DNA of 64,000 nt from contig NZ_CP135918.1 of the NCBI RefSeq assembly GCF_032393985.1, positions 6,697,724-6,761,723 of the forward strand, in the 5' to 3' direction. Every line of letters starts with the position of its first letter. The first letter of the stretch is position 1. The DNA is from Fischerella sp. JS2 (GTDB lineage: Bacteria > Cyanobacteriota > Cyanobacteriia > Cyanobacteriales > Nostocaceae). Under the pieces are notes generated by a model. That model searched no databases. It was given only the letters and a program-made list of their open reading frames with translations, and was not told where the DNA came from. This document shows, in pieces, positions 1 to 64,000 of the stretch. The position numbers were made by a program, and so were the translations under genes.

Positions 1-537
1 GGTACAGTAAAAGTTTTGCTCAAATACAGTACGGGCTGAAGTGCAGTCAGATAAAATTGTCACGTGATAGCCTTTTTCGTGAGCAGATCTTCCAGTGGAA
101 TCAATACATATGGATGTTACTGCACCAGCTAGAACAATATTTGTGATTCCTCGCTGTTTGAGAATTTCATCAAGGTTGGTATTGATGAAGGCATTAAATC
201 CTCGTTTACCAGGTACTTCTAGAATTCTGTCTTGAAAAGGTTGTAAAACTTCAATCGTTTCTGAACCTGGAGTTCCCATCTGAAAAGCGTTTACTTCTTT
301 AATCGTTTTTAGAATACCAATCGGCTCGATTAATTCTTCATAGTTACGCGTAAAGAAGATAGGAGTCGTTATAATCAGTGCAGGCGTAGAAGTAAGATAC
401 TGAAGAAGATGAACAGTATTCGCTATCACGTTTGTCACCTTCGATGATTCCTCAATTACTCCATATAAAATTCCATTGGGTGAAAAATAATCATTTTGAT
501 ATCCAATTAAGATAAGTGCTGTATTTTGAGCTTCCAT
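1..537 (-). CDS. Isochorismatase-fold cysteine hydrolase-like protein (3' end cut by window)
   Basis: The reading frame starts at ATG 537-535 and runs off the left edge after 179 codons without a stop. It has the layout of the isochorismatase/nicotinamidase fold: an N-terminal strand (ALILIGYQNDYF), a lysine segment (VPGKRGFNAF) and the nucleophile region GAVTSICIDSTGRSA, in which Cys follows TSI. This superfamily hydrolyses amide or vinyl-ether bonds with an Asp-Lys-Cys triad. The usual catalytic Asp (the D in IDMQND-type motifs) is Gly here, while Lys and Cys remain. The substrate is unknown, and the Asp loss makes ordinary hydrolase activity uncertain. Fold assignment is firm; function is not. 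Confidence 0.75.
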   Translation of the reverse strand, partial: MEAQNTALILIGYQNDYFSPNGILYGVIEESSKVTNVIANTVHLLQYLTSTPALIITTPIFFTRNYEELIEPIGILKTIKEVNAFQMGTPGSETIEVLQPFQDRILEVPGKRGFNAFINTNLDEILKQRGITNIVLAGAVTSICIDSTGRSAHEKGYHVTILSDCTSARTVFEQNFYCT

Positions 538-1215
538 GTGTGTATCTGTTTGATGAATTTAAATTTGGGAAAATAAGTTCTTTTGCTGTCGTAGTGGTGA
601 ATAGCAATTAGTTTGACATGTTAATAACTACAGAGGGTTGTGATGCAGTTAATAATGCAACAGTAGTAGCCTCTGATGAATAAAATTTTACTAATCATCT
701 TTAATTACTTAAATCAGTAATTTCTTTGAAGTTAGCCTATCTTCCTTAAAAGTTTGTATGAAGATAAGCTAAATACATCTATAAACTGAATTGACTCATG
801 TATGAAAAGTCTATAGATAGGCAATACTTGTTAAGTAGTAGGGACGTCTATTACATCCCAAATTATTATTGAGGAAATTTTGTTAAGTTTGGCAACATTC
901 AAGACAACAGAGGATGAACTTACAAAAATTTAGAGTATAGAAATGCGATCGCATCTTCTGAAAGTAGGAATTCTGTCAAAATAATTTTCGTATGTGCAAC
1001 AGGACTAAATTCTTAATTACTTTGTGTACTCAACTGGCACTGTGGCTGCATGAAAGAGTTTATGACTTGATAGTTGTTTTTTGATTATTGTTTGTTATTG
1101 TTGACTACTAACTACTATATGGACGTACACCATAGAAGTTTCAATAGACGCCCGTAGGGCAACTTCTAGGGGAGTACGCGTCTACTAACTACAAAATTTA
1201 CACCTTATTGAAGTC
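538..1215. other. Intergenic region upstream of ftsW
   Basis: There is no convincing gene in these 678 bp. They hold one HIP1 octamer near 946, a TTGACTACTAACTACTA-type short repeat near 1100, and a palindromic stretch at about 1141-1191 with a CGCCCGTAGGGC core. That stretch weakly resembles the CCTACGGGAAGCC...GCGTCTAC repeats found elsewhere in the window. No clear promoter was recognised. Confidence 0.5.
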
Positions 1216-2409
1216 GTGAACCTACGCCGTTTTATTCCGTTATTTGATGAGTCTGTGTCTGAGTGGGCACTAGAGGCACGCCTGTTACGCTGGTTGACGT
1301 TGGTTTGGCTATTCGTAGGCTTAGTCATGCTGTTTTCTGCGTCTTATGCCGTTGCTGACGTTCGTCATGATGATGGGCTGTACTACTTTAAACGTCAACT
1401 TCTTTGGGTATTAGTTGCTTTAATACTCTTCAACATTGTTGTGAACTTACCCTTACGTAAGTTTCTGGGGATATCCCATTGGTTTATATTTCTGCTACTG
1501 GGGTTAATTTTCGTCACTATGATTCCAGGAGTGGGAAAGAATGAGCTTGGTGCAGCTCGTAGGTTAGTAGGGCCAGTTCCGATTCAGCCTTCAGAGTTAA
1601 TTAAACCCTTTTTGGTGCTGCAAAGTGCTAGAGTTTTTGGGCAATGGGAACAACTGAGTTGGCGTGTGCGTTTGACTTGGTTGGGTATTTTTTGTCTTGT
1701 GATTTTAGGGATTTTGGCACAGCCAAATTTAAGTACCGCCTCACTCTGCGGTATGACTATTTGGCTAATTGCCTTAGCAGCTGGATTACCTTACAAGTAT
1801 CTGGGAGGAACAGCTATTGGTGGAGTCCTGTTGGCTGTACTCAGTGTTAGCTTCCGAGAGTATCAACGTAAACGGGTGATGTCTTTCCTCAATCCTTGGG
1901 CTGATGCAACTGGGGATGGCTATCAGTTGGTGCAAAGTTTGCTAGCGGTGGGTTCCGGTAATACTTGGGGTGCTGGCTTTGGACTTTCTCAACAAAAACT
2001 ATTTTATTTACCAATTCAGGATACAGATTTTATTTTTTCTGTATTTGCGGAAGAATTTGGTTTTGTCGGTAGTGTTGTGTTGCTGGTAATGTTAGGTTTA
2101 TTCGCAACTTTAGGGTTAATAGTTGCCCTTAAGACAACTCATCCTACATATAGATTAATAGCGATCGGTGTAACAATTTTGATGGTAGGACAATCATTAC
2201 TCCACATTGGTGTTACCACAGGTGCTTTACCAACTACTGGTTTACCGTTACCGATGTTTAGTTATGGTGGTAATTCCATGATTGCCAGTTTAGTAGCAGC
2301 TGGATTATTGATTAGGGTAGCAAGAGAAAGCAGTGAAGCTGAGGTGATACCTTTACGAGGAGGACGGAGAAATAGGTCAGAAAGATTGACACAAAGAAAA
2401 AAGTTTTAA
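1216..2409 (+). CDS. ftsW: FtsW, septal peptidoglycan glycosyltransferase (SEDS family)
   Basis: This 397-residue polytopic membrane protein matches the FtsW/RodA/SpoVE (SEDS) family, which polymerises lipid II glycan strands at the division septum with a partner class B PBP. Visible family features are the segment PVPIQPSELIKPFLVL (about residue 120), the large loop GDGYQLVQSLLAVGSGNTWG, the block QDTDFIFSVFAEEFGFVG (about residue 275) and the C-terminal GGNSMIASLVAAGLL helix. The Gln/Asp-rich loop favours FtsW over RodA. The start is GTG at 1216. The C-terminus is basic (RGGRRNRSERLTQRKK), as expected for a cytoplasmic tail. The gene stands alone: upstream lies non-coding DNA and downstream a repeat-rich gap. 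Confidence 0.9.
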   Translation: MNLRRFIPLFDESVSEWALEARLLRWLTLVWLFVGLVMLFSASYAVADVRHDDGLYYFKRQLLWVLVALILFNIVVNLPLRKFLGISHWFIFLLLGLIFVTMIPGVGKNELGAARRLVGPVPIQPSELIKPFLVLQSARVFGQWEQLSWRVRLTWLGIFCLVILGILAQPNLSTASLCGMTIWLIALAAGLPYKYLGGTAIGGVLLAVLSVSFREYQRKRVMSFLNPWADATGDGYQLVQSLLAVGSGNTWGAGFGLSQQKLFYLPIQDTDFIFSVFAEEFGFVGSVVLLVMLGLFATLGLIVALKTTHPTYRLIAIGVTILMVGQSLLHIGVTTGALPTTGLPLPMFSYGGNSMIASLVAAGLLIRVARESSEAEVIPLRGGRRNRSERLTQRKKF

Positions 2410-2581
2410 TTAAGATCTGTCTTGAAGGCAGAAGGCACAGAGAGAGCAGAAGAAAAGGAAAAAGTATTTTCATGCGTGCTGGTGTACACAGTTATGAGAA
2501 GTGTTGGTCAATTCGTGAGGAGTTTAACACCTCGGCGTAAAACCTTTGATTTTGCGGCATAATCTCTGCAATAAATTGTAG

Positions 2582-2708
2582 GCTAATAGCTCAATTCGCA
2601 CTAACTCGCCTGCGATATGAATCGCAGGCTGATAGCGAAAGTGCTAAGCAAGGAGGTTCACTCCATTTTCATGGAATCGAGCTATTAGCCCAGAACTTGA
2701 GTTCTGGG
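2582..2708. repeat. Nested palindromic element in the ftsW downstream gap (2410-2900)
   Basis: Outer arms 2582-2597 and 2674-2689 form a 16-bp inverted repeat with one mismatch. Inside is a perfect 9-bp hairpin (2608-2616 with 2621-2629, loop ATGA) and a 5-bp hairpin TCCAT/ATGGA near 2662-2675. Directly after the outer arm is another perfect 9-bp hairpin (2689-2697 with 2700-2708). The rest of the 490-bp gap shows no gene. The element could be a MITE, a relic of an IS200/IS605-type end, or a structured RNA. Confidence 0.6.
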
Positions 2709-2900
2709 TGAAATTTGAGGCTTACTACAGACAAGGAAGACAGTGCTAACTTAGGGGATTCCAAGAGTTGTAGCACAAGCGCGTAGAGGATTTGTATCAA
2801 TAATTAATTTTGCGAAATGCTATTAGCCTGAATAATATTTATCGACCTTACGTTAAACAAACAAAACTGCTATCAAGCTATTTCTTAGCCTCGCTGAGCC

Positions 2901-3491
2901 ATGTCTAATTATTTATTATTACTGTTTATTTTTGTTAATTTCCTTTTTGGAATTCACCCTGCTTCTGCTCACAAAGTCAAAACAACAGTAGGTGTGGGTG
3001 CAACCTTACACATTGAACCAAATGATACTCCTCGTGCTGGAGAAGTAACAAGAGCGTGGTTTGCTCTCACACGTAAAGGTGGTAAGGTGATTCCGCTAGC
3101 ACAGTGTGATTGTCAATTGCTTATTTATGCTGAACCTCATGCCTCTGGAGAACCGCCACTGCTGGAACCAACCTTAAAATCAATCTCGGCAGAACGCTAC
3201 AAAGGAATACCTGGTGCTGATATTACTTTTCCCAGACCAGGTAGTTACCAACTGCTGTTGCGGGGAAAACCAACAGCAGGGTCAAAATTTAAACCATTTG
3301 AGTTAAACTATAGGGTTACTGTGGCAGTTGGAACAGCACAAACAGAATCAATTCCACAAGTTGTTAAAAATGTCAACCAAAATGTTACTGAAGAACCAAC
3401 TCAGGGAGTTCCTATTTGGGCGATCGCAGCTTTAGGTTTTTTTGGCATGGGCATGTTGCTATTTGTCGTGCGACGGGTGAATAAGGATTAG
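2901..3491 (+). CDS. Secreted/anchored hypothetical protein with C-terminal membrane helix
   Basis: This 196-residue protein has a signal peptide (cleavage likely after ASA near residue 23), an extracytoplasmic beta-rich domain and one C-terminal transmembrane helix (IWAIAALGFFGMGMLLFVV) followed by RRVNKD, so the domain should face the periplasm. The domain contains a CDC pair (AQCDCQLL, near residue 75) and the phrase TFPRPGSYQLLLRGKP, which resembles Ig-like or copper-binding/YtkA-like small domains. No metal-ligand set is clear. I do not recognise the family with confidence. Its neighbours (ftsW, galE) suggest no pathway. Confidence 0.6.
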   Translation: MSNYLLLLFIFVNFLFGIHPASAHKVKTTVGVGATLHIEPNDTPRAGEVTRAWFALTRKGGKVIPLAQCDCQLLIYAEPHASGEPPLLEPTLKSISAERYKGIPGADITFPRPGSYQLLLRGKPTAGSKFKPFELNYRVTVAVGTAQTESIPQVVKNVNQNVTEEPTQGVPIWAIAALGFFGMGMLLFVVRRVNKD

Positions 3492-3605
3492 TCAATTGTC
3501 AATTGTCGTTGGTTATTGGTCAAAAGTTACTATTTATTCTCCCCACACTTCCCACACTTCTCACACTCCGCACACTCTCCCTTCCCCTTTGCCCGCAATC
3601 CCCTA

Positions 3606-4604
3606 TTACTTATGTCGCTGTTGATGCCACTGCCAGGCGTGAGTAATAATTTCTTTGAGGGATGAATACCGTGGTTGCCAGTTTAAGATTGTTCGAGCTT
3701 TGTCGCTACTGCCAATCAAAGCAGGTGGATCACCAGGACGGCGATCGCATTCTACAACTTTAATATTACGACCTGTTATGGACTTAGCAGTCTCAATCAC
3801 TTCTTTGACTGAGAAACCATTGCCATTTCCTAAATTAAAAACTTCGCTGTCACCACCTCTTAACAAATATTCCAAGCCTAAAACATGAGCATCAGCTAAA
3901 TCAGTTACATGAATGTAGTCTCTAATACAAGTACCGTCGTCTGTGGGGTAATCCGTACCAAAAACAGAAATTGATTCGCGCTTACCTAAAGCTGTTTGTA
4001 GTACCAAGGGAATTAAATGGGTTTCTGGAATATGGTCTTCTCCCAACTTCCCATTAGGATCAGCGCCAGCAGCATTGAAATAGCGAAAAATGACTGATTT
4101 GAAACCATAGGCAGTATCAAAATCAGACAGAATCTTCTCCACCATCAACTTAGTAGCACCATAAGGATTGATGGGATTTTGGGGATGATTTTCGGGAATG
4201 GGTATGGTCTGGGGAACTCCATAAGTTGCACAAGTAGAAGAAAATACAAATTTATTTACAGAAGCTGCCAGCATCGCTTCTAGCAAGGTGAGGGTTCCGA
4301 CAACGTTATTGCGGTAGTATTTGGCAGGGTTAGTAACCGATTCGCCCACATAGGCATAAGCAGAAAAATGCATCACTGCCGCAATATCATGACTTTGAAA
4401 TAATTGATCCAACAAAACGCGATCGCTTGTATCACCGACTACAAGTTCTACTTGTAAAACTTTTTCTACCAAATCCCGATGTCCATACACCAGATTATCC
4501 AGAATTAACACTTCATAACCAGCCTGCAATAGAGCTAGTACGGCATGGGAGCCGATATATCCAGCCCCTCCCGTTACCAAAATGGTGGGCTTTCCAGGCG
4601 ACAT
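3606..4604 (-). CDS. galE: UDP-glucose 4-epimerase GalE
   Basis: This 332-residue extended short-chain dehydrogenase interconverts UDP-glucose and UDP-galactose using bound NAD. The N-terminal nucleotide-binding motif TGGAGYIGSH (about residue 11), the catalytic SSTCATYG serine/threonine segment and YGATK (Tyr-x-x-x-Lys, about residue 149) are all present. So are the FRYFNAAGADPNG substrate loop and the RRPGDPPALIGSS tail typical of GalE. Length is normal. galT (32183-33289) is on the same strand but 28 kb away, so the Leloir genes are not in one operon here. Epimerase products would feed exopolysaccharide and glycolipid synthesis. Confidence 0.93.
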   Translation of the reverse strand: MSPGKPTILVTGGAGYIGSHAVLALLQAGYEVLILDNLVYGHRDLVEKVLQVELVVGDTSDRVLLDQLFQSHDIAAVMHFSAYAYVGESVTNPAKYYRNNVVGTLTLLEAMLAASVNKFVFSSTCATYGVPQTIPIPENHPQNPINPYGATKLMVEKILSDFDTAYGFKSVIFRYFNAAGADPNGKLGEDHIPETHLIPLVLQTALGKRESISVFGTDYPTDDGTCIRDYIHVTDLADAHVLGLEYLLRGGDSEVFNLGNGNGFSVKEVIETAKSITGRNIKVVECDRRPGDPPALIGSSDKARTILNWQPRYSSLKEIITHAWQWHQQRHK

Positions 4605-4908
4605 AGTTCTTCCTTTTTCTGAGACAACTACTTAATTAAATTAATCTACTTAAACCCAATTACTGATCTGGAAAATTACAAAAACTGCGGTCAGTTGAAA
4701 AAAATTGCTCTAAAATCACTACGACGGTGGTCTTTGTGTGAGGGGGAGTCACCCCCTAGTGCGGAGATATATCTCTGCCCTTGGGAAGTGGCGTGCTGAG
4801 GGATTTTTCGGTCAAGTAACAGTGCGATATACTACTATTTGACGGTAAAATAACTCAAATGCCCAAAAATGCTAGGCTGACCGCACCAGAAGATTTGAGA
4901 GTTCACTT
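4605..4908. other. Divergent intergenic region between galE and the next gene
   Basis: These 304 bp separate galE (leftward) from the membrane protein (rightward) and must hold both promoters. A short GGGGG-AGTCA-CCCCC hairpin is visible near 4742-4755. No operator or riboswitch was recognised. Confidence 0.4.
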
Positions 4909-5559
4909 ATGTTTGTACTTCTAAGCCGGGTTCTTCTTTGGCTGCTTCTTTTAGCGGTTCTAGTCTCTTTGTTCCAGAGATTTTATCCGAAAGGAACTTT
5001 TGTAGGGCGATTATTTCTAGTGATTTTGGCTGCTGTTGTACTTCTGTCATTTGTTAACCCTACAGAACCAGCCATTGCTTCTTTGTGGAGAGTAGTATCC
5101 TTTCCACTCAAACCTTTAGGAGCATCAATTTTATTAATGATTTTTGCTGCCCAGAATTTAAAAGATGGTGGAATCGCAAAGCCTGGAGGATTATATGTCG
5201 CTTGGGCATTAACGATTTTGCTGCTGGCTAGTACGCCAGCAGTTGCCTATTTTTTAGTTCAGTCACCGATCGCCAAATTTGCTAATCCAGATCTGGCTTT
5301 AGGAACACCGACATCTGGAACATTGGTGGCATTTAAACAAAACTCCACTGTGGCGAACGTGTCAGATGTAGTGGATGATAGCATTCTTTCACACGCGCAA
5401 TTAAACTCGTATCTGTTGCAAACTCCAACTGAAGTTCGCAGACGTGGGTTGCAATTGGAAGATTTTGTACCCAATGCGGACACATTGGCGTTGACAACAA
5501 GAGTTTGGGAAAGTTATCTCAATCAAATTTACTTTTTCTTGCGTGGTGGTCAGCGATAA
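4909..5559 (+). CDS. Conserved-type membrane protein with 4 helices, function unknown
   Basis: This 216-residue protein has four predicted membrane segments in its first 125 residues, followed by a soluble tail of about 90 residues. The membrane part (RFYPKGTFVGRLF, then FVNPTEPAIASLWRVVSFPL) recalls the N-terminal membrane region of cyanobacterial YdcF/ElyC-like (DUF218) proteins. The DUF218 catalytic domain that would follow is absent; the tail is polar and ends ESYLNQIYFFLRGGQR. It may be a shortened relative or a different family. The start is ATG at 4909. The function is not known and I do not assign one. Confidence 0.55.
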   Translation: MFVLLSRVLLWLLLLAVLVSLFQRFYPKGTFVGRLFLVILAAVVLLSFVNPTEPAIASLWRVVSFPLKPLGASILLMIFAAQNLKDGGIAKPGGLYVAWALTILLLASTPAVAYFLVQSPIAKFANPDLALGTPTSGTLVAFKQNSTVANVSDVVDDSILSHAQLNSYLLQTPTEVRRRGLQLEDFVPNADTLALTTRVWESYLNQIYFFLRGGQR

Positions 5560-5717
5560 AGCAAATAAAACTGCAATTCAAGAGGCCACAATGCTACATT
5601 TGTAGCTGACTGGCCTTATTTAACAATAATTCAGTTATCAGGTATCAGTTATCAGTTTTCACTGATCTATCTCACCGATAGCCAGATTTTGACTGGCGTA
5701 TTCTACCATCACAATCG

Positions 5718-7484
5718 TTGCAAATTGCTGGAATGGCAAAAACACGACGCCTTGCTGTACTTGCTACTTACCTGCGTCCCCACTGGCGGGAAGCGACATT
5801 AGGTATTGTCGCTCTGTTAACTGTCAATGGACTAGGTGTTTACATTCCTTTGTTGATTCGCTCAGCAGTTGACAAACTCTCAGTCACATTTAGCTTAAAT
5901 CAGTTATCCAATTACGTAATACCAATTATCCTGCTGACTTCAGCGATGTGGTTTATTCGGATGGCGTCGCGCATCTGGATATTTGGTGTGGGACGTCAAG
6001 TAGAATTTGAACTCAAACAACGAATTTTTGAACACCTACTGAAGCTAGAGCCATCTTATTTTACTACCAACACTGCTGGTGACTTGATTAGTCGTGCCAC
6101 TAGTGATGTAGATAACGTCAGGCGATTATTGGGTTTTGCAGTATTGAGCCTGGCAAATACCGTGTTTGCTTATGTTTTAACATTACCAGTCATGCTCTCA
6201 ATTAGTGTAGACATGACACTGGCAGCGTTAGCAGTGTATCCTTTGATGTTTTATTTGGTGCATCTGTTTAGCGATCGCCTTCGTAATCAACAGTTAGCAG
6301 TGCAAAATCAACTCTCTGACATTAGCGATTTGATTCAAGAGGATATCAGTGGTATTGCCTTAATCAAAATCTACGCCCAAGAAGAAAACGAACGGCGTGC
6401 TTTCGCCCAAAAGAATCAGAATTTATTACAAGCTAACCTCAAACTAGCAAAAAGCCGCAATACACTGTTTCCCTTAGTTGGTGGATTAGCCAATATTAGC
6501 TCCCTTGTCATCATCTTGCTGGGAGCAACGCGCATCGCCTCTGGAACCCTTGATGTTGGTAGTTTTGTCGCGCTGCTGTTGTATGTAGAGCGTTTGGTTT
6601 TTCCCACTGCTTTGTTAGGATTCACCATCACCGCCTACCAACGGGGTGAAGTGAGTGTTGATCGCATTGAATCGATTTTGACTGTCACACCCAAAATTAA
6701 AGACGAATCAGATGTAATTCATTTACCAATAGAGCAAGTGCAAGGGAAATTGACAGCAAAAAACCTTTGTTATATTTATCCTGGTGCTTCCACTCGCGCT
6801 TTAGATAGAGTTAGCTTTAGTATCGCCCCAGGAGAGACTGTCGCAATTGTCGGGGCTATTGGTTCAGGGAAATCAACTTTAGCTAATGCTTTACCTCGTC
6901 TGTTGGATATTGACGAAGGACAGTTATTTTTAGATGGAGTAGATATTACTAAAATTGCCTTAGCAGACTTACGCAGTGCGATCGCCTACGTTCCTCAAGA
7001 TAGTTTTCTTTTCAGTACCACTGTCAAAAATAACATCCGCTATGGCGATCCCTTAGCAGAACAGCAAGAAGTAGAATTAGCTGCCAAAACTGCACAAATT
7101 CATCCAGAAATATTAAATTTTCCCCAGGAATACGAAACTATAGTTGGTGAACGTGGTATTACTCTTTCTGGCGGTCAACGACAACGTACAGCTTTAGCAA
7201 GGGCAATGCTAGTTGATGCCCCAGTTTTGATTTTAGATGATGCCCTCTCCAGTGTTGACAATCAAACAGCTACAGCAATCTTGAACAATCTTTCTGGTGG
7301 TACGAAACGTAAAACTGTGATTTTTATTACCCACCAACTTTCAGCCGCAGCTGTTGCTGATCGAATTTTTGTCATGGATAAAGGCAAAATTGTCCAAACA
7401 GGGACACAAGCAGAATTATTACAACAACCAGGTCTTTATAGAACTTTGTGGAGTCAACATCAAGTCGAGGAATTATTGCATTAG
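5718..7484 (+). CDS. ABC-type exporter, fused membrane and ATPase domains (MsbA/MDR type)
   Basis: This 588-residue half-transporter has a six-helix type IV exporter domain (about residues 15-320) and a nucleotide-binding domain. The latter contains Walker A GAIGSGKST (about residue 380), Q-loop YVPQDSFLF, signature LSGGQRQRTALARAML, Walker B VLILDDALSSVD and the H-loop ITHQ. The residue after the Walker B Asp is Asp, not the usual catalytic Glu. That is seen in the degenerate site of heterodimeric exporters, so it may need a partner encoded elsewhere. The start is TTG at 5718 or, equally plausibly, ATG at 5733. Substrate (lipid, drug or peptide) cannot be told. Confidence 0.85.
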   Translation: MQIAGMAKTRRLAVLATYLRPHWREATLGIVALLTVNGLGVYIPLLIRSAVDKLSVTFSLNQLSNYVIPIILLTSAMWFIRMASRIWIFGVGRQVEFELKQRIFEHLLKLEPSYFTTNTAGDLISRATSDVDNVRRLLGFAVLSLANTVFAYVLTLPVMLSISVDMTLAALAVYPLMFYLVHLFSDRLRNQQLAVQNQLSDISDLIQEDISGIALIKIYAQEENERRAFAQKNQNLLQANLKLAKSRNTLFPLVGGLANISSLVIILLGATRIASGTLDVGSFVALLLYVERLVFPTALLGFTITAYQRGEVSVDRIESILTVTPKIKDESDVIHLPIEQVQGKLTAKNLCYIYPGASTRALDRVSFSIAPGETVAIVGAIGSGKSTLANALPRLLDIDEGQLFLDGVDITKIALADLRSAIAYVPQDSFLFSTTVKNNIRYGDPLAEQQEVELAAKTAQIHPEILNFPQEYETIVGERGITLSGGQRQRTALARAMLVDAPVLILDDALSSVDNQTATAILNNLSGGTKRKTVIFITHQLSAAAVADRIFVMDKGKIVQTGTQAELLQQPGLYRTLWSQHQVEELLH

Positions 7485-7524
7485 GAGGGAACAGGGAAAA
7501 GGTATAGTCTCACAGCAGAAAAAT

Positions 7525-8700
7525 ATGTTTCCAAGCTGCTCACAAATGAAAAATCTATCTATGTCCACCCCTTCTATCCCCCGCAACGGTTCATTGAAAA
7601 TGATGCTTTCTCTAAATAAACTACTAAGATGGTTGATTTTGACGCTACTCTTTCCATTAGTTTTTCTCAATGGTTGGTTGGCTTTTAAATTGTTTCAATA
7701 TTTTCAACCAATAGTCACTATTCTAGTTTTGGCTACTTTGTTAGCATTTATTTTGGACTACCCTGTTGCAATTCTTGAGCAACGAGGAATGCAACGTAAA
7801 TATGCAGTTTTATTAGTTTTGATTTTAACGTTAGTAATTGTGATCAGCTTGGGTATTACTTTGTTACCCATTGCTCTACAACAATTAAATGAAATGACTA
7901 AAGCAGTTCCACAATGGATTGATACTACTGAACAAAAACTTCAATTTCTCAACAATTGGGCAGCAAGTCACAGATTAAATATTAATTTCAGTGAGATATT
8001 TACTCAGTCAATTAATAGTTTGCCTAATGAATTAGAACAAGCGGGAGATAAGCTATTTAGTATTATTAGAGATACTATTGATAGTGTTTCCGAAGCTTTA
8101 ATCACTATTGTATTAACAGTATATATGTTAATAGATGGTGAAAGGATTTGGAAAGGAATATTTACAAAAATACCTTTTGAATTATCTCAGCAGATACAGC
8201 AATCTCTTCAAAAGAATTTTCAGAACTTTCTGATTGGTCAGGTGATTTTAGCTTTAATGTTGGGAGTAACAGAAACTATCTTATTTTTAATCCTGAAACT
8301 GCGATTTGGTTTAGTATTTGGTTTGGGTGTGGGAATTTTGAGCTTAGTTCCTTTTGGTGATATTGTTAGTTATTTTATTATCGCTTTTATACTCGCAACC
8401 CACGACATTTGGTTAGCTATCAAAGTTTTAGTTCTATCCCTGATTCTTGATCAGTTAGTTGACCAAGCGATCGCACCCCGCATTTTAGGTAGTTTTACTG
8501 GTCTTAGACCCATCTGGGTGATCATCTCTTTACTAATCGGGACTTATGTTGGCGGATTATTAGGGTTACTGCTTGCTGTTCCTTTAGCTGGTTTTATCAA
8601 AGATGCGATCAATGGTTTTGCTGAGTTCCCTGGAAGTATTAGTTCTGTTGAGGATGAGAAGTTACCAGAGGTGTTAATCAATGAGTCTACTTTGCAGTAA
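7525..8700 (+). CDS. AI-2E family transporter (PerM/YdiK-type permease)
   Basis: The protein has eight or so hydrophobic helices with the family's central region (AVPQWIDTTEQKLQFLNNWA, about 100 residues after the core begins) and the C-terminal block IAPRILGSFTGLRPIWVIISLLIG. Members export AI-2, act as Na+/H+ antiporters or permeases, or have unknown roles; cyanobacterial members are not functionally defined. Several ATGs are in frame (7525, 7546, 7561, 7600, 7603). Homology to the family starts at about LLRWLILTLLFPL, so the 7600/7603 starts are quite possible. It lies 40 bp after the ABC exporter on the same strand and could be co-transcribed. Confidence 0.8.
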   Translation: MFPSCSQMKNLSMSTPSIPRNGSLKMMLSLNKLLRWLILTLLFPLVFLNGWLAFKLFQYFQPIVTILVLATLLAFILDYPVAILEQRGMQRKYAVLLVLILTLVIVISLGITLLPIALQQLNEMTKAVPQWIDTTEQKLQFLNNWAASHRLNINFSEIFTQSINSLPNELEQAGDKLFSIIRDTIDSVSEALITIVLTVYMLIDGERIWKGIFTKIPFELSQQIQQSLQKNFQNFLIGQVILALMLGVTETILFLILKLRFGLVFGLGVGILSLVPFGDIVSYFIIAFILATHDIWLAIKVLVLSLILDQLVDQAIAPRILGSFTGLRPIWVIISLLIGTYVGGLLGLLLAVPLAGFIKDAINGFAEFPGSISSVEDEKLPEVLINESTLQ

Positions 8701-8745
8701 TTTCAGCAAGGGATAAGAAAAAATAGGCGATCGCACACAAATACA

Positions 8746-9063
8746 TTATTCGTAGTGATAGCGACAAGTAAGAAAATCAATCTGAGTGTTTCCGACTCGA
8801 TAGACAAGCCGATGTTCTAAATCGATTCGCCGTGACCAAATCTCTGCATCCATATACTTCAATGGTTCTGGTTTTCCAATACCCTCAAAAGGATCTTGCA
8901 TGACAGCCGTTACCAAATCCAATATATTCGATCCTTTCTGAAAATCTTGCTTGAACCACCAAGCTAAATCTTCTTTGAATTTAGAACTAAAACCAGGACT
9001 ACGATTAACTACAACTGGCTTAATTTCCTCAGCTTCAGCTTTCTTTTTCTTCTTTTTGTTCAA
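8746..9063 (-). CDS. yoeB: YoeB/Txe-family mRNA interferase toxin
   Basis: This 105-residue ribosome-dependent endoribonuclease toxin has all three residues known to matter in Escherichia coli YoeB: Glu in KPEPLK, Arg in EHRLVY and the His near the C-terminus in CRYHYE. The N-terminus carries a lysine-rich lead (KKKKKK) before the conserved FSSKFKEDLAWW. Its start lies inside the 3' end of the antitoxin gene (29-bp overlap), so translation is coupled to yefM. The toxin looks intact, in contrast to the toxins at 52-53.6 kb. Confidence 0.9.
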   Translation of the reverse strand: MNKKKKKKAEAEEIKPVVVNRSPGFSSKFKEDLAWWFKQDFQKGSNILDLVTAVMQDPFEGIGKPEPLKYMDAEIWSRRIDLEHRLVYRVGNTQIDFLTCRYHYE

Positions 9064-9340
9064 TCCCCAACTCCTGCTGAAGTTCTGCGATAGTTTGAGG
9101 TTGAATCTTTCCAGTTTTTGATTCCTCTATTGCATCCAGTAAACGATGAGCATTAGCAGGAGAACGCAAAAGATAAACAGTCTCAACTAAACTTACCAAG
9201 TCTGACTCAGCAATCAAGGCGACATTTTCACCACCACGGCGGTTAATAATATACACTCGATGATTTTCTACTACTAGGTCTAACAACTTAAAAAAGTCAT
9301 TTCTCGCATCGGTTGGGGATGTGATTTTGTAGGACAACAT
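9035..9340 (-). CDS. yefM: YefM/Phd-family antitoxin
   Basis: This antitoxin of about 101 residues starts at ATG 9340-9338 (MLSYKITSPTDARNDFFKLL). The N-terminal Phd/YefM DNA-binding fold has the ARxxF-like core and HRVYIINRRGGENVALIAESD. The C-terminal tail (about residues 75-101), acidic and rich in Gln/Glu/Lys, should wrap the YoeB toxin. A longer frame extends upstream to 9436, but that part would cover the TGTACA operator pair, so the internal start is preferred. Expression should be autoregulated by the YefM-YoeB complex through those sites. Confidence 0.88.
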   Translation of the reverse strand: MLSYKITSPTDARNDFFKLLDLVVENHRVYIINRRGGENVALIAESDLVSLVETVYLLRSPANAHRLLDAIEESKTGKIQPQTIAELQQELGIEQKEEKES

Positions 9341-9347
9341 CAGCTTA

Positions 9348-9365
9348 TGTACATGTTTGTGTACA
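9348..9365. promoter_or_regulatory. Probable YefM-YoeB operator: two TGTACA palindromes
   Basis: Two perfect TGTACA hexamers lie at 9348-9353 and 9360-9365, 12 bp apart centre to centre, 8-25 bp upstream of the yefM start. In E. coli, YefM binds a pair of palindromes with the same TGTACA core upstream of yefM-yoeB. The match in motif, pairing and position strongly suggests the autoregulatory operator. Confidence 0.75.
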
Positions 9366-9406
9366 TATATCATAAAACAGTATTTAGTAAGTCGGCACAA
9401 ATTGTA

Positions 9407-9440
9407 GAATATGAGACGCGATTTATCGCGTCTCATATTC
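9407..9440. repeat. Perfect 15-bp hairpin upstream of yefM
   Basis: Arms 9407-9421 and 9426-9440 are perfectly complementary with a 4-nt loop (TTTA). The GAGACGCGA...TCGCGTCTC core is shared with the dispersed hairpin element at 17247, 25069, 55095 and 58782, but the loop differs. The rest of 9341-9701 shows no gene. Confidence 0.6.
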
Positions 9441-9701
9441 TCATATTCTCAAATGTGTTGCAAACATTTTTTGAATCGGTATTAGATGCAGTAGTCTTTC
9501 AGGGTTTAGATCTGTTTCATGATTTTAGTGAATTGGTATTAGTAAGCGATCGCTTCACCAAGAAGATAACGAGAAAAGTCAGAGAAATTTCTTGTTTCAA
9601 CTTACATTCCGCAACTATGTCAAAAATGTTCAGTAATTTTAAAACCTTTGTATGGCAAGACTTCCAAGTTTTTCCTAGTCCAGCGATCGCATTCACTTGA
9701 C

Positions 9702-10010
9702 TTAAGAATGGGGCGTAATAGCAACAATAGTTATAACTCTTTGTTCGGGCCCATAATACCAAAACACTCGCAAAGCTCCAGGTGTTTTACTTTCTACATA
9801 AACTTCAAAAATTTCTTCACCATTCGGGCCTGACAGTGATTCATATTTATGAGTATTTAAACCAGGATATCTTAGGTTTACTTCCATCAAACCTAGCGTT
9901 TTTAAAACTTTTTGGTACTTCTTAGAGTCTGTTTCTTGCAACCTAGCTAAAGCTTCTTTTGCCTCAGTCGTAAATACTAAACGGAAATTTACCCAACACC
10001 TATTCTTCAA
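9702..10010 (-). CDS. RelE/ParE-like putative toxin
   Basis: This protein of about 102 residues starts at TTG 10010, overlapping the upstream antitoxin by 11 bp. Features of the RelE/ParE fold are visible: an N-terminal helical hairpin (EAKEALARLQETDSKKYQKVLKTL), then strands with KYESLSGPNGEEIFEVYV and LRVFWYYGPEQRVITIVAI. The Arg/Tyr-containing strand and the C-terminal ITPHS are typical positions for interferase residues. Small size, overlap and the partner gene support a type II toxin. No ATG is available near the N-terminus. Confidence 0.65.
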   Translation of the reverse strand: MKNRCWVNFRLVFTTEAKEALARLQETDSKKYQKVLKTLGLMEVNLRYPGLNTHKYESLSGPNGEEIFEVYVESKTPGALRVFWYYGPEQRVITIVAITPHS

Positions 10011-10323
10011 TCTCTAAATCTGCATACTGAGCAAATGAACCCAAATCATGAAGTTCGCCAGAGGCTTGTTTGATACCAAGTTCTAGGGAATTACGAGCAA
10101 CAGAATTTTGCCATATCCAAAGTTCTCTTTCTGGAAAATTAACAACTGGATCTAGCAAAATTTGCCCAACTTCATTAATTAAGACTCGGTAACTCTTTGT
10201 TTTGGCAACAGCACCCAGAGTTAATCTACCTCTATCATCGGCACTGGCAGTTTCTTTAATTAAATGGAAATTTTGATTTTCAATCATAGTACAACTGTAT
10301 ACCTCATACTGAGTTGTATTCAT
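10000..10323 (-). CDS. Putative antitoxin of the RelE-like pair
   Basis: This small acidic protein of about 107 residues starts at ATG 10323, preceded by a GGTGAGG Shine-Dalgarno-like sequence eight bases upstream; ATG 10287 is an alternative. The central block DDRGRLTLGAVAKTKSYRV...GQILLDPV resembles a swapped-hairpin AbrB-like DNA-binding module found in cyanobacterial antitoxin-like proteins. The C-terminal part (LGSFAQYADLEIEE) would bind the toxin. A perfect 7-bp inverted repeat TACAACT/AGTTGTA (10290-10296 with 10312-10318) lies at the 5' end and could be an operator if the shorter start is used. Confidence 0.6.
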   Translation of the reverse strand: MNTTQYEVYSCTMIENQNFHLIKETASADDRGRLTLGAVAKTKSYRVLINEVGQILLDPVVNFPERELWIWQNSVARNSLELGIKQASGELHDLGSFAQYADLEIEE

Positions 10324-10331
10324 AGATATTA

Positions 10332-10390
10332 CCTCACCCCCATCTCCTCTCTGCGAGTTCACCAGAGGGGTGCCAAAGGCGGGGTGAGGT
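10332..10390. repeat. CCTCACCCC...GGGGTGAGG palindromic repeat
   Basis: The 9-bp ends are complementary, with an inner CCTCT...AGAGG palindrome. Close relatives occur at about 47092-47150 and, inside a gene, at about 50934-50970. It supplies the Shine-Dalgarno-like GGTGAGG of the neighbouring antitoxin gene. Confidence 0.7.
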
Positions 10391-10471
10391 TTTTAAAGAC
10401 AATTTGGTATCAGCAAATAATATTCTTTTGTGGGTGAGTGGGCAATACCCACAAACGAAAGAATCATATAA

Positions 10472-10501
10472 AAAACCCCCGGTATTATGACCAGGGGTTT
10501 T
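10472..10501 (-). terminator. Probable intrinsic terminator of clpC
   Basis: Read leftward, an 11-bp GC-rich stem (one C-A mismatch) with an 8-nt loop is followed by a run of T. It sits about 115 bp beyond the clpC stop and before the start region of the RelE-like pair. The arms end in A/T runs on both sides, so it could work in both directions. Confidence 0.65.
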
Positions 10502-10617
10502 AAAAATCACCATTTCACCCCATGTTGCTAGAGGCTTAGATACGTCGCTTCTTTAGGCTACATAGGAGCGACACTCTTTTTCAACAATCTTAGCGGAACA
10601 ATATGAACGTATAAATA

Positions 10618-13077
10618 TTAGCCCACATTCGCTAACATTAACTCTCTGGTTTCTGATTTGTTGACTCTCACTTGACCGTCATCGTCAACATCAACAACGG
10701 CTGTATCACCTTCCGCAATTTGTCCAGACAACAATGCTTCTGCCAGAGAATCTTCTAAGAGGCGCATAATTGCCCGACGTAACGGTCTAGCACCGTAGCT
10801 GGGGTTGTAGCCTTCTTGAAGTACACGCTCTTTGAAGCGATCGCTCACCTCTAAAGTTATGCCTTTTTCAGTTAAGCGGCCAGCAACTTCTTTGAGCATG
10901 ATCTCAGCAATTTGCTTGACTTCCTCCTTCTTGAGTTGGGTGAAGACGATAATTTCATCAAGACGGTTGAGGAACTCGGGACGGAAGTAGTTTTTCAGTT
11001 CTTCGTTTACCAAGTTACGAATGCGGTTGTAACTTGCTTCGGCTTCGTCCTCGCTGAACTGGAAGCCTAAACCGCCACCACCTTTTTCAATGACTCGTGA
11101 ACCGATGTTAGAAGTCAAGATAATCAGAGTATTCTTAAAGTCTACTTTCCGACCTTTGGCATCGGTGAGATGACCGTCATCCAAAATTTGCAGCAGCATG
11201 TTGAAGACATCGGGGTGTGCTTTCTCGATTTCATCGAATAGCAACACTGTGTATGGTCTGCGCCGGACTGCTTCGGTCAATTGTCCGCCTTCGTCGTAGC
11301 CTACGTAACCAGGAGGTGAACCAATCAGCTTGGAAACGGTGTGACGTTCCATGAACTCTGACATATCCAGGCGAATCATTGCTTCTTCGGAACCGAAGAA
11401 GTAAGCTGCCAAAGACTTTGCTAATTCAGTCTTACCAACTCCGGTAGGGCCAGAGAAGATAAAGCTAGCGATCGGTCGATTGGGATTTTTCAAGCCGACA
11501 CGGGCGCGACGGATAGCACGGGATACAGCCGTGACTGCTTGTTCTTGACCGATGAGACGCTGATGCAGGGTGTCTTCTAAGTGCAGCAACATCTCCGACT
11601 CAGATTCGGTCAACTTGTTGACTGGTACACCAGTCCACGCAGCGACGATTTGAGCAATGTCTTCTTCGCTGACAACCAGGGGGTTGACAGATTTGTTATT
11701 TTGTTTATCTGCTAATTTAGCTTCCAGTTCCAACTCGCGATCGCGCAATTCACCAGCTTTGTCAAAGTCTTGTGCTCTGACGGCTTCGTCTTTAGTTTTA
11801 GTTACAGTAGCCAATTCTCGCTTAATTTCGCGATTGGCACTCACCATCGAACTCCGCAAACGCACACGGCTACCAGCTTCATCAATCAAGTCAATTGCTT
11901 TATCTGGCAAGAAGCGATCGCTAATATAGCGGTCAGACAAATTAGCGGCTGCAACCAATGCTTCGTCAGTAATTTGCACTCTGTGGTGTTGTTCGTAAAC
12001 TGAACGCAAGCCTTGGAGAATCACAATTGTATCTTCTACTGAGGGTTCACCAACCATGATCGGTTGGAAACGCCGTTCTAGCGCAGCATCGCGTTCAATA
12101 TGCTGACGATACTCATCGAGGGTAGTTGCACCAATGCACTGGAGTTCACCCTTGGCTAATGCCGGCTTGAGGATATTGGCAGCATCCATACCACCTTCTA
12201 CACCACCAGCACCAACGAGGGTGTGAATCTCATCGATTACCAGGATGATATTACGCTCAGAGCGAATTTCATCCATGATTTTCTTGAGGCGTTCTTCAAA
12301 ATCGCCACGGAAGCGAGTACCAGCTACCAGTAACCCCATATCAAGACTAATAACTTGCTTATCTTGCAAAATATCGGGGACATCTTGGTTGTGAATGCGT
12401 TGTGCTAAACCTTCAGCGATCGCAGTTTTACCAACTCCTGGCTCACCGATCAATACCGGGTTGTTTTTCGTGCGACGACCAAGAATCTGGATAGCACGTT
12501 CAATTTCTTTCTCACGACCAACTACAGGGTCGAGTTTACCTTCTTGTGCCAGTTTGGTGAGATTTCTACCAAACTCTTCTAAAGTCAAAGTTTGGTTTCT
12601 TCTAGGACTGCTACTACCACCTCCACCTACAGTCGTGGGTGTCACTTCACCCAACAGACGAATAACTGTAGTGCGGATATTGTTGAGGTCAACCCCCAAA
12701 TTTTGTAGGACTTTAGCTGCGACTCCTTCCCCAGCCTCAGTTAATCCTAACAGTAAGTGTTCAGTACCAATATAGTTATGTCCTAAACTACGAGCTTCTT
12801 TGAACGACTGCTCAAATAAGGTTTTTACCTTCGGGGTAAAAGGAATTTCTGGTGGTAAGTAGCCAGAACCCCGACCAATAATTCTTTCGACTTCGCGACG
12901 TGCTTCTTTGAGAGTAACGCCCAATTCGGTCAGCACTTTGGCAGCAACCCCATTTCCTTCTCCCAGCAAACCCAGGAGAATTTGTTCAGTTCCAACGAAG
13001 TTGTGACCCAGTCTTCTGGCCTCCTCCTGAGCGAGCATAACTACTTTAATAGCTTCGGAAGTGAAATGTTCAAACAT
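10618..13077 (-). CDS. clpC: ClpC, HSP100 chaperone of the ClpCP protease
   Basis: This 819-residue AAA+ unfoldase feeds substrates to ClpP in the cytosol and is essential in cyanobacteria. Order of domains: two Clp-N repeats, AAA1 with [10 protein letters not shown] and [11 protein letters not shown], a UVR/M-domain ([21 protein letters not shown] region), AAA2 with [12 protein letters not shown] and [11 protein letters not shown], and the ClpP-contact loop GLGF. The start chosen is ATG 13077 ([19 protein letters not shown]), the family's canonical N-terminus, preceded by AAGGGAGC. A longer in-frame start at 13164 would add 29 unconserved residues. The downstream hairpin at 10472-10501 is the likely terminator. 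Confidence 0.96.
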
Positions 13078-13395
13078 AACGGGTTTTGCTCCCTTGCTGC
13101 TTGGGCTTTGGGTAAAATCACTTTCACCCTCACCTGAACTTTTGTCTACTTTTCTTAAAGACAATGTATCTTTATTTAAAGTTTAACGGCAGTGGGGAGA
13201 GCCGTAAGATTTTAGGTAGGGTAGCCGTCTTTTAGGGATAGGGGAGGGGGGGATAGGGGAGACAAGGAGGACAAGGAGGACATGGGAAAGGAGAGTGTGG
13301 GGAGTGTGAGAAGTGTGGGAAGTGTGGGGAGAATAAATAGTAACTTTTGACCAATGACTTTTGACCAATAACTAATGACAATTGACTCTTGACCA
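13078..13395. other. Intergenic region with G-rich short repeats
   Basis: Between the divergent clpC and DUF3288 genes, about 13250-13335 is G-rich with iterated AGTGTGGGGAG/AGTGTGAGAAG units. It is followed by ACCAATGACT-type heptamer-like repeats that run up to the DUF3288 start. The same GGGGAGTGTG motif recurs at 17173-17215 and, on the other strand, at 3541-3575 and 43560-43635. The clpC promoter should lie between 13078 and 13250. Confidence 0.55.
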
Positions 13396-13677
13396 ATGAC
13401 CAAAGACCAACAACATCCTTTATATAATCGCGATCGCTCGATTGTGGATAGTCTACTAGCTGGTGAGGCGACAGAATATAACTTGGCTGAATTGGCTAGG
13501 CTGCGAATTCGTTATCACGGCTTTCCCGGTGCTAGAGACATTCAAAGCGACTTAGATAAAATATTACAACAGTGGGGTCTAACTGAAGTAGAGCTATTTG
13601 AGAAAACTCGTGCCATTCATGCTATTGGCGGCATTTACAAAAGTCGCTCTAAGAAAGAAGAACAAGATTGGAATTAA
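13396..13677 (+). CDS. DUF3288 family protein
   Basis: This 93-residue protein is a member of a small cyanobacterial family of unknown function. Recognisable segments are DQQHPLYNRDRSIVDSLL near the N-terminus, LAELARLRIRYHGFPGARDI in the middle and the basic C-terminus KSRSKKEEQDWN. It has no signal peptide or membrane helix, so it should be cytosolic. The start ATG lies in a run of short ACCAATGAC repeats, so the translation signal is unclear. It is a single gene and is divergent from clpC. Confidence 0.85.
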   Translation: MTKDQQHPLYNRDRSIVDSLLAGEATEYNLAELARLRIRYHGFPGARDIQSDLDKILQQWGLTEVELFEKTRAIHAIGGIYKSRSKKEEQDWN

Positions 13678-13763
13678 TTTGAATTTAATTCTATATCTAT
13701 AATATTATGGCGGTGAGAAGCTAAACCTGAGATGAGAAGTTTTAATTCACATCAGGCATAAAT

Positions 13764-15221
13764 CTAAAATCGCTTGATTTTAGCCCGCAATTCTTCTTTA
13801 ATCCGATTCAGAATCGATTCTTCATCTAGGGTTGCCAAAATTTTATTAATTACCACTTTGGGTCCATCTGGACCCCAAGTTGCCCCATTAGCTAAATAAG
13901 CTTTGGTAACTTGCCCAATTCCATAGGAAGAAACACCAGCTACACCTGCTTGTGTCAGTGCTACCGATACATAAGGTGCGAGGGATGCGCCACCTGTGAT
14001 GGGTGCAGAAATACCAAGTAAAGTTTTGAGTGAACTTAAACCAAGATTGGCTAATAATTCACTTGCACCGATCCCACCCATACTTAAGGCAATTCTCTGT
14101 AGTAATTTTACGGCTCCTGGTTCAGTCATCGGAATACCGTAGAGTTTAGATAAACCCAGGATTAAGGCAACATCTACTGCCGCACCACTCAAAATATCCA
14201 CTACTGTTAAAGGATTAAGTGCGATCGCAGCTGCTTTTGTGATCACAGCTTTCCAAATCAATTGATTAGCAGCATTCTCTCGAATCATGAGTTTACGCTT
14301 GACCAATTGTTCATTCACATTGTCCGCATAAAGCATGGAATTGAGAGCAACCAAGGCTTTACCTTCTCGCTGTAAAATTTCCAAAATTTTCAGCTTCAAT
14401 TCTTCCACTCGGGCATTACCTTGGCGCATCTGCACACCCCTACTACCGTCAGGACGACGAATTACTGTCCGTACTAGTGGAGATGCTGCTGCCATGACAA
14501 TTTCATCTGGTGAGAGTAATTCCCGTACCCGTTCATCACGGATTTTGTGGTAAATTGCCATCCGGTCTGCTTCTGGATACTGATCTACTTTGTTGAACAC
14601 CAGCAACATCGGTTTACCTGCTTCCCGCAACTGAGAAAGGGCTTCGTGTTCAACTTTGGTCATATCACCAGAAATCACAAACAAAATTAAATCTGCTTGT
14701 TTGGCTATTTGTTCTGCTAAAGCAGCGCGGGTGTCACCATCCACTTCGTCCAGCCCTGGTGTATCAATTAATTCTACTCGCGACTGACCAGTTCCAGAGA
14801 GGGTGACTCGTAAGGCCCGTTCTGTGTCGCCAACAGTTTCTTCGGTGATACTCCAGTTTACTCTTTGGGCATTGCGAGTCACACCGTGTAAAGGCCCGGT
14901 TTCAAATACAGCTTGCCCTACCAAAGCATTTAATAAAGAAGATTTACCCCGCCCTACCATTCCGAAGGCAGCTATATGTACTACCATGCTGTCCAGTTTG
15001 TTGAGCATGGTTTCTAAATCATTAATTTGTGCTTCTAATCCTGCTTGTTCTTCCAAAGAAAGGTCTAGATTGGCTACTAAATTCCGCAGCGCTGTTTGTG
15101 CTTGTTTGTAGTTCAGTTCTGCCTGAATATCTTCAAAGCTAAAAATAGCGTTATCTAGTTCTTTTTCCCAATTAGATGCATTACTTTGATGAGGATCTGG
15201 TAGGGGCAATATGGAAGTCAT
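13764..15221 (-). CDS. Era-like/dynamin-like GTPase with C-terminal DUF697-type membrane region
   Basis: This 485-residue protein has a GTPase domain with G1 GMVGRGKSSLLN (about residue 85), G3 DTPGLDEVDG and G4 NKVDQYPE. A hydrophobic C-terminal half (about residues 320-450, several segments rich in Ala/Gly/Leu) matches the DUF697/YcjF type. Such proteins are common in cyanobacteria and chloroplasts and are thought to act at membranes, but their role is not established. A helical segment at residues 30-80 (NYKQAQTALRNLVANLDLSL) may form a coiled coil. Length is normal and there is no sign of damage. Confidence 0.85.
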   Translation of the reverse strand: MTSILPLPDPHQSNASNWEKELDNAIFSFEDIQAELNYKQAQTALRNLVANLDLSLEEQAGLEAQINDLETMLNKLDSMVVHIAAFGMVGRGKSSLLNALVGQAVFETGPLHGVTRNAQRVNWSITEETVGDTERALRVTLSGTGQSRVELIDTPGLDEVDGDTRAALAEQIAKQADLILFVISGDMTKVEHEALSQLREAGKPMLLVFNKVDQYPEADRMAIYHKIRDERVRELLSPDEIVMAAASPLVRTVIRRPDGSRGVQMRQGNARVEELKLKILEILQREGKALVALNSMLYADNVNEQLVKRKLMIRENAANQLIWKAVITKAAAIALNPLTVVDILSGAAVDVALILGLSKLYGIPMTEPGAVKLLQRIALSMGGIGASELLANLGLSSLKTLLGISAPITGGASLAPYVSVALTQAGVAGVSSYGIGQVTKAYLANGATWGPDGPKVVINKILATLDEESILNRIKEELRAKIKRF

Positions 15222-15230
15222 GTTTTATTA

Positions 15231-15270
15231 ACGAACCACAAAGGACACAAAGGACACAAAGGACACAAAG
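15231..15270. repeat. Tandem ACACAAAGG repeat next to a GAACCACAAAG element
   Basis: Three to four 10-bp units (CACAAAGGAC) stand directly upstream of the GTPase gene. The lead ACGAACCACAAAG links it to dispersed relatives at 34518-34550 (GAACCACAAAGAGCGCAAAG) and, with variant bases, at 22985-23040, 23205-23235 and 41265-41290 (GAACCGCCAAGACGCCAAG). Confidence 0.65.
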
Positions 15271-15470
15271 AATTTTATTTTTGCAGTTGTAAGGGAATAA
15301 ATAACTGTCTTTTTTAACTTTAGCTATTTATCTGCAATAATGACTTGTCTGTTACAGACAATCAATTATGTCAACTATGGCATTTGTAAAGTAAACTACC
15401 CACCTCCTTGAGGAGGTGGAGAGGGAGTAAAATTTATTGCTCCTTTTTTAAGGGGGCTGTTCCCCGTTCC

Positions 15471-17051
15471 CTATTGTCTATTCCCTGTTTCCTGTTCCCT
15501 TTTATGTTCTTTTTTTTCTTTGAGGATCTGCTTGGCTTTGGCTTGCATTTCCAGATGTTGGGCTACACCTTCGTAGGCATAACGATTGTAGTTGTTGGTT
15601 GTAATCAATTCTTGTAGATATTCCACTCGCTCTTTGCTGCCTGGGTGAGATGATAACCAACTAGGAGGAGAATATTTTTGTTGTTCTTTGAGGGTGTTCA
15701 TCAAGTTATACACACCATCAGCAGCGTAACCACTACTAACAATCAGACGCGTACCCAGAGTATCTGCTTGACGTTCCATGTCACGGCTGTAAGTTAGTGA
15801 AAATAGCTGTCCGATAGTACCGCCAAAGGGAAGATACTGAGTGAGGTTGCCGATGAGATTCCCTTGGGTGATTAATTGGAAACCGTGAGAAAGCAGGACG
15901 TGGGATAATTCATGACCAAGTAACCCAGCTAATTCTGCTTCGGAATTGGTTTTGGCGATCGCACCAGCGTGAACGAAAATTTTACCACCGGGTAGGGCAA
16001 AGGCATTGAGGGATTCTTCCGGAATCATAAAGAACTCGTACTTAAATTCATCGCGTCCGCCGACTTTTGCCAGTTTTTGCCCGATAGAATTAACGTATGC
16101 TACAAGTTGTGGGTCTTTAACTAAAGGTAGTTGTTTTTTTGCTTGTTTTGCTACCGAATCACCCACAGCCTTTTCGCCCTGGAGCAATAATATTGTAGAA
16201 TCTAGGGCAGAAAATGGTCCAACAAGGCTACCAGTCAGAGCATATCCTAAAGCACCAGTAATAATATTAGCGATCGTGTTACCCCTGACCTTTGCTCGAA
16301 TATGAGATTTATAACGTTTGAGATTTTCTTCTGCTAGTTTATTAAATTCAGCTACTTGGGGGTGATTAGGATTGAGAATTGCAAATTGTCGTGCTGCTAT
16401 AGATGCCTCCATCCATTTTTTGTTACTTGCTAGGGTTGTAACTTTTGCTTTAATTAAATCTGCTTGGTTTGGATAAAGTGTTACAGCCCGTTCTAAAACC
16501 TCTAATGCTTTTTTTTTGTCACCGTATTCTTGCAGTAGTTCAGAGTATTTAATTTGACCAGGAATAAACTCTGGATACTGCTGAACTAAAAGTTCTAGGG
16601 GAACAAAAATTCTAGTTTGCAGCTTACTGACAATACCAGCTTGTACCTCTCGCCAGTATACCTTGCCTGCTGGAGACAGTTGATTGACATCAGCGATTGC
16701 TGGTTTAATTTGTAGTGTGTGAGATGTTTGTGCAAATGGTTTTTTCACCTCGCGATATATTTTCTCGGCTGCTGCGTACTCTCCCGCCAAATATAGCTTG
16801 TCTGCTTCGATCAATTTTTGCCGACGGGCAATTTCTTCGGGAGTGGGTGCTGGTTCTGCTACTGCTGAGTCTGGCTTTTTGTCCTCACTTGTTTCTGGTG
16901 TCGGCGTAGGTTTGGGAGTTTCAATTACAACAGTAGGCTCTTGGGCAGGAGTGGGTGCTAGCGGTTGTGTCAGGATAATTAAAATAGATGTCCCAATAGC
17001 TAGCATTACCCAACTCACGGCCAGGAATAATGACTTCCAACGTCGTTTCAT
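15471..17051 (-). CDS. M48-family zinc metalloprotease with TPR repeats
   Basis: This 526-residue envelope protein has an N-terminal membrane anchor or signal (residues 8-30), a Pro/Thr/Glu-rich linker (about 35-65), TPR-like helices (about 70-245) and a peptidase domain. The catalytic zinc motif is GHELSHVLLSHG (HExxH, about residue 372), and the third-ligand helix has MERQADTLGTRL. M48 proteases of this BepA-like type act in outer-membrane protein quality control. The N-terminal TPR placement, before the protease domain, is the reverse of BepA. The start is ATG 17051; a divergent gene (holB) follows after 250 bp. Confidence 0.85.
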   Translation of the reverse strand: MKRRWKSLFLAVSWVMLAIGTSILIILTQPLAPTPAQEPTVVIETPKPTPTPETSEDKKPDSAVAEPAPTPEEIARRQKLIEADKLYLAGEYAAAEKIYREVKKPFAQTSHTLQIKPAIADVNQLSPAGKVYWREVQAGIVSKLQTRIFVPLELLVQQYPEFIPGQIKYSELLQEYGDKKKALEVLERAVTLYPNQADLIKAKVTTLASNKKWMEASIAARQFAILNPNHPQVAEFNKLAEENLKRYKSHIRAKVRGNTIANIITGALGYALTGSLVGPFSALDSTILLLQGEKAVGDSVAKQAKKQLPLVKDPQLVAYVNSIGQKLAKVGGRDEFKYEFFMIPEESLNAFALPGGKIFVHAGAIAKTNSEAELAGLLGHELSHVLLSHGFQLITQGNLIGNLTQYLPFGGTIGQLFSLTYSRDMERQADTLGTRLIVSSGYAADGVYNLMNTLKEQQKYSPPSWLSSHPGSKERVEYLQELITTNNYNRYAYEGVAQHLEMQAKAKQILKEKKEHKREQETGNRQ

Positions 17052-17246
17052 GATCAGGTCTACCTATGCAAACAGGCTCTTCTTCTTAATGTATGAGGAA
17101 TTACAACAACCGCCCAGAGCGATCGCATCACTTTGTTATATCACCATGTAATCTTTACAAATCGAGAAGGGTGGGGTGATGGGGAGTGTGGGGAGTGTGA
17201 GGAGTATGAAAAGTGAACAACCAACCACTAACCACTAACTAGTAGT

Positions 17247-17276
17247 GTACAGACGTGATGTTCCTCGTGTCTCTAC
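17247..17276. repeat. 30-bp hairpin element, copy A
   Basis: GTACAGACGTGA-TGTTCC-TCGTGTCTCTAC: a 12-bp imperfect stem with a 6-nt loop, lying in a run of ACTAACCACTAAC-type short repeats that resumes afterwards (CCCACTAACAACC). It is the same element as at 25069, 55095 and 58782. Confidence 0.8.
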
Positions 17277-17302
17277 CCACTAACAACCAACAACTAAAAT
17301 TA

Positions 17303-18268
17303 ATGACATTTTCCTCACTCATCGGACAACCACAAGGAGTACAATTACTGACGCAAGCTGTAAAAAGCAATCGAGTAGCACCAGCTTATTTGTTTGTTGG
17401 GGCGGATGGTGTAGGACGCAGTTTAGCAGCACGGTGCTTTATAGAGTTATTGTTTACCGATGCTCATGACAATACAGATGTTGTCCGTACTAAACTGCAA
17501 AAAGATAACCATCCCGATGTCCTGTGGCTACAGCCAACCTACCAGTATCAAGGACAGCGCCTCACCGCCGCAGAAGCAGCCGCCAAAGGACTCAAGCGCA
17601 AAGCACCACCAGTAATTCGCCTAGAACAAATTCGTGAGATTACCGAATTTCTCTCTCGTCCACCTTTGGAAGCACCAAGGCATGTGGTGGTGGTGGAACA
17701 GGCAGAAACAATGGCAGAAGCCGCTGCAAATGCCCTACTGAAAACTTTAGAAGAACCAGGACAGGCAACACTGATATTAATTGCTCCTTCACCAGAGTCA
17801 ATCTTACCGACCTTGGTGTCACGCTGCCAACGTATTCCCTTTTATCGCTTAGACACAGCCACAATGGCTGAGATATTAACACGTACGGGTCATGAGGAAA
17901 TTCTCCAACATCCTGCGGTGTTGAGTATTGCTGGTGGTAGCCCTGGGGAAGCGATCGCTGCTTATCAACAACTACAAGCCATTCCTTCAGAACTACTCCA
18001 AGCTGTCACCAAAGTACCACAAAACTATCGCCAAGCCTTAGAGTTAGCCAGAGATATAGATAAAGCTCTCGATACAGAAGCACAACTATGGCTAGTCGAT
18101 TATCTCCAGCAGTCTTATTGGCTCCAGTGGCATCAACCCCAAATAATCAAACTATTAGAACAAGCTCGTAAATCTTTACTTTGTTATGCCCAGCCGCGTC
18201 TAGTGTGGGAATGCACATTTATTCGGTTGTGTCAAGTAGATCCGCCTGGTACTAGAGTATTAATTTAG
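17303..18268 (+). CDS. holB: DNA polymerase III subunit delta' (clamp loader)
   Basis: This protein of about 321 residues starts MTFSSLIGQPQGVQLLTQAV. It is a clamp-loader AAA+ subunit that helps open the beta clamp. The P-loop region reads GADGVGRSLAA with Arg in place of Lys, consistent with a delta' subunit that does not hydrolyse ATP. EQAETMAEAAANALLKTLEEPG and the SRC sensor (TLVSRCQRIPF) are typical. The start at 17303 is preferred over 17255, because the upstream 16 residues come from short repeats and the hairpin-element region. Confidence 0.88.
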   Translation: MTFSSLIGQPQGVQLLTQAVKSNRVAPAYLFVGADGVGRSLAARCFIELLFTDAHDNTDVVRTKLQKDNHPDVLWLQPTYQYQGQRLTAAEAAAKGLKRKAPPVIRLEQIREITEFLSRPPLEAPRHVVVVEQAETMAEAAANALLKTLEEPGQATLILIAPSPESILPTLVSRCQRIPFYRLDTATMAEILTRTGHEEILQHPAVLSIAGGSPGEAIAAYQQLQAIPSELLQAVTKVPQNYRQALELARDIDKALDTEAQLWLVDYLQQSYWLQWHQPQIIKLLEQARKSLLCYAQPRLVWECTFIRLCQVDPPGTRVLI

Positions 18269-18404
18269 TAGATTGAGAGCTTGCATCTAGCCCAGGCGAT
18301 TAGAAATCGCCTGGTGCAATATCTCATGTAGACCTCTTGCCCAAATAGATCCTATAAAATTATTTTGAAGCACGAGTGTTAATTTGATCTGCAATTTGCA
18401 AAAA

Positions 18405-18638
18405 ATGAGTACATATCAAATGAAAATTAAAGGTATCAAACGCGGTCAAACTATTGAACTCTTAGAACAAATTAATGATATTCCTGATGGTACAGAAATT
18501 CTCATTGAATTTGTAATTTCTTCAAAGCAAATAACTGAAGATTCACAAACTTTAAGTGATGAAGAAAGGCTCTCCAAACTCAACCTATTATTTGATGTTT
18601 GGCAAGACCAACCTGAACTAGTAGAAATATTTGTGTAG
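18405..18638 (+). CDS. Small antitoxin-like protein, apparently C-terminally shortened
   Basis: This protein of about 77 residues begins MSTYQMKIKGIKRGQTIELL; an ATG at 18420 or upstream at 18384 is also possible. The start IKGIKRGQTIELLEQINDIPDGTEI looks like the beta-hairpin DNA-binding part of a common cyanobacterial antitoxin type. The frame ends abruptly after WQDQPELVEIFV, where relatives, as I remember them, continue with about 15-20 more residues. A perfect GTGTAGT/ACTACAC hairpin spans the stop. No toxin gene follows. It is probably an orphan or decaying antitoxin. Confidence 0.5.
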   Translation: MSTYQMKIKGIKRGQTIELLEQINDIPDGTEILIEFVISSKQITEDSQTLSDEERLSKLNLLFDVWQDQPELVEIFV

Positions 18639-18687
18639 TTGTACTACACGATAAAATGAGAAAATGTATTGAGGTATCGACTCAGAT

Positions 18688-18909
18688 ATGGGTACTTTGC
18701 CAGAGATCGAAGCTGCTATCAAACAACTACCAGAAAATGATATTCGTCAACTAGCTGCTTGGCTGGAAGAATATTTGGAACAAATATGGGATCAGCAAAT
18801 CGAAACTGACTGGGCATCAGGAAAATTAGATCGACTAATTGCGAAAGCTGAAGCTGATATTGCAGCAAACCAAGTGCAAGATATAGATGAAATCTTTAAC
18901 AACTCCTGA
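18688..18909 (+). CDS. Antitoxin-like small protein of a RelE-type pair
   Basis: This acidic 73-residue helical protein (EIEAAIKQLPENDIRQLAAWLEEYL) ends ADIAANQVQDIDEIFNNS. It overlaps the next gene by 23 bp, a typical toxin-antitoxin arrangement. The conserved IKQLPENDIRQLAAWLEEY pattern is common in cyanobacterial antitoxin-like genes that precede RelE-like toxins. No DNA-binding domain is evident by eye. The spacing from the previous antitoxin-like gene is 49 bp. Confidence 0.65.
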   Translation: MGTLPEIEAAIKQLPENDIRQLAAWLEEYLEQIWDQQIETDWASGKLDRLIAKAEADIAANQVQDIDEIFNNS

Positions 18910-19144
18910 TTTTTGGGAAGCTTATGCCCGACTACCGGAGGATGTGAGGGAGCAAGCAACAAAAGCATATCAACTTTGGCAAGAAAATCAATCTCACATG
19001 TCTTTGCACTTTAAAAAAGTTGGCAAAAATCTTTGGTCTGTCCGTGTCACTGGTGGATATCGTGCTTTGGCTTTAAAAAAGGGAGATGATTATTACTGGT
19101 TTTGGTTAGGTACTCATGATGAGTATGACGCATTATTAAATTAA
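18887..19144 (+). CDS. RelE-like putative toxin
   Basis: This 85-residue protein has the compact RelE/HigB fold pattern: N-terminal helices (DFWEAYARLPEDVREQATKAYQLW), then HFKKVGKNLWSVRVTGGYRALALKKGDDYYWFWLGTHDEYD. The Arg residues in the VRVTGGYRAL strand and the His/Glu in GTHDEYD are at places used by ribosome-dependent mRNA interferases. The gene starts inside the antitoxin gene, so it is translationally coupled. It appears intact. Confidence 0.7.
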   Translation: MKSLTTPDFWEAYARLPEDVREQATKAYQLWQENQSHMSLHFKKVGKNLWSVRVTGGYRALALKKGDDYYWFWLGTHDEYDALLN

Positions 19145-19316
19145 CAAGCTTGAATGTTAGCAAAGAGTTAGCTTCAAAGTGAGCTAGATATCCTGAAAAT
19201 TGATTTGGAACTAATTGTACGATCGCCATCTGGAAAACAGAAGCAGTGAGGATTCTACGTAATCAAGAAGGCGATCGTCTGACTCCCTCAGTTGTAATTC
19301 GCTTCATAGTTCGTTT

Positions 19317-20258
19317 TCACAAACTCTCGTAGGTAAGTTCTGAGTTTGCCCAGTTAGTTTCTTCTAAGAATTCACCAAATGTAGTTAAAAGTCCAGGAAA
19401 CTCTGCTCGTAAGCGCTCAACATCAGCTTGATAACCTTTGTGACGATACCATTGAATTAAATCAAACAGGTCTTTTCGCAAAAGCAGCAAGAAAATCCAC
19501 GGTGCTACTTCCTTGTGAACAACGGTCATTCCCTGCACTTTGGAAAATTCTGCCGCCATCTGCTGAGGCGTCAGCACATCACCAGCAAGTTCTATCTCTT
19601 GACCTATGTACTCAGAAGGATTTTTGATCACATAAGCTGCGACTCGACCCATATCTTTAGTCGTAACTAAATGTATGGGTTTATCTGGCTGAATGGAAAA
19701 TGGAAATACTCCTTTGAGGATAGATGGTCGTGTATACTGCTTCCAAAACTCTTCCATAAACAAGCAGGCTCGTAACATGGTTGTTGGTAGGCCTGCCGCT
19801 TTGAGAACTTGTTCTACTTTGTATTTTTGATCGATGTGAGGAATTCCGGATTTTCTATCTGCTCCTCCTGCGGAGTTATACACGAAATGTTTAATGTTAG
19901 CTTGCTTAGCAACTTGGGCAACTCGCTTTGCTCTTTCTACTTCTCGGGGATCAGGTTTTGCGGCATCAGCAGTGGTAGCATGACAGTAGACAGCCGAAAT
20001 ATCTGCAAAGGCTGGTGAAATAGAGTCCTCATCATCTAAGTTAGCCTCTATAAGCTCGACTCCTGCATTGCTCATTTTTAATAATGAGGGGCGGCTGAGG
20101 TCGATTTTCCTGGTGATGGCACGCAAATTATTAACTCCTTGTTCAAGAAATCCCTTAACCACATTTGTGCCTGTGCCACCTGTGACTCCAATGAGCAAAA
20201 CTTTCCCGACGTTTGCTTGTTGTTTGTTTTGACCATTATCTAAAGGCATAATTTTCAC
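19317..20258 (-). CDS. NmrA-like NAD(P)-binding oxidoreductase or redox sensor
   Basis: This 313-residue atypical short-chain dehydrogenase has the glycine-rich motif LLIGVTGGTGTNVVKG at about residue 21. The active-site region YNSAGGADRKSG lacks the classical Tyr-x-x-x-Lys, and VTTKDMGRVAAYVI is typical of NmrA/HSCARG-like and isoflavone-reductase-like proteins. Members bind NADP(H) and act as reductases or as regulators. The substrate is unknown. It is a single leftward gene, with a rightward glycosyltransferase upstream. Confidence 0.8.
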   Translation of the reverse strand: MKIMPLDNGQNKQQANVGKVLLIGVTGGTGTNVVKGFLEQGVNNLRAITRKIDLSRPSLLKMSNAGVELIEANLDDEDSISPAFADISAVYCHATTADAAKPDPREVERAKRVAQVAKQANIKHFVYNSAGGADRKSGIPHIDQKYKVEQVLKAAGLPTTMLRACLFMEEFWKQYTRPSILKGVFPFSIQPDKPIHLVTTKDMGRVAAYVIKNPSEYIGQEIELAGDVLTPQQMAAEFSKVQGMTVVHKEVAPWIFLLLLRKDLFDLIQWYRHKGYQADVERLRAEFPGLLTTFGEFLEETNWANSELTYESL

Positions 20259-20477
20259 AACTTAGATAAAGGTTCACCAGACATATTACTTTTACATGTT
20301 ACTTTAACGGAGTTTAACGGTTTCTACAAGGCGAGCAATGATATATGCGATCGCTTGCCCTTGCGGAATTCGGCATTTTTGAGGATGTTCTTGGGTATTA
20401 GAGAGTTAATCTGAAATTAGAAGCTAGATCAAGAAAAGCTTACTTTTTCTGGGCTATGTATTCAAAAGCAACTCAAA

Positions 20478-21617
20478 ATGATTATTAACTTAGAAATTAT
20501 ATTCCTAACGCTGATGCTAGGCTCAGTGGTATTTTACATATCATGTGCCTTTTGTACACATCAGTTTTTTGCATCTACCCAAAAGCAGATTCCCAATAAC
20601 CAAGATCTACCAGTCTCAATTATGGTATCGGTGAGTGGATTAGATGAGGGAGCATGGGAAAATTGGTCATCGCTGTGTAAGCAAAACTATCCGAATTATG
20701 AAGTGCTGTTTGGAGTGACAGATCCGAAAGACTCTGCTGTTCCCTTACTAAAAAAGCTGGTTGCAACTTTCCCTGACACAGTAAGACTGTTTATTGGTTT
20801 AGAATCACGAGGAGTCAACTATAAAGATAGCAACCTGAGTTATTTATTGGAAGAGTCTCAACATGAAGTAATCATTTTTGCTGATGGTGATATCCGAGTA
20901 AATCCTGACTACATCCGCACTGTTGTAACTCCTTTGCTGGATGGGAAAGTAGATGTTGTCACCAGTGCCTATATCGGGCACAATCCCCAATATCTGGGTG
21001 CTGCTGTTGCTTCCTTTGGTCGTTGTGTTGATTTTATTCCTAGTTTGTTAATAGCTCGTAGACTTGACGATGGTCTACGCTTTACTATAGGAGTAACTAT
21101 AGCTACTCGTAAATCTACGTTAGCTGATTTTGGTGGGTTGCACCTCAACCGCATTGGTTCAGACTATAATCTCGGCAAAAGAGCAGCTCAAGCAGGTTAT
21201 AAAGTAGAACTATCATCCTATATTCTAGAGTGGGATACTGGTCGAGAAAACTTGAAGCAGGTGTTTACGCGAGAGTTACGCTGGGCGCGGACTATTCGTT
21301 ACAATCGCGGCGCACAGTACTATGCTATGGTGTTCTGCTACGGCACTGTTTACTGTATTCCCCTGTTATTACTGTCGGGGTTTGCTGGTTGGGCAGTAGC
21401 TGTGTGCTTTACCACGATTATTATTCGTTATGTGCAAGTACTAGTAAGTATTTTGAGTATGAACTGTCCCAAACTCTTACGTTGGCTTTGGATAATCCCG
21501 TTACGAGACTCACTCAGTTTTATTGTTTGGGTTATGGGTGCGTTTGGACAACGTATTTATTGGCGTGGAAGATATCTGCGGGTAGAAGGTGATGGTGTCA
21601 TCTCTCCGTGGAAGTAA
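20478..21617 (+). CDS. hpnI: HpnI-type glycosyltransferase (ceramide-glucosyltransferase-like, hopanoid)
   Basis: This 379-residue membrane glycosyltransferase of the GT21 type has an N-terminal helix (residues 5-27), a cytosolic GT-A domain and three C-terminal hydrophobic segments. Ceramide-glucosyltransferase motifs are visible: SIMVSVSGLDEGAWENWSSL, FADGDIRVNPDYIR (D1/D2 region), GSDYNLGKRAAQAGY (D3) and the acceptor motif RELRWARTIR ((Q/R)xxRW). In hopanoid producers HpnI adds N-acetylglucosamine to bacteriohopanetetrol. The cluster context (hpnP-like and hpnB-like genes within 7 kb) supports this over a general GT21 enzyme. Confidence 0.75.
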   Translation: MIINLEIIFLTLMLGSVVFYISCAFCTHQFFASTQKQIPNNQDLPVSIMVSVSGLDEGAWENWSSLCKQNYPNYEVLFGVTDPKDSAVPLLKKLVATFPDTVRLFIGLESRGVNYKDSNLSYLLEESQHEVIIFADGDIRVNPDYIRTVVTPLLDGKVDVVTSAYIGHNPQYLGAAVASFGRCVDFIPSLLIARRLDDGLRFTIGVTIATRKSTLADFGGLHLNRIGSDYNLGKRAAQAGYKVELSSYILEWDTGRENLKQVFTRELRWARTIRYNRGAQYYAMVFCYGTVYCIPLLLLSGFAGWAVAVCFTTIIIRYVQVLVSILSMNCPKLLRWLWIIPLRDSLSFIVWVMGAFGQRIYWRGRYLRVEGDGVISPWK

Positions 21618-21861
21618 TGAAAGGTTGGTTTTGAGTACAGCATTTCGTTAATTCCTATTTCTATACAAATGCTATTCTGCCTTGAAGTTGTCCTCTAGGT
21701 GTCTATACGCTTACGTTTATGTCTGATCTAATTTCAGATGGTGGCTAAAGTTATGTTTTAGAAATCGACCACCGATAAACACAGATGCACACAGATGGAT
21801 ACAGATGGATTATCCATTTGTGACTAATTTTTGATGATTCATGACTATTAATGATTAGATA

Positions 21862-22854
21862 TTATGCTGCTTCAAATTCACCCAAAATTTGATTGTAAAC
21901 TTTGAGCAAGTAATGAGGTTGAAATAAGGTAATTACATAACCTATAAAAACTAAAACTACTGAAGTAATAACAATGGGAATTGCCAAAGGAAAGTAAAGT
22001 ATGTGACTTGGTTGATGAGTAAACATTTTACTTATCCTTTCAGATAAAATCCGTAACTTACCTTGCAAGCGGGCCATAGAGTCACGGTATTTCTGTTGAG
22101 ATTTGGCTAGCAAACGGTTTTGCCAGTAATAATCGTGACCAATCAATAAGAAACGCCAGAAAAAGTGAGATAGCCCTGATGGTGGGGCGTGGGTTGCTCT
22201 GGCTTGTGGTTGTCTCCAAATTGTATAGCCCAAGGAACGTAATGTGTGAGCATGAATTACACAGTTACCTCGGTAAAGAACTAGTTCGGTGGGAATGGGG
22301 TATTGTAGGAGAAATTCGCGGCGAAAAGCGACATTATTGAGAAAGTATTGGGAAGTTCGTTTGAGAGTTTTCTGCTTTGAATATTGGGGAAAAATATAAG
22401 TCAAAGCCATAGCTGTGCCGTAGATTCCCCTAGCTTGTGTTGTTGTTTCTCCAGCAACAATTTGGATCTCATCGCTTTGAGTGAAAGGGATGAGGAGATT
22501 TCTTAACCAGTTAGTTTCATAGATGCAGTCAGAGTCACAATAGACTACTATCTCCCCTGTGACTAGATTAGCTCCCAGCATTTTTGCTTGGTAATATCCA
22601 CTCCCTGATGGTGCTTGATAAACTTTAATCCAGGAATATTTTTGACGTAGCTGTTCTAGCTTCTGGGGAGGAACATCACCGCTATCTATTAATAACACTT
22701 CATTAGCTTGAGTAGGTGAGAGGTCTTGATTTACTAATGAATTTAGAGACTCAGATAGTTTGTTGATGTCAGCATTAGCCAAATTTTCTGTTTCTAGGAC
22801 AATAGAAAAACTTGGTAATCTTTCTTGAGGTTGAAATACTCTTGTCTGTCCCAT
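21862..22854 (-). CDS. Family 2 glycosyltransferase with C-terminal membrane helices
   Basis: This 330-residue GT-A enzyme has the nucleotide-sugar site EVVYCDSDCIYETNW-like block (GEIVVYCDSDCIYE, about residue 105), a donor loop NNVAFRRE and a C-terminal hydrophobic pair (LYFPLAIPIVITSVVLVFIG). The substrate is not evident. It sits leftward between the hpnI-like and hpnP-like genes, so it may glycosylate a hopanoid or an exopolysaccharide, but this is only context. It shows no sign of truncation. Confidence 0.75.
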   Translation of the reverse strand: MGQTRVFQPQERLPSFSIVLETENLANADINKLSESLNSLVNQDLSPTQANEVLLIDSGDVPPQKLEQLRQKYSWIKVYQAPSGSGYYQAKMLGANLVTGEIVVYCDSDCIYETNWLRNLLIPFTQSDEIQIVAGETTTQARGIYGTAMALTYIFPQYSKQKTLKRTSQYFLNNVAFRREFLLQYPIPTELVLYRGNCVIHAHTLRSLGYTIWRQPQARATHAPPSGLSHFFWRFLLIGHDYYWQNRLLAKSQQKYRDSMARLQGKLRILSERISKMFTHQPSHILYFPLAIPIVITSVVLVFIGYVITLFQPHYLLKVYNQILGEFEAA

Positions 22855-23140
22855 AGTTTAATTTTTTATTTAGTTGTGTTTATTTATCTACATGTTTGTG
22901 CCTAGATGAATTGGTGATCACAATCGAGCATTCCCCAATCAAAATTTTGCACAGACGATGGAATTAGTACCCTTTTTTTGGCGTTGCATAAAATGGAGAT
23001 GAGGAATGAACCGCCAAGATGCCAAGGACGCTAAGAATTAATTTTGTCTAAAAATATAAAATAAAATCATCCCACAAATATGCAACGCTCTTTTTTTATT
23101 ATAAAAAACAAGCCGTGCTTGATCTAATGAATTAGAGTAG

Positions 23141-23265
23141 TGGTCTGTTTCATTAATTGAGATGGGTTATATAATTTAATGAATTACCCTTTCGTCCTCT
23201 TCTCTTGGCGTACTTGGCGTCTTTGCGGTTCGTTTTTTACCTTTCAGAACTAATGAAACAGACCA
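23141..23265. mobile_element. Candidate MITE with 15-bp perfect terminal inverted repeats
   Basis: TGGTCTGTTTCATTA (23141-23155) is perfectly inverted at 23251-23265. The flanks GTAG (23137-23140) and GTAG (23266-23269) match and may be a target duplication. The 125-bp interior is non-coding and contains a TTGGCGTCTTTGCGGTTCG stretch related to the GAACCGC(C)AAG dispersed repeat. The whole 22855-23378 gap carries no gene. Confidence 0.65.
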
Positions 23266-23301
23266 GTAGTAGTTCACCAAATTGATTTTGATAGGTTGGC
23301 C

Positions 23302-23332
23302 AGATCCCAACTTTTTTAAAAAGTCAGGGATC
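23302..23332. repeat. AGATCCC...GGGATCT palindromic repeat, copy 1
   Basis: This is an imperfect hairpin with AGATCCC and GGGATCT ends around a T/A-rich loop containing AAAAAGTC. Close relatives lie at 29155-29187 and 62153-62185. Here and at 29187 the bases after GATCT also match partially (C-rich, then TCGCAA). Confidence 0.8.
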
Positions 23333-23378
23333 TAACCCTTCGCAAAGAGTCAAAACTTATCTAGTCGAGTCGTTATAT

Positions 23379-25031
23379 TTAGGTATGAACTGCATTACGT
23401 ATCTTTTGGGAATAAAACGAAGCCGATTCTTCATTTTTGGCGCATTCTTGAGCAAATTTAATGAGATGATGACCCACAAGTCCGACGTGAATCAAGTTCT
23501 CAATATTACCTGCTTTTAATTGCGGTAGTGCCATTTTCCAAAATGTCTGACGATAGTTACCAAATAACCCTACCCGGAGCAAAATATTTACCATATAAGT
23601 TAAACCTTTACGGAGATTAGCTCCTGAAGTGCGAGCGGGGCTATTGGGAACTTTGATGCGATTAGGGTAAGTGTGTTCTACATTGTGGGCAAATCGCTGA
23701 TATAAAAATTCTGGTTCATAGGCTGTTGTAATACAGCGACGCCACATTTCTACTACCTGTTCATAGGGCATTAAAAACTTGATATTCGACTCACGATTTT
23801 CCTCAAATACTAGTCGCCCTTCTTGTTCTAGCCTACGCCACAAAGGAGTTTTTGGTAATGCATGTAATAGGTTAATTGTCAACATAGGAATTTGAGACAG
23901 ACGAATAAATTCGAGAATTCGGTCTGCGGTTTCTGGTGTGTCTGTATCAAAGCCAATGATGATTCCTGATACAACTTCCATACCATAGCTATTTAAAACT
24001 TTTACTGCTTCCAAAATTGGCATACTTAGATTGTGAGTTTTAGAAATAGCGTGGAGGGCTTCTGGTTCTGGGGTTTCAATGCCACAGAAGACTGTACAAA
24101 AATAGGCTTCGCGCATCATTTCCAAAAGTTTGGGACTTTGAGCTAAATTCAATGTGGCTTCACAAGCAAACTGGATGGGATAGCCATTGTGCTTTTGCCA
24201 GTCAATTAGGTATGGCAGCAAATTCATGATGGCACGACGATCGCCTACAAAGTTATCATCTACAAAATAGACTGCTCCTGGATTACCACGTTCGAGCATA
24301 GTATTGAGTTCGGCGATCACTTGCTCTGGTGTTTTCAGGCGGGGGTTGCGTCCATAAAGTTCGGGAATATCACAAAACTCACAGCGATAGGGACAACCAC
24401 TGGAAAACTGAATATTAGCGAGGAAATATTGATTGAGATCCAGCAAGTGATAAGCTGGGATGGGAAACTCACTAAGGGGTAAGCGTTCTTTAGTTTCAAA
24501 GCGAATTTGCTGTTGGGGAGGTTCTGTGTGGTGATCTAAATACTCGATTATGCGATCGCTTGCATCTCCCAACTCACCCAAATGCAAAATATCAAACTCA
24601 GGATAATATTCTGGGCAACCAGAGACTGAAGGACCACCTAAAATAGTAATTTTGCCTTCTGCATGGGCAAGTCGATTAATTTCATTAATCTGTGGTCGCT
24701 GGATGTGCATCCCACTGACAATTACCGCATCAGCCCATTGGTAATCTGTCCTTGTTGCTGTTCGCACGTTTTCATCTATAAACCGGACTTCCCACTTTTG
24801 GGGTAAATAAGAAGCAACTAGTAAAATACCTTGTGGAGGCATAAAAGCTTGGACTTTTCTCCCCATAAGCGGGTAAGCATGATGAAAAGTGCCAAAAGAG
24901 CGACTGTACTTGGGAAAGATGCAGAGAATGCGCCGATGGTTAAGCGGTAGATAGGGAGTTGTTTTAATAGAAGCAGTTTCCGAATTTACCACAGGAATTT
25001 GATCTGCCAAAGACTTGAGATTCACACTCAT
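23379..25031 (-). CDS. hpnP: B12-binding radical SAM protein, probable hopanoid C-2 methylase HpnP
   Basis: This protein of about 550 residues starts MSVNLKSLADQIP (ATG 25031; 25046 also possible). It has an N-terminal cobalamin-binding domain (ILCIFPKYSRSFGTFHHAYP, then SGMHIQRPQINE and LGGPSVSGCPEYYPE), a radical SAM core with the cluster motif CPYRCEFC (about residue 200) and YFVDDNFVGDRRA, and a DUF4070-like C-terminus. The FGTFHHAYPL...AFMPPQGILL block and total length match what I recall of HpnP, which methylates hopanoids at C-2 using SAM-derived methylcobalamin. Related DUF4070 radical SAM proteins exist, so the exact substrate is an inference strengthened by the hpnI/hpnB neighbours. 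Confidence 0.72.
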   Translation of the reverse strand: MSVNLKSLADQIPVVNSETASIKTTPYLPLNHRRILCIFPKYSRSFGTFHHAYPLMGRKVQAFMPPQGILLVASYLPQKWEVRFIDENVRTATRTDYQWADAVIVSGMHIQRPQINEINRLAHAEGKITILGGPSVSGCPEYYPEFDILHLGELGDASDRIIEYLDHHTEPPQQQIRFETKERLPLSEFPIPAYHLLDLNQYFLANIQFSSGCPYRCEFCDIPELYGRNPRLKTPEQVIAELNTMLERGNPGAVYFVDDNFVGDRRAIMNLLPYLIDWQKHNGYPIQFACEATLNLAQSPKLLEMMREAYFCTVFCGIETPEPEALHAISKTHNLSMPILEAVKVLNSYGMEVVSGIIIGFDTDTPETADRILEFIRLSQIPMLTINLLHALPKTPLWRRLEQEGRLVFEENRESNIKFLMPYEQVVEMWRRCITTAYEPEFLYQRFAHNVEHTYPNRIKVPNSPARTSGANLRKGLTYMVNILLRVGLFGNYRQTFWKMALPQLKAGNIENLIHVGLVGHHLIKFAQECAKNEESASFYSQKIRNAVHT

Positions 25032-25068
25032 TCCGTTTCTCCCCACAAAACCGTTAACAGTTATCAGT

Positions 25069-25097
25069 TAGAGACGCGATGTTCCTCGCGTCTGTAC
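25069..25097. repeat. 30-bp hairpin element, copy B
   Basis: GAGACGCGA-TGTTCC-TCGCGTCTGTAC stem-loop inside TTATCAGTTA...AGTTATCAG repeats, between the divergent hpnP-like and ABC exporter genes. It matches copies A, C and D. Confidence 0.8.
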
Positions 25098-25291
25098 AGT
25101 TATCAGATGACTGGCAAAACAGCTTGTGTGACCCCCGCCATAAACCTAATAACTGTTCACTGATTTAACTAATCTATTAGCAGAATTAGTGGTGATTGCA
25201 ACTACCTGGTGTGATAACTTTATAAGTTTTTACTGTAAAAGATAAAATTTCCCCAAGGGGCACCAACTAAAGTGGTTTGTAAACAAGTATC

Positions 25292-26926
25292 ATGCATTTG
25301 ATTTCTTTTCTGCTGCGTTCTTCTTGGAAAATGATCGCGATCGCGATCACAACTGGCTTTCTCAGCGGTGGTAGCAGTGCTGCTTTAATTGCCCTTATCA
25401 GCAATGTTGCTACTAATAACCCCGGTTCTTCCTTAAAAATTATAATTTGGGGTTTTGTAGGATTGGCATTAGTTGCGCTGATCACCAGCATTATTTCCCA
25501 AGTGATGCTGATTCGCTTATCTCAAAATGCAGTCTTGCAACTACGGATGCGTTTGAGTTGTCAGATTCTCTCCTCCGAGTTGAGTCATTTAGAACAACTA
25601 GGAAATCCCCGCCTGTTAGCAACCCTTACCGAAGATATTCAAGCAGTTGCTGATGGGGTTTATCAGATGCCTTTTTTATTTATTAATTTAGCGATCGTCT
25701 TAGGCTGTGTTGTTTACATCACTTGGTTATCTTGGTTAGTCTTGCTTATGGTTGCAGGACTATCTGTAGTAGCAATTGCTAGCTGTCAGTGGTTTTTGAA
25801 CAAAGGTAAGAAATTACTCACCTTAGCTCGTGAAGATCAAGATGTACTGTTTGACCAATTCCGTACTATTACTGAAGGTGTCAAAGAACTTAAGCTCCAC
25901 TATAACCGACGTCAAGTCTTTTTAGACAAAAAACTGCAATCAACTGCTACTAAATACCGTCGTCACAACATTAATGGTTTTACCTTTTTTGCCATAACCA
26001 CCAGTTGGGGTCAACTCATCTTCTTTTTCACGATGGGTTTTGTCATCTTTGCACTGCCTAATTTGCTAGCCATCAATCCGCAAACTCTTTCTAGCTATAT
26101 CTTGACCTTCACTTACTTGATGATGCCAATGAATAATATCATCAGTAAACTTCCGCTTTTGAGTAAAGCTAGCATTGCCTTACAAAAAATAGAATCACTG
26201 GGTCTATCTCTAACTCATCGAGCTGAAGTATCAACAGTTCCACCTGCTGCTAAGACTGTTTGGCATCGTTTACAACTCAAGGATATTATTCACGCTTATC
26301 ATACAGCAGAAGAAGACAAAAGTTTTATTTTGGGTCCTATCAACCTGACACTTTATCCACAAGAGATTGTATTTATAGTCGGGGGGAATGGTAGCGGTAA
26401 ATCTACTTTAGCTAAATTGCTTACTGGACTTTATATTCCAGAAGCGGGAGAAATTAGGCTAGATCAAGATTTAATTACTGAACAAAATCGAGAATGGTAT
26501 CGTCAACATTTTTCTGTAGTGTTTTCTGACTTTTATTTATTTGATGAACTTTTAGGATTAGAAAATTCTAGTCTATATCATAAAGTCCAAGAGTACCTCA
26601 AACTTTTACAGTTAGAGCATAAAGTGAAAGTTAAAAATGGTAGACTTTCTACTACTGCTCTTTCTCAAGGACAACGTAAAAGACTAGCATTACTGACTGT
26701 ATACCTAGAAGATCGATCCATTTATTTATTTGATGAATGGGCAGCAGATCAAGACCCAGCATTCAAGGAAATATTTTACAAAGAACTACTGCCAAAACTC
26801 AGGGATACAGGTAAAACAATATTGGTCATCACCCACGATGATCGCTATTTTCATCTAGCAGATAGAATTGTTAAACTTGAATATGGAAAAATTGAATTTG
26901 ACACGCATAATTTTATTCAGAACTGA
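25292..26926 (+). CDS. Cyclic-peptide-type ABC exporter (SyrD/PvdE/YojI-like)
   Basis: This 544-residue fused exporter has six membrane segments (about residues 15-290) and an ATPase domain with Walker A GGNGSGKST (about residue 366), signature LSQGQRKRLALL and Walker B IYLFDEWAADQDP. The DEWAADQDP phrase and short helical linker are characteristic of the cyclic peptide transporter subfamily, which in other bacteria exports siderophores, lipopeptides or microcin-like peptides. No peptide synthetase or precursor gene is adjacent. It could instead handle a lipid from the hopanoid region; that is speculation. Confidence 0.82.
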   Translation: MHLISFLLRSSWKMIAIAITTGFLSGGSSAALIALISNVATNNPGSSLKIIIWGFVGLALVALITSIISQVMLIRLSQNAVLQLRMRLSCQILSSELSHLEQLGNPRLLATLTEDIQAVADGVYQMPFLFINLAIVLGCVVYITWLSWLVLLMVAGLSVVAIASCQWFLNKGKKLLTLAREDQDVLFDQFRTITEGVKELKLHYNRRQVFLDKKLQSTATKYRRHNINGFTFFAITTSWGQLIFFFTMGFVIFALPNLLAINPQTLSSYILTFTYLMMPMNNIISKLPLLSKASIALQKIESLGLSLTHRAEVSTVPPAAKTVWHRLQLKDIIHAYHTAEEDKSFILGPINLTLYPQEIVFIVGGNGSGKSTLAKLLTGLYIPEAGEIRLDQDLITEQNREWYRQHFSVVFSDFYLFDELLGLENSSLYHKVQEYLKLLQLEHKVKVKNGRLSTTALSQGQRKRLALLTVYLEDRSIYLFDEWAADQDPAFKEIFYKELLPKLRDTGKTILVITHDDRYFHLADRIVKLEYGKIEFDTHNFIQN

Positions 26927-26995
26927 GAGATAACTAAATTGAACTTTCTTAGAATACAAATAATCCCAGATACATACCGATAAATTATCCGTGTA

Positions 26996-27028
26996 CCCTA
27001 CGGGAAGCCGCCCTTAGGGGCGTCTACA
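26996..27028. repeat. CCCTACGGGAAGCC...GCGTCTAC dispersed repeat
   Basis: This short imperfect palindrome has the CCTACGGGAAGCC start and GGGGCGTCTACA end, upstream of the hpnB-like gene. Relatives lie at 55166-55193 and 63251-63282 and, more weakly, at 1141-1191. Confidence 0.7.
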
Positions 27029-27071
27029 TCGCTGTGCATCAGTGTTCGTTATTTAAAAATAATCTTAATTT

Positions 27072-28280
27072 ATGGAAAAAATAGAACTAGCTATAGTAAT
27101 TGTATCTTTATTAATTTGGATAGGATTACTAACTCTGTGGGGACAATTTTGGCAGACAGACCAACAATTAGAAGTCACAGAAACTCACTTAGAAAAATTA
27201 CCATCAGTTTGTGCAGTAATTCCAGCACGTAATGAAGCAGATTTGTTGCCAAAAACATTGCGATCGCTCCTTCGCCAAAACTACCCAGGTTTGTTTACCA
27301 TCTTCTTGGTAGATGATCACAGCACAGACGGAACTGCTAAAGTTGCTCAACAAACTGCCCAAGCTTTAAATAAAGACCAACAATTGCACGTTATTACTGC
27401 CCAAGCATTACCTCCTGGTTGGAGTGGCAAACTCTGGGCAATGGAACAAGGTATTAACAAAGCTACAGCAACACTCGAATCAGATTACTTGCTGCTTACC
27501 GATGCAGATATTGAACATGATCCAACAAACCTATATCAACTTGTTGCCAAGGCAGAACAGGAAAATTTAGATCTTGCTTCCCTCATGGTACGACTTAGAT
27601 GTGAAAACATTTGGGAAAAACTTTTAATTCCAGCTTTTGTGTTTTTCTTTCAAAAACTCTACCCCTTTCGCTGGGTAAATGATCCCCAAAAATCAACAGC
27701 AGCAGCTGCGGGAGGTTGTATCCTAATTCGCACAGCAGCACTCCAGCGCATCGGTGGTTTGCAAGTGATTCGGCAAGCATTAATTGACGATTGTGCCCTT
27801 GCTCATGCTATCAAATCAGTTAAATCCTCTTCTCTGCCATCCCCCCACTCCCCCAAAATCTGGCTAGGACTCAGTTCTTCAACTCACAGCCTCCGTCCCT
27901 ATCCCTCCCTGTCTCCAATTTGGGGCATGGTTGCGAGGACTGCTTTTACTCAAATGAACTACTCGCCGTTGCTATTAATTGGAACCCTGGTTGGGATGAT
28001 TTTGGTTTATATAGTTCCACCACTGGGTTTGATCGTCGGTGCTTTGACAGGAAATTGGTTAGTCGCACTCACAGGTTTATCAGCATGGTTGCTAATGAGT
28101 TTGGCTTACTTCCCGATGATTCGCTTTTATCAATGTCCTTTGTGGTTAGCTTTCTGTTTGCCAATCATCGCCTTTCTCTATACTTTGATGACTCTCGACT
28201 CTGCATTACGTTATTGGCAAGGACGAGGCGGTGCTTGGAAAGGAAGGGTTTATAGGGCAGAGGGCAGAAGGTTTAACTGA
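27072..28280 (+). CDS. hpnB: HpnB-type hopene-associated glycosyltransferase
   Basis: This 402-residue membrane glycosyltransferase has an N-terminal helix, a GT2 catalytic domain (SVCAVIPARNEADLLPKTL, LVDDHSTDGTA, LLTDADIEHDP, IDDCALAHAIK) and three to four C-terminal helices ending RYWQGRGGAWKGRVYR. The PPGWSGKLWAMEQG segment and the KIWLGLSSSTHSLRPY block are what I associate with HpnB. A proline/serine stretch (VKSSSLPSPHSP, about residues 249-260) interrupts the normal link between AIK and KIWLGL. At DNA level it is C-rich CCCCCCACTCCCCC, like the intergenic repeats, so it is probably a repeat insertion kept in frame. Confidence 0.8.
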   Translation: MEKIELAIVIVSLLIWIGLLTLWGQFWQTDQQLEVTETHLEKLPSVCAVIPARNEADLLPKTLRSLLRQNYPGLFTIFLVDDHSTDGTAKVAQQTAQALNKDQQLHVITAQALPPGWSGKLWAMEQGINKATATLESDYLLLTDADIEHDPTNLYQLVAKAEQENLDLASLMVRLRCENIWEKLLIPAFVFFFQKLYPFRWVNDPQKSTAAAAGGCILIRTAALQRIGGLQVIRQALIDDCALAHAIKSVKSSSLPSPHSPKIWLGLSSSTHSLRPYPSLSPIWGMVARTAFTQMNYSPLLLIGTLVGMILVYIVPPLGLIVGALTGNWLVALTGLSAWLLMSLAYFPMIRFYQCPLWLAFCLPIIAFLYTLMTLDSALRYWQGRGGAWKGRVYRAEGRRFN

Positions 28281-28422
28281 ATATCTGCCTTGAAAATGGG
28301 TGTGGGGGTGTAAGGGTGTAGGGGTGTAGGAGGAGTTAAATTTTCATGCCCTCGTTGTAGGCATAATTGCACGTGAATATCTGTCTTGAAAATGAGTGTA
28401 GGGGTGTAGGAGGAGTTAAATT
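28278..28422. repeat. Imperfect direct repeat downstream of hpnB
   Basis: The phrase TGAATATCTGCCTTGAAAAT...GGAGGAGTTAAATT occurs at 28278-28342 and again at 28374-28422. The difference is mostly in the number of GGGTGTA units between. The first copy overlaps the end of the hpnB-like gene. The rest of the gap to 28608 has no gene. Confidence 0.75.
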
Positions 28423-28608
28423 CAACGTGAGTTCGATAAATACTATCAGACTCAACAATAGACTCGCCCGCAAGTAAACTGCTTCGATAACTGATAACTG
28501 ATAACTGTAAAAGTATTTTTCAAACTTTTCCGGAAATTTATAAATTGCTCATGGTGTTATTTTCAGGGGCAACCCGCAAGTATATGTATCTAAACAAAAC
28601 ACAGAATT

Positions 28609-28920
28609 ATGAAACGCCAAATTTCTTTAATCATCGCTTTTGTACTCTCATTCTTGATGATGTTTAGCCCTGTTGCAATGGCTGATGAGGTTAAAGGTCA
28701 AACTTCAGTGACTACATCAGAACTAACTAAATCAGAAGTAGTTAAAGTCACGCCAGTAGAAAAGAATGAAGCTGATGCAGCTGTAGCACAGCCAAAGGCT
28801 AGTGACTTTTTAGACAAAGGGGAATTGAATCCGATGAAATTAGATGGATGCATGGTTCCGTGTCCAGGTGGATTTTCAGGATATATGCGGGGAGACATGT
28901 GCATACCATGTGGAGGCTGA
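28609..28920 (+). CDS. Small secreted Cys-rich protein, unknown function
   Basis: This 103-residue protein has a clear signal peptide (MKRQISLIIAFVLSFLMM, cleavage near AMA-DE), a Thr/Val/Lys/Glu-rich linker (about residues 26-65) and a compact C-terminal motif CMVPCPGGFSGYMRGDMC followed by IPCGG. The four Cys (CxxxC...CxxC) could bind a metal or form disulfides. The family is not recognised. A truncated second copy of its signal peptide follows 50 bp downstream, so the locus was once duplicated. Confidence 0.65.
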   Translation: MKRQISLIIAFVLSFLMMFSPVAMADEVKGQTSVTTSELTKSEVVKVTPVEKNEADAAVAQPKASDFLDKGELNPMKLDGCMVPCPGGFSGYMRGDMCIPCGG

Positions 28921-28969
28921 CATGAATTAGTGATAAAGTTAGAAAGCGTATAAAACAAGGAGATGCATG

Positions 28970-29023
28970 ATGAAACGCAGAATCTATCTTGTCATCGCTT
29001 TCCCTTTATCCTTCCTTAAGTAG
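28970..29023 (+). pseudogene. Truncated paralogue of the upstream Cys-rich secreted protein
   Basis: ATG 28970, with a good AAGGAG upstream, encodes MKRRIYLVIAFPLSFLK and then TAG. This aligns with the signal peptide MKRQISLIIAFVLSFL of the preceding gene. The mature part is absent, and the following sequence is repeat-rich non-coding DNA. Confidence 0.7.
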
Positions 29024-29154
29024 GGACTTTCTTAAAAGTCAAGCGATCGCACCACGCTTTGATGAGTTTGCTGGGACAAAAAGTTATTATGCTTGGCGAT
29101 CATGAAAAGAGGCGATCGCCTCACTAGTAGTCCACCACATTAATATGAACTGGG

Positions 29155-29187
29155 AGATCCCTGACTTTTTAAAAAAGTCGGGGATCT
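29155..29187. repeat. AGATCCC...GGGATCT palindromic repeat, copy 2
   Basis: AGATCCCTGACTTTTT and AAAAAGTCGGGGATCT form a near-perfect hairpin. Same family as 23302-23332 and 62153-62185. It lies in the 29024-29641 gap, which holds no intact gene. Confidence 0.85.
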
Positions 29188-29395
29188 GGCCCGTCGCAAC
29201 CCTAAAGAACTTATGTGGTCAAGTACTAGTTACTGCATCGAGAAAATAGATCAAGTCAAATTTAATAAGCAAAATGACAAATTGTTTTCTCAAAATGCCT
29301 GATTGCTTTCTCATTTGGCTTAAATGCTTTTTCATTTCACTAATTTACGCAATCATGACAGCGATCGCACTCTTCGCAAAAGCTATTATCTAAAT

Positions 29396-29512
29396 GTAGG
29401 GTGCGTTACGGCTTTAGCCTAACGCGCCGCTTTGTCTAACGGTGCGTTAAGCGCTAAAATGTCATGTTTTCATAACAAATCATCTCGAAAATATGCGCTT
29501 AACACACCCTAC
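29396..29512 (-). mobile_element. 117-bp MITE-like element (GTAGGGTG family), copy 1
   Basis: The ends GTAGGGTGCGTTA and TAACACACCCTAC are inverted, and the interior contains CGCCGC...GCTAAAATG and TTAGGCTAAAGCC-type palindromes. Read on the minus strand, it aligns along almost its whole length with 57303-57414, showing two dispersed copies of one element. No coding capacity. Confidence 0.8.
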
Positions 29513-29641
29513 AGTAATCTTTAATATATAATCTTTCAACTAGAAGCATATAAGTAACATTTTCACAATGTTTCTGCTTACTGACTATCAACAAATAATT
29601 TGTATATGCTGAATCAAATCATTCCTCATTCATAATTGTTT

Positions 29642-32113
29642 ATGAAAAAGCGGAATCACCATTTTTGCATAGCTAGTTTAGTTTCCCTATGCTTTCTGGT
29701 TAAAACCGATTTGATTCAGGCACAAGTTACTTCTGATGGAACTTTATCAACCCAGGTTACAACCACCGATAACTTAGACTTTACAATTATTAACGGCAAC
29801 AAAGTTGGCAGTAACCTTTTTCATAGCTTTAGAGAATTTTCTGTTCCTACAGGTGGTTCAGCCTCTTTTGCCAATGACTTGGATGTTAAGAACATCATTA
29901 ACCGCGTGACGGGAGGCTCAATCTCAAACATTGATGGACTAATTAAAACCAACGGTTCTGCCAACCTTTTTCTCATTAATCCCAATGGTATTGTCTTTGG
30001 CCCAAATGCCTCGTTAAACATCAACGGCTCTTTTTTCGCCAGTACAGCCCATAGTATCAACTTTGCTGATGGCACTCAATTCAGTGCTACTAATCCCCAG
30101 ACAGCACCGTTACTAACAGTCAATCTCCCCATCGGTTTACAGTTTGGCCAAACTGCTCAATCAATCCAAATAGAAGGATCTAATTTACAAGTTCTGCCTG
30201 GTCAAACTTTAGCAATGTTGGGTGGTGATGTATCAGTTAAGGGTAGCAGGCTGTTTGCACCCGCAGGACGAATTGAGCTAGGAAGTGTCGCCCCTAACAG
30301 TTTTGTCAACCTGACTCCAATAGTTGAAGGTTGGGCTTTAGGATATGATGGCGTGCAACACTTCCAAGATATGCAAATATCCCAAGCGGCTTTCATTGAT
30401 ACAACAGGTGAAGGCAACGGTGCTATGCAATTGCGTGGTAGAAATATTGCAATCACTAGCAATTCAATAGTGGGGGGAGTTACCACTGGAGATAAACCAG
30501 GTCAACCTCTAACGATCACAGCCTCTGAATCTGTAGAGGTAAGTGGTTCCAGCCAGGATTCTGCTAGCCAGTTAAGTACTGTTACTAAAGCAACTGGAGC
30601 AGCAAGTGACATTAACATTGCAACAAAGCGCTTGATTCTTCGTGATGGTGGAATTATAGAAACGTCTACTAACGGTTCTGGTCCAGGAGGAAATTTAACT
30701 GTAAATGCCTCTGAATCTTTGCAGGTATTGGGAGGCAGAGATTTTTCTAGCCTCAGTGTTCGCAGTCTCAGTACTGACAAAGATGCTGGGGATGCGGGAA
30801 CGGTGCAGATTTCCACTAAGAACTTGATTCTCCGTGATGGTGGACAGATATTAACCTCTACCCTTGGTGCTGGTAATGGGGGGACTTTGATAGTAAATGC
30901 TTTTGAATCCGTGGAAGCCAATGGTTTAATAGTGCTACCCCGTGCCAGATTTGACACAAATGGTCAAATAGTAATAGAAAATATCAATTTCCCTAGTGGT
31001 TTACTTGCCCAGACCATAAAATTCGGATTTGTCACACCCACAGGCAAAGGCGGGGACATAATCATCAACACCCAGGGTTTAGTCATCAAAGACGGTGCTA
31101 GTATTTCAGTCGCTGCTGTTAACGGTAGTCGAGGTCAGGCAGGAACATTAGATATCAATGCCTCGGATTTTGTAACAGTGACAGGTTCTGCCATTGGTCG
31201 GAACAATCAAACTGTTCCCAGCACCCTACTAGCTAGAAGTGAAGGGCCTGGTAGTGCGGGCGACTTGAGAATTAACACAGGGAAGTTGACTGTCCAAAAC
31301 GGGGCAGAAATTAATGCCAATAGCCAAGGCTCAGGCAGAGCGGGCAACCTTGATATTACAACTGATAACTTGCTGCTAGACAATCAAGGCAAACTCACTG
31401 CTAATACTACAGGCGGACAGGGAAATATCAACCTACACTCTGGGACTTTAATCTTACGTCGTGGCAGTGGCATTACCACCAATGCTACTGGAAACAATGT
31501 TACTGGTGGCAATATTAATATTGATACAGACAATTTAGTTGCAGTTCCCCAAGAAAATAGTGATATTACTGCCAACTCTCAGGACTTCCGGGGGGGTAAT
31601 GTCACCATCAATGCTCAAGCTATCTTTGGCACGCAGTTTCAGTTAAAACCCACACCTTTAAGTGATATCACCGCCACTGGGGCAAATTCCCAGTTAAATG
31701 GCAATGTCCAAATCAACATTCCAGATGTTGATCCCAGTTCCGGCTTAGTGGAACTATCAAATATTCCTATCGATCGCACTCAACAAATAGCACAAGCTTG
31801 TTCGGCTGATCAAGGCAATAAATTTATCATCACGGGGCGTGGCGGCTTGCCATATTTACCAAATGAAGCGCTCCGTACTCAGAATACAGTACCACTGCCT
31901 TGGGTAAGGCTCGACCATCGGCAGGTGGAAAGAAGGAGAGAGTCATTACCCAAGTCGCCAATTTCTAATCAAATTGTTGAGGCTACTGGTTGGGTAGTTG
32001 ATAAATCTGGGGAGGTGGTATTGGTAGCAGCAAATACTACACCTGTGAGTTCTTGGTCAACTCCCGCAGTTTGTCCGGGGGCAGATAATCCCACCCGCCT
32101 AACAGCACCCTAA
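29642..32113 (+). CDS. Two-partner secretion, filamentous haemagglutinin-like exoprotein (TpsA)
   Basis: This protein of about 823 residues has a signal peptide (MKKRNHHFCIASLVSLCF...QAQ) and a TPS/haemagglutination domain (about residues 30-260) with the hallmark FLINPNGIVFGPNASLNING and TPSA-like SFREFSVPTGGSASF. Long beta-helix repeats follow (RDGGIIETSTNGSGPGGNLT-type), then a cyanobacterial C-terminal region (AQACS...FIITGRGGLPYLPNE...VEATGWVVDKSGEVVL). It would be exported by a TpsB/FhaC pore not encoded here. The last residues (GADNPTRLTAP) come from a dispersed repeat (32079-32189). Start: ATG 29642 rather than the TTG six bases upstream. Confidence 0.88.
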   Translation: MKKRNHHFCIASLVSLCFLVKTDLIQAQVTSDGTLSTQVTTTDNLDFTIINGNKVGSNLFHSFREFSVPTGGSASFANDLDVKNIINRVTGGSISNIDGLIKTNGSANLFLINPNGIVFGPNASLNINGSFFASTAHSINFADGTQFSATNPQTAPLLTVNLPIGLQFGQTAQSIQIEGSNLQVLPGQTLAMLGGDVSVKGSRLFAPAGRIELGSVAPNSFVNLTPIVEGWALGYDGVQHFQDMQISQAAFIDTTGEGNGAMQLRGRNIAITSNSIVGGVTTGDKPGQPLTITASESVEVSGSSQDSASQLSTVTKATGAASDINIATKRLILRDGGIIETSTNGSGPGGNLTVNASESLQVLGGRDFSSLSVRSLSTDKDAGDAGTVQISTKNLILRDGGQILTSTLGAGNGGTLIVNAFESVEANGLIVLPRARFDTNGQIVIENINFPSGLLAQTIKFGFVTPTGKGGDIIINTQGLVIKDGASISVAAVNGSRGQAGTLDINASDFVTVTGSAIGRNNQTVPSTLLARSEGPGSAGDLRINTGKLTVQNGAEINANSQGSGRAGNLDITTDNLLLDNQGKLTANTTGGQGNINLHSGTLILRRGSGITTNATGNNVTGGNINIDTDNLVAVPQENSDITANSQDFRGGNVTINAQAIFGTQFQLKPTPLSDITATGANSQLNGNVQINIPDVDPSSGLVELSNIPIDRTQQIAQACSADQGNKFIITGRGGLPYLPNEALRTQNTVPLPWVRLDHRQVERRRESLPKSPISNQIVEATGWVVDKSGEVVLVAANTTPVSSWSTPAVCPGADNPTRLTAP

Positions 32114-32189
32114 GCGAGATTACTTAGGGTTGAGGAGGGGTCTGATACTATTGGTGTGTTGCATTCTTTTTCCAAATTGGTATTAAATC
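32079..32189 (+). repeat. 110-bp dispersed repeat, copy 1, overlapping two gene ends
   Basis: GGCAGATAATCCCACCCGCCTAAC... through ...GTGTTGCATTCTTTTTCCAA and TTGGTATTAAATC matches 34402-34519 throughout. It supplies the last 11 codons and stop of the haemagglutinin and the last codons of galT from the other side. An internal CCCTAAG/CTTAGGG hairpin could serve as a terminator. Confidence 0.8.
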
Positions 32190-33289
32190 TCTAACAAAGC
32201 TTGAAACTCGATATTTACAGCTACCGCCTGCAACTCCTTCGCCTTCTCTTCTGGTAAAGCATCATTAACAAACATTCCGGCAGCAAGTTCCGTTCCCGCC
32301 AGATACTTAAGTTTGTTGCTTGTTCGATAGGGAGGATAAAATTCAGCATGTAAATGGGTCTCCGGATGAGCTTCACCATCTGTTGGCGCAGCAAACCAAG
32401 CCATCAGATAAGGAAACGGGCGATTCCACAAACCGTCATACTTAAGAGTCACAGTTTTTAACGCCCTGGCAAGTCCCCAGCGTTGTTCTGGAGTTAGCTG
32501 ATCAAAGCTAGGGACTGCTTGAATAGGAGTAATCCATACTTCATAAGGGTAACGAGCGCATACCGGGACGAAGGCTACAGCGTACTCATCTTGATAAATA
32601 ATCCGTTTGTTTTCGGTAATTTCCTGTTGAATCAAATCCTCCAGCAAAGAGCGCTGATTTTCTTGGTAAAATCGCCGTTGTTGCTCCAACATCCGTGCTG
32701 GAACTGGTGGAATAAAAGGATAGGCGTAAATTTGCCCGTGGGGATGATGTAAAGTTACACCTACTTCTACTCCCTTATTTTCAAATGGCAGTACGTACTG
32801 AATATGAGGATTTGTCCCCAGGACACTAGTGCGATCGCCCCAAACTTGCAACAGCAAATCGAGGTGATCCAACTCCAGAGAACTGAGGGAGGCGTGGGGG
32901 TTTTGGGTAAAAACCACTACCTCGCAGTCCCCATTAGCAGGTAAGGTTTCCACGATGCTAGTAGGTGGATTGTGTGCAGCTAAGCTCATCGAGGGAAAGC
33001 GGTTACAAAATACCGCCACATCATACTTACCTTGGGGCAGTTCTGTTGGGAACTTAGTGTTACTAGTAGGTGCGAGCGGATTATACTCTGGGGGCGGCAT
33101 AAAAGTCCGGCCTTGACGGTGAGAAGCATAAGCTACCCATTCACCACGTAAGGGATGCCAGCGCAAATGCGGATTTGCCTGTACAGGTTCATTGCTGGGA
33201 CTGGTAGCAGTGATGTTTTCTGGAATCGGGTAACGACTGTATAAGGTCAGTTGCCGACCATCCGGCTTTAGCAGTGTGTGGGAGTACAT
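32183..33289 (-). CDS. galT: Galactose-1-phosphate uridylyltransferase
   Basis: This protein of about 368 residues is of the HIT superfamily and exchanges UMP between UDP-glucose and galactose-1-phosphate (Leloir pathway). The active site HHPHGQIYAYPF (HxH) and the substrate-binding WVAYASHRQGRTF, VFCNRFPSMS and FPYLMAWFAAP are present. The start at ATG 33289 (MYSHTLLKPDGRQLTLY) is preferred; ATG 33307 adds six residues. It is a single gene, with galE 28 kb away on the same strand. Its 3' end is embedded in a dispersed repeat. Confidence 0.88.
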   Translation of the reverse strand: MYSHTLLKPDGRQLTLYSRYPIPENITATSPSNEPVQANPHLRWHPLRGEWVAYASHRQGRTFMPPPEYNPLAPTSNTKFPTELPQGKYDVAVFCNRFPSMSLAAHNPPTSIVETLPANGDCEVVVFTQNPHASLSSLELDHLDLLLQVWGDRTSVLGTNPHIQYVLPFENKGVEVGVTLHHPHGQIYAYPFIPPVPARMLEQQRRFYQENQRSLLEDLIQQEITENKRIIYQDEYAVAFVPVCARYPYEVWITPIQAVPSFDQLTPEQRWGLARALKTVTLKYDGLWNRPFPYLMAWFAAPTDGEAHPETHLHAEFYPPYRTSNKLKYLAGTELAAGMFVNDALPEEKAKELQAVAVNIEFQALLEI

Positions 33290-33437
33290 AAGCGAAACTT
33301 GTTTCATCGGGACTGCCTGCTGCCTTTTCTGAACTATACGCGATCGCTGAAATCATCAAGAAATCATTTAGTGTCAAAAGATACTTCCAATTGGGTGTAA
33401 TTTTACATGGATTTTCTCGTGGAGACTGCTCAATCCA

Positions 33438-34277
33438 TTACCCATTACCAACCCCATGTTGCTTAAACCAAGCCAAAAGACGCTTCCATCCATCAACAGC
33501 CGCTTGTTTCTGGTAGCTAGGACGGTAGTCAGCATGAAAGCCGTGGCCAGCATTTGGGTAAACAATGATTTCAGATGGTTGCTTAGCTGTTTTTAAAGCT
33601 TGCCGCATTTTGTCAACCGTACTCAGGGGTATACCTTCGTCTTTACCTCCATACAACCCAAGGACTGGGGCTTTTAGTGAGGCTGCAACATCAATCGGAT
33701 ACTGAGGCTGAAGCGGTGTAGAGTCACCCACCAAACGTCCGTACCAGGCAACTCCGGCTTTGAGGTTGGGATTATGCGCTGCATACAGCCAAACAATGCG
33801 TCCACCCCAGCAAAAACCTGTAATACCAAGTCGATTCACATCACCTTTTGATTTTGCTGCCCAAGCAACAGTTGCGTCCAGATCGGATAATACTTGAGCA
33901 TCAGGGACTTTTGACACTACCTTACTGATAATTTCTTGAATATTAGTGAGTTTTGAAACATCTCCCTGACGGGCATATAATTCCGGAGCGATCGCTAAAT
34001 ATCCCAATTTGGCAAAGCGACGGCAAATATCCTGAATATATTCGTGAACACCAAAAATCTCTTGCACTACTAGCACAACCGGAAAGCTAGTACCAGAAGC
34101 AGGCATGGCTCGATAAGCGGGAATAGTACCATCAGCAACAGGAATTTTTACTTCACCTGCAACTAACCCTGTAGAACTTGTTTTAATTGTTTGAGCAGTA
34201 ACAGGATGAGTTGCCACAGCAAAACCTGTGGCTAGAGATGCCATGATGAATGTGCGTCTGTTCAAATTCTGAGGCAT
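33438..34277 (-). CDS. Tat-exported dienelactone hydrolase family protein
   Basis: This 279-residue alpha/beta hydrolase has a twin-arginine signal ([18 protein letters not shown], cleavage near AQT). The dienelactone hydrolase triad is visible: nucleophile Cys in GFCWGGR, Asp in GGKDEGIP and His in [25 protein letters not shown] is the conserved oxyanion/Glu segment. Export to the periplasm is unusual for aromatic catabolism, and no catabolic genes are adjacent. It may be a general carboxylesterase. It is a single gene. Confidence 0.85.
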
Positions 34278-34401
34278 AGTCTAATGTGCTTGGTGTCCGT
34301 TAAAAAAAATACCTCGATTTCATACAATCAGGAATCTTCTATAAGTAATAATACTACTGGTTTATGGCATTAATTTTGAGAAGAATTCAAAAAATATTTA
34401 A

Positions 34402-34519
34402 GGGCAGATAACCCCATCCGCCTAACGGCACTCCAAGCAAGCGAGATCGCTTAGGGTTGGGGAGGGGTTTTCATAATTATTCATGTGTTGCATTCTTTTT
34501 TCCAACTGGTATAAAATCA
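34402..34519 (+). repeat. 110-bp dispersed repeat, copy 2
   Basis: This intergenic copy of the repeat at 32079-32189 has GGGCAGATAACCCCATCC...CGCCTAACGGCAC, an AGCGAGATCGCTTAGGG palindrome and the TGTTGCATTC...TTTTTCCAA tail. It is followed at once by a GAACCACAAAG element. The gap 34278-34638 has no gene. Confidence 0.8.
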
Positions 34520-34638
34520 CGAACCACAAAGAGCGCAAAGTACACAAAGAAAGAGAAAATAAGTTGACCTATCAAAACTTTTGCGATAGACCACTAGTGA
34601 TGTGTTTTCCTAATTAGCATAAACAGAGTGCTATGGTC

Positions 34639-35019
34639 TTAAAAGCCCAACACCTGCATTGATTTTTCAAGTACTTCTTTAGGGCGAAATGGTTTTGTTA
34701 AATATAGATCAGCACCAACATCAATTCCTTTTTGTTTATCAAATTCCTGTCCCTTTGCTGTTAACATCACAATGTAGATGTCAATCATTTGCAGTTCATG
34801 TTTAACAGCGTGGCAAACCTCCAAACCACTCATCTTGGGCATCATCACATCGAGAAAAACCAGGTTTGGTTTTTCGGTTTTGATTATTTCGAGGGCTTCT
34901 TCTCCATTTCTGGCAGTTATTAGTTCAACTCCCTCATCTTCTAGTGCTTCTGGGGCTTGTTCCAACAAGATTAGAATGTTGGGCTCATCATCAACAATGA
35001 GAATTTTCTGGGTCGTCAT
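34639..35019 (-). CDS. Single-domain response regulator (receiver only)
   Basis: This 126-residue CheY-like receiver has the acidic pocket LIVDDEPN, the phospho-acceptor Asp in FLDVMMPKMSG (about residue 57), MLTAKG and the Lys of YLTKPFRP. It has no output domain. It starts 14 bp after the stop of the hybrid kinase, as the last gene of a leftward operon, so it is the likely phosphorelay partner of one of the two kinases upstream. Confidence 0.92.
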   Translation of the reverse strand: MTTQKILIVDDEPNILILLEQAPEALEDEGVELITARNGEEALEIIKTEKPNLVFLDVMMPKMSGLEVCHAVKHELQMIDIYIVMLTAKGQEFDKQKGIDVGADLYLTKPFRPKEVLEKSMQVLGF

Positions 35020-35033
35020 AGGGCTGCAAGCAT

Positions 35034-38000
35034 TTAGCGCTCGGATAGCATAATGAAGAATACATTTTCCAACTCTTTTTCAAACCTTAAGGTTTTCACC
35101 AGGTCTGCTTCTTGAGAGAGGATAGAATCAATTATGATCATGTCTGGTTTAGCTGACAGGGCTTTATGGATACATTCTTGCGGATTAGAGGCTTCAATGA
35201 CGTTGTATCCCTGAGTTTGTAGTACATCCGAAAGAATTTTTAGGGTTGATGCATTTTTATCGACAACCAACACCTTTTTACTAGAAGTACCCTGAGAAAG
35301 CAGTGAGCCAATTTCATTGATAAGTTTCTCTGTGTGGATAGGTTTGGTGAGATAGCGATCAATGCCGATGTGATAGCCCCGTTCTTTATCTTCGACAATG
35401 GACAGAATAATAATAGGAATATCGGCGGTTTGAGGATCGTTTTTGAGGACAGCGGCTACGTCAAAGCCGTTAATTTGAGGCATCATCACGTCGAGGAGAA
35501 TCAAATCAGGATGGGTTGTTTTTATCTGCTGAATCGCATCCATACCGTCTTTAGCTTCTCGGACGTTGTAGCCTTCAGTTTCCAGGTGTTGACGCAGTAG
35601 TTCCCGGATATTAGCATCATCATCTACAACTAAAATAGTTTTGCGATTTTCATTTAGGGCAATTTTTGTTGTAATCACATGTTCTTTGAGTTGTTTAACA
35701 AGCACATCTAAATTGAGCTTGCTGCTGTTTTCGTTGCCACTTTCATAGATAGGAATTAGGAACGAAAATGTGCTGCCTTTGCCTGGTTCGCTTTCAACCC
35801 AGATTCTACCGCCGTGATGTTCCACGATTTGTTTACAAATTGGCAGTCCCAACCCTGTGCCTTTGGGTTTGTCGGTAAGAGTGTCACCAACTTGTCGGAA
35901 TTTTTCAAACACTTTCGGTTGATCTTCGAGTGCAATACCAATGCCGGTATCGATGACGCTGATGCAAACGCCATTGTCCTGTTGTTTGACACGGCAGGTG
36001 ACACAACCGGAGTTGGTGAATTTCACCGCGTTAGAAATCAGATTGATCACGACTTGCAGCAGACGATTGCGATCGCCCACTACCTGTGGCAGTTCGGGTT
36101 CAATCTCTGTAATTAGCTCTAAGCCATTGGTTTCAAACAAAGCTGCGGTGGAATTAGTTGCCCAATCTACTAACTCACTGGGATCAAGCGGTTGCATCTG
36201 CCATTCCACTTTACCTGCTTCCATTTTGGCGATGTCTAGGACATCGTTAATCAGGGACGTGAGCCGTTCTGCTTCCGAAACAATAATGGTGAGATTATCA
36301 CCCACTCGCTTGATCGTTTTCTGAAGCTTGCGGTCTTCGGCACAAAGAATTGGAAAAACGTCGGTTTCCAACTTTTCTTGAATAATGGAAGCAAATCCCA
36401 GGATAGAGGTCAATGGTGTCCGCAGTTCATGAGAAACCGTTGAGATGAAGTCAGTTTTCATCTTGTCGATTTCCTTTTCTACCGTTACATCTCTGATTAG
36501 AAGTGCGCAGCCAAAGCAAGTAGCTGGTTCGTTTGCGGTTCCTCTTTTGAAGATAGCAGTTGCCACTACCTGACCAATGCGTTCTTTAGCTAGTGCAACT
36601 TCAGCAGCAAACACTTCTTGGGGATGAGACTTGGTTTGATCAATCAAATCTACTAAACCGGACATTGGTAGTTCTCGGTAGTTTTGACAGTTCAATTGGG
36701 TTTCACTCAAGGCATACATCCCCATAAAAGCAGGATTGAAGTGGGTAATTTCTCCTGCGATGTTTACCACCAACAATCCATCTGCTAAGTTATCCAAAAT
36801 GGCATTTAAACCTTGTGCTTCTGCTAGTGTATTTTTGAGGGCAGCCGTCCGCTCTGCTACTCTAGCTTCTAGTTCTTGATTGATTTGTCGTAAGGCAATT
36901 TCTGCTTGCTTGCGAAGAGTAATATCGGTATTGATTTCCAACACAGCACAAGGTTGACCCCAGGTGTCCCGTTGCAACGTCCAGCGACTCTGAAGCATGA
37001 TTTGTCTGCCATCACGGGTGGTGTGTTGTACTTCTCCCTCCCAACTGCCCTGCTGTAAAAATTCTGTTAGTACTTCTTCTAGAGGTTTTGGAAGGGTGGC
37101 TTTGAGAAATGTGTGAGCGTATTTATCTTTGACTTCCTCACGAGTCCAGCCGTAGAGACTTTCTGCACCCTGATTCCAGTAGGAGATTTTGTTCGTCATG
37201 TCCCTAACAATGATGGCATCGCTGGAATGATTTAACATCTCCAATAGACGTTGATTTTTGGCTTCTGCCAGCTTGCGATCGTGAATATCTGTGCAAGTAC
37301 CAACCCACTCGCGAATGCTGCCGTCTTCTTCCAACACCGGAGCGCCACAAACTGAGAAGTAGCGGTAAATGCCGTCCTTGCCACGCAGTCGATACTCGGT
37401 TTGATAGATAGCTCGGTTCGCCACAGCTGCATTCCAGGCTTCTAAGGAATGGGGATGATCATCTGGGTGAACTGCATCCAGCCAGCCCCAACCAGCGACT
37501 TCCTCTTCAGTCTGACCTGTGTAGGCTATCCAAGTCAGCATTTCACTGCTGATCCCTAGTCCTTCGGGCGTAGCTCCCCAGACGATCTGGGAAGTGGCAG
37601 TCACTAAAGAGCGATATCGTTCTTTCAGACGCTGATTTTCCGCTTCTGCCAGCTTGCGATCATGAATATCAGTGCAAGTGCCAATCCATTCCCGGACGCT
37701 GCCGTCTTCTTCCAACACTGGGGCGCCGCATACCCAAAAGTAGCGATAAGTTCCATCCTTGGAACGAATTCGGTATTCAATTTGATAAAGACTGCGGTTA
37801 GCCACAGCAGCACCCCAGACTTCTGCGGTGCGGGCGCGATCATCAGGATGAACGGCATCAATCCAACCTCCATTCTCTGCTTGAGCTAAACTTTGTCCTG
37901 TGTAAGCTATCCAATCTGATAGTTCAAAACATATTCCTTGTGGCGTTGTCACCCAGACAATTTGTGAGATGGCAGATACTAGAGAACGGTACCGTTCTTC

Positions 38001-38537
38001 GCTGTGTTTCAAGATTTGTTGGGAGCGTAGACGTTCTTGTTCACTCTGACGCAAGGCTGCTTGGGATTGCTTATATTCTGTGATGTCGCGGGTCGCTGCA
38101 TAAATCATCTGGTTTTCACCCCAGAGTACAGATTTCCATGTTAGCCATTTGTAGGAACCGTCCTTGCAGCGATAACGATTCTCAAAGTTAATTACATTTT
38201 TATGATGTAATTGCTGAGCTGCCGCAATCGTTGCTTCTTGATCGTCTGGATGGACAAACTCGATGAAGGGCTGGGCGTAAAGTTCTTCAGGCGTAAATCC
38301 GAGAGTTTCTTCCCAGGCTGGATTGAGGTGCTTGAAATAGCCATCGACTCCAGCAATACATAGCATATCTAAGGACAGCCTAAAAAAATTTTCTGCTTCT
38401 TGGAGGGTATTTGATTCTTTCCGGGACTGTACCGCTAATTTTGCTTCTAACTCAGCTACTTGCTGGCGTAAGGTTGCCAACTCCTGAATCATGAATTGAT
38501 AAGTTGTGGCATTGAGAGTAACTGTTTGCTCAGACAT
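35034..38537 (-). CDS. Multi-PAS hybrid histidine kinase with two receiver domains
   Basis: This 1167-residue cytosolic sensor has a coiled coil (residues 15-40), PAS1 (about 46-155), PAS2 (about 182-295) and PAS3 (about 309-422). It continues with PAS4 (about 430-545), a coiled linker, PAS5 (about 578-685), HisKA with STVSHELRTPLTS, HATPase with ISNAVKF, DTGIGI and GTGLGLP, receiver 1 (VVDDDAN, LLDVMMPQ, YLTKP) and a degenerate receiver 2. PAS2 and PAS3 are near-identical tandem copies offset by 381 bp (127 codons). Receiver 2 has VVDKNAS and IIDSILS and stops at IMLSER before the Lys-Pro motif, so it probably cannot be phosphorylated normally. Confidence 0.9.
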   Translation of the reverse strand: MSEQTVTLNATTYQFMIQELATLRQQVAELEAKLAVQSRKESNTLQEAENFFRLSLDMLCIAGVDGYFKHLNPAWEETLGFTPEELYAQPFIEFVHPDDQEATIAAAQQLHHKNVINFENRYRCKDGSYKWLTWKSVLWGENQMIYAATRDITEYKQSQAALRQSEQERLRSQQILKHSEERYRSLVSAISQIVWVTTPQGICFELSDWIAYTGQSLAQAENGGWIDAVHPDDRARTAEVWGAAVANRSLYQIEYRIRSKDGTYRYFWVCGAPVLEEDGSVREWIGTCTDIHDRKLAEAENQRLKERYRSLVTATSQIVWGATPEGLGISSEMLTWIAYTGQTEEEVAGWGWLDAVHPDDHPHSLEAWNAAVANRAIYQTEYRLRGKDGIYRYFSVCGAPVLEEDGSIREWVGTCTDIHDRKLAEAKNQRLLEMLNHSSDAIIVRDMTNKISYWNQGAESLYGWTREEVKDKYAHTFLKATLPKPLEEVLTEFLQQGSWEGEVQHTTRDGRQIMLQSRWTLQRDTWGQPCAVLEINTDITLRKQAEIALRQINQELEARVAERTAALKNTLAEAQGLNAILDNLADGLLVVNIAGEITHFNPAFMGMYALSETQLNCQNYRELPMSGLVDLIDQTKSHPQEVFAAEVALAKERIGQVVATAIFKRGTANEPATCFGCALLIRDVTVEKEIDKMKTDFISTVSHELRTPLTSILGFASIIQEKLETDVFPILCAEDRKLQKTIKRVGDNLTIIVSEAERLTSLINDVLDIAKMEAGKVEWQMQPLDPSELVDWATNSTAALFETNGLELITEIEPELPQVVGDRNRLLQVVINLISNAVKFTNSGCVTCRVKQQDNGVCISVIDTGIGIALEDQPKVFEKFRQVGDTLTDKPKGTGLGLPICKQIVEHHGGRIWVESEPGKGSTFSFLIPIYESGNENSSKLNLDVLVKQLKEHVITTKIALNENRKTILVVDDDANIRELLRQHLETEGYNVREAKDGMDAIQQIKTTHPDLILLDVMMPQINGFDVAAVLKNDPQTADIPIIILSIVEDKERGYHIGIDRYLTKPIHTEKLINEIGSLLSQGTSSKKVLVVDKNASTLKILSDVLQTQGYNVIEASNPQECIHKALSAKPDMIIIDSILSQEADLVKTLRFEKELENVFFIMLSER

Positions 38538-38563
38538 TGTTGGTTATACCATTTTGGATTGGG

Positions 38564-40555
38564 TTAATTTCCTTTGTGGGACGGATAGACAGGGTTAGGA
38601 CAGTAGAATTGGGACAATAATGTGGTATATAGCTTTAACGAAATCGGGTTACGTTGGAACATTTGGTAAATTTGGTTGGAAGATGAATCGCCAATGTCGG
38701 GATTTTGCTGTGATAGCCTCTGGATCAGTTGGATGTGACGGATTAGCAGATCGGTCGGTTGAAGTTTTGGACTAGTTGAGGGGATGAAGCCGTCTGCATC
38801 GATTGTGTGGGGTTGGGAAGCGATCGCCTTATTTGAGTTAGCAATTATGAGACTTTGCCTGTCAGAAATATGTTCTAATGAACAATTCACCGGAATCTGA
38901 ATCCAAAATTCTGTCCCTTGACCTGGTTGTGAACGACACTGGAGAATTCCTCGATGCCTGTCCACAACAATTTGATGGCTAATTGCCATGCCTAAACCTG
39001 TTCCTTTGCCAATCTCTTTTGTGGTGAAGAAGGGATCGTAAATGCGCTGTATCACATCCTCCGTCATGCCCGGCCCATTATCAGCAATGCGAATCGAAAT
39101 CCACTGATCGTCGAGGATTTCGGTGCGAATGTAAATGGTGGGTAAAGTGGATTGTTCTGAATTGTCTCCACTCCATGTCCTACACCCTACTTTTTCTTCT
39201 AGGGCGTCGATCGCATTCGCTAGGATGTTCATAAATACCTGATTCAATTGACCGGGGTAGCACTCAACCAAGGGAAGTTTGCCGTATTCTTTGACAACTG
39301 TAATTTCGGGATGATAGGCAGAGGCTTTGAGACGATGGCGGAGAATCATGAGTGTCCCGTTGATGCCATCGTGGATGTTGACAGCTTTCATTTGGGCTTC
39401 GTCATGCCGAGAGAAGTTTTTCAGAGATTGCACAATCTCGACAATGCGATCAGTACCAAGCTTCATCGAGTCCAGCAGTTTCGGAAGATCTTGCATGAGA
39501 AATTCCACATCGATACTATCTAGCTCTGATTGCAGTTCGGCAGGAGCAACAGGTAAAAATTTTTGATAGTCTTGCAGCAATTGCAGCAGGTCTTTGGCAT
39601 ACTCTGCAACATACTTCAAGTTACCGCAAATAAAGTTGACCGGATTGTTGATTTCGTGGGCAACTCCGGCGATAAGTTGCCCTAAGCTTGACATTTTTTC
39701 GCTTTGGATTAACTGAGTTTGTGCTAGTTGTAAATCCTGAAGGGCTTGCTGAAGTTTCTCTGTTTGGGCTTTGGCCTCGGCGGCTGCTTGACAGCTTTGC
39801 TCGTAAAGTAAAGCCTTTTCAATCGCGATCGCTGTTTGCGAGGCAAAGATACTAACCAGTTTGAGGTGTTCGGTGGTGTAAGCATCGGTTTTTTGCGTAC
39901 CAATGGCGATCGCTCCCAGTACCCGCTCCTTGGTTCGCAATGGCACACAAATCAAAGCTCTAAAATTTTCCTGTCCCTGTAATCGAGGATCTGCCTGGAC
40001 ATCATTGATCAGTTCTGCCCGGTTAGATTGGACAATGTTGCCAATGATTCCTTTGCCTAGTTCTGGGTAGCCGTGAGCAAAAAACAGTCCAAATTCGGCA
40101 ATGCTTTCAAAAGCCATTGCATTGGGACTCAACAGCAGGATAATCCCGGCAGAGGATTCAATTAATTGACTTATTTCTTGGAGTACGAGTTGAGCTATTT
40201 GTCGCACATCTAAACTTGCTGTGATTTGAGTCGAGATGTCTTCAAACAAATCTATTTCTTGATATCGCTCTAGTAATTCTTTGGCGAGTTCCTTTTTCTC
40301 CGCTTCCTGTTTTGCCAGAAACGAGAGCAAGGTTGCGAGTAAAGTAGCCTGTTCTCCTCCCACAACCCAACCAATAACTTTTCCTGATACCTTAACTGGA
40401 TATCGATTGTCGGAAGTAGGCTTACCAATGCTGATCAAGTTTCTGCCATCTATCTCCTCAACAGCAATAGCAATGTTGAGCGTAGCGGCTAATTCCTGAA
40501 CAAAAGACCACAATTCTTGTTTATGAAGAATCTTTTTGAGACTAACTGGGGACAT
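38564..40555 (-). CDS. GAF-domain sensor histidine kinase
   Basis: In this 663-residue kinase the N-terminal region (about 1-95) has no clear family. It is followed by a coiled coil, a GAF domain (about 105-250; FFAHGYPELGKGIIGNIVQSNRAELINDVQADPR, ICVPLRTKERVLGAIAIG), a second coiled coil and a kinase core with SLGQLIAGVAHEINNPVNFI (His box). It ends with ILANAIDAL (N box), IADNGPGM and GTGLGMAI. A C-terminal tail (about 545-663) is of low similarity to anything I know. Its start overlaps the upstream remnant gene by 14 bp, so translation is coupled. No bilin-binding Cys pattern stands out, and the ligand is unknown. Confidence 0.88.
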   Translation of the reverse strand: MSPVSLKKILHKQELWSFVQELAATLNIAIAVEEIDGRNLISIGKPTSDNRYPVKVSGKVIGWVVGGEQATLLATLLSFLAKQEAEKKELAKELLERYQEIDLFEDISTQITASLDVRQIAQLVLQEISQLIESSAGIILLLSPNAMAFESIAEFGLFFAHGYPELGKGIIGNIVQSNRAELINDVQADPRLQGQENFRALICVPLRTKERVLGAIAIGTQKTDAYTTEHLKLVSIFASQTAIAIEKALLYEQSCQAAAEAKAQTEKLQQALQDLQLAQTQLIQSEKMSSLGQLIAGVAHEINNPVNFICGNLKYVAEYAKDLLQLLQDYQKFLPVAPAELQSELDSIDVEFLMQDLPKLLDSMKLGTDRIVEIVQSLKNFSRHDEAQMKAVNIHDGINGTLMILRHRLKASAYHPEITVVKEYGKLPLVECYPGQLNQVFMNILANAIDALEEKVGCRTWSGDNSEQSTLPTIYIRTEILDDQWISIRIADNGPGMTEDVIQRIYDPFFTTKEIGKGTGLGMAISHQIVVDRHRGILQCRSQPGQGTEFWIQIPVNCSLEHISDRQSLIIANSNKAIASQPHTIDADGFIPSTSPKLQPTDLLIRHIQLIQRLSQQNPDIGDSSSNQIYQMFQRNPISLKLYTTLLSQFYCPNPVYPSHKGN

Positions 40556-40916
40556 GAAACACCTCCGTCTCTACTAAAACGTTTGAATTCTCAACTTTAG
40601 CTTTGACTGGAATCGTAATAGTAAACTCTGTCCCTTGTTTCGGAACTGAGTTAACGCTGATCATGCCACCACGGTATAATTCCATGCTGTAGAAGCGAAC
40701 AATTCCTGGAATCTCTAAATTTTTGGCGGTCGCATACTGGTTGCGAAACTCTAACAGGTCAAAGGTGGGATAGTCTCGTCTGAGCAGTTTAATGATCACA
40801 GGCTGTCGATCTGCCTCTCGCAGTTCCCAATAAACCACTGTCCTGGAACCATAATAGAGTTCCTCACCTAAACAATATCCGGGAATTGCGAGTGTTAAAT
40901 CTACTGCTGTATCCAT
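40542..40916 (-). CDS. Fused remnant of a giant Ser/Thr kinase-histidine kinase
   Basis: In this 124-residue protein, residues 1-72 (IPGYCLGEELYYGSRTVVYW...VIIKLLRRDYPTF...NLEIPGIVRFYSMELY) match the first lobe of the protein kinase domain that opens the very large cyanobacterial Ser/Thr kinase/AAA/GAF/histidine kinase proteins. From about residue 73 (GGMISVNSVPKQGTEFTITIPV) it is the end of a histidine-kinase ATPase domain. The many hundreds of residues between are gone, so a large in-frame deletion joined start and end. It cannot be an active kinase, but it keeps the head of the operon and may serve translation coupling. Confidence 0.75.
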   Translation of the reverse strand: MDTAVDLTLAIPGYCLGEELYYGSRTVVYWELREADRQPVIIKLLRRDYPTFDLLEFRNQYATAKNLEIPGIVRFYSMELYRGGMISVNSVPKQGTEFTITIPVKAKVENSNVLVETEVFHVPS

Positions 40917-41064
40917 ATTTACTGGCGACCTGTCAGATGTCCACTTCTAGGAGTCAGTATGCCCATTTGTATGTATGATCTAACAAGGCAATACTATGAT
41001 TGCTCTCACAAAAATCTGCAATTCCCTTCATTAGAGATTTGCGTCAGTTCAATGAGCATCTCTC

Positions 41065-41226
41065 ATGAATAAGAGGAATTCCCAACTGAATAATAGACAC
41101 TCAAGAGGAAGTTCCTATCGAGGTTACTCACGAAGAAAGGTTGATGTTCGAGAGTTGAGGAAAAGGTTTTTAATAGTCTGCGAAGGAGAAAAGACTGAAC
41201 CTAACTATTTTAGAAGCTTTCGCTAG
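41065..41226 (+). pseudogene. N-terminal remnant of an RloB-like protein
   Basis: ATG 41065 opens 53 codons ending RFLIVCEGEKTEPNYFRSFR and then TAG at 41224. A basic N-terminus followed by FLIVCEGEKTEPNYF is the signature start of RloB-family (TOPRIM-like) proteins, which travel with AAA ATPases in restriction and abortive-infection loci. The remaining roughly 150 or more residues and any rloA partner are absent; a GAACCGCCAAG-type repeat follows directly. It is read as a relic of a defence locus. The rest of 40917-41768 has no other gene. Confidence 0.75.
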
Positions 41227-41768
41227 GATAATTTTATTTTCTCTTTTAATATAAAAACTTAATTCTTGGCGTCTTGGCGGTTCGTTCTTCATCCTTAATT
41301 TGTGTAAAGCCAATTTTGTTAGTAGAGTAATCAGGATTGTCAGCAAAAATCAATAATACTAGACATGCTGAAAGTATAAATCATCATTTTTGATGGTTTT
41401 GATGAACTGGATGCGATCGCTCAGTTTGAATTTTTGCCAACCAACCATCAACAATCAACATTTTAATTTTAGATACAACGGTTGCCAAAATTATGCTTTT
41501 CGTTACAGAATTTGGAGCAGCAATATTATTTTGCTTACTTTGTTTGTAGGAAAAAATTATAGAGTAAATCGCTAATTCTCTGCTATAATCCACGCTAAAA
41601 AACAAGAATTAACTACAGTTTTTCGGTAATTGATTATGCCAAAAAACAGACACTTTGGCTACAAATTGACTTTTTGAAAAAAGACAATTTTGAACAACTT
41701 TACAAAAATAATTATGAGCAAAATAAAGTTAGAAAAGCAGACTGATGATTTGTGCTCGGAGACGACTA

Positions 41769-43490
41769 ATGGTAGCTCTCACAGAGAACGCTCAACATAA
41801 ACGACTTACTATACAAACTGTCGAAATCGCTCCTAACACAACGGCGATTCGTTCGCTTGATTGGGATCGTGATCGCTTTGATATCGAATTTGGTCTCCAA
41901 AACGGTACAACTTACAATTCATATCTAATTAAAGGTGATCGCATTGCCTTGGTGGATACTTCTCACACCAAGTTTCGCCACCTGTATTTAGAGACTCTTA
42001 AGAAACTGGTTAACCCAAAAGCAATTGATTACATTATTGTCAGCCATACAGAGCCAGACCATAGTGGCTTGGTTGAAGACGTTCTCCAATTAGCACCCAG
42101 AGCCACTGTCTTAGCGTCGAAAGTTGCACTCCAGTTTCTGGAAAATTTAGTTCATGACCCCTTCTCAAAGCGAATTGTCAAAAGTGGCGATCGCGTAGAC
42201 TTAGGCCAGGGACACGAAATTGAATTTGTGAGTGCGCCTAACCTGCATTGGCCAGACACCATCTTCAGCTATGATCGCAAAACCCAAACTCTGTTCACCT
42301 GTGACGCCTTTGGGATGCACTATTGTAGTGATGACACTTTTGATGTCAACCTAGAGGCAATTGAACCCGACTTTAGATTTTATTATGATTGCCTGATGGG
42401 GCCGAATGCTCGTTCGCTGCTGAATGCAATGAAAAAAATGAACGAACTAGGCAACATCAAAATTATTGCTAACGGTCATGGTCCCCTACTCTACCACCAT
42501 CTAGGTATACTCAAAGAGTGCTACCAAGGTTGGAGCCAAAGACAAGCCAAGACAGAGACAATTGTTGGGATGTTTTATGTCTCTGATTATGGCTATGGCG
42601 ATCGCATTGCTCAAGCGATTTCTCAAGGCGTCCAGAAAACTGGCGTTGGTGTGGAAATCATGGATTTGACAACCGCAGAAATCCAAGAAATCCAAGAATT
42701 AGCAGGTCGCTCATCTGGGATTATTGTTGGTATGCCACCAACAGCCAACGCTGCGGCACAAGCTGCAATTAGTGCGCTTTTGGGTGTAGTCAAAGACAAG
42801 CAAGTCATTGGGTTTTTTGAATGTTACGGCGGTGACGATGAACCCATCGATCCGTTACGCAGAAGATTCATTGACTTTGGCGTCAAAGAAGCCTTCCCAG
42901 CAATTCGTATAAAAGAAACTCCTTCCCCAGTCACATACCAACTGTGTGAAGAAGCAGGTACTGACTTGGGACAAATGCTAGTCCGCGAACGCAACATCAA
43001 GCAAATTAAGTCTATCGACGTTAATTTAGAAAAAGCACTAGGTCGGATTAGCAGCGGACTCTACATTATTACCGCCAACAAGAACGGTGTCCAAGGCGCG
43101 ATGCTTGCTTCTTGGGTAGCCCAAGCTAGTTTACAACCTTTAGGATTTACAGTTTCTGTCGCCAAAGACCGAGCAATTGACTCCCTATTGCAAGTCGGCG
43201 ATAAATTTGTCCTCAATGTGCTAGAAGAAGGAAACTATCAGGAACTGAAAAAACACTTCCTCAAGCGTCTGCTTCCTGGTGCAGACAGATTTGCGGGAGT
43301 GAGAACTCAAACAGCTAAAAACGGTTCCCTAATTCTCACAGACGCTCTTGCTTACATGGAATGCGAAGTCAAGAGCAGCATGGAATGCAGCGACCACTGG
43401 TTATTGTACTGCACCGTCACTGATGGTCGAGTTTCCAAACCCGACGGATTAACAGCAGTTCGCCATCGTAAGGTAGGCAACTATTACTAA
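41769..43490 (+). CDS. flv3: Flavodiiron protein, Flv3 type with complete diiron site
   Basis: This protein of about 573 residues starts at ATG 41769 (MVALTENAQHKRL). It has a metallo-beta-lactamase-like domain with all diiron ligands visible (H93, E95, D97 and H98 in SHTEPDHSG, H160 in LHWPD, D179 in CDAFG, H237 in GHGP), a flavodoxin domain (about 260-400) and a C-terminal flavin-reductase domain (about 435-570, LGRISSGLYIITA). Class C Flv proteins reduce O2 to water with NAD(P)H. Adjacent Flv3- and Flv1-type genes in this order recall the heterocyst-specific flv3B-flv1B pair, which protects nitrogenase. The promoter was not identified. Confidence 0.9.
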   Translation: MVALTENAQHKRLTIQTVEIAPNTTAIRSLDWDRDRFDIEFGLQNGTTYNSYLIKGDRIALVDTSHTKFRHLYLETLKKLVNPKAIDYIIVSHTEPDHSGLVEDVLQLAPRATVLASKVALQFLENLVHDPFSKRIVKSGDRVDLGQGHEIEFVSAPNLHWPDTIFSYDRKTQTLFTCDAFGMHYCSDDTFDVNLEAIEPDFRFYYDCLMGPNARSLLNAMKKMNELGNIKIIANGHGPLLYHHLGILKECYQGWSQRQAKTETIVGMFYVSDYGYGDRIAQAISQGVQKTGVGVEIMDLTTAEIQEIQELAGRSSGIIVGMPPTANAAAQAAISALLGVVKDKQVIGFFECYGGDDEPIDPLRRRFIDFGVKEAFPAIRIKETPSPVTYQLCEEAGTDLGQMLVRERNIKQIKSIDVNLEKALGRISSGLYIITANKNGVQGAMLASWVAQASLQPLGFTVSVAKDRAIDSLLQVGDKFVLNVLEEGNYQELKKHFLKRLLPGADRFAGVRTQTAKNGSLILTDALAYMECEVKSSMECSDHWLLYCTVTDGRVSKPDGLTAVRHRKVGNYY

Positions 43491-43494
43491 GGGT

Positions 43495-43660
43495 GTGAGA
43501 AGTATGAGGGTGTGAGGGTATGAGAAGAAAAGGCATTATATATCTTCTTTACTCCCCACACTCCCCCACTCCCCCACTCCCCACATTCCTCACACTCCCC
43601 CACTCCTCACACTCCTCAGACTCCCCACACTCCTATCTCCAAAAATCCCCTCCCCTCACG
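43495..43660. repeat. GGTGTGAGAAG / CACACTCCCC repeat tract between flv3 and flv1
   Basis: A G-rich run (GGGTGTGAGAAGTATGAGGG, about 43491-43530) is followed by a C-rich run of CCCCACACTCC and CCCCCACTCC units (about 43555-43640). The two are roughly complementary and could fold into a long irregular hairpin in the flv3-flv1 transcript. Confidence 0.65.
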
Positions 43661-43669
43661 TAAATACCT

Positions 43670-45383
43670 ATGACCAATCCCAATCCTCGTGATGTGCAGG
43701 TTTTACCAATTGCGACAAATACAACTGTGCTGCGCGCGCAGTTGGACACGCCTGCGGTTTGAAATTGAATATGCACTAGCTAGAGGTACAACCTCTAACT
43801 CTTACGTAATCAGTGGTGATAAAGTTGCAGTTATCGATCCACCACCGGAAACTTTCAGCTTAATTTATTTAGATGCACTCAGGCAGTGTTTGAATGATTG
43901 GGAACGGTTGGATTATGTGATTATCGGTCACTTTAATCCTAACCGCGTCGCCACGCTCAAAGCACTTTTAGATCTAGTTCCCAAACTCACTTTTGTTTGT
44001 TCCCTTCCCTGTGCTGCTAATTTACGAGCAACTTTCCCCAATCGTGAACTGAAAATTATGACGATGCGAGGGAAAGAAACCCTTGATTTGGGTAAGGGTC
44101 ATGTTTTGAGATTCTTTCCTATCCCCAGTCCGCGCTGGCCAACAGGACTTTGTACCTACGACGAGCAAACTCAAATTCTCTACTCAAATAAGCTATTTGG
44201 AGCGCATCTTTGCGGTGATGAAGTCTTTGATGAAGACTGGGATCTGCTCAAAGAAGACCAGCGCTACTATTTTGACTGTTTGATGGCTCCCCATGCAACT
44301 CACGTGCAAGCTGCTTTAGAGAAATTATCAGAACTACAAGTGAGAATGTATGCTACTGTTCACGGGCCATTGATTCGCTACGGCTTGTTGGAATTAGCCA
44401 AAGCTTACGAAATCTGGAGTCAGTCACAAACTGAGCGTGAAATTAGTGTTGCCTTGCTTTATGCTTCAGCTTATGGTAATACTGCCACTCTTGCCCAAGC
44501 CTTTGCCTTGGGACTAACTAAAGGTGGAGTTGCTGTCGAGTCGATTAACTGCGAATTTGCTCAACCTGATGAAATTCGCGCTGCGATCGAAAAGTGTGAT
44601 GGCTTTATTATGGGTTCTCCTACTATTGGTGGGAATGCACCTACACCGATTCATACAGCTTTGGGTATTGTTCTCGCTGTTGGTGACAACACCAAACTGG
44701 CTGGTGTCTTTGGTTCCTACGGTTGGAGTGGTGAAGCCTTTGATTTAATTGAAGGCAAACTCAAAGATGCTGGTTATAAGTTTGGGTTTGAAACCTTAAA
44801 AGCAAGGTTTAAACCTACAGATGTCACCCTCAAAGAATGTGAAGAAATGGCGACAGATTTTGCTCAAGCCTTAAGAAGAGCGAAAAAACCACGTTTGACC
44901 CAAGCAGCAGCTACGCCTATGGAACAGGCTGTCGGTCGCATCGTTGGTTCTGTTTGCGTTGTCACAGCTAAGCAAGGTGAAGTTTCTACGGGTATGTTGG
45001 GAGCTTGGGTATCACAAGCAACTTTCAATCCCCCGGGAATTTCTGTTGCGATCGCCAAAGAACGAGCTGTTGAATCTATTCTGCATACAGGCGGCAAATT
45101 TGTTTTGAATATCTTGGGTGAAGAAAATTACCAAGATTATATGAAACACTTCCGCAAAAACTTTGCCCCAGGAGAAGATAGATTTAAGGACTTTTCCACA
45201 GCAGTTGCAGATAACGGCGCTGCCATTCTCACTGACTCTATAGCTTACCTGGAATGTTCAGTTAACAAACGCATGGAATGCGGCGATCATTGGGTTGTTT
45301 ATGCCGTTGTTGACAATGGTAAGTTATTGCAACCCGATAGCGTAACGGCTATCCATCATCGCAAAGCCGGCAATCATTATTAA
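43670..45383 (+). CDS. flv1: Flavodiiron protein, Flv1 type (non-canonical metal site), with a 5' frameshift
   Basis: The natural start is ATG 43670 (MTNPNPRDVQVLPIATNTTV). That frame ends at TGA 43760 because two bases are missing in the GC tract at 43731-43739; adding one GC unit restores VLRARSWTRLRFEIEYAL and continues to 45383. Downstream the protein is complete: metal-ligand positions are replaced (GHFNPNRV, SPRWPTG, SNKLFG), as in Flv1-type subunits, and flavodoxin and flavin-reductase domains follow. It would pair with the Flv3 product. As sequenced, only a restart (ATG 43689) would make the body, with an altered N-terminus. Confidence 0.85.
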
Positions 45384-45488
45384 TTTAGTTGTTGGTTGGT
45401 AGTTGGTGGTTATTTGGAATCATCAACTACTAATTTAACCCGTCAGAATAAGGTGTTCCAGAGTGAACTAGTCAAGGGTACAAATAAA

Positions 45489-46100
45489 TTAACCAATTGG
45501 ATAATTGCCAGGATTGACAGCATGAATAAACTCACTGCCTGACGTAGGAAAACCTCGTTTATAACATGCTTCTTGTGGTTGACCCCATCCCAACTGCAAA
45601 ATTATTTCTAAAAAGTTAGATTTTTCAAAACAACATATATTTGCCCATTCTGTTCTTTGGGCAATTCTATCAACGTCAGCTTTAATTATTTGTTGATATT
45701 GCTTACCATTATTAACACTCAAATATAAATTCATTTCTAAAGTGACTTCATTCCAAAATTTCAAAAGCGAATTTTTTGCCGCTTTTAATATATCTAAGTC
45801 ACCAGATAAAGCTATCAATTGCGAGTCTACTTCGGGATAACTAATGGTTTTGCCTTTAACAGTTACCTCACGCCAAATAATGCCAGAGACGAGATATTCT
45901 TTTTGATATTCATGGATAGCTGCTTTAAAATCTTGATAGGCAGTGAACTTTTGTAGCCCATCTGTTCTAATAAATTGATCAATAACAGGATTGCCAGAGA
46001 CATTTACCTCTAATTTGAGGCGATCGCCCTTTAAGCAAGCTTGGCGTTCGGCTGCCAAAATTTTAATTAAATCCTCTGTAGTATAAACCTTTGACACCAT
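45489..46100 (-). CDS. Conserved-type hypothetical protein
   Basis: This soluble protein of about 203 residues starts MVSKVYTTEDLIKILAAERQ (ATG 46100; 46112 is alternative but lies in a tandem repeat). It has no signal peptide or membrane helix and mixes helices and strands. The N-terminal EDLIKILAAERQACLKGDRL and later IKADVDRIAQRTEWANICCFE are the most structured segments. I do not recognise the family. It is convergent with flv1 and 100 bp from it, so context gives no function. Confidence 0.6.
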   Translation of the reverse strand: MVSKVYTTEDLIKILAAERQACLKGDRLKLEVNVSGNPVIDQFIRTDGLQKFTAYQDFKAAIHEYQKEYLVSGIIWREVTVKGKTISYPEVDSQLIALSGDLDILKAAKNSLLKFWNEVTLEMNLYLSVNNGKQYQQIIKADVDRIAQRTEWANICCFEKSNFLEIILQLGWGQPQEACYKRGFPTSGSEFIHAVNPGNYPIG

Positions 46101-46110
46101 AAAGCACTTC

Positions 46111-46182
46111 ATTAGTCATTGGTCAATGGTCATTTGTCATTTGTCATTAGTCATTAGTCATTAGTCATTTGTCATTGGTTAT
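46111..46182. repeat. Heptameric short tandem repeat tract
   Basis: About ten heptamers of the type TCATTAG / TCATTTG / TCATTGG run in tandem, as in the short tandemly repeated sequences of heterocystous cyanobacteria. The tract begins at the 5' end of the hypothetical gene. Confidence 0.85.
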
Positions 46183-46292
46183 TCTCCTTTACTTTCTATG
46201 CTGATTTGGATATTTTCTCTGATACTTTTTGAATATGCAGTAGCAAGTTGTACTAAAAATTTAGGGCAGACTAAATTTGTCTGCCCCGAGAT

Positions 46293-46880
46293 TTATTGTG
46301 TCAACTCACTATTTAACTCATTGAAGGAACGCCGTTTTAATTCCAATGATTTGGAACTTGGTAATAAATCAAACACTTCCCGCAGTCGAGCATCTACTTC
46401 TTCATACGGTACTTGACCTGTCTTATTCAAGACTAATTTTCCGGACTGATCAAACAGGGCAATTTGTGGAACGCTACCAGAGTAATAATAACCTGGCTCT
46501 GTGGAATTATAGGTTTGCGTGGGTAAAATCGTATCTACATTGACAGGAATTATCTCTGTAGCAATACCATAAAATGCTTGCAAACGTGAGACAACAATTG
46601 CATATTCTTTGCAATCACTACTGTCATCAACATAGAAAACCAATAATGCTGGTTTATGTTCCTTTAAGGCTGTTGCTAGTGTAGCTCTGGGTGGAACCAG
46701 TGAACCATTACCAGCATAAACTACAAAGACGTTGCCATCATACTTGTCATCTTTAAGACCTGCAAAAGCTGGTGGCGTACTTAGGAAAAACAGGCACACA
46801 AGCAGCAAAAAAACGGACAAAAAACACTGCCAGTTAAGAAAAAAAATTGGTAAAAATTGCAACTTTATGCCTTTCATCAA
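46293..46880 (-). CDS. Thylakoid membrane photosystem I accumulation factor (thioredoxin-like)
   Basis: This 195-residue protein has a membrane anchor or signal (LSVFLLLVCLFFLSTPPAFA, about residues 20-40) and a thioredoxin-like lumenal/periplasmic domain (FVVYAGNGSLVPPRATLATALKEHKPALLVFYVDDSSDCKEYAIV). VPQIALFDQSGKLV matches the cis-Pro strand. A single Cys replaces the usual CxxC. It resembles the Synechocystis Slr1796-type family linked to photosystem I accumulation. Short tandem repeats lie downstream of its stop. Confidence 0.75.
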   Translation of the reverse strand: MMKGIKLQFLPIFFLNWQCFLSVFLLLVCLFFLSTPPAFAGLKDDKYDGNVFVVYAGNGSLVPPRATLATALKEHKPALLVFYVDDSSDCKEYAIVVSRLQAFYGIATEIIPVNVDTILPTQTYNSTEPGYYYSGSVPQIALFDQSGKLVLNKTGQVPYEEVDARLREVFDLLPSSKSLELKRRSFNELNSELTQ

Positions 46881-47344
46881 AAGGAACCTTTTAACCTCTA
46901 TTTTTGTCAGTGGATGCTGAATTCAGCACATCATATTATGACGCTTGCTACCAATTTTTAAGATAACGCTTCTTGTGCTGGGATTGACGCGATCGCTTAT
47001 TTTTCATGAAATTACCCGACTGGCGGCGAATCCCACCCGCTATGAATAGAAAAACAAGTCAAATCTTTTTCCCTTGTAGCCTAGAAAGTAACCTCACCCC
47101 TAGCCCCTCTCCTTGCTAAGGAGAGGGGTATTCGATAGGATGGGGTGAGGTTTTTTCATGCTTGGTGCTGAAATTTTTTTATGGGGAATGATATCGCTTT
47201 CTGCCTTGTTTTTTAAGAGTGCGATCGCTTCTGATCTCTCCCCATCTCCCCATCACCCCACCTCCCCATCACCCCTCACACTCCCCCCACCCTCTTCCTA
47301 AATTTTGAATTTTGAATTGTTTTCTCCCCACCTCCCCACCTCCT
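46881..47344. other. Intergenic region with a CCTCACCCC palindromic repeat
   Basis: The 464 bp hold two HIP1-related sites, a palindromic repeat at about 47092-47150 (ends CCTCACCCC and GGGGTGAGG, inner CCCCTCTCCTT/AAGGAGAGGGG) and a C-rich run of CCCCATCACCCC-type units at about 47240-47345. The palindromic repeat is followed by T6 on the plus strand. No gene was seen. Confidence 0.6.
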
Positions 47345-50300
47345 CTACTCGCCTTGCAACTTCTGCAACTCCTCAGGTGTAAACGGGTTTTTACCAGCCT
47401 TTAAATCTTTTACCCAACTTTGCCGTTTTACTTTCGCCTGGGGATCATCAATTGATTTGATGTATGCTTCAAAATCTTCAATAGCGCCCTTGGTGTCGCC
47501 AGTTAATGCCCTTGCCAAACCGCGACTATCACGGATATTACCATCATCAGGTACGAGGGACACAGCTTTTTCACAGGCAAACATCACATCTTTAGCGTAA
47601 CCACGTAAACTACCTTCCCAACACAAACTATTCCAAGAAATAGCCAAGGTTTGTTTGGATGGTTGTAATTTTTCAATTTCTGTGTGTGTTGCCACAGCTT
47701 TTGTGAAATCACCCTGTTTTAAAGACTCTTGTGCTTTAGGAATTAAATTTTGTTTATTAATTAAACCTTCTGCTGTTAGCTGTTTGGCAACGAATTCAGC
47801 GTTATCTTGCACACCTTCAGTATATGGATCAAGATCGATTTTAGGGTCGAGTTTCTGTGCTTGTTTCAAGCTTTTGAAAGTACCAGAAAAATCACCTTGG
47901 ATTGCCTGTTCAATACCTTGAGTCACAAAAGCAGGGGCTGCTTTGACTTCGGGATTAATATCTAACTTAGAGTCCCACTTTTTCGCTTTTTGAAACTTAG
48001 CAACTGCTTCTTCATATTTACCCTCTGTTGCTAATTTCTCACCTTGGGCAACTAAAGTAGGGGCTGCTGCTAAAAACAAAGATTGATTTTGACAAACTTT
48101 GAGTTTTTCTAAAGTCTCTGGATGAGAAATGAAATATTGTTGTAACTGACTGCAACCCCGCGAGAGGACATCATCTATATTTAAACGCCAAAGTTTGACT
48201 GTTTTATCAGCACTTCCAGAAGCGAGGACTTTACCATCACTGCTAAATACAAGGCTGGTGACAAAAGAAGTATGTCCTGTGAGGGTGCGAATTTCTTTGC
48301 CAGTGGCGACGTTCCAAAGTTTGATGGTATTGTCATTGCTACCGGAAGCTACAAATTTGCCATCTGGACTAAACACGACACTTTTGACAAGATTGCTATG
48401 TCCAGTGAGAGTTTGAATAACTTTTCCACTAGCGATATCCCAGAGTTTGATTGTTTTATCAGAACTACCAGCAGCAAGTATTTTACCATCCGGGCTAAAT
48501 GCAATGCTTGTCACCGAACTGCCATAGGTGAGGGTTTTGATGATTTTACCAGTGGCAATATCCCAAAGTTTGATGGTTTTGTCATCACTACCAGAAGCCA
48601 GTATTTTGCCATCTGGGCTGAATTTGAGAGTTGCGATCGCACCACTGTGATCAGATAAACTGAAAATTTCCTTGCTGGTGGCAATATCCCAGAGTTTGAT
48701 CCTGTTGTAACTACCAGAAGCAAGTATTTTGCCATCCGGGCTAAATCCAATACTACTAATATAAGAATCATACCCAGTTAGAGTTGTGATGGTTTTGCCA
48801 GTAGTCACATCCCAGAGTTTAATGGTTTTGTCACCACTACCAGAAGCAATTGTTTTGCCATCTGGACTAAATGCAACACTTATAACACCAGCGCTATCTT
48901 CTAAAAGGCTATTAGTAGCTTTGCCAGTATTGGCATCCCAGAGTTTGATCCAGAGTTTGATCCTGTTGTCAGAAATACTATAAGCAAGTATTTTGCCATC
49001 TGGACTAAATCCGATGCTACTGATCCCAGATTCATGCTCATTTAAGGTTTTAATATTTTGACTATTGGTGAAGTCCCAAATTTTAATCTTGTAGTCGTAA
49101 CCAGTAGAAGCAATCAGATTACCATCCGGGCTAAATGCTACCTTTGTGACACTACTATCATGCCCATTTATGGTCTGGGTCGCTTTACCAGTAGTGACAT
49201 CCCAGAGTTTGATTGTTTTGTCATAACTACCAGAAACAATAGTATTGCTATCAGGGCTAAATGCTACAGAATTGATTGAACTGCTGTTTCCTGTGAAAGT
49301 TTTGGCTTTACCAGTGGTAACATCCCAAAGTTTGATTGTCTTGTCATCGCTACCAGAGGCAATCATATTGCCATCTGGACTAAATGCTACACTAGTGACC
49401 CTATCGACATGCCCAGTCAGAGTTTTGATCGCTTTACCAGTAGTGACATCCCAAAGTTTGATTGTATCGTCCGAACTACCGGAAGCAAGGATTTTGCCAT
49501 CGGGGCTGAATACAATGCTATTTACCAAATCAGTATGTTCGGAGAGGTTTTTGATGACTTTACCTGTAGCGAGATCCCAAAGTTGGATAATGTTGTTAAG
49601 ACTGCGGGAAGCAAGGATTTTGCCATCAGGACTAAATATTAGTTCATAAATCGAATTATTTTGACTGGATAGGGTTTTGAAGACTTTACCAGTAGTAACA
49701 TCCCAAAGTTTGATGGTTTTGTCATAACCGCCAGAAGCAATTATTTTGCCATCGGGGCTAAACGCAATGGTTTTTTCACTTTCATTACCACTCAGAGTTT
49801 TGATAACTTGACCTGTAGTGAGATCCCAAAGTTTGATTGTATTATCACTGCTAAGAACTATTGTTTTGCCATCCGGGCTAAATGCAAAAGTGGTACTGGT
49901 AATAGCGCTAGAATCTCCAAAGGAATTTTTCTGTTGAATCTGCGCCAAAATATCTTGAATGCTGAGGATGGGACTAAAAGCAGGATAATCAACAATAGAT
50001 TGCTTTTGATTCACCAAACTTTTGAGGCTTTGTCCCGCTTCCATCGCCATTAATAAACCATCAATTTGATTCCATTTAAATCTTTCGATGGCGTTGTTAC
50101 CAAGTCTTTCGGCTTCGATCGCACTAAAAGCCCTTTGTCTAGCTTGTTCTGTGAATGTTGCTACCACCACAGCCCCCAGCAGCGACAATCCTAAAATACC
50201 AGCGCCAATGTAAGTTTGTCGCCGGGCTTTGTGTCGCGCTGACTCTAAAATTTGCCTTGCCTGTTTCTCTGCTTCTAAGGCAGTTTGCATTTTGCGCTTA

Positions 50301-51748
50301 TCTAATTCTTGGCTAGCAGCTAAATATTGATAATCTAAATCGCTTAAACTTTTGCCAAATGCCCAGGCTTGGGCATCCTGTAACGCTTGCCCACGTAATA
50401 ACCAAGATTCATCTTTATTGCTGCGAACCCATGCTTCTAATGCTTCGGCGTAGGGACGTAAATCTGCTAACACCTTTATCACCCAGTTTTGGTTAAAAAC
50501 AGCTTCGTAAATCCGGTTGTATACTTTTAACTTTCCTTCCCGTTCTACCACCAACCCCGTCAGCCGTAATTCCATATGTTCGGGGCTATTATCACATTCT
50601 AATTCTCCGTACTGCAAAATTTCCTGGTATAATCCTAACCATCGACACGCTTTTTGCTCATTCCTGAGGATGCGATCGCGAATTGTCCGCAAATGTTCTG
50701 GTTCGTCGTGAAATTCCCAATTTTCAATTATTCGCGATTTGACGACTGCTTCTACCCACTCTTTCGTATAGACTTCTCTGCTAGTGAGGGGGAGAATATC
50801 TCCTCCGAACTCTCTCCCATCAAGAAAGTCAAAAAATTCCCCCCCTTCTTTCGTAGGGAAGGGGGTAGGTCTATTTTCTCCCAACTTCTCAATATAAGAC
50901 CCCTGCCCGCAAGCGGGCAGGGGAGTGACATCGCCCCTCTCCTTAGTAAGGAGAGGGGTTGGGGTGAGGTTAATCACCAATTGGCACAACTTCTGTGTCA
51001 AAAACGGCTGTCCACCAGTCCAAGCTAAAATCTCTGCCATCACAGCCTGGGGGTTAGTCACTTTTCCTACCAATCCTTGCGTCAGTGAATCAACTTCTTC
51101 TAACTTAAATCCTTGCAATTCAATTGCCCTTCCAATATTAAACGGTGTGCGCTTTTTATCTGTGATCAAATCACTAGGAGTTGCCACACCGATTAACACA
51201 AACGTTAAACGATTGTAAACTGGCTGATCCGCACGCTGGTTGTAAAAGTTGCGTATGACTGCAAAAAAATCTTCAATCGGAAAACTCAAACTCAGCACAC
51301 TATCGATTTCATCAACAAAAATCACTATTTGTTGAGATATTTCAACCAGCAAAATTTCTTCAATAAACTTGCTGAATCTTTGCACTGGCGACAGCAACTC
51401 ATGCTCATTCCACCAGCTTTCTAAATCAAAATTGTCATATAAATTTAAACTACCCACCAAGCTATCAATTACCCCTGCATACCATTGTTGAGGGGTAATA
51501 TCCCAAGTGCCAATTGCTGTAATATCAATCGCTGCACAAGCAATTCCCTGTTGTTGCAACCTCTGCATTGTTCTTACCCGCAGGCTAGATTTGCCCATCT
51601 GGCGTGAGTTGAGGACATAACAGAACTCTCCTGCTATCAGTGCTGTATATAAATCCTCGTCTGCCTGCCGTGTTACATAGGTGGGAGAATTAGCTGGTAA
51701 ACTCCCCCCTACTTGGTATTGGTAGGTTAGGTTTTGCTGTGCGTTCAT
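47345..51748 (-). CDS. AAA-like ATPase / 14x WD40 / TPR signalling protein
   Basis: This 1467-residue protein has an AAA-like ATPase domain (about 1-260) with P-loop SRQMGKSS and Walker [11 protein letters not shown], and a winged-helix-like region to about 460. A coiled coil and one membrane helix ([19 protein letters not shown], about 525) follow, then 14 WD40 repeats (about 615-1210), many almost identical ([20 protein letters not shown]), then TPR-like helices to the end. Such NTPase-WD40 proteins are frequent in Nostocales, are likened to NLR-type receptors, and their roles are unproven. Residues 260-328 are a palindromic-repeat insertion, and WD repeat 8 carries a 12-bp duplication (IKLWIKLWD). 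Confidence 0.85.
50765..50971 (-). repeat. Palindromic repeats inserted in frame in the WD40 protein gene
   Basis: About 207 bp contain two perfect 11-bp hairpins: 50900-50910 with 50913-50923 (CCCCTGCCCGC) and 50934-50944 with 50948-50958 (CCCCTCTCCTT). They also contain a GGGGTTGGGGTGAGG edge matching the intergenic repeats at 10332 and 47092. The region is translated as [20 protein letters not shown] and onward, Pro/Gly-rich and unlike the flanking ATPase domain. Confidence 0.75.
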
Positions 51749-51898
51749 GGGTTCCAGTTGGAATTGCTGAGACTGGACGTATTTAATAGTTATTAGTTAT
51801 ATCACTTGAGTAACAGTTCCTCCACCATATGCTTGATAGCTTGATAACTGACAACTGGTAACTGGTAACTGATTTAAATGCGATCGCCTTAATTATCT

Positions 51899-52296
51899 CT
51901 ACTTCTGAGAACCCAGCTTCGCTACTATATGTTTGCGAAGCCATTTAATAAATTCTTCCCGCCCTAATTCACCAGATGCTACTTTTAAAATTACTTGTTC
52001 TTGATCATCCACTGCTGCATTAATTTCAAAACCATGTAATACCAAAAAACTTCCATTGCAGCGTGATCAATGCGTTTATTACCATCTATAAAAGGATGAT
52101 TTTTAATTAGTGAAAAACCAAGTGCTACAGCTTTTTCAATAATGCTGGGGTAAAGTTCCTCTCCAGCAAATGTCATCTGTGGTTGAGCAATGGCTGATTC
52201 CAGTCCATTATGATGAGAAATACTTGCTGAACCACCAGATTGCTCAATAATGCGTTGATAAAGTTCTAATATCTCTTCTAAAGTGAGATAGCGCAT
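51899..52296 (-). pseudogene. doc: Doc-type (Fic fold) toxin with a one-base frameshift
   Basis: The start ATG 52296 overlaps the antitoxin stop by one base. The first 84 residues are good Doc: LTLEEILELYQRIIEQSGG, SHHNGLESAIAQP and the Fic-like core HPFIDGNKRIDHAAMEVF. At the A6 tract 52044-52049 one base is missing, so the frame turns to WYYMVLKLMQQ and stops at 51991. One extra base restores EVFLVLHGFEINAAVDDQEQ and a normal end at 51899. Doc phosphorylates EF-Tu; this copy should be inactive. The gene may have been silenced, or the base may be a sequencing slip. Confidence 0.85.
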
Positions 52297-52493
52297 CACG
52301 CCAAGCGTTTGTAAAGTTCAGTATTTTTCTTAAGTAAATAATCCATAGCATCTTGAAAGGATGCATCTGATTGTTTCAACAAATTTTCAACACCCATTAG
52401 CACTAATTCTTCTATCGATACACCAAGGCGATTAGCTGTTGCTTGTAGTTTTTCTAAGTCTTCATCAGGAATTTTGATAGTAATGCTGTTCAT
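52296..52493 (-). CDS. Antitoxin partner of Doc (ribbon-helix-helix-like)
   Basis: This 65-residue protein, MNSITIKIPDEDLEKLQATANRLGVSIEELVLMGVENLL, has the short strand plus two helices of ribbon-helix-helix/CopG-type repressors. A helical C-terminal tail (SFQDAMDYLLKKNTELYKRLA) would bind the toxin. It overlaps doc by one base. It looks intact, so the pair would now be an antitoxin without a working toxin. Confidence 0.75.
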   Translation of the reverse strand: MNSITIKIPDEDLEKLQATANRLGVSIEELVLMGVENLLKQSDASFQDAMDYLLKKNTELYKRLA

Positions 52494-52625
52494 CGCTAGG
52501 TCAAGCTATGAGGATAGAATCAATGTAGCACTGGAACTTTTTGATGCGATTGCTTGTTTTGAGTGAAGAGTACAGATAACAGTTAATTTGGCTAAACTGT
52601 TCCTAGATCATTAAAACACCCTGCT

Positions 52626-52868
52626 ATGTTGACAAAATACATACAAGCTGCTCTCCATAAAGCCAAGTACAAAATATTATCAGATGATGACATGTTTTAC
52701 AGAGAAATTCCCGAATTCCAGAGTGTTTGGGCAAATGCAGATACTTTAGAAGCTTGTAGAGAAGAATTAGCAGAAGTTTTGGAAGAGTAGATTTTATTGC
52801 GAGTTTCCCTAAATCTGCCATTACCTATAGTTGATGGCATAGAATTGTCAATTAAAGAAGTAGCATAA
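52626..52868 (+). pseudogene. hicB: HicB-like antitoxin with an internal stop codon
   Basis: ATG 52626 encodes MLTKYIQAALHKAKYKILSD, FYREIPEFQSVWANADTLEACREELAEVLEE, then TAG at 52788-52790. The frame goes on in the same phase as ILLRVSLNLPLPIVDGIELS to TAA 52866. HicB proteins normally have Trp at this place (E-W-I-L-hydrophobic), so TAG is most simply a TGG to TAG change. The frame then ends on the ACG of the hicA remnant, the usual overlap. Confidence 0.8.
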
Positions 52869-53071
52869 CGCCTACTTTTGGGACTATCAAGCGCCCTGAG
52901 TTAATCCACTATTTGAGACAATTAGGATTTGAGGGGCCATATTCTGGTAGCAAGCATCAATTTATGGTCAAGGATGATATTACCGTAAGAATACCAAATT
53001 ATACAAGTAAAAAAGCTAAGATCAAAAGATTAAACATCGTATCTCAAGCAAACAGTTATGTTACCTGTTAA
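52868..53071 (+). pseudogene. hicA: HicA-like toxin with lost start codon and altered C-terminus
   Basis: The frame begins ACG at 52868 where TAATG overlap geometry expects ATG: TPTFGTIKRPELIHYLRQLG, then FEGPYSGSKHQFMVKDDITVRIPN. This contains the HicA His (GSKH) and conserved Gly-rich segment. After RIPN the sequence (YTSKKAKIKRLNIVSQANSY) no longer looks like HicA. There is no other start nearby, so it should not be made. Its 3' end overlaps the start of the next antitoxin gene by 14 bp. Confidence 0.8.
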
Positions 53072-53273
53072 CAAAAAAATTGTGACTGATGAAGCAATGC
53101 GTCCTGTCGCAGTTTTGATTGATTATCAAGACTGGCAAAAAATTGAACAAATATTAAAAGATTATGAATCACAAAAACAAGTAAATTTTGATTTAAACCA
53201 ATATGCAGGTGTAATTACATTAACTCAAGACCCTTTAGAATATCAGCAGCAAATTAGGGATGAATGGAGTTGA
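53058..53273 (+). CDS. Antitoxin of the VapC-like pair
   Basis: In this 71-residue protein the N-terminus MLPVNKKIVTDEAMRPVAVLIDYQDWQKIEQIL is a Phd/YefM-like strand-helix pattern. The C-terminus YAGVITLTQDPLEYQQQIRDEW is the typical toxin-binding tail of antitoxins that precede PIN-domain toxins in cyanobacteria. It overlaps the toxin by 10 bp. It seems intact. Its start lies inside the hicA remnant, so the two loci were packed head to tail. Confidence 0.75.
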   Translation: MLPVNKKIVTDEAMRPVAVLIDYQDWQKIEQILKDYESQKQVNFDLNQYAGVITLTQDPLEYQQQIRDEWS

Positions 53274-53638
53274 CACAGCCTTTAATATTATTAAATACCA
53301 ATATAATACTCTACTTTTTGGGTGGTAGGTTAGCAAACCCATTAGCATCAGGACAATATTTGATTTCAGTGATTACTGAAATTGAATTGTTGTCTTATCC
53401 CAGCCTCAGCCCTGATGAAGAAACACAAATTGTTGATTTTTTAAATAAAATTTTAGTTGTTAGTATTGATAGTGATATCAAAAATTTAACCATTTCACTT
53501 CGCAAACAATATAGACTCTGGCTTCCAGATGCAATCATTGCTGCAACTGTACAATCTTTAAATGCAACCTTATTCACTAATGATGTCAAACTGACTAATG
53601 TCGCAGAGATTAACGTTCAGACAGTGCAATTAAAGTGA
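53264..53638 (+). CDS. VapC-like PIN-domain protein with substituted active-site residue
   Basis: In this 124-residue PIN domain the order of acidic motifs is clear: first strand LILLNTNIILYFL, then ISVITEIELLSYP (Glu), LPDAIIAATVQSL (Asp) and LFTNDVKL (Asp). The first motif should read LLDTN; here the codon is AAT (Asn), not GAT. That Asp binds the catalytic metal in PIN nucleases. The rest of the protein has normal length and sequence, so it may be a recently disabled toxin. Confidence 0.8.
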   Translation: MELTQPLILLNTNIILYFLGGRLANPLASGQYLISVITEIELLSYPSLSPDEETQIVDFLNKILVVSIDSDIKNLTISLRKQYRLWLPDAIIAATVQSLNATLFTNDVKLTNVAEINVQTVQLK

Positions 53639-53807
53639 GTAGTGGATTACCCTAGCCATTTGTAAAGTGATGCGATCGCTTGTTTTGAAATCAACAGAGT
53701 GCGATCGCAGATAGGTTTTTTGTAGGGAAACTGTGCGCCCTAATCGTATCACCACACCCAAAGCTTTTGTTACCAAAATAGAAGCTGTCGTTACAAACAT
53801 GAACCCA

Positions 53808-53996
53808 TCCATAGAGAACATCAAGACATTTGTGACCAACGTCTTAACGTTGTTTATTAACGCGAGTCCATCCATAGAGAACGTCAAGACATTTGTGACC
53901 AACGTCTTGACGTTGTTTATTAACGTGAGTCCATCCATAGAGAACATCAAGACATTTGTGACCAACGTCTTGACGTTGTTTATTAACGTGAACCCA
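53808..53996. repeat. 63-bp tandem repeat, three full units plus decayed edges
   Basis: Units begin TCCATAGAGAAC at 53808, 53871 and 53934 and differ by only a few bases; partial, diverged copies extend to about 53760 and 54020. Each unit contains an inverted pair AACGTCAAGAC / GTCTTGACGTT. The unit is a multiple of three and is open on both strands; plus-strand translation gives a 21-residue repeat (PSIENIKTFVTNVLTLFINV). No gene signals were seen, so it is not called as a CDS. Confidence 0.8.
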
Positions 53997-54221
53997 TTCA
54001 TTAAAAACATCACAACATATTGAAACTCTGCTTTTCACAAAAGGTCACAAAAGGTTTGAAGTTTCAATATCTTGTATCAAAAATTTTGTGAAGTAGTATT
54101 AATACAGCACTTTGTATTTAACATAGAGTAAATACCTCCCTAACCCTGCCCTTGCTCAGGTGGGGTACTGCTGTAGTTCACACTTGTTGAAATCTGCTGT
54201 ACTTTATCAAGGAATATTATT

Positions 54222-55076
54222 TTGAGCTTTTTTATCGGTTGCGCTGTTTGGGCATATAAAGGTTGGGTAGGCGAACTTTTTCCTCCAGGTACTCGCCCTG
54301 CTGAGTTTCTTTATCTCTACAGCCGTCGCTTCACTACAGTCGAAGGTAACACTACATTCTACGCTACACCCAACCAAGAAACTGTAGCCCGATGGGCAAC
54401 CGATACACCATCAGGTTTTGAATTTTGCTTAAAATTGCCCCGAGATATTACCCACAACCAACAGCTACAACCTCATATCCCTGATGCTTTGAAATTCATC
54501 GAGGTGATGCGTCCTTTAGGTAAGCGTCTCGGCCCAATTTTTGCTCAGTTACCCCCTAGTTATGCACCAACACTAATCGACGACCTCACCGCTTTTTTGT
54601 CAGCTTGGCCTCATACAGAAATACCACTAGCCTTGGAAGTGCGACACCGTGACTGGTTCAAAGAACCCCACGCTAGTAATTTGAAAGCACTTTTAGAAAA
54701 ATTAGGTGTGGGAAGAGTATTGCTAGACTCCCGCCCAATTTATACTGGCGATGACGACCCCCAGCTACAATCAGAACGACGCAAACCCAAATTACCAGTA
54801 CAGTTTAGTATCACCGCACCTTTTAGTTTGATTCGGTTTATTTCCCACCCCAATTTAGAAATTAATCAGCCTTTTATGGCAGAGTGGGTTACACAAATTC
54901 AGCAATGGTTGCAGCAGGGAAAGCGCATTTACTTCTTTGTTCATTGTCCCATCGAAGAGCGATCGCCAAACACAGCCCGTTACTTCCAAAAATTACTAGA
55001 ACAAAACGGTGTCAAAGTCCCACCCCTACCCTGGGATAACTTAAACCCTCCACCAAACCAGCTAAATCTTTGGTAA
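54222..55076 (+). CDS. DUF72 domain-containing protein
   Basis: This 284-residue TIM-barrel-like protein of the widespread DUF72 (YecE) family has an N-terminal FIGCAVWAYKGWVGELFPPG, the motif FTTVEGNTTFYATP, FCLKLPRDITHN and IPLALEVRHRDWF, all typical. The biochemical role is not established. The start is TTG 54222, 12 bases after AAGG; no suitable ATG is available at the expected N-terminus. It is a single rightward gene. Confidence 0.88.
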   Translation: MSFFIGCAVWAYKGWVGELFPPGTRPAEFLYLYSRRFTTVEGNTTFYATPNQETVARWATDTPSGFEFCLKLPRDITHNQQLQPHIPDALKFIEVMRPLGKRLGPIFAQLPPSYAPTLIDDLTAFLSAWPHTEIPLALEVRHRDWFKEPHASNLKALLEKLGVGRVLLDSRPIYTGDDDPQLQSERRKPKLPVQFSITAPFSLIRFISHPNLEINQPFMAEWVTQIQQWLQQGKRIYFFVHCPIEERSPNTARYFQKLLEQNGVKVPPLPWDNLNPPPNQLNLW

Positions 55077-55094
55077 TTGTTTAGTTGTTAGTGG

Positions 55095-55124
55095 GTACAG
55101 ACGCGAGGAACATCGCGTCTGTAC
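55095..55124. repeat. 30-bp hairpin element, copy C (perfect stem)
   Basis: GTACAGACGCGA-GGAACA-TCGCGTCTGTAC: perfect 12-bp stem with a 6-nt loop, lying between TTAGTTGTTAGTGG and ATTAGTTGTTAGTTGTTAG short repeats. A CCCTACGGGAAGCC-type repeat follows at 55166-55193. Confidence 0.85.
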
Positions 55125-55262
55125 ATTAGTTGTTAGTTGTTAGTTGTTATTGAATACTTACTCCACCCTACGGGAAGCCACTTGCGTGTCTACACACTCC
55201 TCCCCACTGCCCCTAATCCCCACCAGGGGGTCCCGGTGAGTTCCCCACCTTCCCCATCTCCC

Positions 55263-56126
55263 TCACAGACCCAAATGTTTTTGCAAAGCTTGACGCATCA
55301 CATCTACAGGAACACTTTCCCTTTGCAACCAAATTTTTAATGCTGCTGCACCTTGTTGGACAAGCATTTCTAGTCCATCGATCGCAGTTGCACCTAATTG
55401 TTGCGCCTGTTGTAAAAATTTCGTTGGATTAGGAGTGTAAATTAAATCGTAGACGATCGCTTGCAATGATAAATTTGCCATTTCTGCTGCACTCAAGGGT
55501 GATTCATCGATCTTGGGATACATACCAATAGGAGTTGTATTGACTAGCAAATCTGCTTGTGGGATTAATTTAGGCAATTCATCCCATCTGTGAACATTGA
55601 GATTGACTTGTAGTGGTGAATTTTCCCAGCTTTGAGAAAAATCTCTCAATCGGTGTACATTTCGCCCCACAACATGAATTTCTGGACATCCTAGCTTTGC
55701 ACAACCTGCTACTACAGCCCTAGCAGCACCACCGTTACCTAAAATTACTGCTACTTTCTGACTCCAATCTTGCTGATGTGTTTGTAAAGGAGCAAGAAAT
55801 CCTTCTACGTCCGTGTTTGTACCTATCCAGGAGTTATTTTTTTTAATCACTGTATTTACTGCCCCGACAACTTGAGCAATAGGTTCTACAGCTGACAAAC
55901 ACCGCAGTATTGCCTGTTTGTGGGGGATTGTGACGCTAAAACCCACAACACCAATGGCTGCAAAACCCTGAACAACTGTGTGTAAATCTTCTGGTTTAAT
56001 TGGAAAAGGCAGGTAGACATAATCTATTCCCAATTGCGCGATCGCAGCATTATGCATAACTGGCGATAGCGAATGTTCTACTGGATAGCCGATAACTCCT
56101 AGCAGTTTGGTTTTCCCTGTAATCAA
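55263..56126 (-). CDS. aroE: Shikimate dehydrogenase
   Basis: This 287-residue enzyme reduces 3-dehydroshikimate to shikimate with NADPH in aromatic amino-acid synthesis. The substrate-binding SLSPVMHN (about residue 18) and catalytic Lys/Asp (FSVTIPHKQAI, GTNTDVEGF) are present. So are the nucleotide-binding GNGGAARAV, the VGRNVHRLRDF NADP loop, NTTPIGMYP and the C-terminal GLEMLVQQGAAAL. Length and motifs are complete. It is divergent from the alpha/beta hydrolase gene, with short ACTAACAAC-like repeats between them. Confidence 0.94.
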   Translation of the reverse strand: MITGKTKLLGVIGYPVEHSLSPVMHNAAIAQLGIDYVYLPFPIKPEDLHTVVQGFAAIGVVGFSVTIPHKQAILRCLSAVEPIAQVVGAVNTVIKKNNSWIGTNTDVEGFLAPLQTHQQDWSQKVAVILGNGGAARAVVAGCAKLGCPEIHVVGRNVHRLRDFSQSWENSPLQVNLNVHRWDELPKLIPQADLLVNTTPIGMYPKIDESPLSAAEMANLSLQAIVYDLIYTPNPTKFLQQAQQLGATAIDGLEMLVQQGAAALKIWLQRESVPVDVMRQALQKHLGL

Positions 56127-56260
56127 TGTTTCGTCCTTTGTCAGTTACATGTTGTTGGCTGTTTGTTGATAGTTAGTTCCAAACAACCACCAACTACCAA
56201 CAATCAACAATTAATTTAAGCCTACAATTATTAGAGGGTACTTAACATTTCTTTGGAATC

Positions 56261-57202
56261 ATGCAGGCAACAACAGCCTTCTCTACAACCCCTATTCCTG
56301 GCAAATATTGGCAGTGGCGAGGGCATAACATTTACTATGTACAAGCAGGAAAACCGCAACCCCAACATCCACCTTTACTGCTAGTGCATGGATTTGGTGC
56401 TTCTACTGACCACTGGCGCAAAAACATTGCTGAACTGCGTCACAATTTTGAAGTTTGGGCTATAGACCTTCTGGGATTCGGACGTTCAGCCAAGCCAAAA
56501 TTGGAGTATGGCGGTGATTTGTGGCGAGACCAACTCTATGACTTTATCACTGGGGTCATAGGTCAAAAAGCAGTACTAGTAGGTAATTCTCTAGGTGGCT
56601 ATGCTAGCTTGTGTGTTGCAGCCCAACGTTCTGACGCAGTAGCAGGTTTAGTATTACTAAACAGCGCCGGGCCGTTTAATGAGAACGAGCATACAGCTGA
56701 ACCAGAAGCACTGCAAACTCAAATAGAACCACCACAACAGCCAGATAATTTGCAGAAACTTTTAGGTGATGTTGCCAAATGGATTTTTCAACAACCTTTA
56801 GCTCAATTTCTATTATTTCAATACGTGCGACAAAAAAGTGTGATTCGTCAAACTCTAGAAAAAGTTTATCTTGACAAAAGCGCAATTACAGAGCAACTAA
56901 TAGAAGAAATTTCTCGCCCTGCTAATGATCAAGGTGCTTTCGATGTATTTTCCTCAGTGTTTAGAACTCCCCAAGGGGAAAAAGTGGATATGCTACTCAA
57001 GCAATTAACTTGTCATTTACTACTATTGTGGGGAGAAGCTGATCCTTGGATTAACGCCAGAGAACGTTCGCAAAAATTCCGCCAATACTATCCTCAATTG
57101 ACAGAACACTTCCTGCGGGCCGGTCATTGTCCCCACGATGAAGTACCAGAACAGGTCAATTCCTTGCTGCGGGAATGGGTTTTTTCTGTAGTTAGTAGTT
57201 AG
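56261..57202 (+). CDS. Alpha/beta hydrolase
   Basis: This 313-residue alpha/beta fold protein has the oxyanion motif LLVHGFGASTDHW, nucleophile elbow GNSLGGYAS (about residue 109), Asp in WGEADPWINA and His in AGHCPHDEVPEQV. Cyanobacterial and plastid relatives include pheophytinase-like and epoxide-hydrolase-like enzymes; the closest role cannot be fixed by eye. It lacks a signal peptide. The 3' end runs into TTAGTAGTTAGTAG repeats. Confidence 0.85.
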   Translation: MQATTAFSTTPIPGKYWQWRGHNIYYVQAGKPQPQHPPLLLVHGFGASTDHWRKNIAELRHNFEVWAIDLLGFGRSAKPKLEYGGDLWRDQLYDFITGVIGQKAVLVGNSLGGYASLCVAAQRSDAVAGLVLLNSAGPFNENEHTAEPEALQTQIEPPQQPDNLQKLLGDVAKWIFQQPLAQFLLFQYVRQKSVIRQTLEKVYLDKSAITEQLIEEISRPANDQGAFDVFSSVFRTPQGEKVDMLLKQLTCHLLLLWGEADPWINARERSQKFRQYYPQLTEHFLRAGHCPHDEVPEQVNSLLREWVFSVVSS

Positions 57203-57302
57203 TAGTAGGGGCGCACAGTAATGCGCCCGTAACTACTAACCAATATCTACTAACTACTAACAGTCCTAAGCAGGTTATTTATAAAGTAAAAATAAGATCA
57301 CT

Positions 57303-57414
57303 GTAGGGTGTGTTAGGCGCGTATCTTTATATCATTTTTCATGAAAATATGATTTTAGCGCCTAACACACCGTTGATATCATAGTGTATTAGGCTAAAGC
57401 CATAACACAACGCC
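57303..57414 (+). mobile_element. MITE-like element (GTAGGGTG family), copy 2
   Basis: It starts GTAGGGTGTGTTAGGCGCG, continues through TTAGCGCCTAACACACCGTTG and TTAGGCTAAAGCC, and has a decayed right end near 57414. It is alignable with the reverse complement of 29396-29512. The 57203-57520 gap has no gene. Confidence 0.78.
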
Positions 57415-57520
57415 ACGTGACGCCTCTTTCTTTATGCCGGGAAAGGAGTCCACCGCACTGGCTCCCCTACTTAAGATTTACTTTATCAAAAGTCTCTAAC
57501 AATAAATTGATATTAAGTAC

Positions 57521-58219
57521 TTATTTCACCAGTAAAGACTTAATTTTTTGCTCTACCTCATCACTAATAATTTCAGAGCCTATAACAGGTTTATCGAGAT
57601 TAACTCTAATAAAATTAGTCTCATCTTTTTCTGTAAATTTCTGATCATTATCAGAATCTTTAATAATTTTAATAAAAATTGCTCCCGTACTTTGTACAAG
57701 CGTCCAGCTCAATATTTGGCTATTGTTTGGTGTAATTTGCTGAAGATTTTTACCCGATAAATCAGATAGATACCCGATTCTGGCATCTTGAATATCGAGT
57801 TTTTGATCACTGTTAGTATCGCTATTAATAATTTGATATAGCCAATACCTGGCAGACGATTTACCCACTTTTTTTTCTTCCAATAAATCAAAGTTAGTAA
57901 TAATTGCTTTTTTATTTAATAATATATTAGTTTGTCCATCTTTTTTACCATAAAAGATGATGTTATTGTAATAACTAGATCTATTTTCATAGGAAGATAA
58001 TCTATCTTGATTTTTATCTGTTAGACCAACAGGAATCATCAAATAATCTGATTGCTCTTTAACTATTAATTCACCATAAACAATATTTTGTTCTGACTTC
58101 TGCTGAGCAGTTGCTTGCGTCTGTTCTGATTTCCTAGTAATACCTCCACTACAAGAAAATGAAAGTGCAGCTACAAGAGTAAATACAGCTATTTTTTTGA
58201 AAAAAATATGATTGTTCAT
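57521..58219 (-). CDS. Putative lipoprotein with EF-hand-like calcium loops
   Basis: This 232-residue protein has an N-terminal signal with a lipobox-like LSFSC (Cys near residue 23), then a Gln/Ser-rich linker and a globular domain. Two acidic loops, DTNSDQKLDIQD and DSDNDQKFTEKDE, have the D-x-D/N-x-D-x spacing of EF-hand or dockerin calcium sites. The function is unknown; it is probably an outer-membrane or periplasmic lipoprotein. The gene is AT-rich. The upstream region includes strong hairpins (58316-58355). Confidence 0.65.
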   Translation of the reverse strand: MNNHIFFKKIAVFTLVAALSFSCSGGITRKSEQTQATAQQKSEQNIVYGELIVKEQSDYLMIPVGLTDKNQDRLSSYENRSSYYNNIIFYGKKDGQTNILLNKKAIITNFDLLEEKKVGKSSARYWLYQIINSDTNSDQKLDIQDARIGYLSDLSGKNLQQITPNNSQILSWTLVQSTGAIFIKIIKDSDNDQKFTEKDETNFIRVNLDKPVIGSEIISDEVEQKIKSLLVK

Positions 58220-58455
58220 TCAATTTTCTCAACAGGATATTCGGTAATTGGTAATGGGTAATTAAGATACTGATGATTTTCCCATGTCCAATGCCAATGT
58301 CTAAGCTTTGTAACATTGGCTGAGACGAGGAAGCTTTTTTCCTTGTCTCAGCCAAGCAGGAATTTATGAATACTAAAAATGCAAAAACCTGGTCAAAGGT
58401 GACCAGGTTATGCAAACTCTTTGGTGATTAAGTTAATGTTATTGTTCAGAGTTAA

Positions 58456-58663
58456 AAAAAGTAGACAACTAAGGTGGACATCACTAGCAGTAAACTCAGC
58501 ATAATCTTGTTTTTCCGCTTGGGGATTTGGCTTCCCCTAACTAGGAGAATATGCCACCTTAATATTACTGTTATGCTGACAGCTTACTTGGGCTTCTGAC
58601 GGGGGACACCAAGTCATTTGCCCAATTCAGTTTGGTTGTGCTTTGTTTGGTGTCCTACTTTTT
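58456..58663 (+). ncRNA. Candidate structured RNA ending in a terminator-like hairpin
   Basis: Complementary pairs seen: 58456-58467 with 58651-58663 (one bulge), 58470-58477 with 58554-58561 (TAAGGTGG/CCACCTTA), 58497-58504 with 58571-58578 (CAGCATAA/TTATGCTG), and 58604-58612 with 58647-58655 (GGACACCAA/TTGGTGTCC) followed by TACTTTTT. The last would make an intrinsic terminator and competes with the first pairing. A promoter was not identified and no known RNA family was recognised. Confidence 0.35.
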
Positions 58664-58781
58664 AATCTATCATCCTAAAAATTAGTCGCAAGTACCTTTT
58701 AACTGAAGTTAAAGAGTCTTTAAATTTCTCAATACATAAGTGGATCGAGTGCGGAGACTGTTAGTGGTTAGTGGTTAGTGG

Positions 58782-58811
58782 GTAGAGACGCGAGGAACAT
58801 CGCGTCTGTAC
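58782..58811. repeat. 30-bp hairpin element, copy D, inside a heptamer tract
   Basis: GTAGAGACGCGA-GGAACA-TCGCGTCTGTAC stem-loop. The TTAGTGG heptamer array is present immediately before (58760-58781) and continues immediately after (58814-58836), so the element looks inserted in the array. Confidence 0.85.
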
Positions 58812-58965
58812 ATTAGTGGTTAGTGGTTAGTGGTTAATAACTAACTGGCTTGAAAATAGACATGGTGACCGGGGAAATATTTTCATTTGTTCTGGTGACG
58901 AATTCGTCATGATAGTTACTAACAACTAACTACTAACAACTAACTACTAACAACTAACTACTCAA

Positions 58966-59925
58966 TTACCAACTCCACATCACAGGGTTATCATCAAGAT
59001 GATCAGTGACGATACGTCCAATAGCATCGATTTGTTGCAGTTCAGCTTCTGAAAGTTGAATTGCAGCTGCTTTAGCATTATCTTGTGCTTGTTCAGGGTA
59101 GCGTGCGCCTGCGATCGCTTGAGTTTGAGGTTGGGCAATCAACCAGGCCAGGGCTAACTGGGCTAGACTACACTGATGCTGTTGTGCAATTGGACGCAGT
59201 TTTTCTAAAGCTTGTTGAGCGCGAGTAAAGTTTTCTCCTTGAAATAGCTTGTTATCATTACGGTTATCTTTTGGGTCAAATTTATGATTGGGGCTAAATT
59301 TCCCTGTCAACAATCCTTGGGCTAATGGTGAGTAGGCAAGAATAGATATATTGTTTTCCACACAGTAGGGCATAGCATCTTTTTCTACCTGTCGCCAAAA
59401 TAAAGAATAGGGCGGTTGTAAACTATCAATACGTCCGTACTGAGCTGCTTCTTCTAATTGGCTGCGGGAAAAGTTGGAAACACCAATAGCCCGAATTTTA
59501 CCTTGTTCTTTGAGGTGATTCAGAGCATCCATTGTCTGTGCAATCGGGACAATCTCATTATTAAACGCACCTGAAGGCCAATGAATTTGATAAAGGTCTA
59601 TGTAGTCGGTTTTGAGATTTTTGAGAGAGCGATCGCAAGCCTCTATAACTTGATCGTACTTGAGATGGTTTGCAAAAACCTTAGTGGCGTACTCGACGCG
59701 ATCGCGGACATCAGATAAAGCTTCAGCAACAATTCGTTCTGAATGCCCGTCACCATATACCTCAGCAGTATCTATTGTGGTAATACCAGCTTCAAAAGCT
59801 GCACGTATAGTTTTAATTGAGTCTACATCTTCAATTCCCACCCACATTTTTTTACCAGCTTGCCAAGTCCCCATGAGGATAGGTGTAATTTTTACTTCTG
59901 ATGTACCCAAGCGTCGCTTTTGCAT
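58966..59925 (-). CDS. Aldo/keto reductase
   Basis: This 319-residue NADPH-dependent TIM-barrel oxidoreductase has the catalytic tetrad D (TIDTAEVYGDGHSE, with Asp and Tyr), K (EYATKVFAN) and H (DLYQIHWPSG). It also shows the cofactor-binding GVSNFSRSQLEEA, SPLAQGLLTGKF and IAGARYPEQAQDNAKAA. It resembles general stress or sugar aldehyde reductases (AKR11-like). The substrate is not known. It is a single leftward gene, and its 3' end borders ACTAACTACTAAC repeats. Confidence 0.9.
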   Translation of the reverse strand: MQKRRLGTSEVKITPILMGTWQAGKKMWVGIEDVDSIKTIRAAFEAGITTIDTAEVYGDGHSERIVAEALSDVRDRVEYATKVFANHLKYDQVIEACDRSLKNLKTDYIDLYQIHWPSGAFNNEIVPIAQTMDALNHLKEQGKIRAIGVSNFSRSQLEEAAQYGRIDSLQPPYSLFWRQVEKDAMPYCVENNISILAYSPLAQGLLTGKFSPNHKFDPKDNRNDNKLFQGENFTRAQQALEKLRPIAQQHQCSLAQLALAWLIAQPQTQAIAGARYPEQAQDNAKAAAIQLSEAELQQIDAIGRIVTDHLDDNPVMWSW

Positions 59926-60081
59926 GTTTAAACCTTAATTAATAATGCTTTTTTGAGCTTACGCATTTTAGGTAGGTATATTATTGATCAAGAGACTACC
60001 CAAGCTATTGCACTACAATTACAGGCGTTTCTATATCTATCTGGTGGAATAATTTTTCCAATCCAAAATTGTCTGACCAAC

Positions 60082-60630
60082 TTATTGGACTACATTTACT
60101 GGTGTTCCTACACTTACCTGCTCAAATAATTCCTGAACATCATTGTTGTACATACGAATACAACCGTGTGAGACTGCTTTACCTACTGATTCCGGATTAG
60201 GAGTGCCATGAAAACCAATCCAATTTGTACCATTTGTCCAAAATCCAATCCAATAGCGACCAAGAGGATTTTTAGGGCTTCCTCCTGGAATAGACTCACC
60301 TGTAAAAGGATGTAACCAAGTGGGATTTTTGGTCATATTAAGTACTTGGAAATTACCAGTTGGAGTTTCCCAACCTGGGCGACCTACTGCAATCGGATAA
60401 GATTTAATTTTGGTTTTGCCTCGATAAAGAATTACTTGACGTTGGCTAAGAACAATCTTTAAATTAATAGGTTGATTTATGGAATTTACTGTAGATTTTC
60501 CTTCAGTTTGGGAGTATGGTGTGCTAATAGTTGGAGCTTCTGTAATAATATTTAGCAAAGTACTGGCACTAGTAATTACAACAACACTAGCAAGCGTTGA
60601 ACGCAAACTTCTCTTGTGGTTTCCGCTCAT
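60082..60630 (-). CDS. L,D-transpeptidase (YkuD domain)
   Basis: This protein of about 182 residues starts at ATG 60630 (MSGNHKRSLRSTLASVVVIT) with GGAG upstream. An N-terminal signal or anchor is followed by a YkuD domain containing IVLSQRQVILYRG, YPIAVGRPGWETPTGNFQV and the active site HGTPN...SHGCIRMYN with nucleophile Cys. Such enzymes cross-link peptidoglycan (3-3) or attach proteins to it in the periplasm. An in-frame upstream extension to 60744 is not needed. Length is typical for the minimal cyanobacterial form. Confidence 0.88.
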   Translation of the reverse strand: MSGNHKRSLRSTLASVVVITSASTLLNIITEAPTISTPYSQTEGKSTVNSINQPINLKIVLSQRQVILYRGKTKIKSYPIAVGRPGWETPTGNFQVLNMTKNPTWLHPFTGESIPGGSPKNPLGRYWIGFWTNGTNWIGFHGTPNPESVGKAVSHGCIRMYNNDVQELFEQVSVGTPVNVVQ

Positions 60631-61312
60631 TTTTTTCTCCAAACAAATCTTTAATTGTGAAGGAAATTGCAAAAATTTTGGTAATTGGTAATTGAAAAAA
60701 TCTTTTTCCCAATGCCCAATAACGAAGCATAATATCGTCAGCAATTAGCCGAAATTGATCTCAGATATTCTCTGATATGGAAATTTCTTCTTAATACTTA
60801 TCTGTGATGATTTATTGATCTTCTGTCTCTAGGTGAGTGTCAGATTACATTAATTTGTAACAAAAAATACATATATATGATTAATTTCTGATGAAAATAA
60901 AATTTTGTATCGTCCGCATCAAGCTAAAGTTCCTGAGTGTAAGGAGGAATAAATGTGCAAGTTGATTTTCTGTCTTCTGGTAAGAGGTAGATATTTTTGC
61001 AATTCAACCAAGTATTGAGTTTAGTTAAATAATCCTCAGCAGATTAATCAATTTTTTGCTTATGTCCCAAACTAAGTACAAAATTGCATAAATTCATTCA
61101 TAACAAAATTCCTATAGCTCAACTGTTGACTTATTTACGTTTTCCTTTGCGATCCTTCAGGTTTAAAAACACTACGAATTAATACAAATCACTATTAAGC
61201 AACTTGAAGCAAAAATTTTTCTTCTATAAATATTTCTCAATTCATTTCCCCAGATAGTGGCATGTTGCATTACTCTTGGCGTTAAATAAAATCAGAGTTA
61301 AAGTAGATACTT
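60631..61312. other. AT-rich intergenic region
   Basis: These 682 bp between the divergent L,D-transpeptidase and DUF1802 genes are AT-rich. I see no gene, no tRNA, and no repeat shared with the rest of the window. Both genes' promoters should lie here. Confidence 0.45.
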
Positions 61313-61903
61313 ATGGTGACTACAACTTTTCACGCACTCAAAGAATGGGCAGTTGCCGTCACTGCTTTAGAAGCAGGCAAAACAATCATGCTGCTTCGTA
61401 AAGGCGGTATTCACGAACGCAATGGACGTTTTCAAGTCGTCCATGACGAGATTTTGCTCTACCCAACTTACGAACATCAACAACCCTTTTTACTTAAGCC
61501 TGAATATGCTAATCTTGTTTGTCCTGTAACACCAGGTTGGCATCCACAAACAATCCGCATTGGCAGTTGGGCAAAAATTACCGATATTTTCCCAGTTTGT
61601 GATGAATTAATAGTCAATGCTTTGCTTCCCTTTCATATTTGGAACGAGCATTTTATTAGCGATCGCCTCAAATGGAAAGCGCGTCAGCCATTATATATTT
61701 TGCTACTACGGACATACAACCTACCTCAAGTTCGAGAAATCCCTTATCTGCCTGAATATGGTGGTTGTAAATCATGGATTAATTTGGATGAAACAATTAA
61801 CTTACAAGGAGCAGAACCAGCTTTAACAGATTCGACTTACAATCAATTAGTGGCAGAAATTCGTGATATTGTTGGTGACAAGTTTTATGTACCATGCTTC
61901 TAA
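61313..61903 (+). CDS. DUF1802 family protein
   Basis: This 196-residue protein has the DUF1802 hallmarks: ALKEWAVAVTALEAGKTIMLLRKGGIHE at the N-terminus, FQVVHDEILLYPTYEHQ, and WKARQPLYILLLRTYNLP followed by IPYLPEYGGCKSWINL. The family is common in cyanobacteria and of unknown function; there is no export signal. It is a single gene with no clear operon partner. It looks intact. Confidence 0.88.
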   Translation: MVTTTFHALKEWAVAVTALEAGKTIMLLRKGGIHERNGRFQVVHDEILLYPTYEHQQPFLLKPEYANLVCPVTPGWHPQTIRIGSWAKITDIFPVCDELIVNALLPFHIWNEHFISDRLKWKARQPLYILLLRTYNLPQVREIPYLPEYGGCKSWINLDETINLQGAEPALTDSTYNQLVAEIRDIVGDKFYVPCF

Positions 61904-62521
61904 AAAAGTAAAGGCTTGAGAACACAAAATTTGTAATATTAATAAGCAGAATTCCATAGCAATCTGATTTAATTTATGAACTAAATCGTAAAGGCAGGCA
62001 ATAGGCAAAAAGTACAACTAGTAATTTTTAAGCAGCAATTTTTTGATTAACTGCGCTTATTAATTTAGTTAAGAATTTTCATAAATCTCACCAGATAATA
62101 AGCAAGTATTTGAATTGTTCATCAGTGAGGTATATGTCAATCTTATATGATTAGATCCCCGATTTCTGTAAGAAGTCGGGGATCTTGTTGTTCTTGGTGC
62201 AAGTTATCAGTTAAAACGAGTTTTAGTTTTTAGCCGTAACTTTAGTTTACGGCTTGATGCAAATATAAATAATAAAAAATCGTATTTGTCGATACACCCC
62301 TTTTTTTTTACAGCACCTAACATAATTGGAACACAAGTGTTTTTTATTGCTGCCTAAAGTTAATAAAGGAAGGTGCGTAATTTTGTCTCAGACTCAAGAA
62401 AGATTTATGTAAGTGTATACATCTGGAAAACTAAGCAAAAAACTACCCCAATGGGGTGATGTTAGACTTGACAAAAGTCTGTCATTATGCATGTAAATAG
62501 AAAAATACAAAGGAACTTACT
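61904..62521. other. Intergenic region with AGATCCC palindrome, copy 3
   Basis: The palindrome at 62153-62185 (AGATCCCCGATTTCTGTAAG... ending GTCGGGGATCT) is the third member of the family at 23302 and 29155. A short TACCCCAATGGGGTGA palindrome is near 62446-62461, and TTGACA stands at 62469 upstream of the next gene. No gene was seen in the remaining AT-rich sequence. Confidence 0.6.
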
Positions 62522-62779
62522 ATGCACCAAAGAATGTGCTGGTTATCTACATCCGGTGATAATGGGGATAAGATTTTGCATTTGCAGACTGCACCTCATC
62601 AACCGTGGCGTCCTTATACAGCTTTTCCTCAATATGCAGTACCAGATTACAAAATCCCGGGTGGCTCTAGAGGTTGGGCAACTTACCAGAAGCTTTTAAA
62701 GGCAGGTTGGACTTTAGTACCAACTGCATTAGCAAACGAGTTTTCTACATCAAATGCTCCTGTAGAACTCAATTCATAA
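62522..62779 (+). CDS. Small hypothetical protein
   Basis: This 85-residue protein starts at ATG 62522, nine bases after AAAGGAA. Sequence MHQRMCWLSTSGDNGDKILH, PWRPYTAFPQYAVPDYKIPG and GSRGWATYQKLLKAGWTLVP is rich in aromatic and Gly/Pro residues. It has no signal peptide or membrane helix. The amino-acid mix and a good ribosome-binding site suggest a real gene. I do not recognise the family. Confidence 0.6.
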   Translation: MHQRMCWLSTSGDNGDKILHLQTAPHQPWRPYTAFPQYAVPDYKIPGGSRGWATYQKLLKAGWTLVPTALANEFSTSNAPVELNS

Positions 62780-62788
62780 TTGATATAC

Positions 62789-63085
62789 TTATAATTCTTT
62801 CGTATAGGCTTTCACTAAATAATCAATCCCCGTGATTGCAGTACCAACAAATACAGCATATGCTCCTAAATTAATCGCCTGACGCGCCATCGTAGGAGAC
62901 GAAATACTACCTTCACAAATCACGGGAACTCTCAAGCTTTTTACCATCTGAGTGAGGAGTTCCCAACTAGGAGGAGAAAGATGGTTAATAGTGCAAGTAT
63001 AGCCAGATAGAGTAGTTCCTACTATATCCGCACCAGCGCTTATCGCTGCGATCGCTGCTGCAATTGTATCTATGTCAGCCATCAC
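62789..63085 (-). pseudogene. nanE: C-terminal fragment of N-acetylmannosamine-6-phosphate 2-epimerase
   Basis: The frame reads VMADIDTIAAAIAAISAGAD, IVGTTLSGYT and VPVICEGSISSPTMARQAIN, LGAYAVFVGTAITGI. This is the second half of the NanE TIM barrel (ManNAc-6-P to GlcNAc-6-P). The first roughly 130 residues, including the N-terminal phosphate/Lys region, are missing; upstream the same frame meets TGA four codons before VMADI. The remaining 98 residues cannot fold as a full barrel, so this is treated as a 5'-deleted relic. Confidence 0.75.
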
Positions 63086-63250
63086 TAACTTATATCATGT
63101 CCGCTTAAGGACTTATCATTAAGTATATTTCTTAACATAATGATTGTTTATTTCCGCCTACTTATTTTGGTCGGACTTGATATTACCCAACTTCTGATGA
63201 ACGTGGGGTTAATAATATCTGCAATTGTTTCATCTTCATCCTTCATCCTA

Positions 63251-63282
63251 CTCTACGAGAAGCCGAAGAAGGCGCGTCTACA
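63251..63282. repeat. CTACGAGAAGCC...GCGTCTAC dispersed repeat with CATCCTTCAT units
   Basis: This is a variant of the CCTACGGGAAGCC repeat, flanked on both sides by CATCCTTCATCC tandem units that reach into the stop region of the histidine kinase gene. Confidence 0.65.
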
Positions 63283-63286
63283 TCCT

Positions 63287-64000
63287 TCATCCTTCATCCT
63301 TGATGATTGGTTCTGGTTGGACTGGTATCCAGACTGTAAAAATTGAACCAACACCAACAGTAGATTCTACTTCAATTCGCCCCCGATGTAGTTCCACAAG
63401 TTGTTTAGTTAATGCCAAACCTAGTCCCGTACCTTCGTAACGGCGACGGTAGGGGGTATCTAGTTGATGAAATTTTTCAAACAGTAATGGTAACTGTGCT
63501 TGAGGAATACCAATACCAGTATCTTCAACTTGAAACACTGCTGTGTGATCTTCCATCCACAGGCGTAAAGTGACATTTCCACCTTCAGGCGTAAATTTGA
63601 TCGCATTACTTAAGAGATTCCATAGGATTTGTTCTACTCTTCTAACATCGGCAGTAAAGCGATCGCTTTTTTGCTCAACAAGTAACTCTAGTTTCAAAGT
63701 GACTTGCTGGCTGGTGGCTTTTTCCAGTAACGATGCAACTATATTTTCAGCGAGCTTCACTAAAGAAAACTCTGTAATATTTAAAACAGCTTTACCTGCT
63801 TCGATCTGGGATAAATCCAGAATATCATTAATCATTTCTAATAGATGTTCGCCACTGTCATGGATGGTTTGCAGATATTCCCGTTGGCGTTGATTCAAAT
63901 CTCCAAAAGACCACCGCAGTAAAGTTGCAGACATACCAATTACGTAGGTCAACGGTGTAAGTAATTCATGGCTGATGGTAGCAAGAAATTCATTGCGGAG
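63287..64000 (-). CDS. Sensor histidine kinase, C-terminal part (5' end outside window)
   Basis: The frame is open to the right edge (about 238 residues seen). It begins with EFLATISHELLTPLTYVIG, the His box, in which the usual Arg of HELRTPL is Leu. It continues through HisKA helix two (LLEMINDILDLSQIEAGKA) and the ATPase domain with LLSNAIKFTPEGG, VEDTGIGIPQ and GTGLGLALTKQLVELH, ending IPVQPEPIIKDEG. Sensor domains must lie beyond 64000. The apparent start at 63952 is internal. The last residues come from a CATCCTTCAT repeat. Confidence 0.92.
   Translation of the reverse strand, partial: LRNEFLATISHELLTPLTYVIGMSATLLRWSFGDLNQRQREYLQTIHDSGEHLLEMINDILDLSQIEAGKAVLNITEFSLVKLAENIVASLLEKATSQQVTLKLELLVEQKSDRFTADVRRVEQILWNLLSNAIKFTPEGGNVTLRLWMEDHTAVFQVEDTGIGIPQAQLPLLFEKFHQLDTPYRRRYEGTGLGLALTKQLVELHRGRIEVESTVGVGSIFTVWIPVQPEPIIKDEG

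Follow-up and report, generated by a model that had tools for sequence, protein, structure and literature searches.

The 2-methylhopanes serve to read ancient cyanobacterial activity, yet there is no settled view of how cyanobacteria finish hopanoids and deliver them to the outer membrane. The reference for the hopanoid C-2 methyltransferase HpnP is B3QHD1 of R. palustris TIE-1 (PMC10697835). PMC12583986 uses for HpnP a threshold of about 55% or more similarity to the verified R. palustris protein, describes Methylobacterium as a genus that has hpnP and produces 2-methyl bacteriohopanepolyols, and places hpnP of Alphaproteobacteria usually apart from other hopanoid genes. Cyanobacteria commonly have HpnP-like proteins, which were once taken for HpnP by mistake (Hoshino et al., PMC10697835), and the same paper reports no synteny of HpnP and squalene-hopene cyclase (SHC). 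In akinetes of Nostoc punctiforme, hopanoids have been reported in the outer membrane (PMC3883690), and a route to it is therefore needed. The hopanoid transporter HpnN (TIGR03480) exceeded its cut-off of 751.85 bits in none of 271 cyanobacterial genomes (best score 66.2 bits), and the best score in the genome studied here was 32 bits.

We analysed a window of 64,000 nucleotides from the genome of Fischerella sp. JS2, a single contig of 7.02 Mb. An earlier note on the window had placed five genes between 20478 and 28280, and an ORF check found all five open at the coordinates given beforehand. The gene for an HpnI-like glycosyltransferase (20478–21617, plus strand) is followed by that for a GT2 glycosyltransferase (21862–22854, minus strand), which lies downstream of hpnP (23379–25031) on the same strand. 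A divergent intergenic region of 260 bp (25032–25291) separates hpnP from the gene for an ABC exporter (25292–26926, plus strand), and hpnB (27072–28280) follows 145 bp after the exporter gene on the same strand. hpnP starts with ATG at 25031; a longer version of the ORF begins with GTG at 25046. An Rfam scan of 18500–29000 at E ≤ 0.1 gave no match, hence neither a cobalamin nor any other riboswitch near hpnP, and a 17-sequence alignment of the intergenic region revealed no conserved regulatory motif. Promoter-like sites were fewer than in shuffled sequences (12 against 22.4), terminator-like sites numbered 11 against 6.4, and neither result was used as evidence. When neighbourhoods were compared, the gene families of the window were found together again in other cyanobacteria, indicating that their grouping is more than chance.

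The product of 23379–25031 contains B12-binding, radical SAM and DUF4070 domains in that order (Pfam; DUF4070 133.7 bits, cut-off 22), with CxxxCxxC at residues 213–220. Comparison with solved structures gave just two weak radical-SAM matches. The closest named HpnP, among the best 80 of 139 confirmed related stretches (mostly Nostoc and other heterocystous genera), is that of Fischerella muscicola PCC 7414 (96%). Matches at 70–100% identity were found in 27 of 386 genomes of the phylum, the next listed matches being at most 41%; 22 of these 27 genomes are also in the SHC sample, and all 22 are SHC-positive. A Methylobacterium bullatum protein matches at 55.7% over 98% of the query, and other plasmid matches are below 37%. 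In a tree whose rows excluded the verified R. palustris sequence, a 100/100 branch has on one side the window protein, 24 cyanobacterial sequences and one from Methylobacterium, and on the other seven HpnP-like proteins, two of them from the window's own genome. The phylogeny that the earlier note had called for thus leaves the protein within the HpnP clade and bears out its assignment: by phylogeny, the product of 23379–25031 is HpnP.

Profile searches detected SHC (950.5 bits) and HpnH (551.6 bits) elsewhere in the genome, and the product of 27072–28280 scored 590.7 bits with TIGR03469 (HpnB; cut-off 379.25), in support of the hopanoid region that had been claimed. HpnI-like and HpnB-like flanks had also been named; the HpnB assignment stands on this score, but the identity of the other flank as HpnI does not. 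The product of 20478–21617 scored 265.3 bits with TIGR03472 (HpnI; 264.9 in a second search), below the cut-off of 310, and in a quick tree it falls in a clade of its own (15 rows, SH-aLRT 99), separate from the HpnI clade (90) of sequences over the cut-off. By the curated cut-off it is not HpnI, and we refer to it as window-type HpnI. The GT2 product has generic glycosyltransferase matches only (Pfam Glycos_transf_2, 54 bits). A GT2 gene directly follows HpnP in loci L071 and L081, and a search of 26 other genomes found orthologues in 22, often away from the ABC gene. No HpnJ over the cut-off was found in the genome (best 133.6 against 577.6 bits), so that nothing points to the known cyclitol-ether route; with HpnI below its cut-off as well, this route was rejected for the genome.

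The ABC exporter is a half-transporter with a membrane and an ATPase domain. It scored 495.5 bits with TIGR01194 (cyclic peptide exporter; cut-off 286.2), and among solved chains it comes closest to ABCB-type and MsbA exporters. A 31-row alignment conserves GGNGSGKST columns, which we take to be Walker A, and an LSQGQ-type sequence, presumably the signature motif. The structural model (pLDDT 73.1, pTM 0.70) gave in Foldseek only a match to a generic exporter fold, with poor superposition.

To compare neighbourhoods, 100 ABC loci were taken from the ABC matches listed, roughly by rank with skips, some before the SHC search and others after it. Neighbours were labelled by BLAST against named families, the squalene synthase label resting on Pfam SQS_PSY and the DUF3463 family being read by us as HpnH. 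Established hopanoid genes were defined as HpnP, HpnI, HpnJ, HpnK, HpnH, squalene synthase, HpnB and SHC; a family that we take to be HpnA-like was left out of the link statistics, having been counted in the first neighbour listing. Unlinked loci were treated as unknown and not counted if either flank was shorter than 5 kb. Four loci added later (L219–L222) stand outside the tree and the counts; L220 adjoins HpnP, and the other three have no labelled hopanoid gene.

The ABC tree of 114 rows divides into clade A (86 rows), to which the window protein belongs, and clade B (28 rows), with SH-aLRT 99. Of 56 clade-A loci with full flanks, 31 have an established hopanoid gene no more than 9 kb away (36 of 61 with five short-flank linked loci that were omitted), as against 0 of 24 clade-B loci (Fisher 5e-7, kinship of loci ignored), leaving 25 of the 56 with none in that range. 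The link runs through a gene other than HpnP in 30 of 72 clade-A loci and recurs across 10 of 12 families. Genome G060 carries, on one strand, HpnA-like, HpnH, squalene synthase, HpnJ, HpnK and HpnI genes and then the ABC gene, and in genome G439 SHC immediately precedes the ABC gene on the same strand. Among the 72 clade-A loci, window-type HpnI is nearby in 12, GT2 in 13, and an HpnB-like gene within 9 kb in nine. In a label-free count, nine gene families recur in at least four of 40 ABC loci, seven of them being either hopanoid genes or window-type GT2. Clade A is linked with hopanoid genes. The two genes that the earlier note had regarded as extra are therefore not incidental, relatives of the ABC gene and, less strictly, of GT2 recurring beside hopanoid genes.

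Of 72 clade-A genomes, 71 have SHC (a match at E ≤ 0.001); the corresponding figure is 10 of 21 for genomes with clade B only and 187 of 388 for the class sample. The sole clade-A genome without it, G597, is 87% complete. Conversely, the typed loci, which cover only part of the ABC matches, include no clade-A gene for 116 of the 187 SHC-positive genomes, and clade A therefore cannot be the only transporter. Several SHC-positive genomes have ABC scores at background level only. Among the best 80 of 139 stretches, the ABC gene is missing from 25 of 80 named HpnP loci although their flanks are long, and 18 of 32 Nostoc HpnP loci have none in view. That the exporter simply tracks the HpnI family is a weak account, the family being found in 49 of 72 clade-A genomes and 65 of 116 other SHC-positive genomes.

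The reading that we consider rather probable is that the window holds a hopanoid tailoring-and-export cluster in which the ABC exporter flips the finished hopanoid. Hopanoids would be made by SHC and extended by HpnH, both encoded elsewhere in the genome; HpnP would methylate ring A at C-2, and window-type HpnI, GT2 and HpnB would provide the side chain with a sugar head group, by attaching it or by building it up. The finished hopanoid, often glycosylated and methylated or not, would then be flipped by the ABC exporter across the plasma membrane toward the outer membrane, the job done by HpnN in proteobacteria. The transport substrate, the transport direction and the sugar chemistry are what we infer for the cluster, and the ABC protein is likely, as a candidate, to be a hopanoid flippase. 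The presence of a specific ABC gene in Nostoc, which is genetically tractable, opens the transport question to direct test.

An ordinary HpnP might instead lie among loosely clustered lipid genes, with the ABC protein exporting a peptide or siderophore and the nearness reflecting inherited gene order. The TIGR01194 score is what such an exporter would give, but the sister clade B shows no hopanoid link while SHC accompanies nearly every clade-A gene. The 25 unlinked clade-A loci also speak for this account, and relatedness within Nostocaceae may account for part of the adjacency; against this, different hopanoid genes are linked in the ten families, and the ABC gene stands in contiguous same-strand runs with SHC or with HpnA-to-HpnI. 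We regard this account as unlikely. Similarly unlikely, in our judgement, is an ABC protein that belongs to the hopanoid pathway but carries other cargo, such as another glycolipid or a lipid-linked sugar donor on which the glycosyltransferases draw. Clade-A genes do stand repeatedly beside glycosyltransferases (HpnI, window-type HpnI, GT2), and weak HpnI-family glycosyltransferases (C1:1902868 and C1:1907476) lie on both sides of the genome's clade-B copy (C1:1905683–1907299), so that pairing with glycosyltransferases may be a family trait. In several families, however, the neighbours are not HpnI but SHC, squalene synthase and HpnH (the f26 loci).

We think it very improbable that the radical-SAM protein is of the HpnP-like kind, with a terpenoid other than hopanoids as its substrate. 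The past confusion of such proteins with HpnP and the three DUF4070 proteins of the window's genome would allow it, but only the window protein lies on the HpnP side of the 100/100 split, the other two falling outside. In addition, 53 columns are fixed in the 26 HpnP rows with residues found in none of the seven HpnP-like rows, the rows being chosen from the same tree that defined the groups.

The HpnP cluster of some relatives includes aminoethylphosphonate genes as well: a cassette of CDP-alcohol transferase, 2-OG oxygenase, NTP transferase, pepM, ppd and AEPT, together with hpnL. This hints at phosphonate-capped hopanoids. Phosphonate genes gave no match at E ≤ 1e-60 in the window's genome, and the route was rejected there. 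It is possible, though we hold it as doubtful, that the cyanobacterial hopanoid locus is modular, with a fixed pair of HpnP and ABC flippase (replacing HpnN) and exchangeable head-group cassettes: glycosyltransferases here and, in Nostocaceae relatives, a 2-aminoethylphosphonate pathway with CDP-alcohol phosphotransferase that would give (methyl)hopanoids a head group with a carbon-phosphorus bond as their cap. A literature search found no report of hopanoids with such a head group; if the cassette acts on hopanoids, there is a new intact biomarker lipid to look for.

The relatives' cassette has the same gene set as the Nostoc phosphonolipid cluster of cyanolichens (PMC5987646, Fig. 7 legend). 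That paper, whose main text does not contain the stem "hopan", interprets the cluster as phosphonolipid synthesis, whereas the cassette described here occurs with hopanoid genes. The window shares an HpnI-family enzyme with the HpnI-HpnK-HpnJ cyclitol-ether route, for which relatives have true HpnI, HpnJ and HpnK near HpnP; it differs in that its enzyme is under the cut-off in another clade, in a genome without HpnJ over the cut-off. The ABC protein resembles the TIGR01194 cyclic peptide exporters in score and domain plan, but its gene keeps company with hopanoid genes. MsbA, the lipid A flippase, is the best Foldseek match, among the closest solved sequences and likewise a lipid-flipping half-transporter, although identity is about 20% and the hopanoid substrate of the window protein is a presumed one. 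With HpnN the likeness lies in the proposed role, bringing hopanoids to the outer membrane, the two being unrelated protein types (RND and ABC). The window HpnP agrees with the R. palustris reference in domain order, clade and co-occurrence with SHC, and differs from HpnP elsewhere in that it adjoins hopanoid and export genes.

Five genes occupy positions 20478-28280 of the window. An HpnI-like glycosyltransferase gene (20478-21617, + strand) is followed on the - strand by genes for a GT2 glycosyltransferase (21862-22854) and a B12-binding/radical SAM/DUF4070 protein (23379-25031), then on the + strand by an ABC exporter gene (25292-26926), divergent from the DUF4070 gene with its start 260 bp away, and HpnB (27072-28280), 145 bp 3′ of the exporter gene. 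The genome, one contig of 7.02 Mb, encodes squalene-hopene cyclase (SHC; 950.5 bits) and HpnH (551.6 bits) elsewhere, so the organism is expected to make hopanoids and to extend their side chain. The nearest relative by HpnP, Fischerella muscicola PCC 7414 (96%), has an identical arrangement of HpnP, GT2, ABC gene and HpnB; its contig stops past GT2, leaving HpnI out of view. A small protein of 103 aa is encoded 3′ of HpnB (28609-28920); its N-terminus is signal-like and its tail is rich in Cys and Gly. It gave no match in a family-profile search and has an 81% identical copy at the equivalent position in F. muscicola. Also in the window, two small ORFs side by side (84 and 85 aa, 18384-19144) resemble by eye a putative type II toxin-antitoxin pair, and 47345-51748 encodes a 1467-aa protein with many WD40 repeats.

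The earlier note had proposed that the 23379-25031 product is probably the 2-methylhopanoid methylase HpnP, to be checked by phylogeny, and the tree supports this. The genome encodes three DUF4070 proteins; the other two, at L001:427-2013 and L002:1435-3015 (loci of the same genome), are HpnP-like. A careful 33-row tree, with the experimentally verified R. palustris sequence not among its rows, was rooted at the midpoint, and its result therefore counts as a split. A 100/100 branch separated the window protein, 24 cyanobacterial loci and the Methylobacterium bullatum protein (55.7%) from the two further DUF4070 proteins of the window's genome and five plasmid-borne proteins. At 53 columns, residues fixed in the 26 HpnP rows were absent from all seven HpnP-like rows. 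Matches of 70-100% identity were found in 27 of 386 phylum genomes (the window's own counted); beyond these, identity was at most 41% among the matches listed. SHC was present in all 22 of the 27 genomes also covered by the SHC sample. As judged from sequence, phylogeny identifies the protein as HpnP, a further member of an already known family. According to a passage of PMC12583986, the hpnP gene does not guarantee a detectable product.

HpnP neighbourhoods were compared at 80 named loci, the best 80 of 139. The commonest neighbour was the ABC gene, upstream and divergent, within 9 kb at 36 loci; it was missing at 25 loci with long flanks, and 19 were too short to judge. The 36 loci belong to heterocystous-type genera and one other filamentous cyanobacterium, and Nostoc loci were divided (14 with the gene, 18 with none). 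Curated HpnI was near HpnP at 25 loci, HpnJ at 18, HpnK at 7, a DUF3463 radical-SAM family, which we take to be HpnH, at 8, and a squalene-synthase-like family at 6. A phosphonate cassette also recurred.

Full-length relatives of the ABC exporter occur in many of 388 class genomes, some of which lack HpnP, and 100 loci were taken from the matches listed. In a label-free count of the first 40, nine gene families besides ABC recurred in at least four loci, and seven of the nine were hopanoid genes or window-type GT2. An unlabelled 123-aa family (U4; L092:8559-8930) adjoined the ABC gene in 6 of the 40. The 100 loci, the window and 13 named loci selected for HpnP were placed in a quick 114-row tree, which divided with SH-aLRT 99 into clade A (86 rows, the window protein included) and clade B (28). 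Clade A is associated with hopanoid genes and with SHC. Using the 100 loci only (72 clade A, 28 clade B), an established hopanoid gene lay within 9 kb at 31 of 56 full-flank clade A loci versus 0 of 24 for clade B (Fisher 5e-7, relatedness ignored); adding window-type HpnI and GT2 gave 39 of 56 versus 0 of 24 (1e-9, likewise). Because these values ignore relatedness, the spread over families weighs more: the link held in 10 of 12 families, through differing genes, and at 30 of 72 loci it was made by some gene besides HpnP. The link is plainest in two genomes: G060 carries HpnA-like, HpnH, squalene synthase, HpnJ, HpnK, HpnI and ABC genes in that order on a single strand, and G439 has SHC immediately 5′ of, and co-oriented with, its ABC gene. 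In nine Nostocaceae loci, eight with flanking sequence read, the ABC gene adjoins curated HpnI.

Of 72 genomes with a clade A gene, 71 had an SHC match, as did 10 of 21 with clade B only and 187 of 388 overall (179 over the cut-off). The one clade A genome lacking a match, G597 (87% complete), has its ABC gene next to HpnP; G579, counted as positive, has a partial match only (5.8e-52), next to a contig end. The converse association fails: among the loci typed, 116 of the 187 SHC genomes showed no clade A gene. A second exporter, of clade B, is encoded in the window's genome (L110:9147-10830; contig C1:1905683-1907299), with weak HpnI-family glycosyltransferases on either side (C1:1902868 and C1:1907476) and no labelled hopanoid genes nearby; this locus is perhaps a paralogous glycolipid export module.

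The flanking glycosyltransferases had been described as HpnB-like and HpnI-like. The former assignment stands at the curated cut-off, and a passage of PMC12583986 describes HpnB function as not established. The latter needs qualification: the protein scored 265 against an HpnI cut-off of 310 and fell in its own 15-row clade (SH-aLRT 99, quick tree), separate from that of 39 curated-type HpnI sequences. In the window's genome, no HpnJ was over cut-off. GT2 lay near the ABC gene at 13 of 72 clade A loci and immediately 3′ of HpnP at two loci (L071 and L081). An orthologue (at least 56%) was found in 22 of 26 other genomes searched, most of them picked because GT2 did not adjoin their ABC gene, and there it sits elsewhere. 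For GT2 and the ABC gene, co-occurrence holds better than adjacency.

In Nostocaceae relatives, a 2-aminoethylphosphonate (AEP) pathway lies beside HpnP and other hopanoid genes (L210:1-19901; also L204, L206, L211 and L013), comprising a PEP mutase fusion, decarboxylase, aminotransferase, nucleotidyltransferase, CDP-alcohol phosphotransferase and a 2-OG oxygenase-like gene. Among the 80 HpnP loci, the PEP mutase/nucleotidyltransferase fusion was over the PEP mutase cut-off at 16, phosphonopyruvate decarboxylase and the AEP aminotransferase family were each present at 13 (representatives over cut-off), and CDP-alcohol phosphotransferase at 24. The fusion was found in 17 of 145 family genomes searched; the window's genome gave no match. 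Labelled hopanoid genes lay within the fetched stretch at 11 of 12 PEP mutase places at least 76% identical, a count of limited weight since the genomes are related; the sole miss (L207) has the cassette at a contig end. Some of the 11 have such genes with no HpnP in view (L203, L208 and L209), and none of five places of 52-55% identity has any. A further match, in G278, is a fragment. A passage of PMC5987646 describes the cassette, with hpnL, in lichen Nostoc as phosphonolipid genes, and the main text of that paper leaves hopanoids unmentioned; the acceptor may yet be diacylglycerol.

In the mechanism that we consider most likely, HpnP would methylate C-2 of hopanoids, the glycosyltransferases would set a sugar head group, and the ABC exporter would flip the product for outer-membrane delivery. 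Hopanoids are held in the outer membrane of Nostoc punctiforme akinetes, according to a passage of PMC3883690. The open-access papers searched, through listed titles and abstracts and selected passages, yielded no report of a hopanoid ABC exporter or of hopanoid phosphonates. The hopanoid module of a cyanobacterial pan-genome co-occurrence study comprises HpnA, HpnB, HpnF, HpnH and a phosphorylase; the relevant passage names no ABC transporter (PMC5862535). What the analysis adds to the note is the conserved hopanoid-linked exporter, which gives the question of hopanoid movement in cyanobacteria a specific answer open to testing. According to a passage of PMC12583986, every alphaproteobacterium studied there and predicted to make hopanoid polyols has the RND transporter HpnN; in 271 cyanobacterial genomes, no HpnN was over cut-off (best score 66.2 versus 751.85). 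The predicted model of the window exporter is of moderate quality (pLDDT 73.1); among solved structures, ABCB-type exporters and MsbA come closest to this protein, a likeness that, without singling lipid out, fits a lipid substrate.
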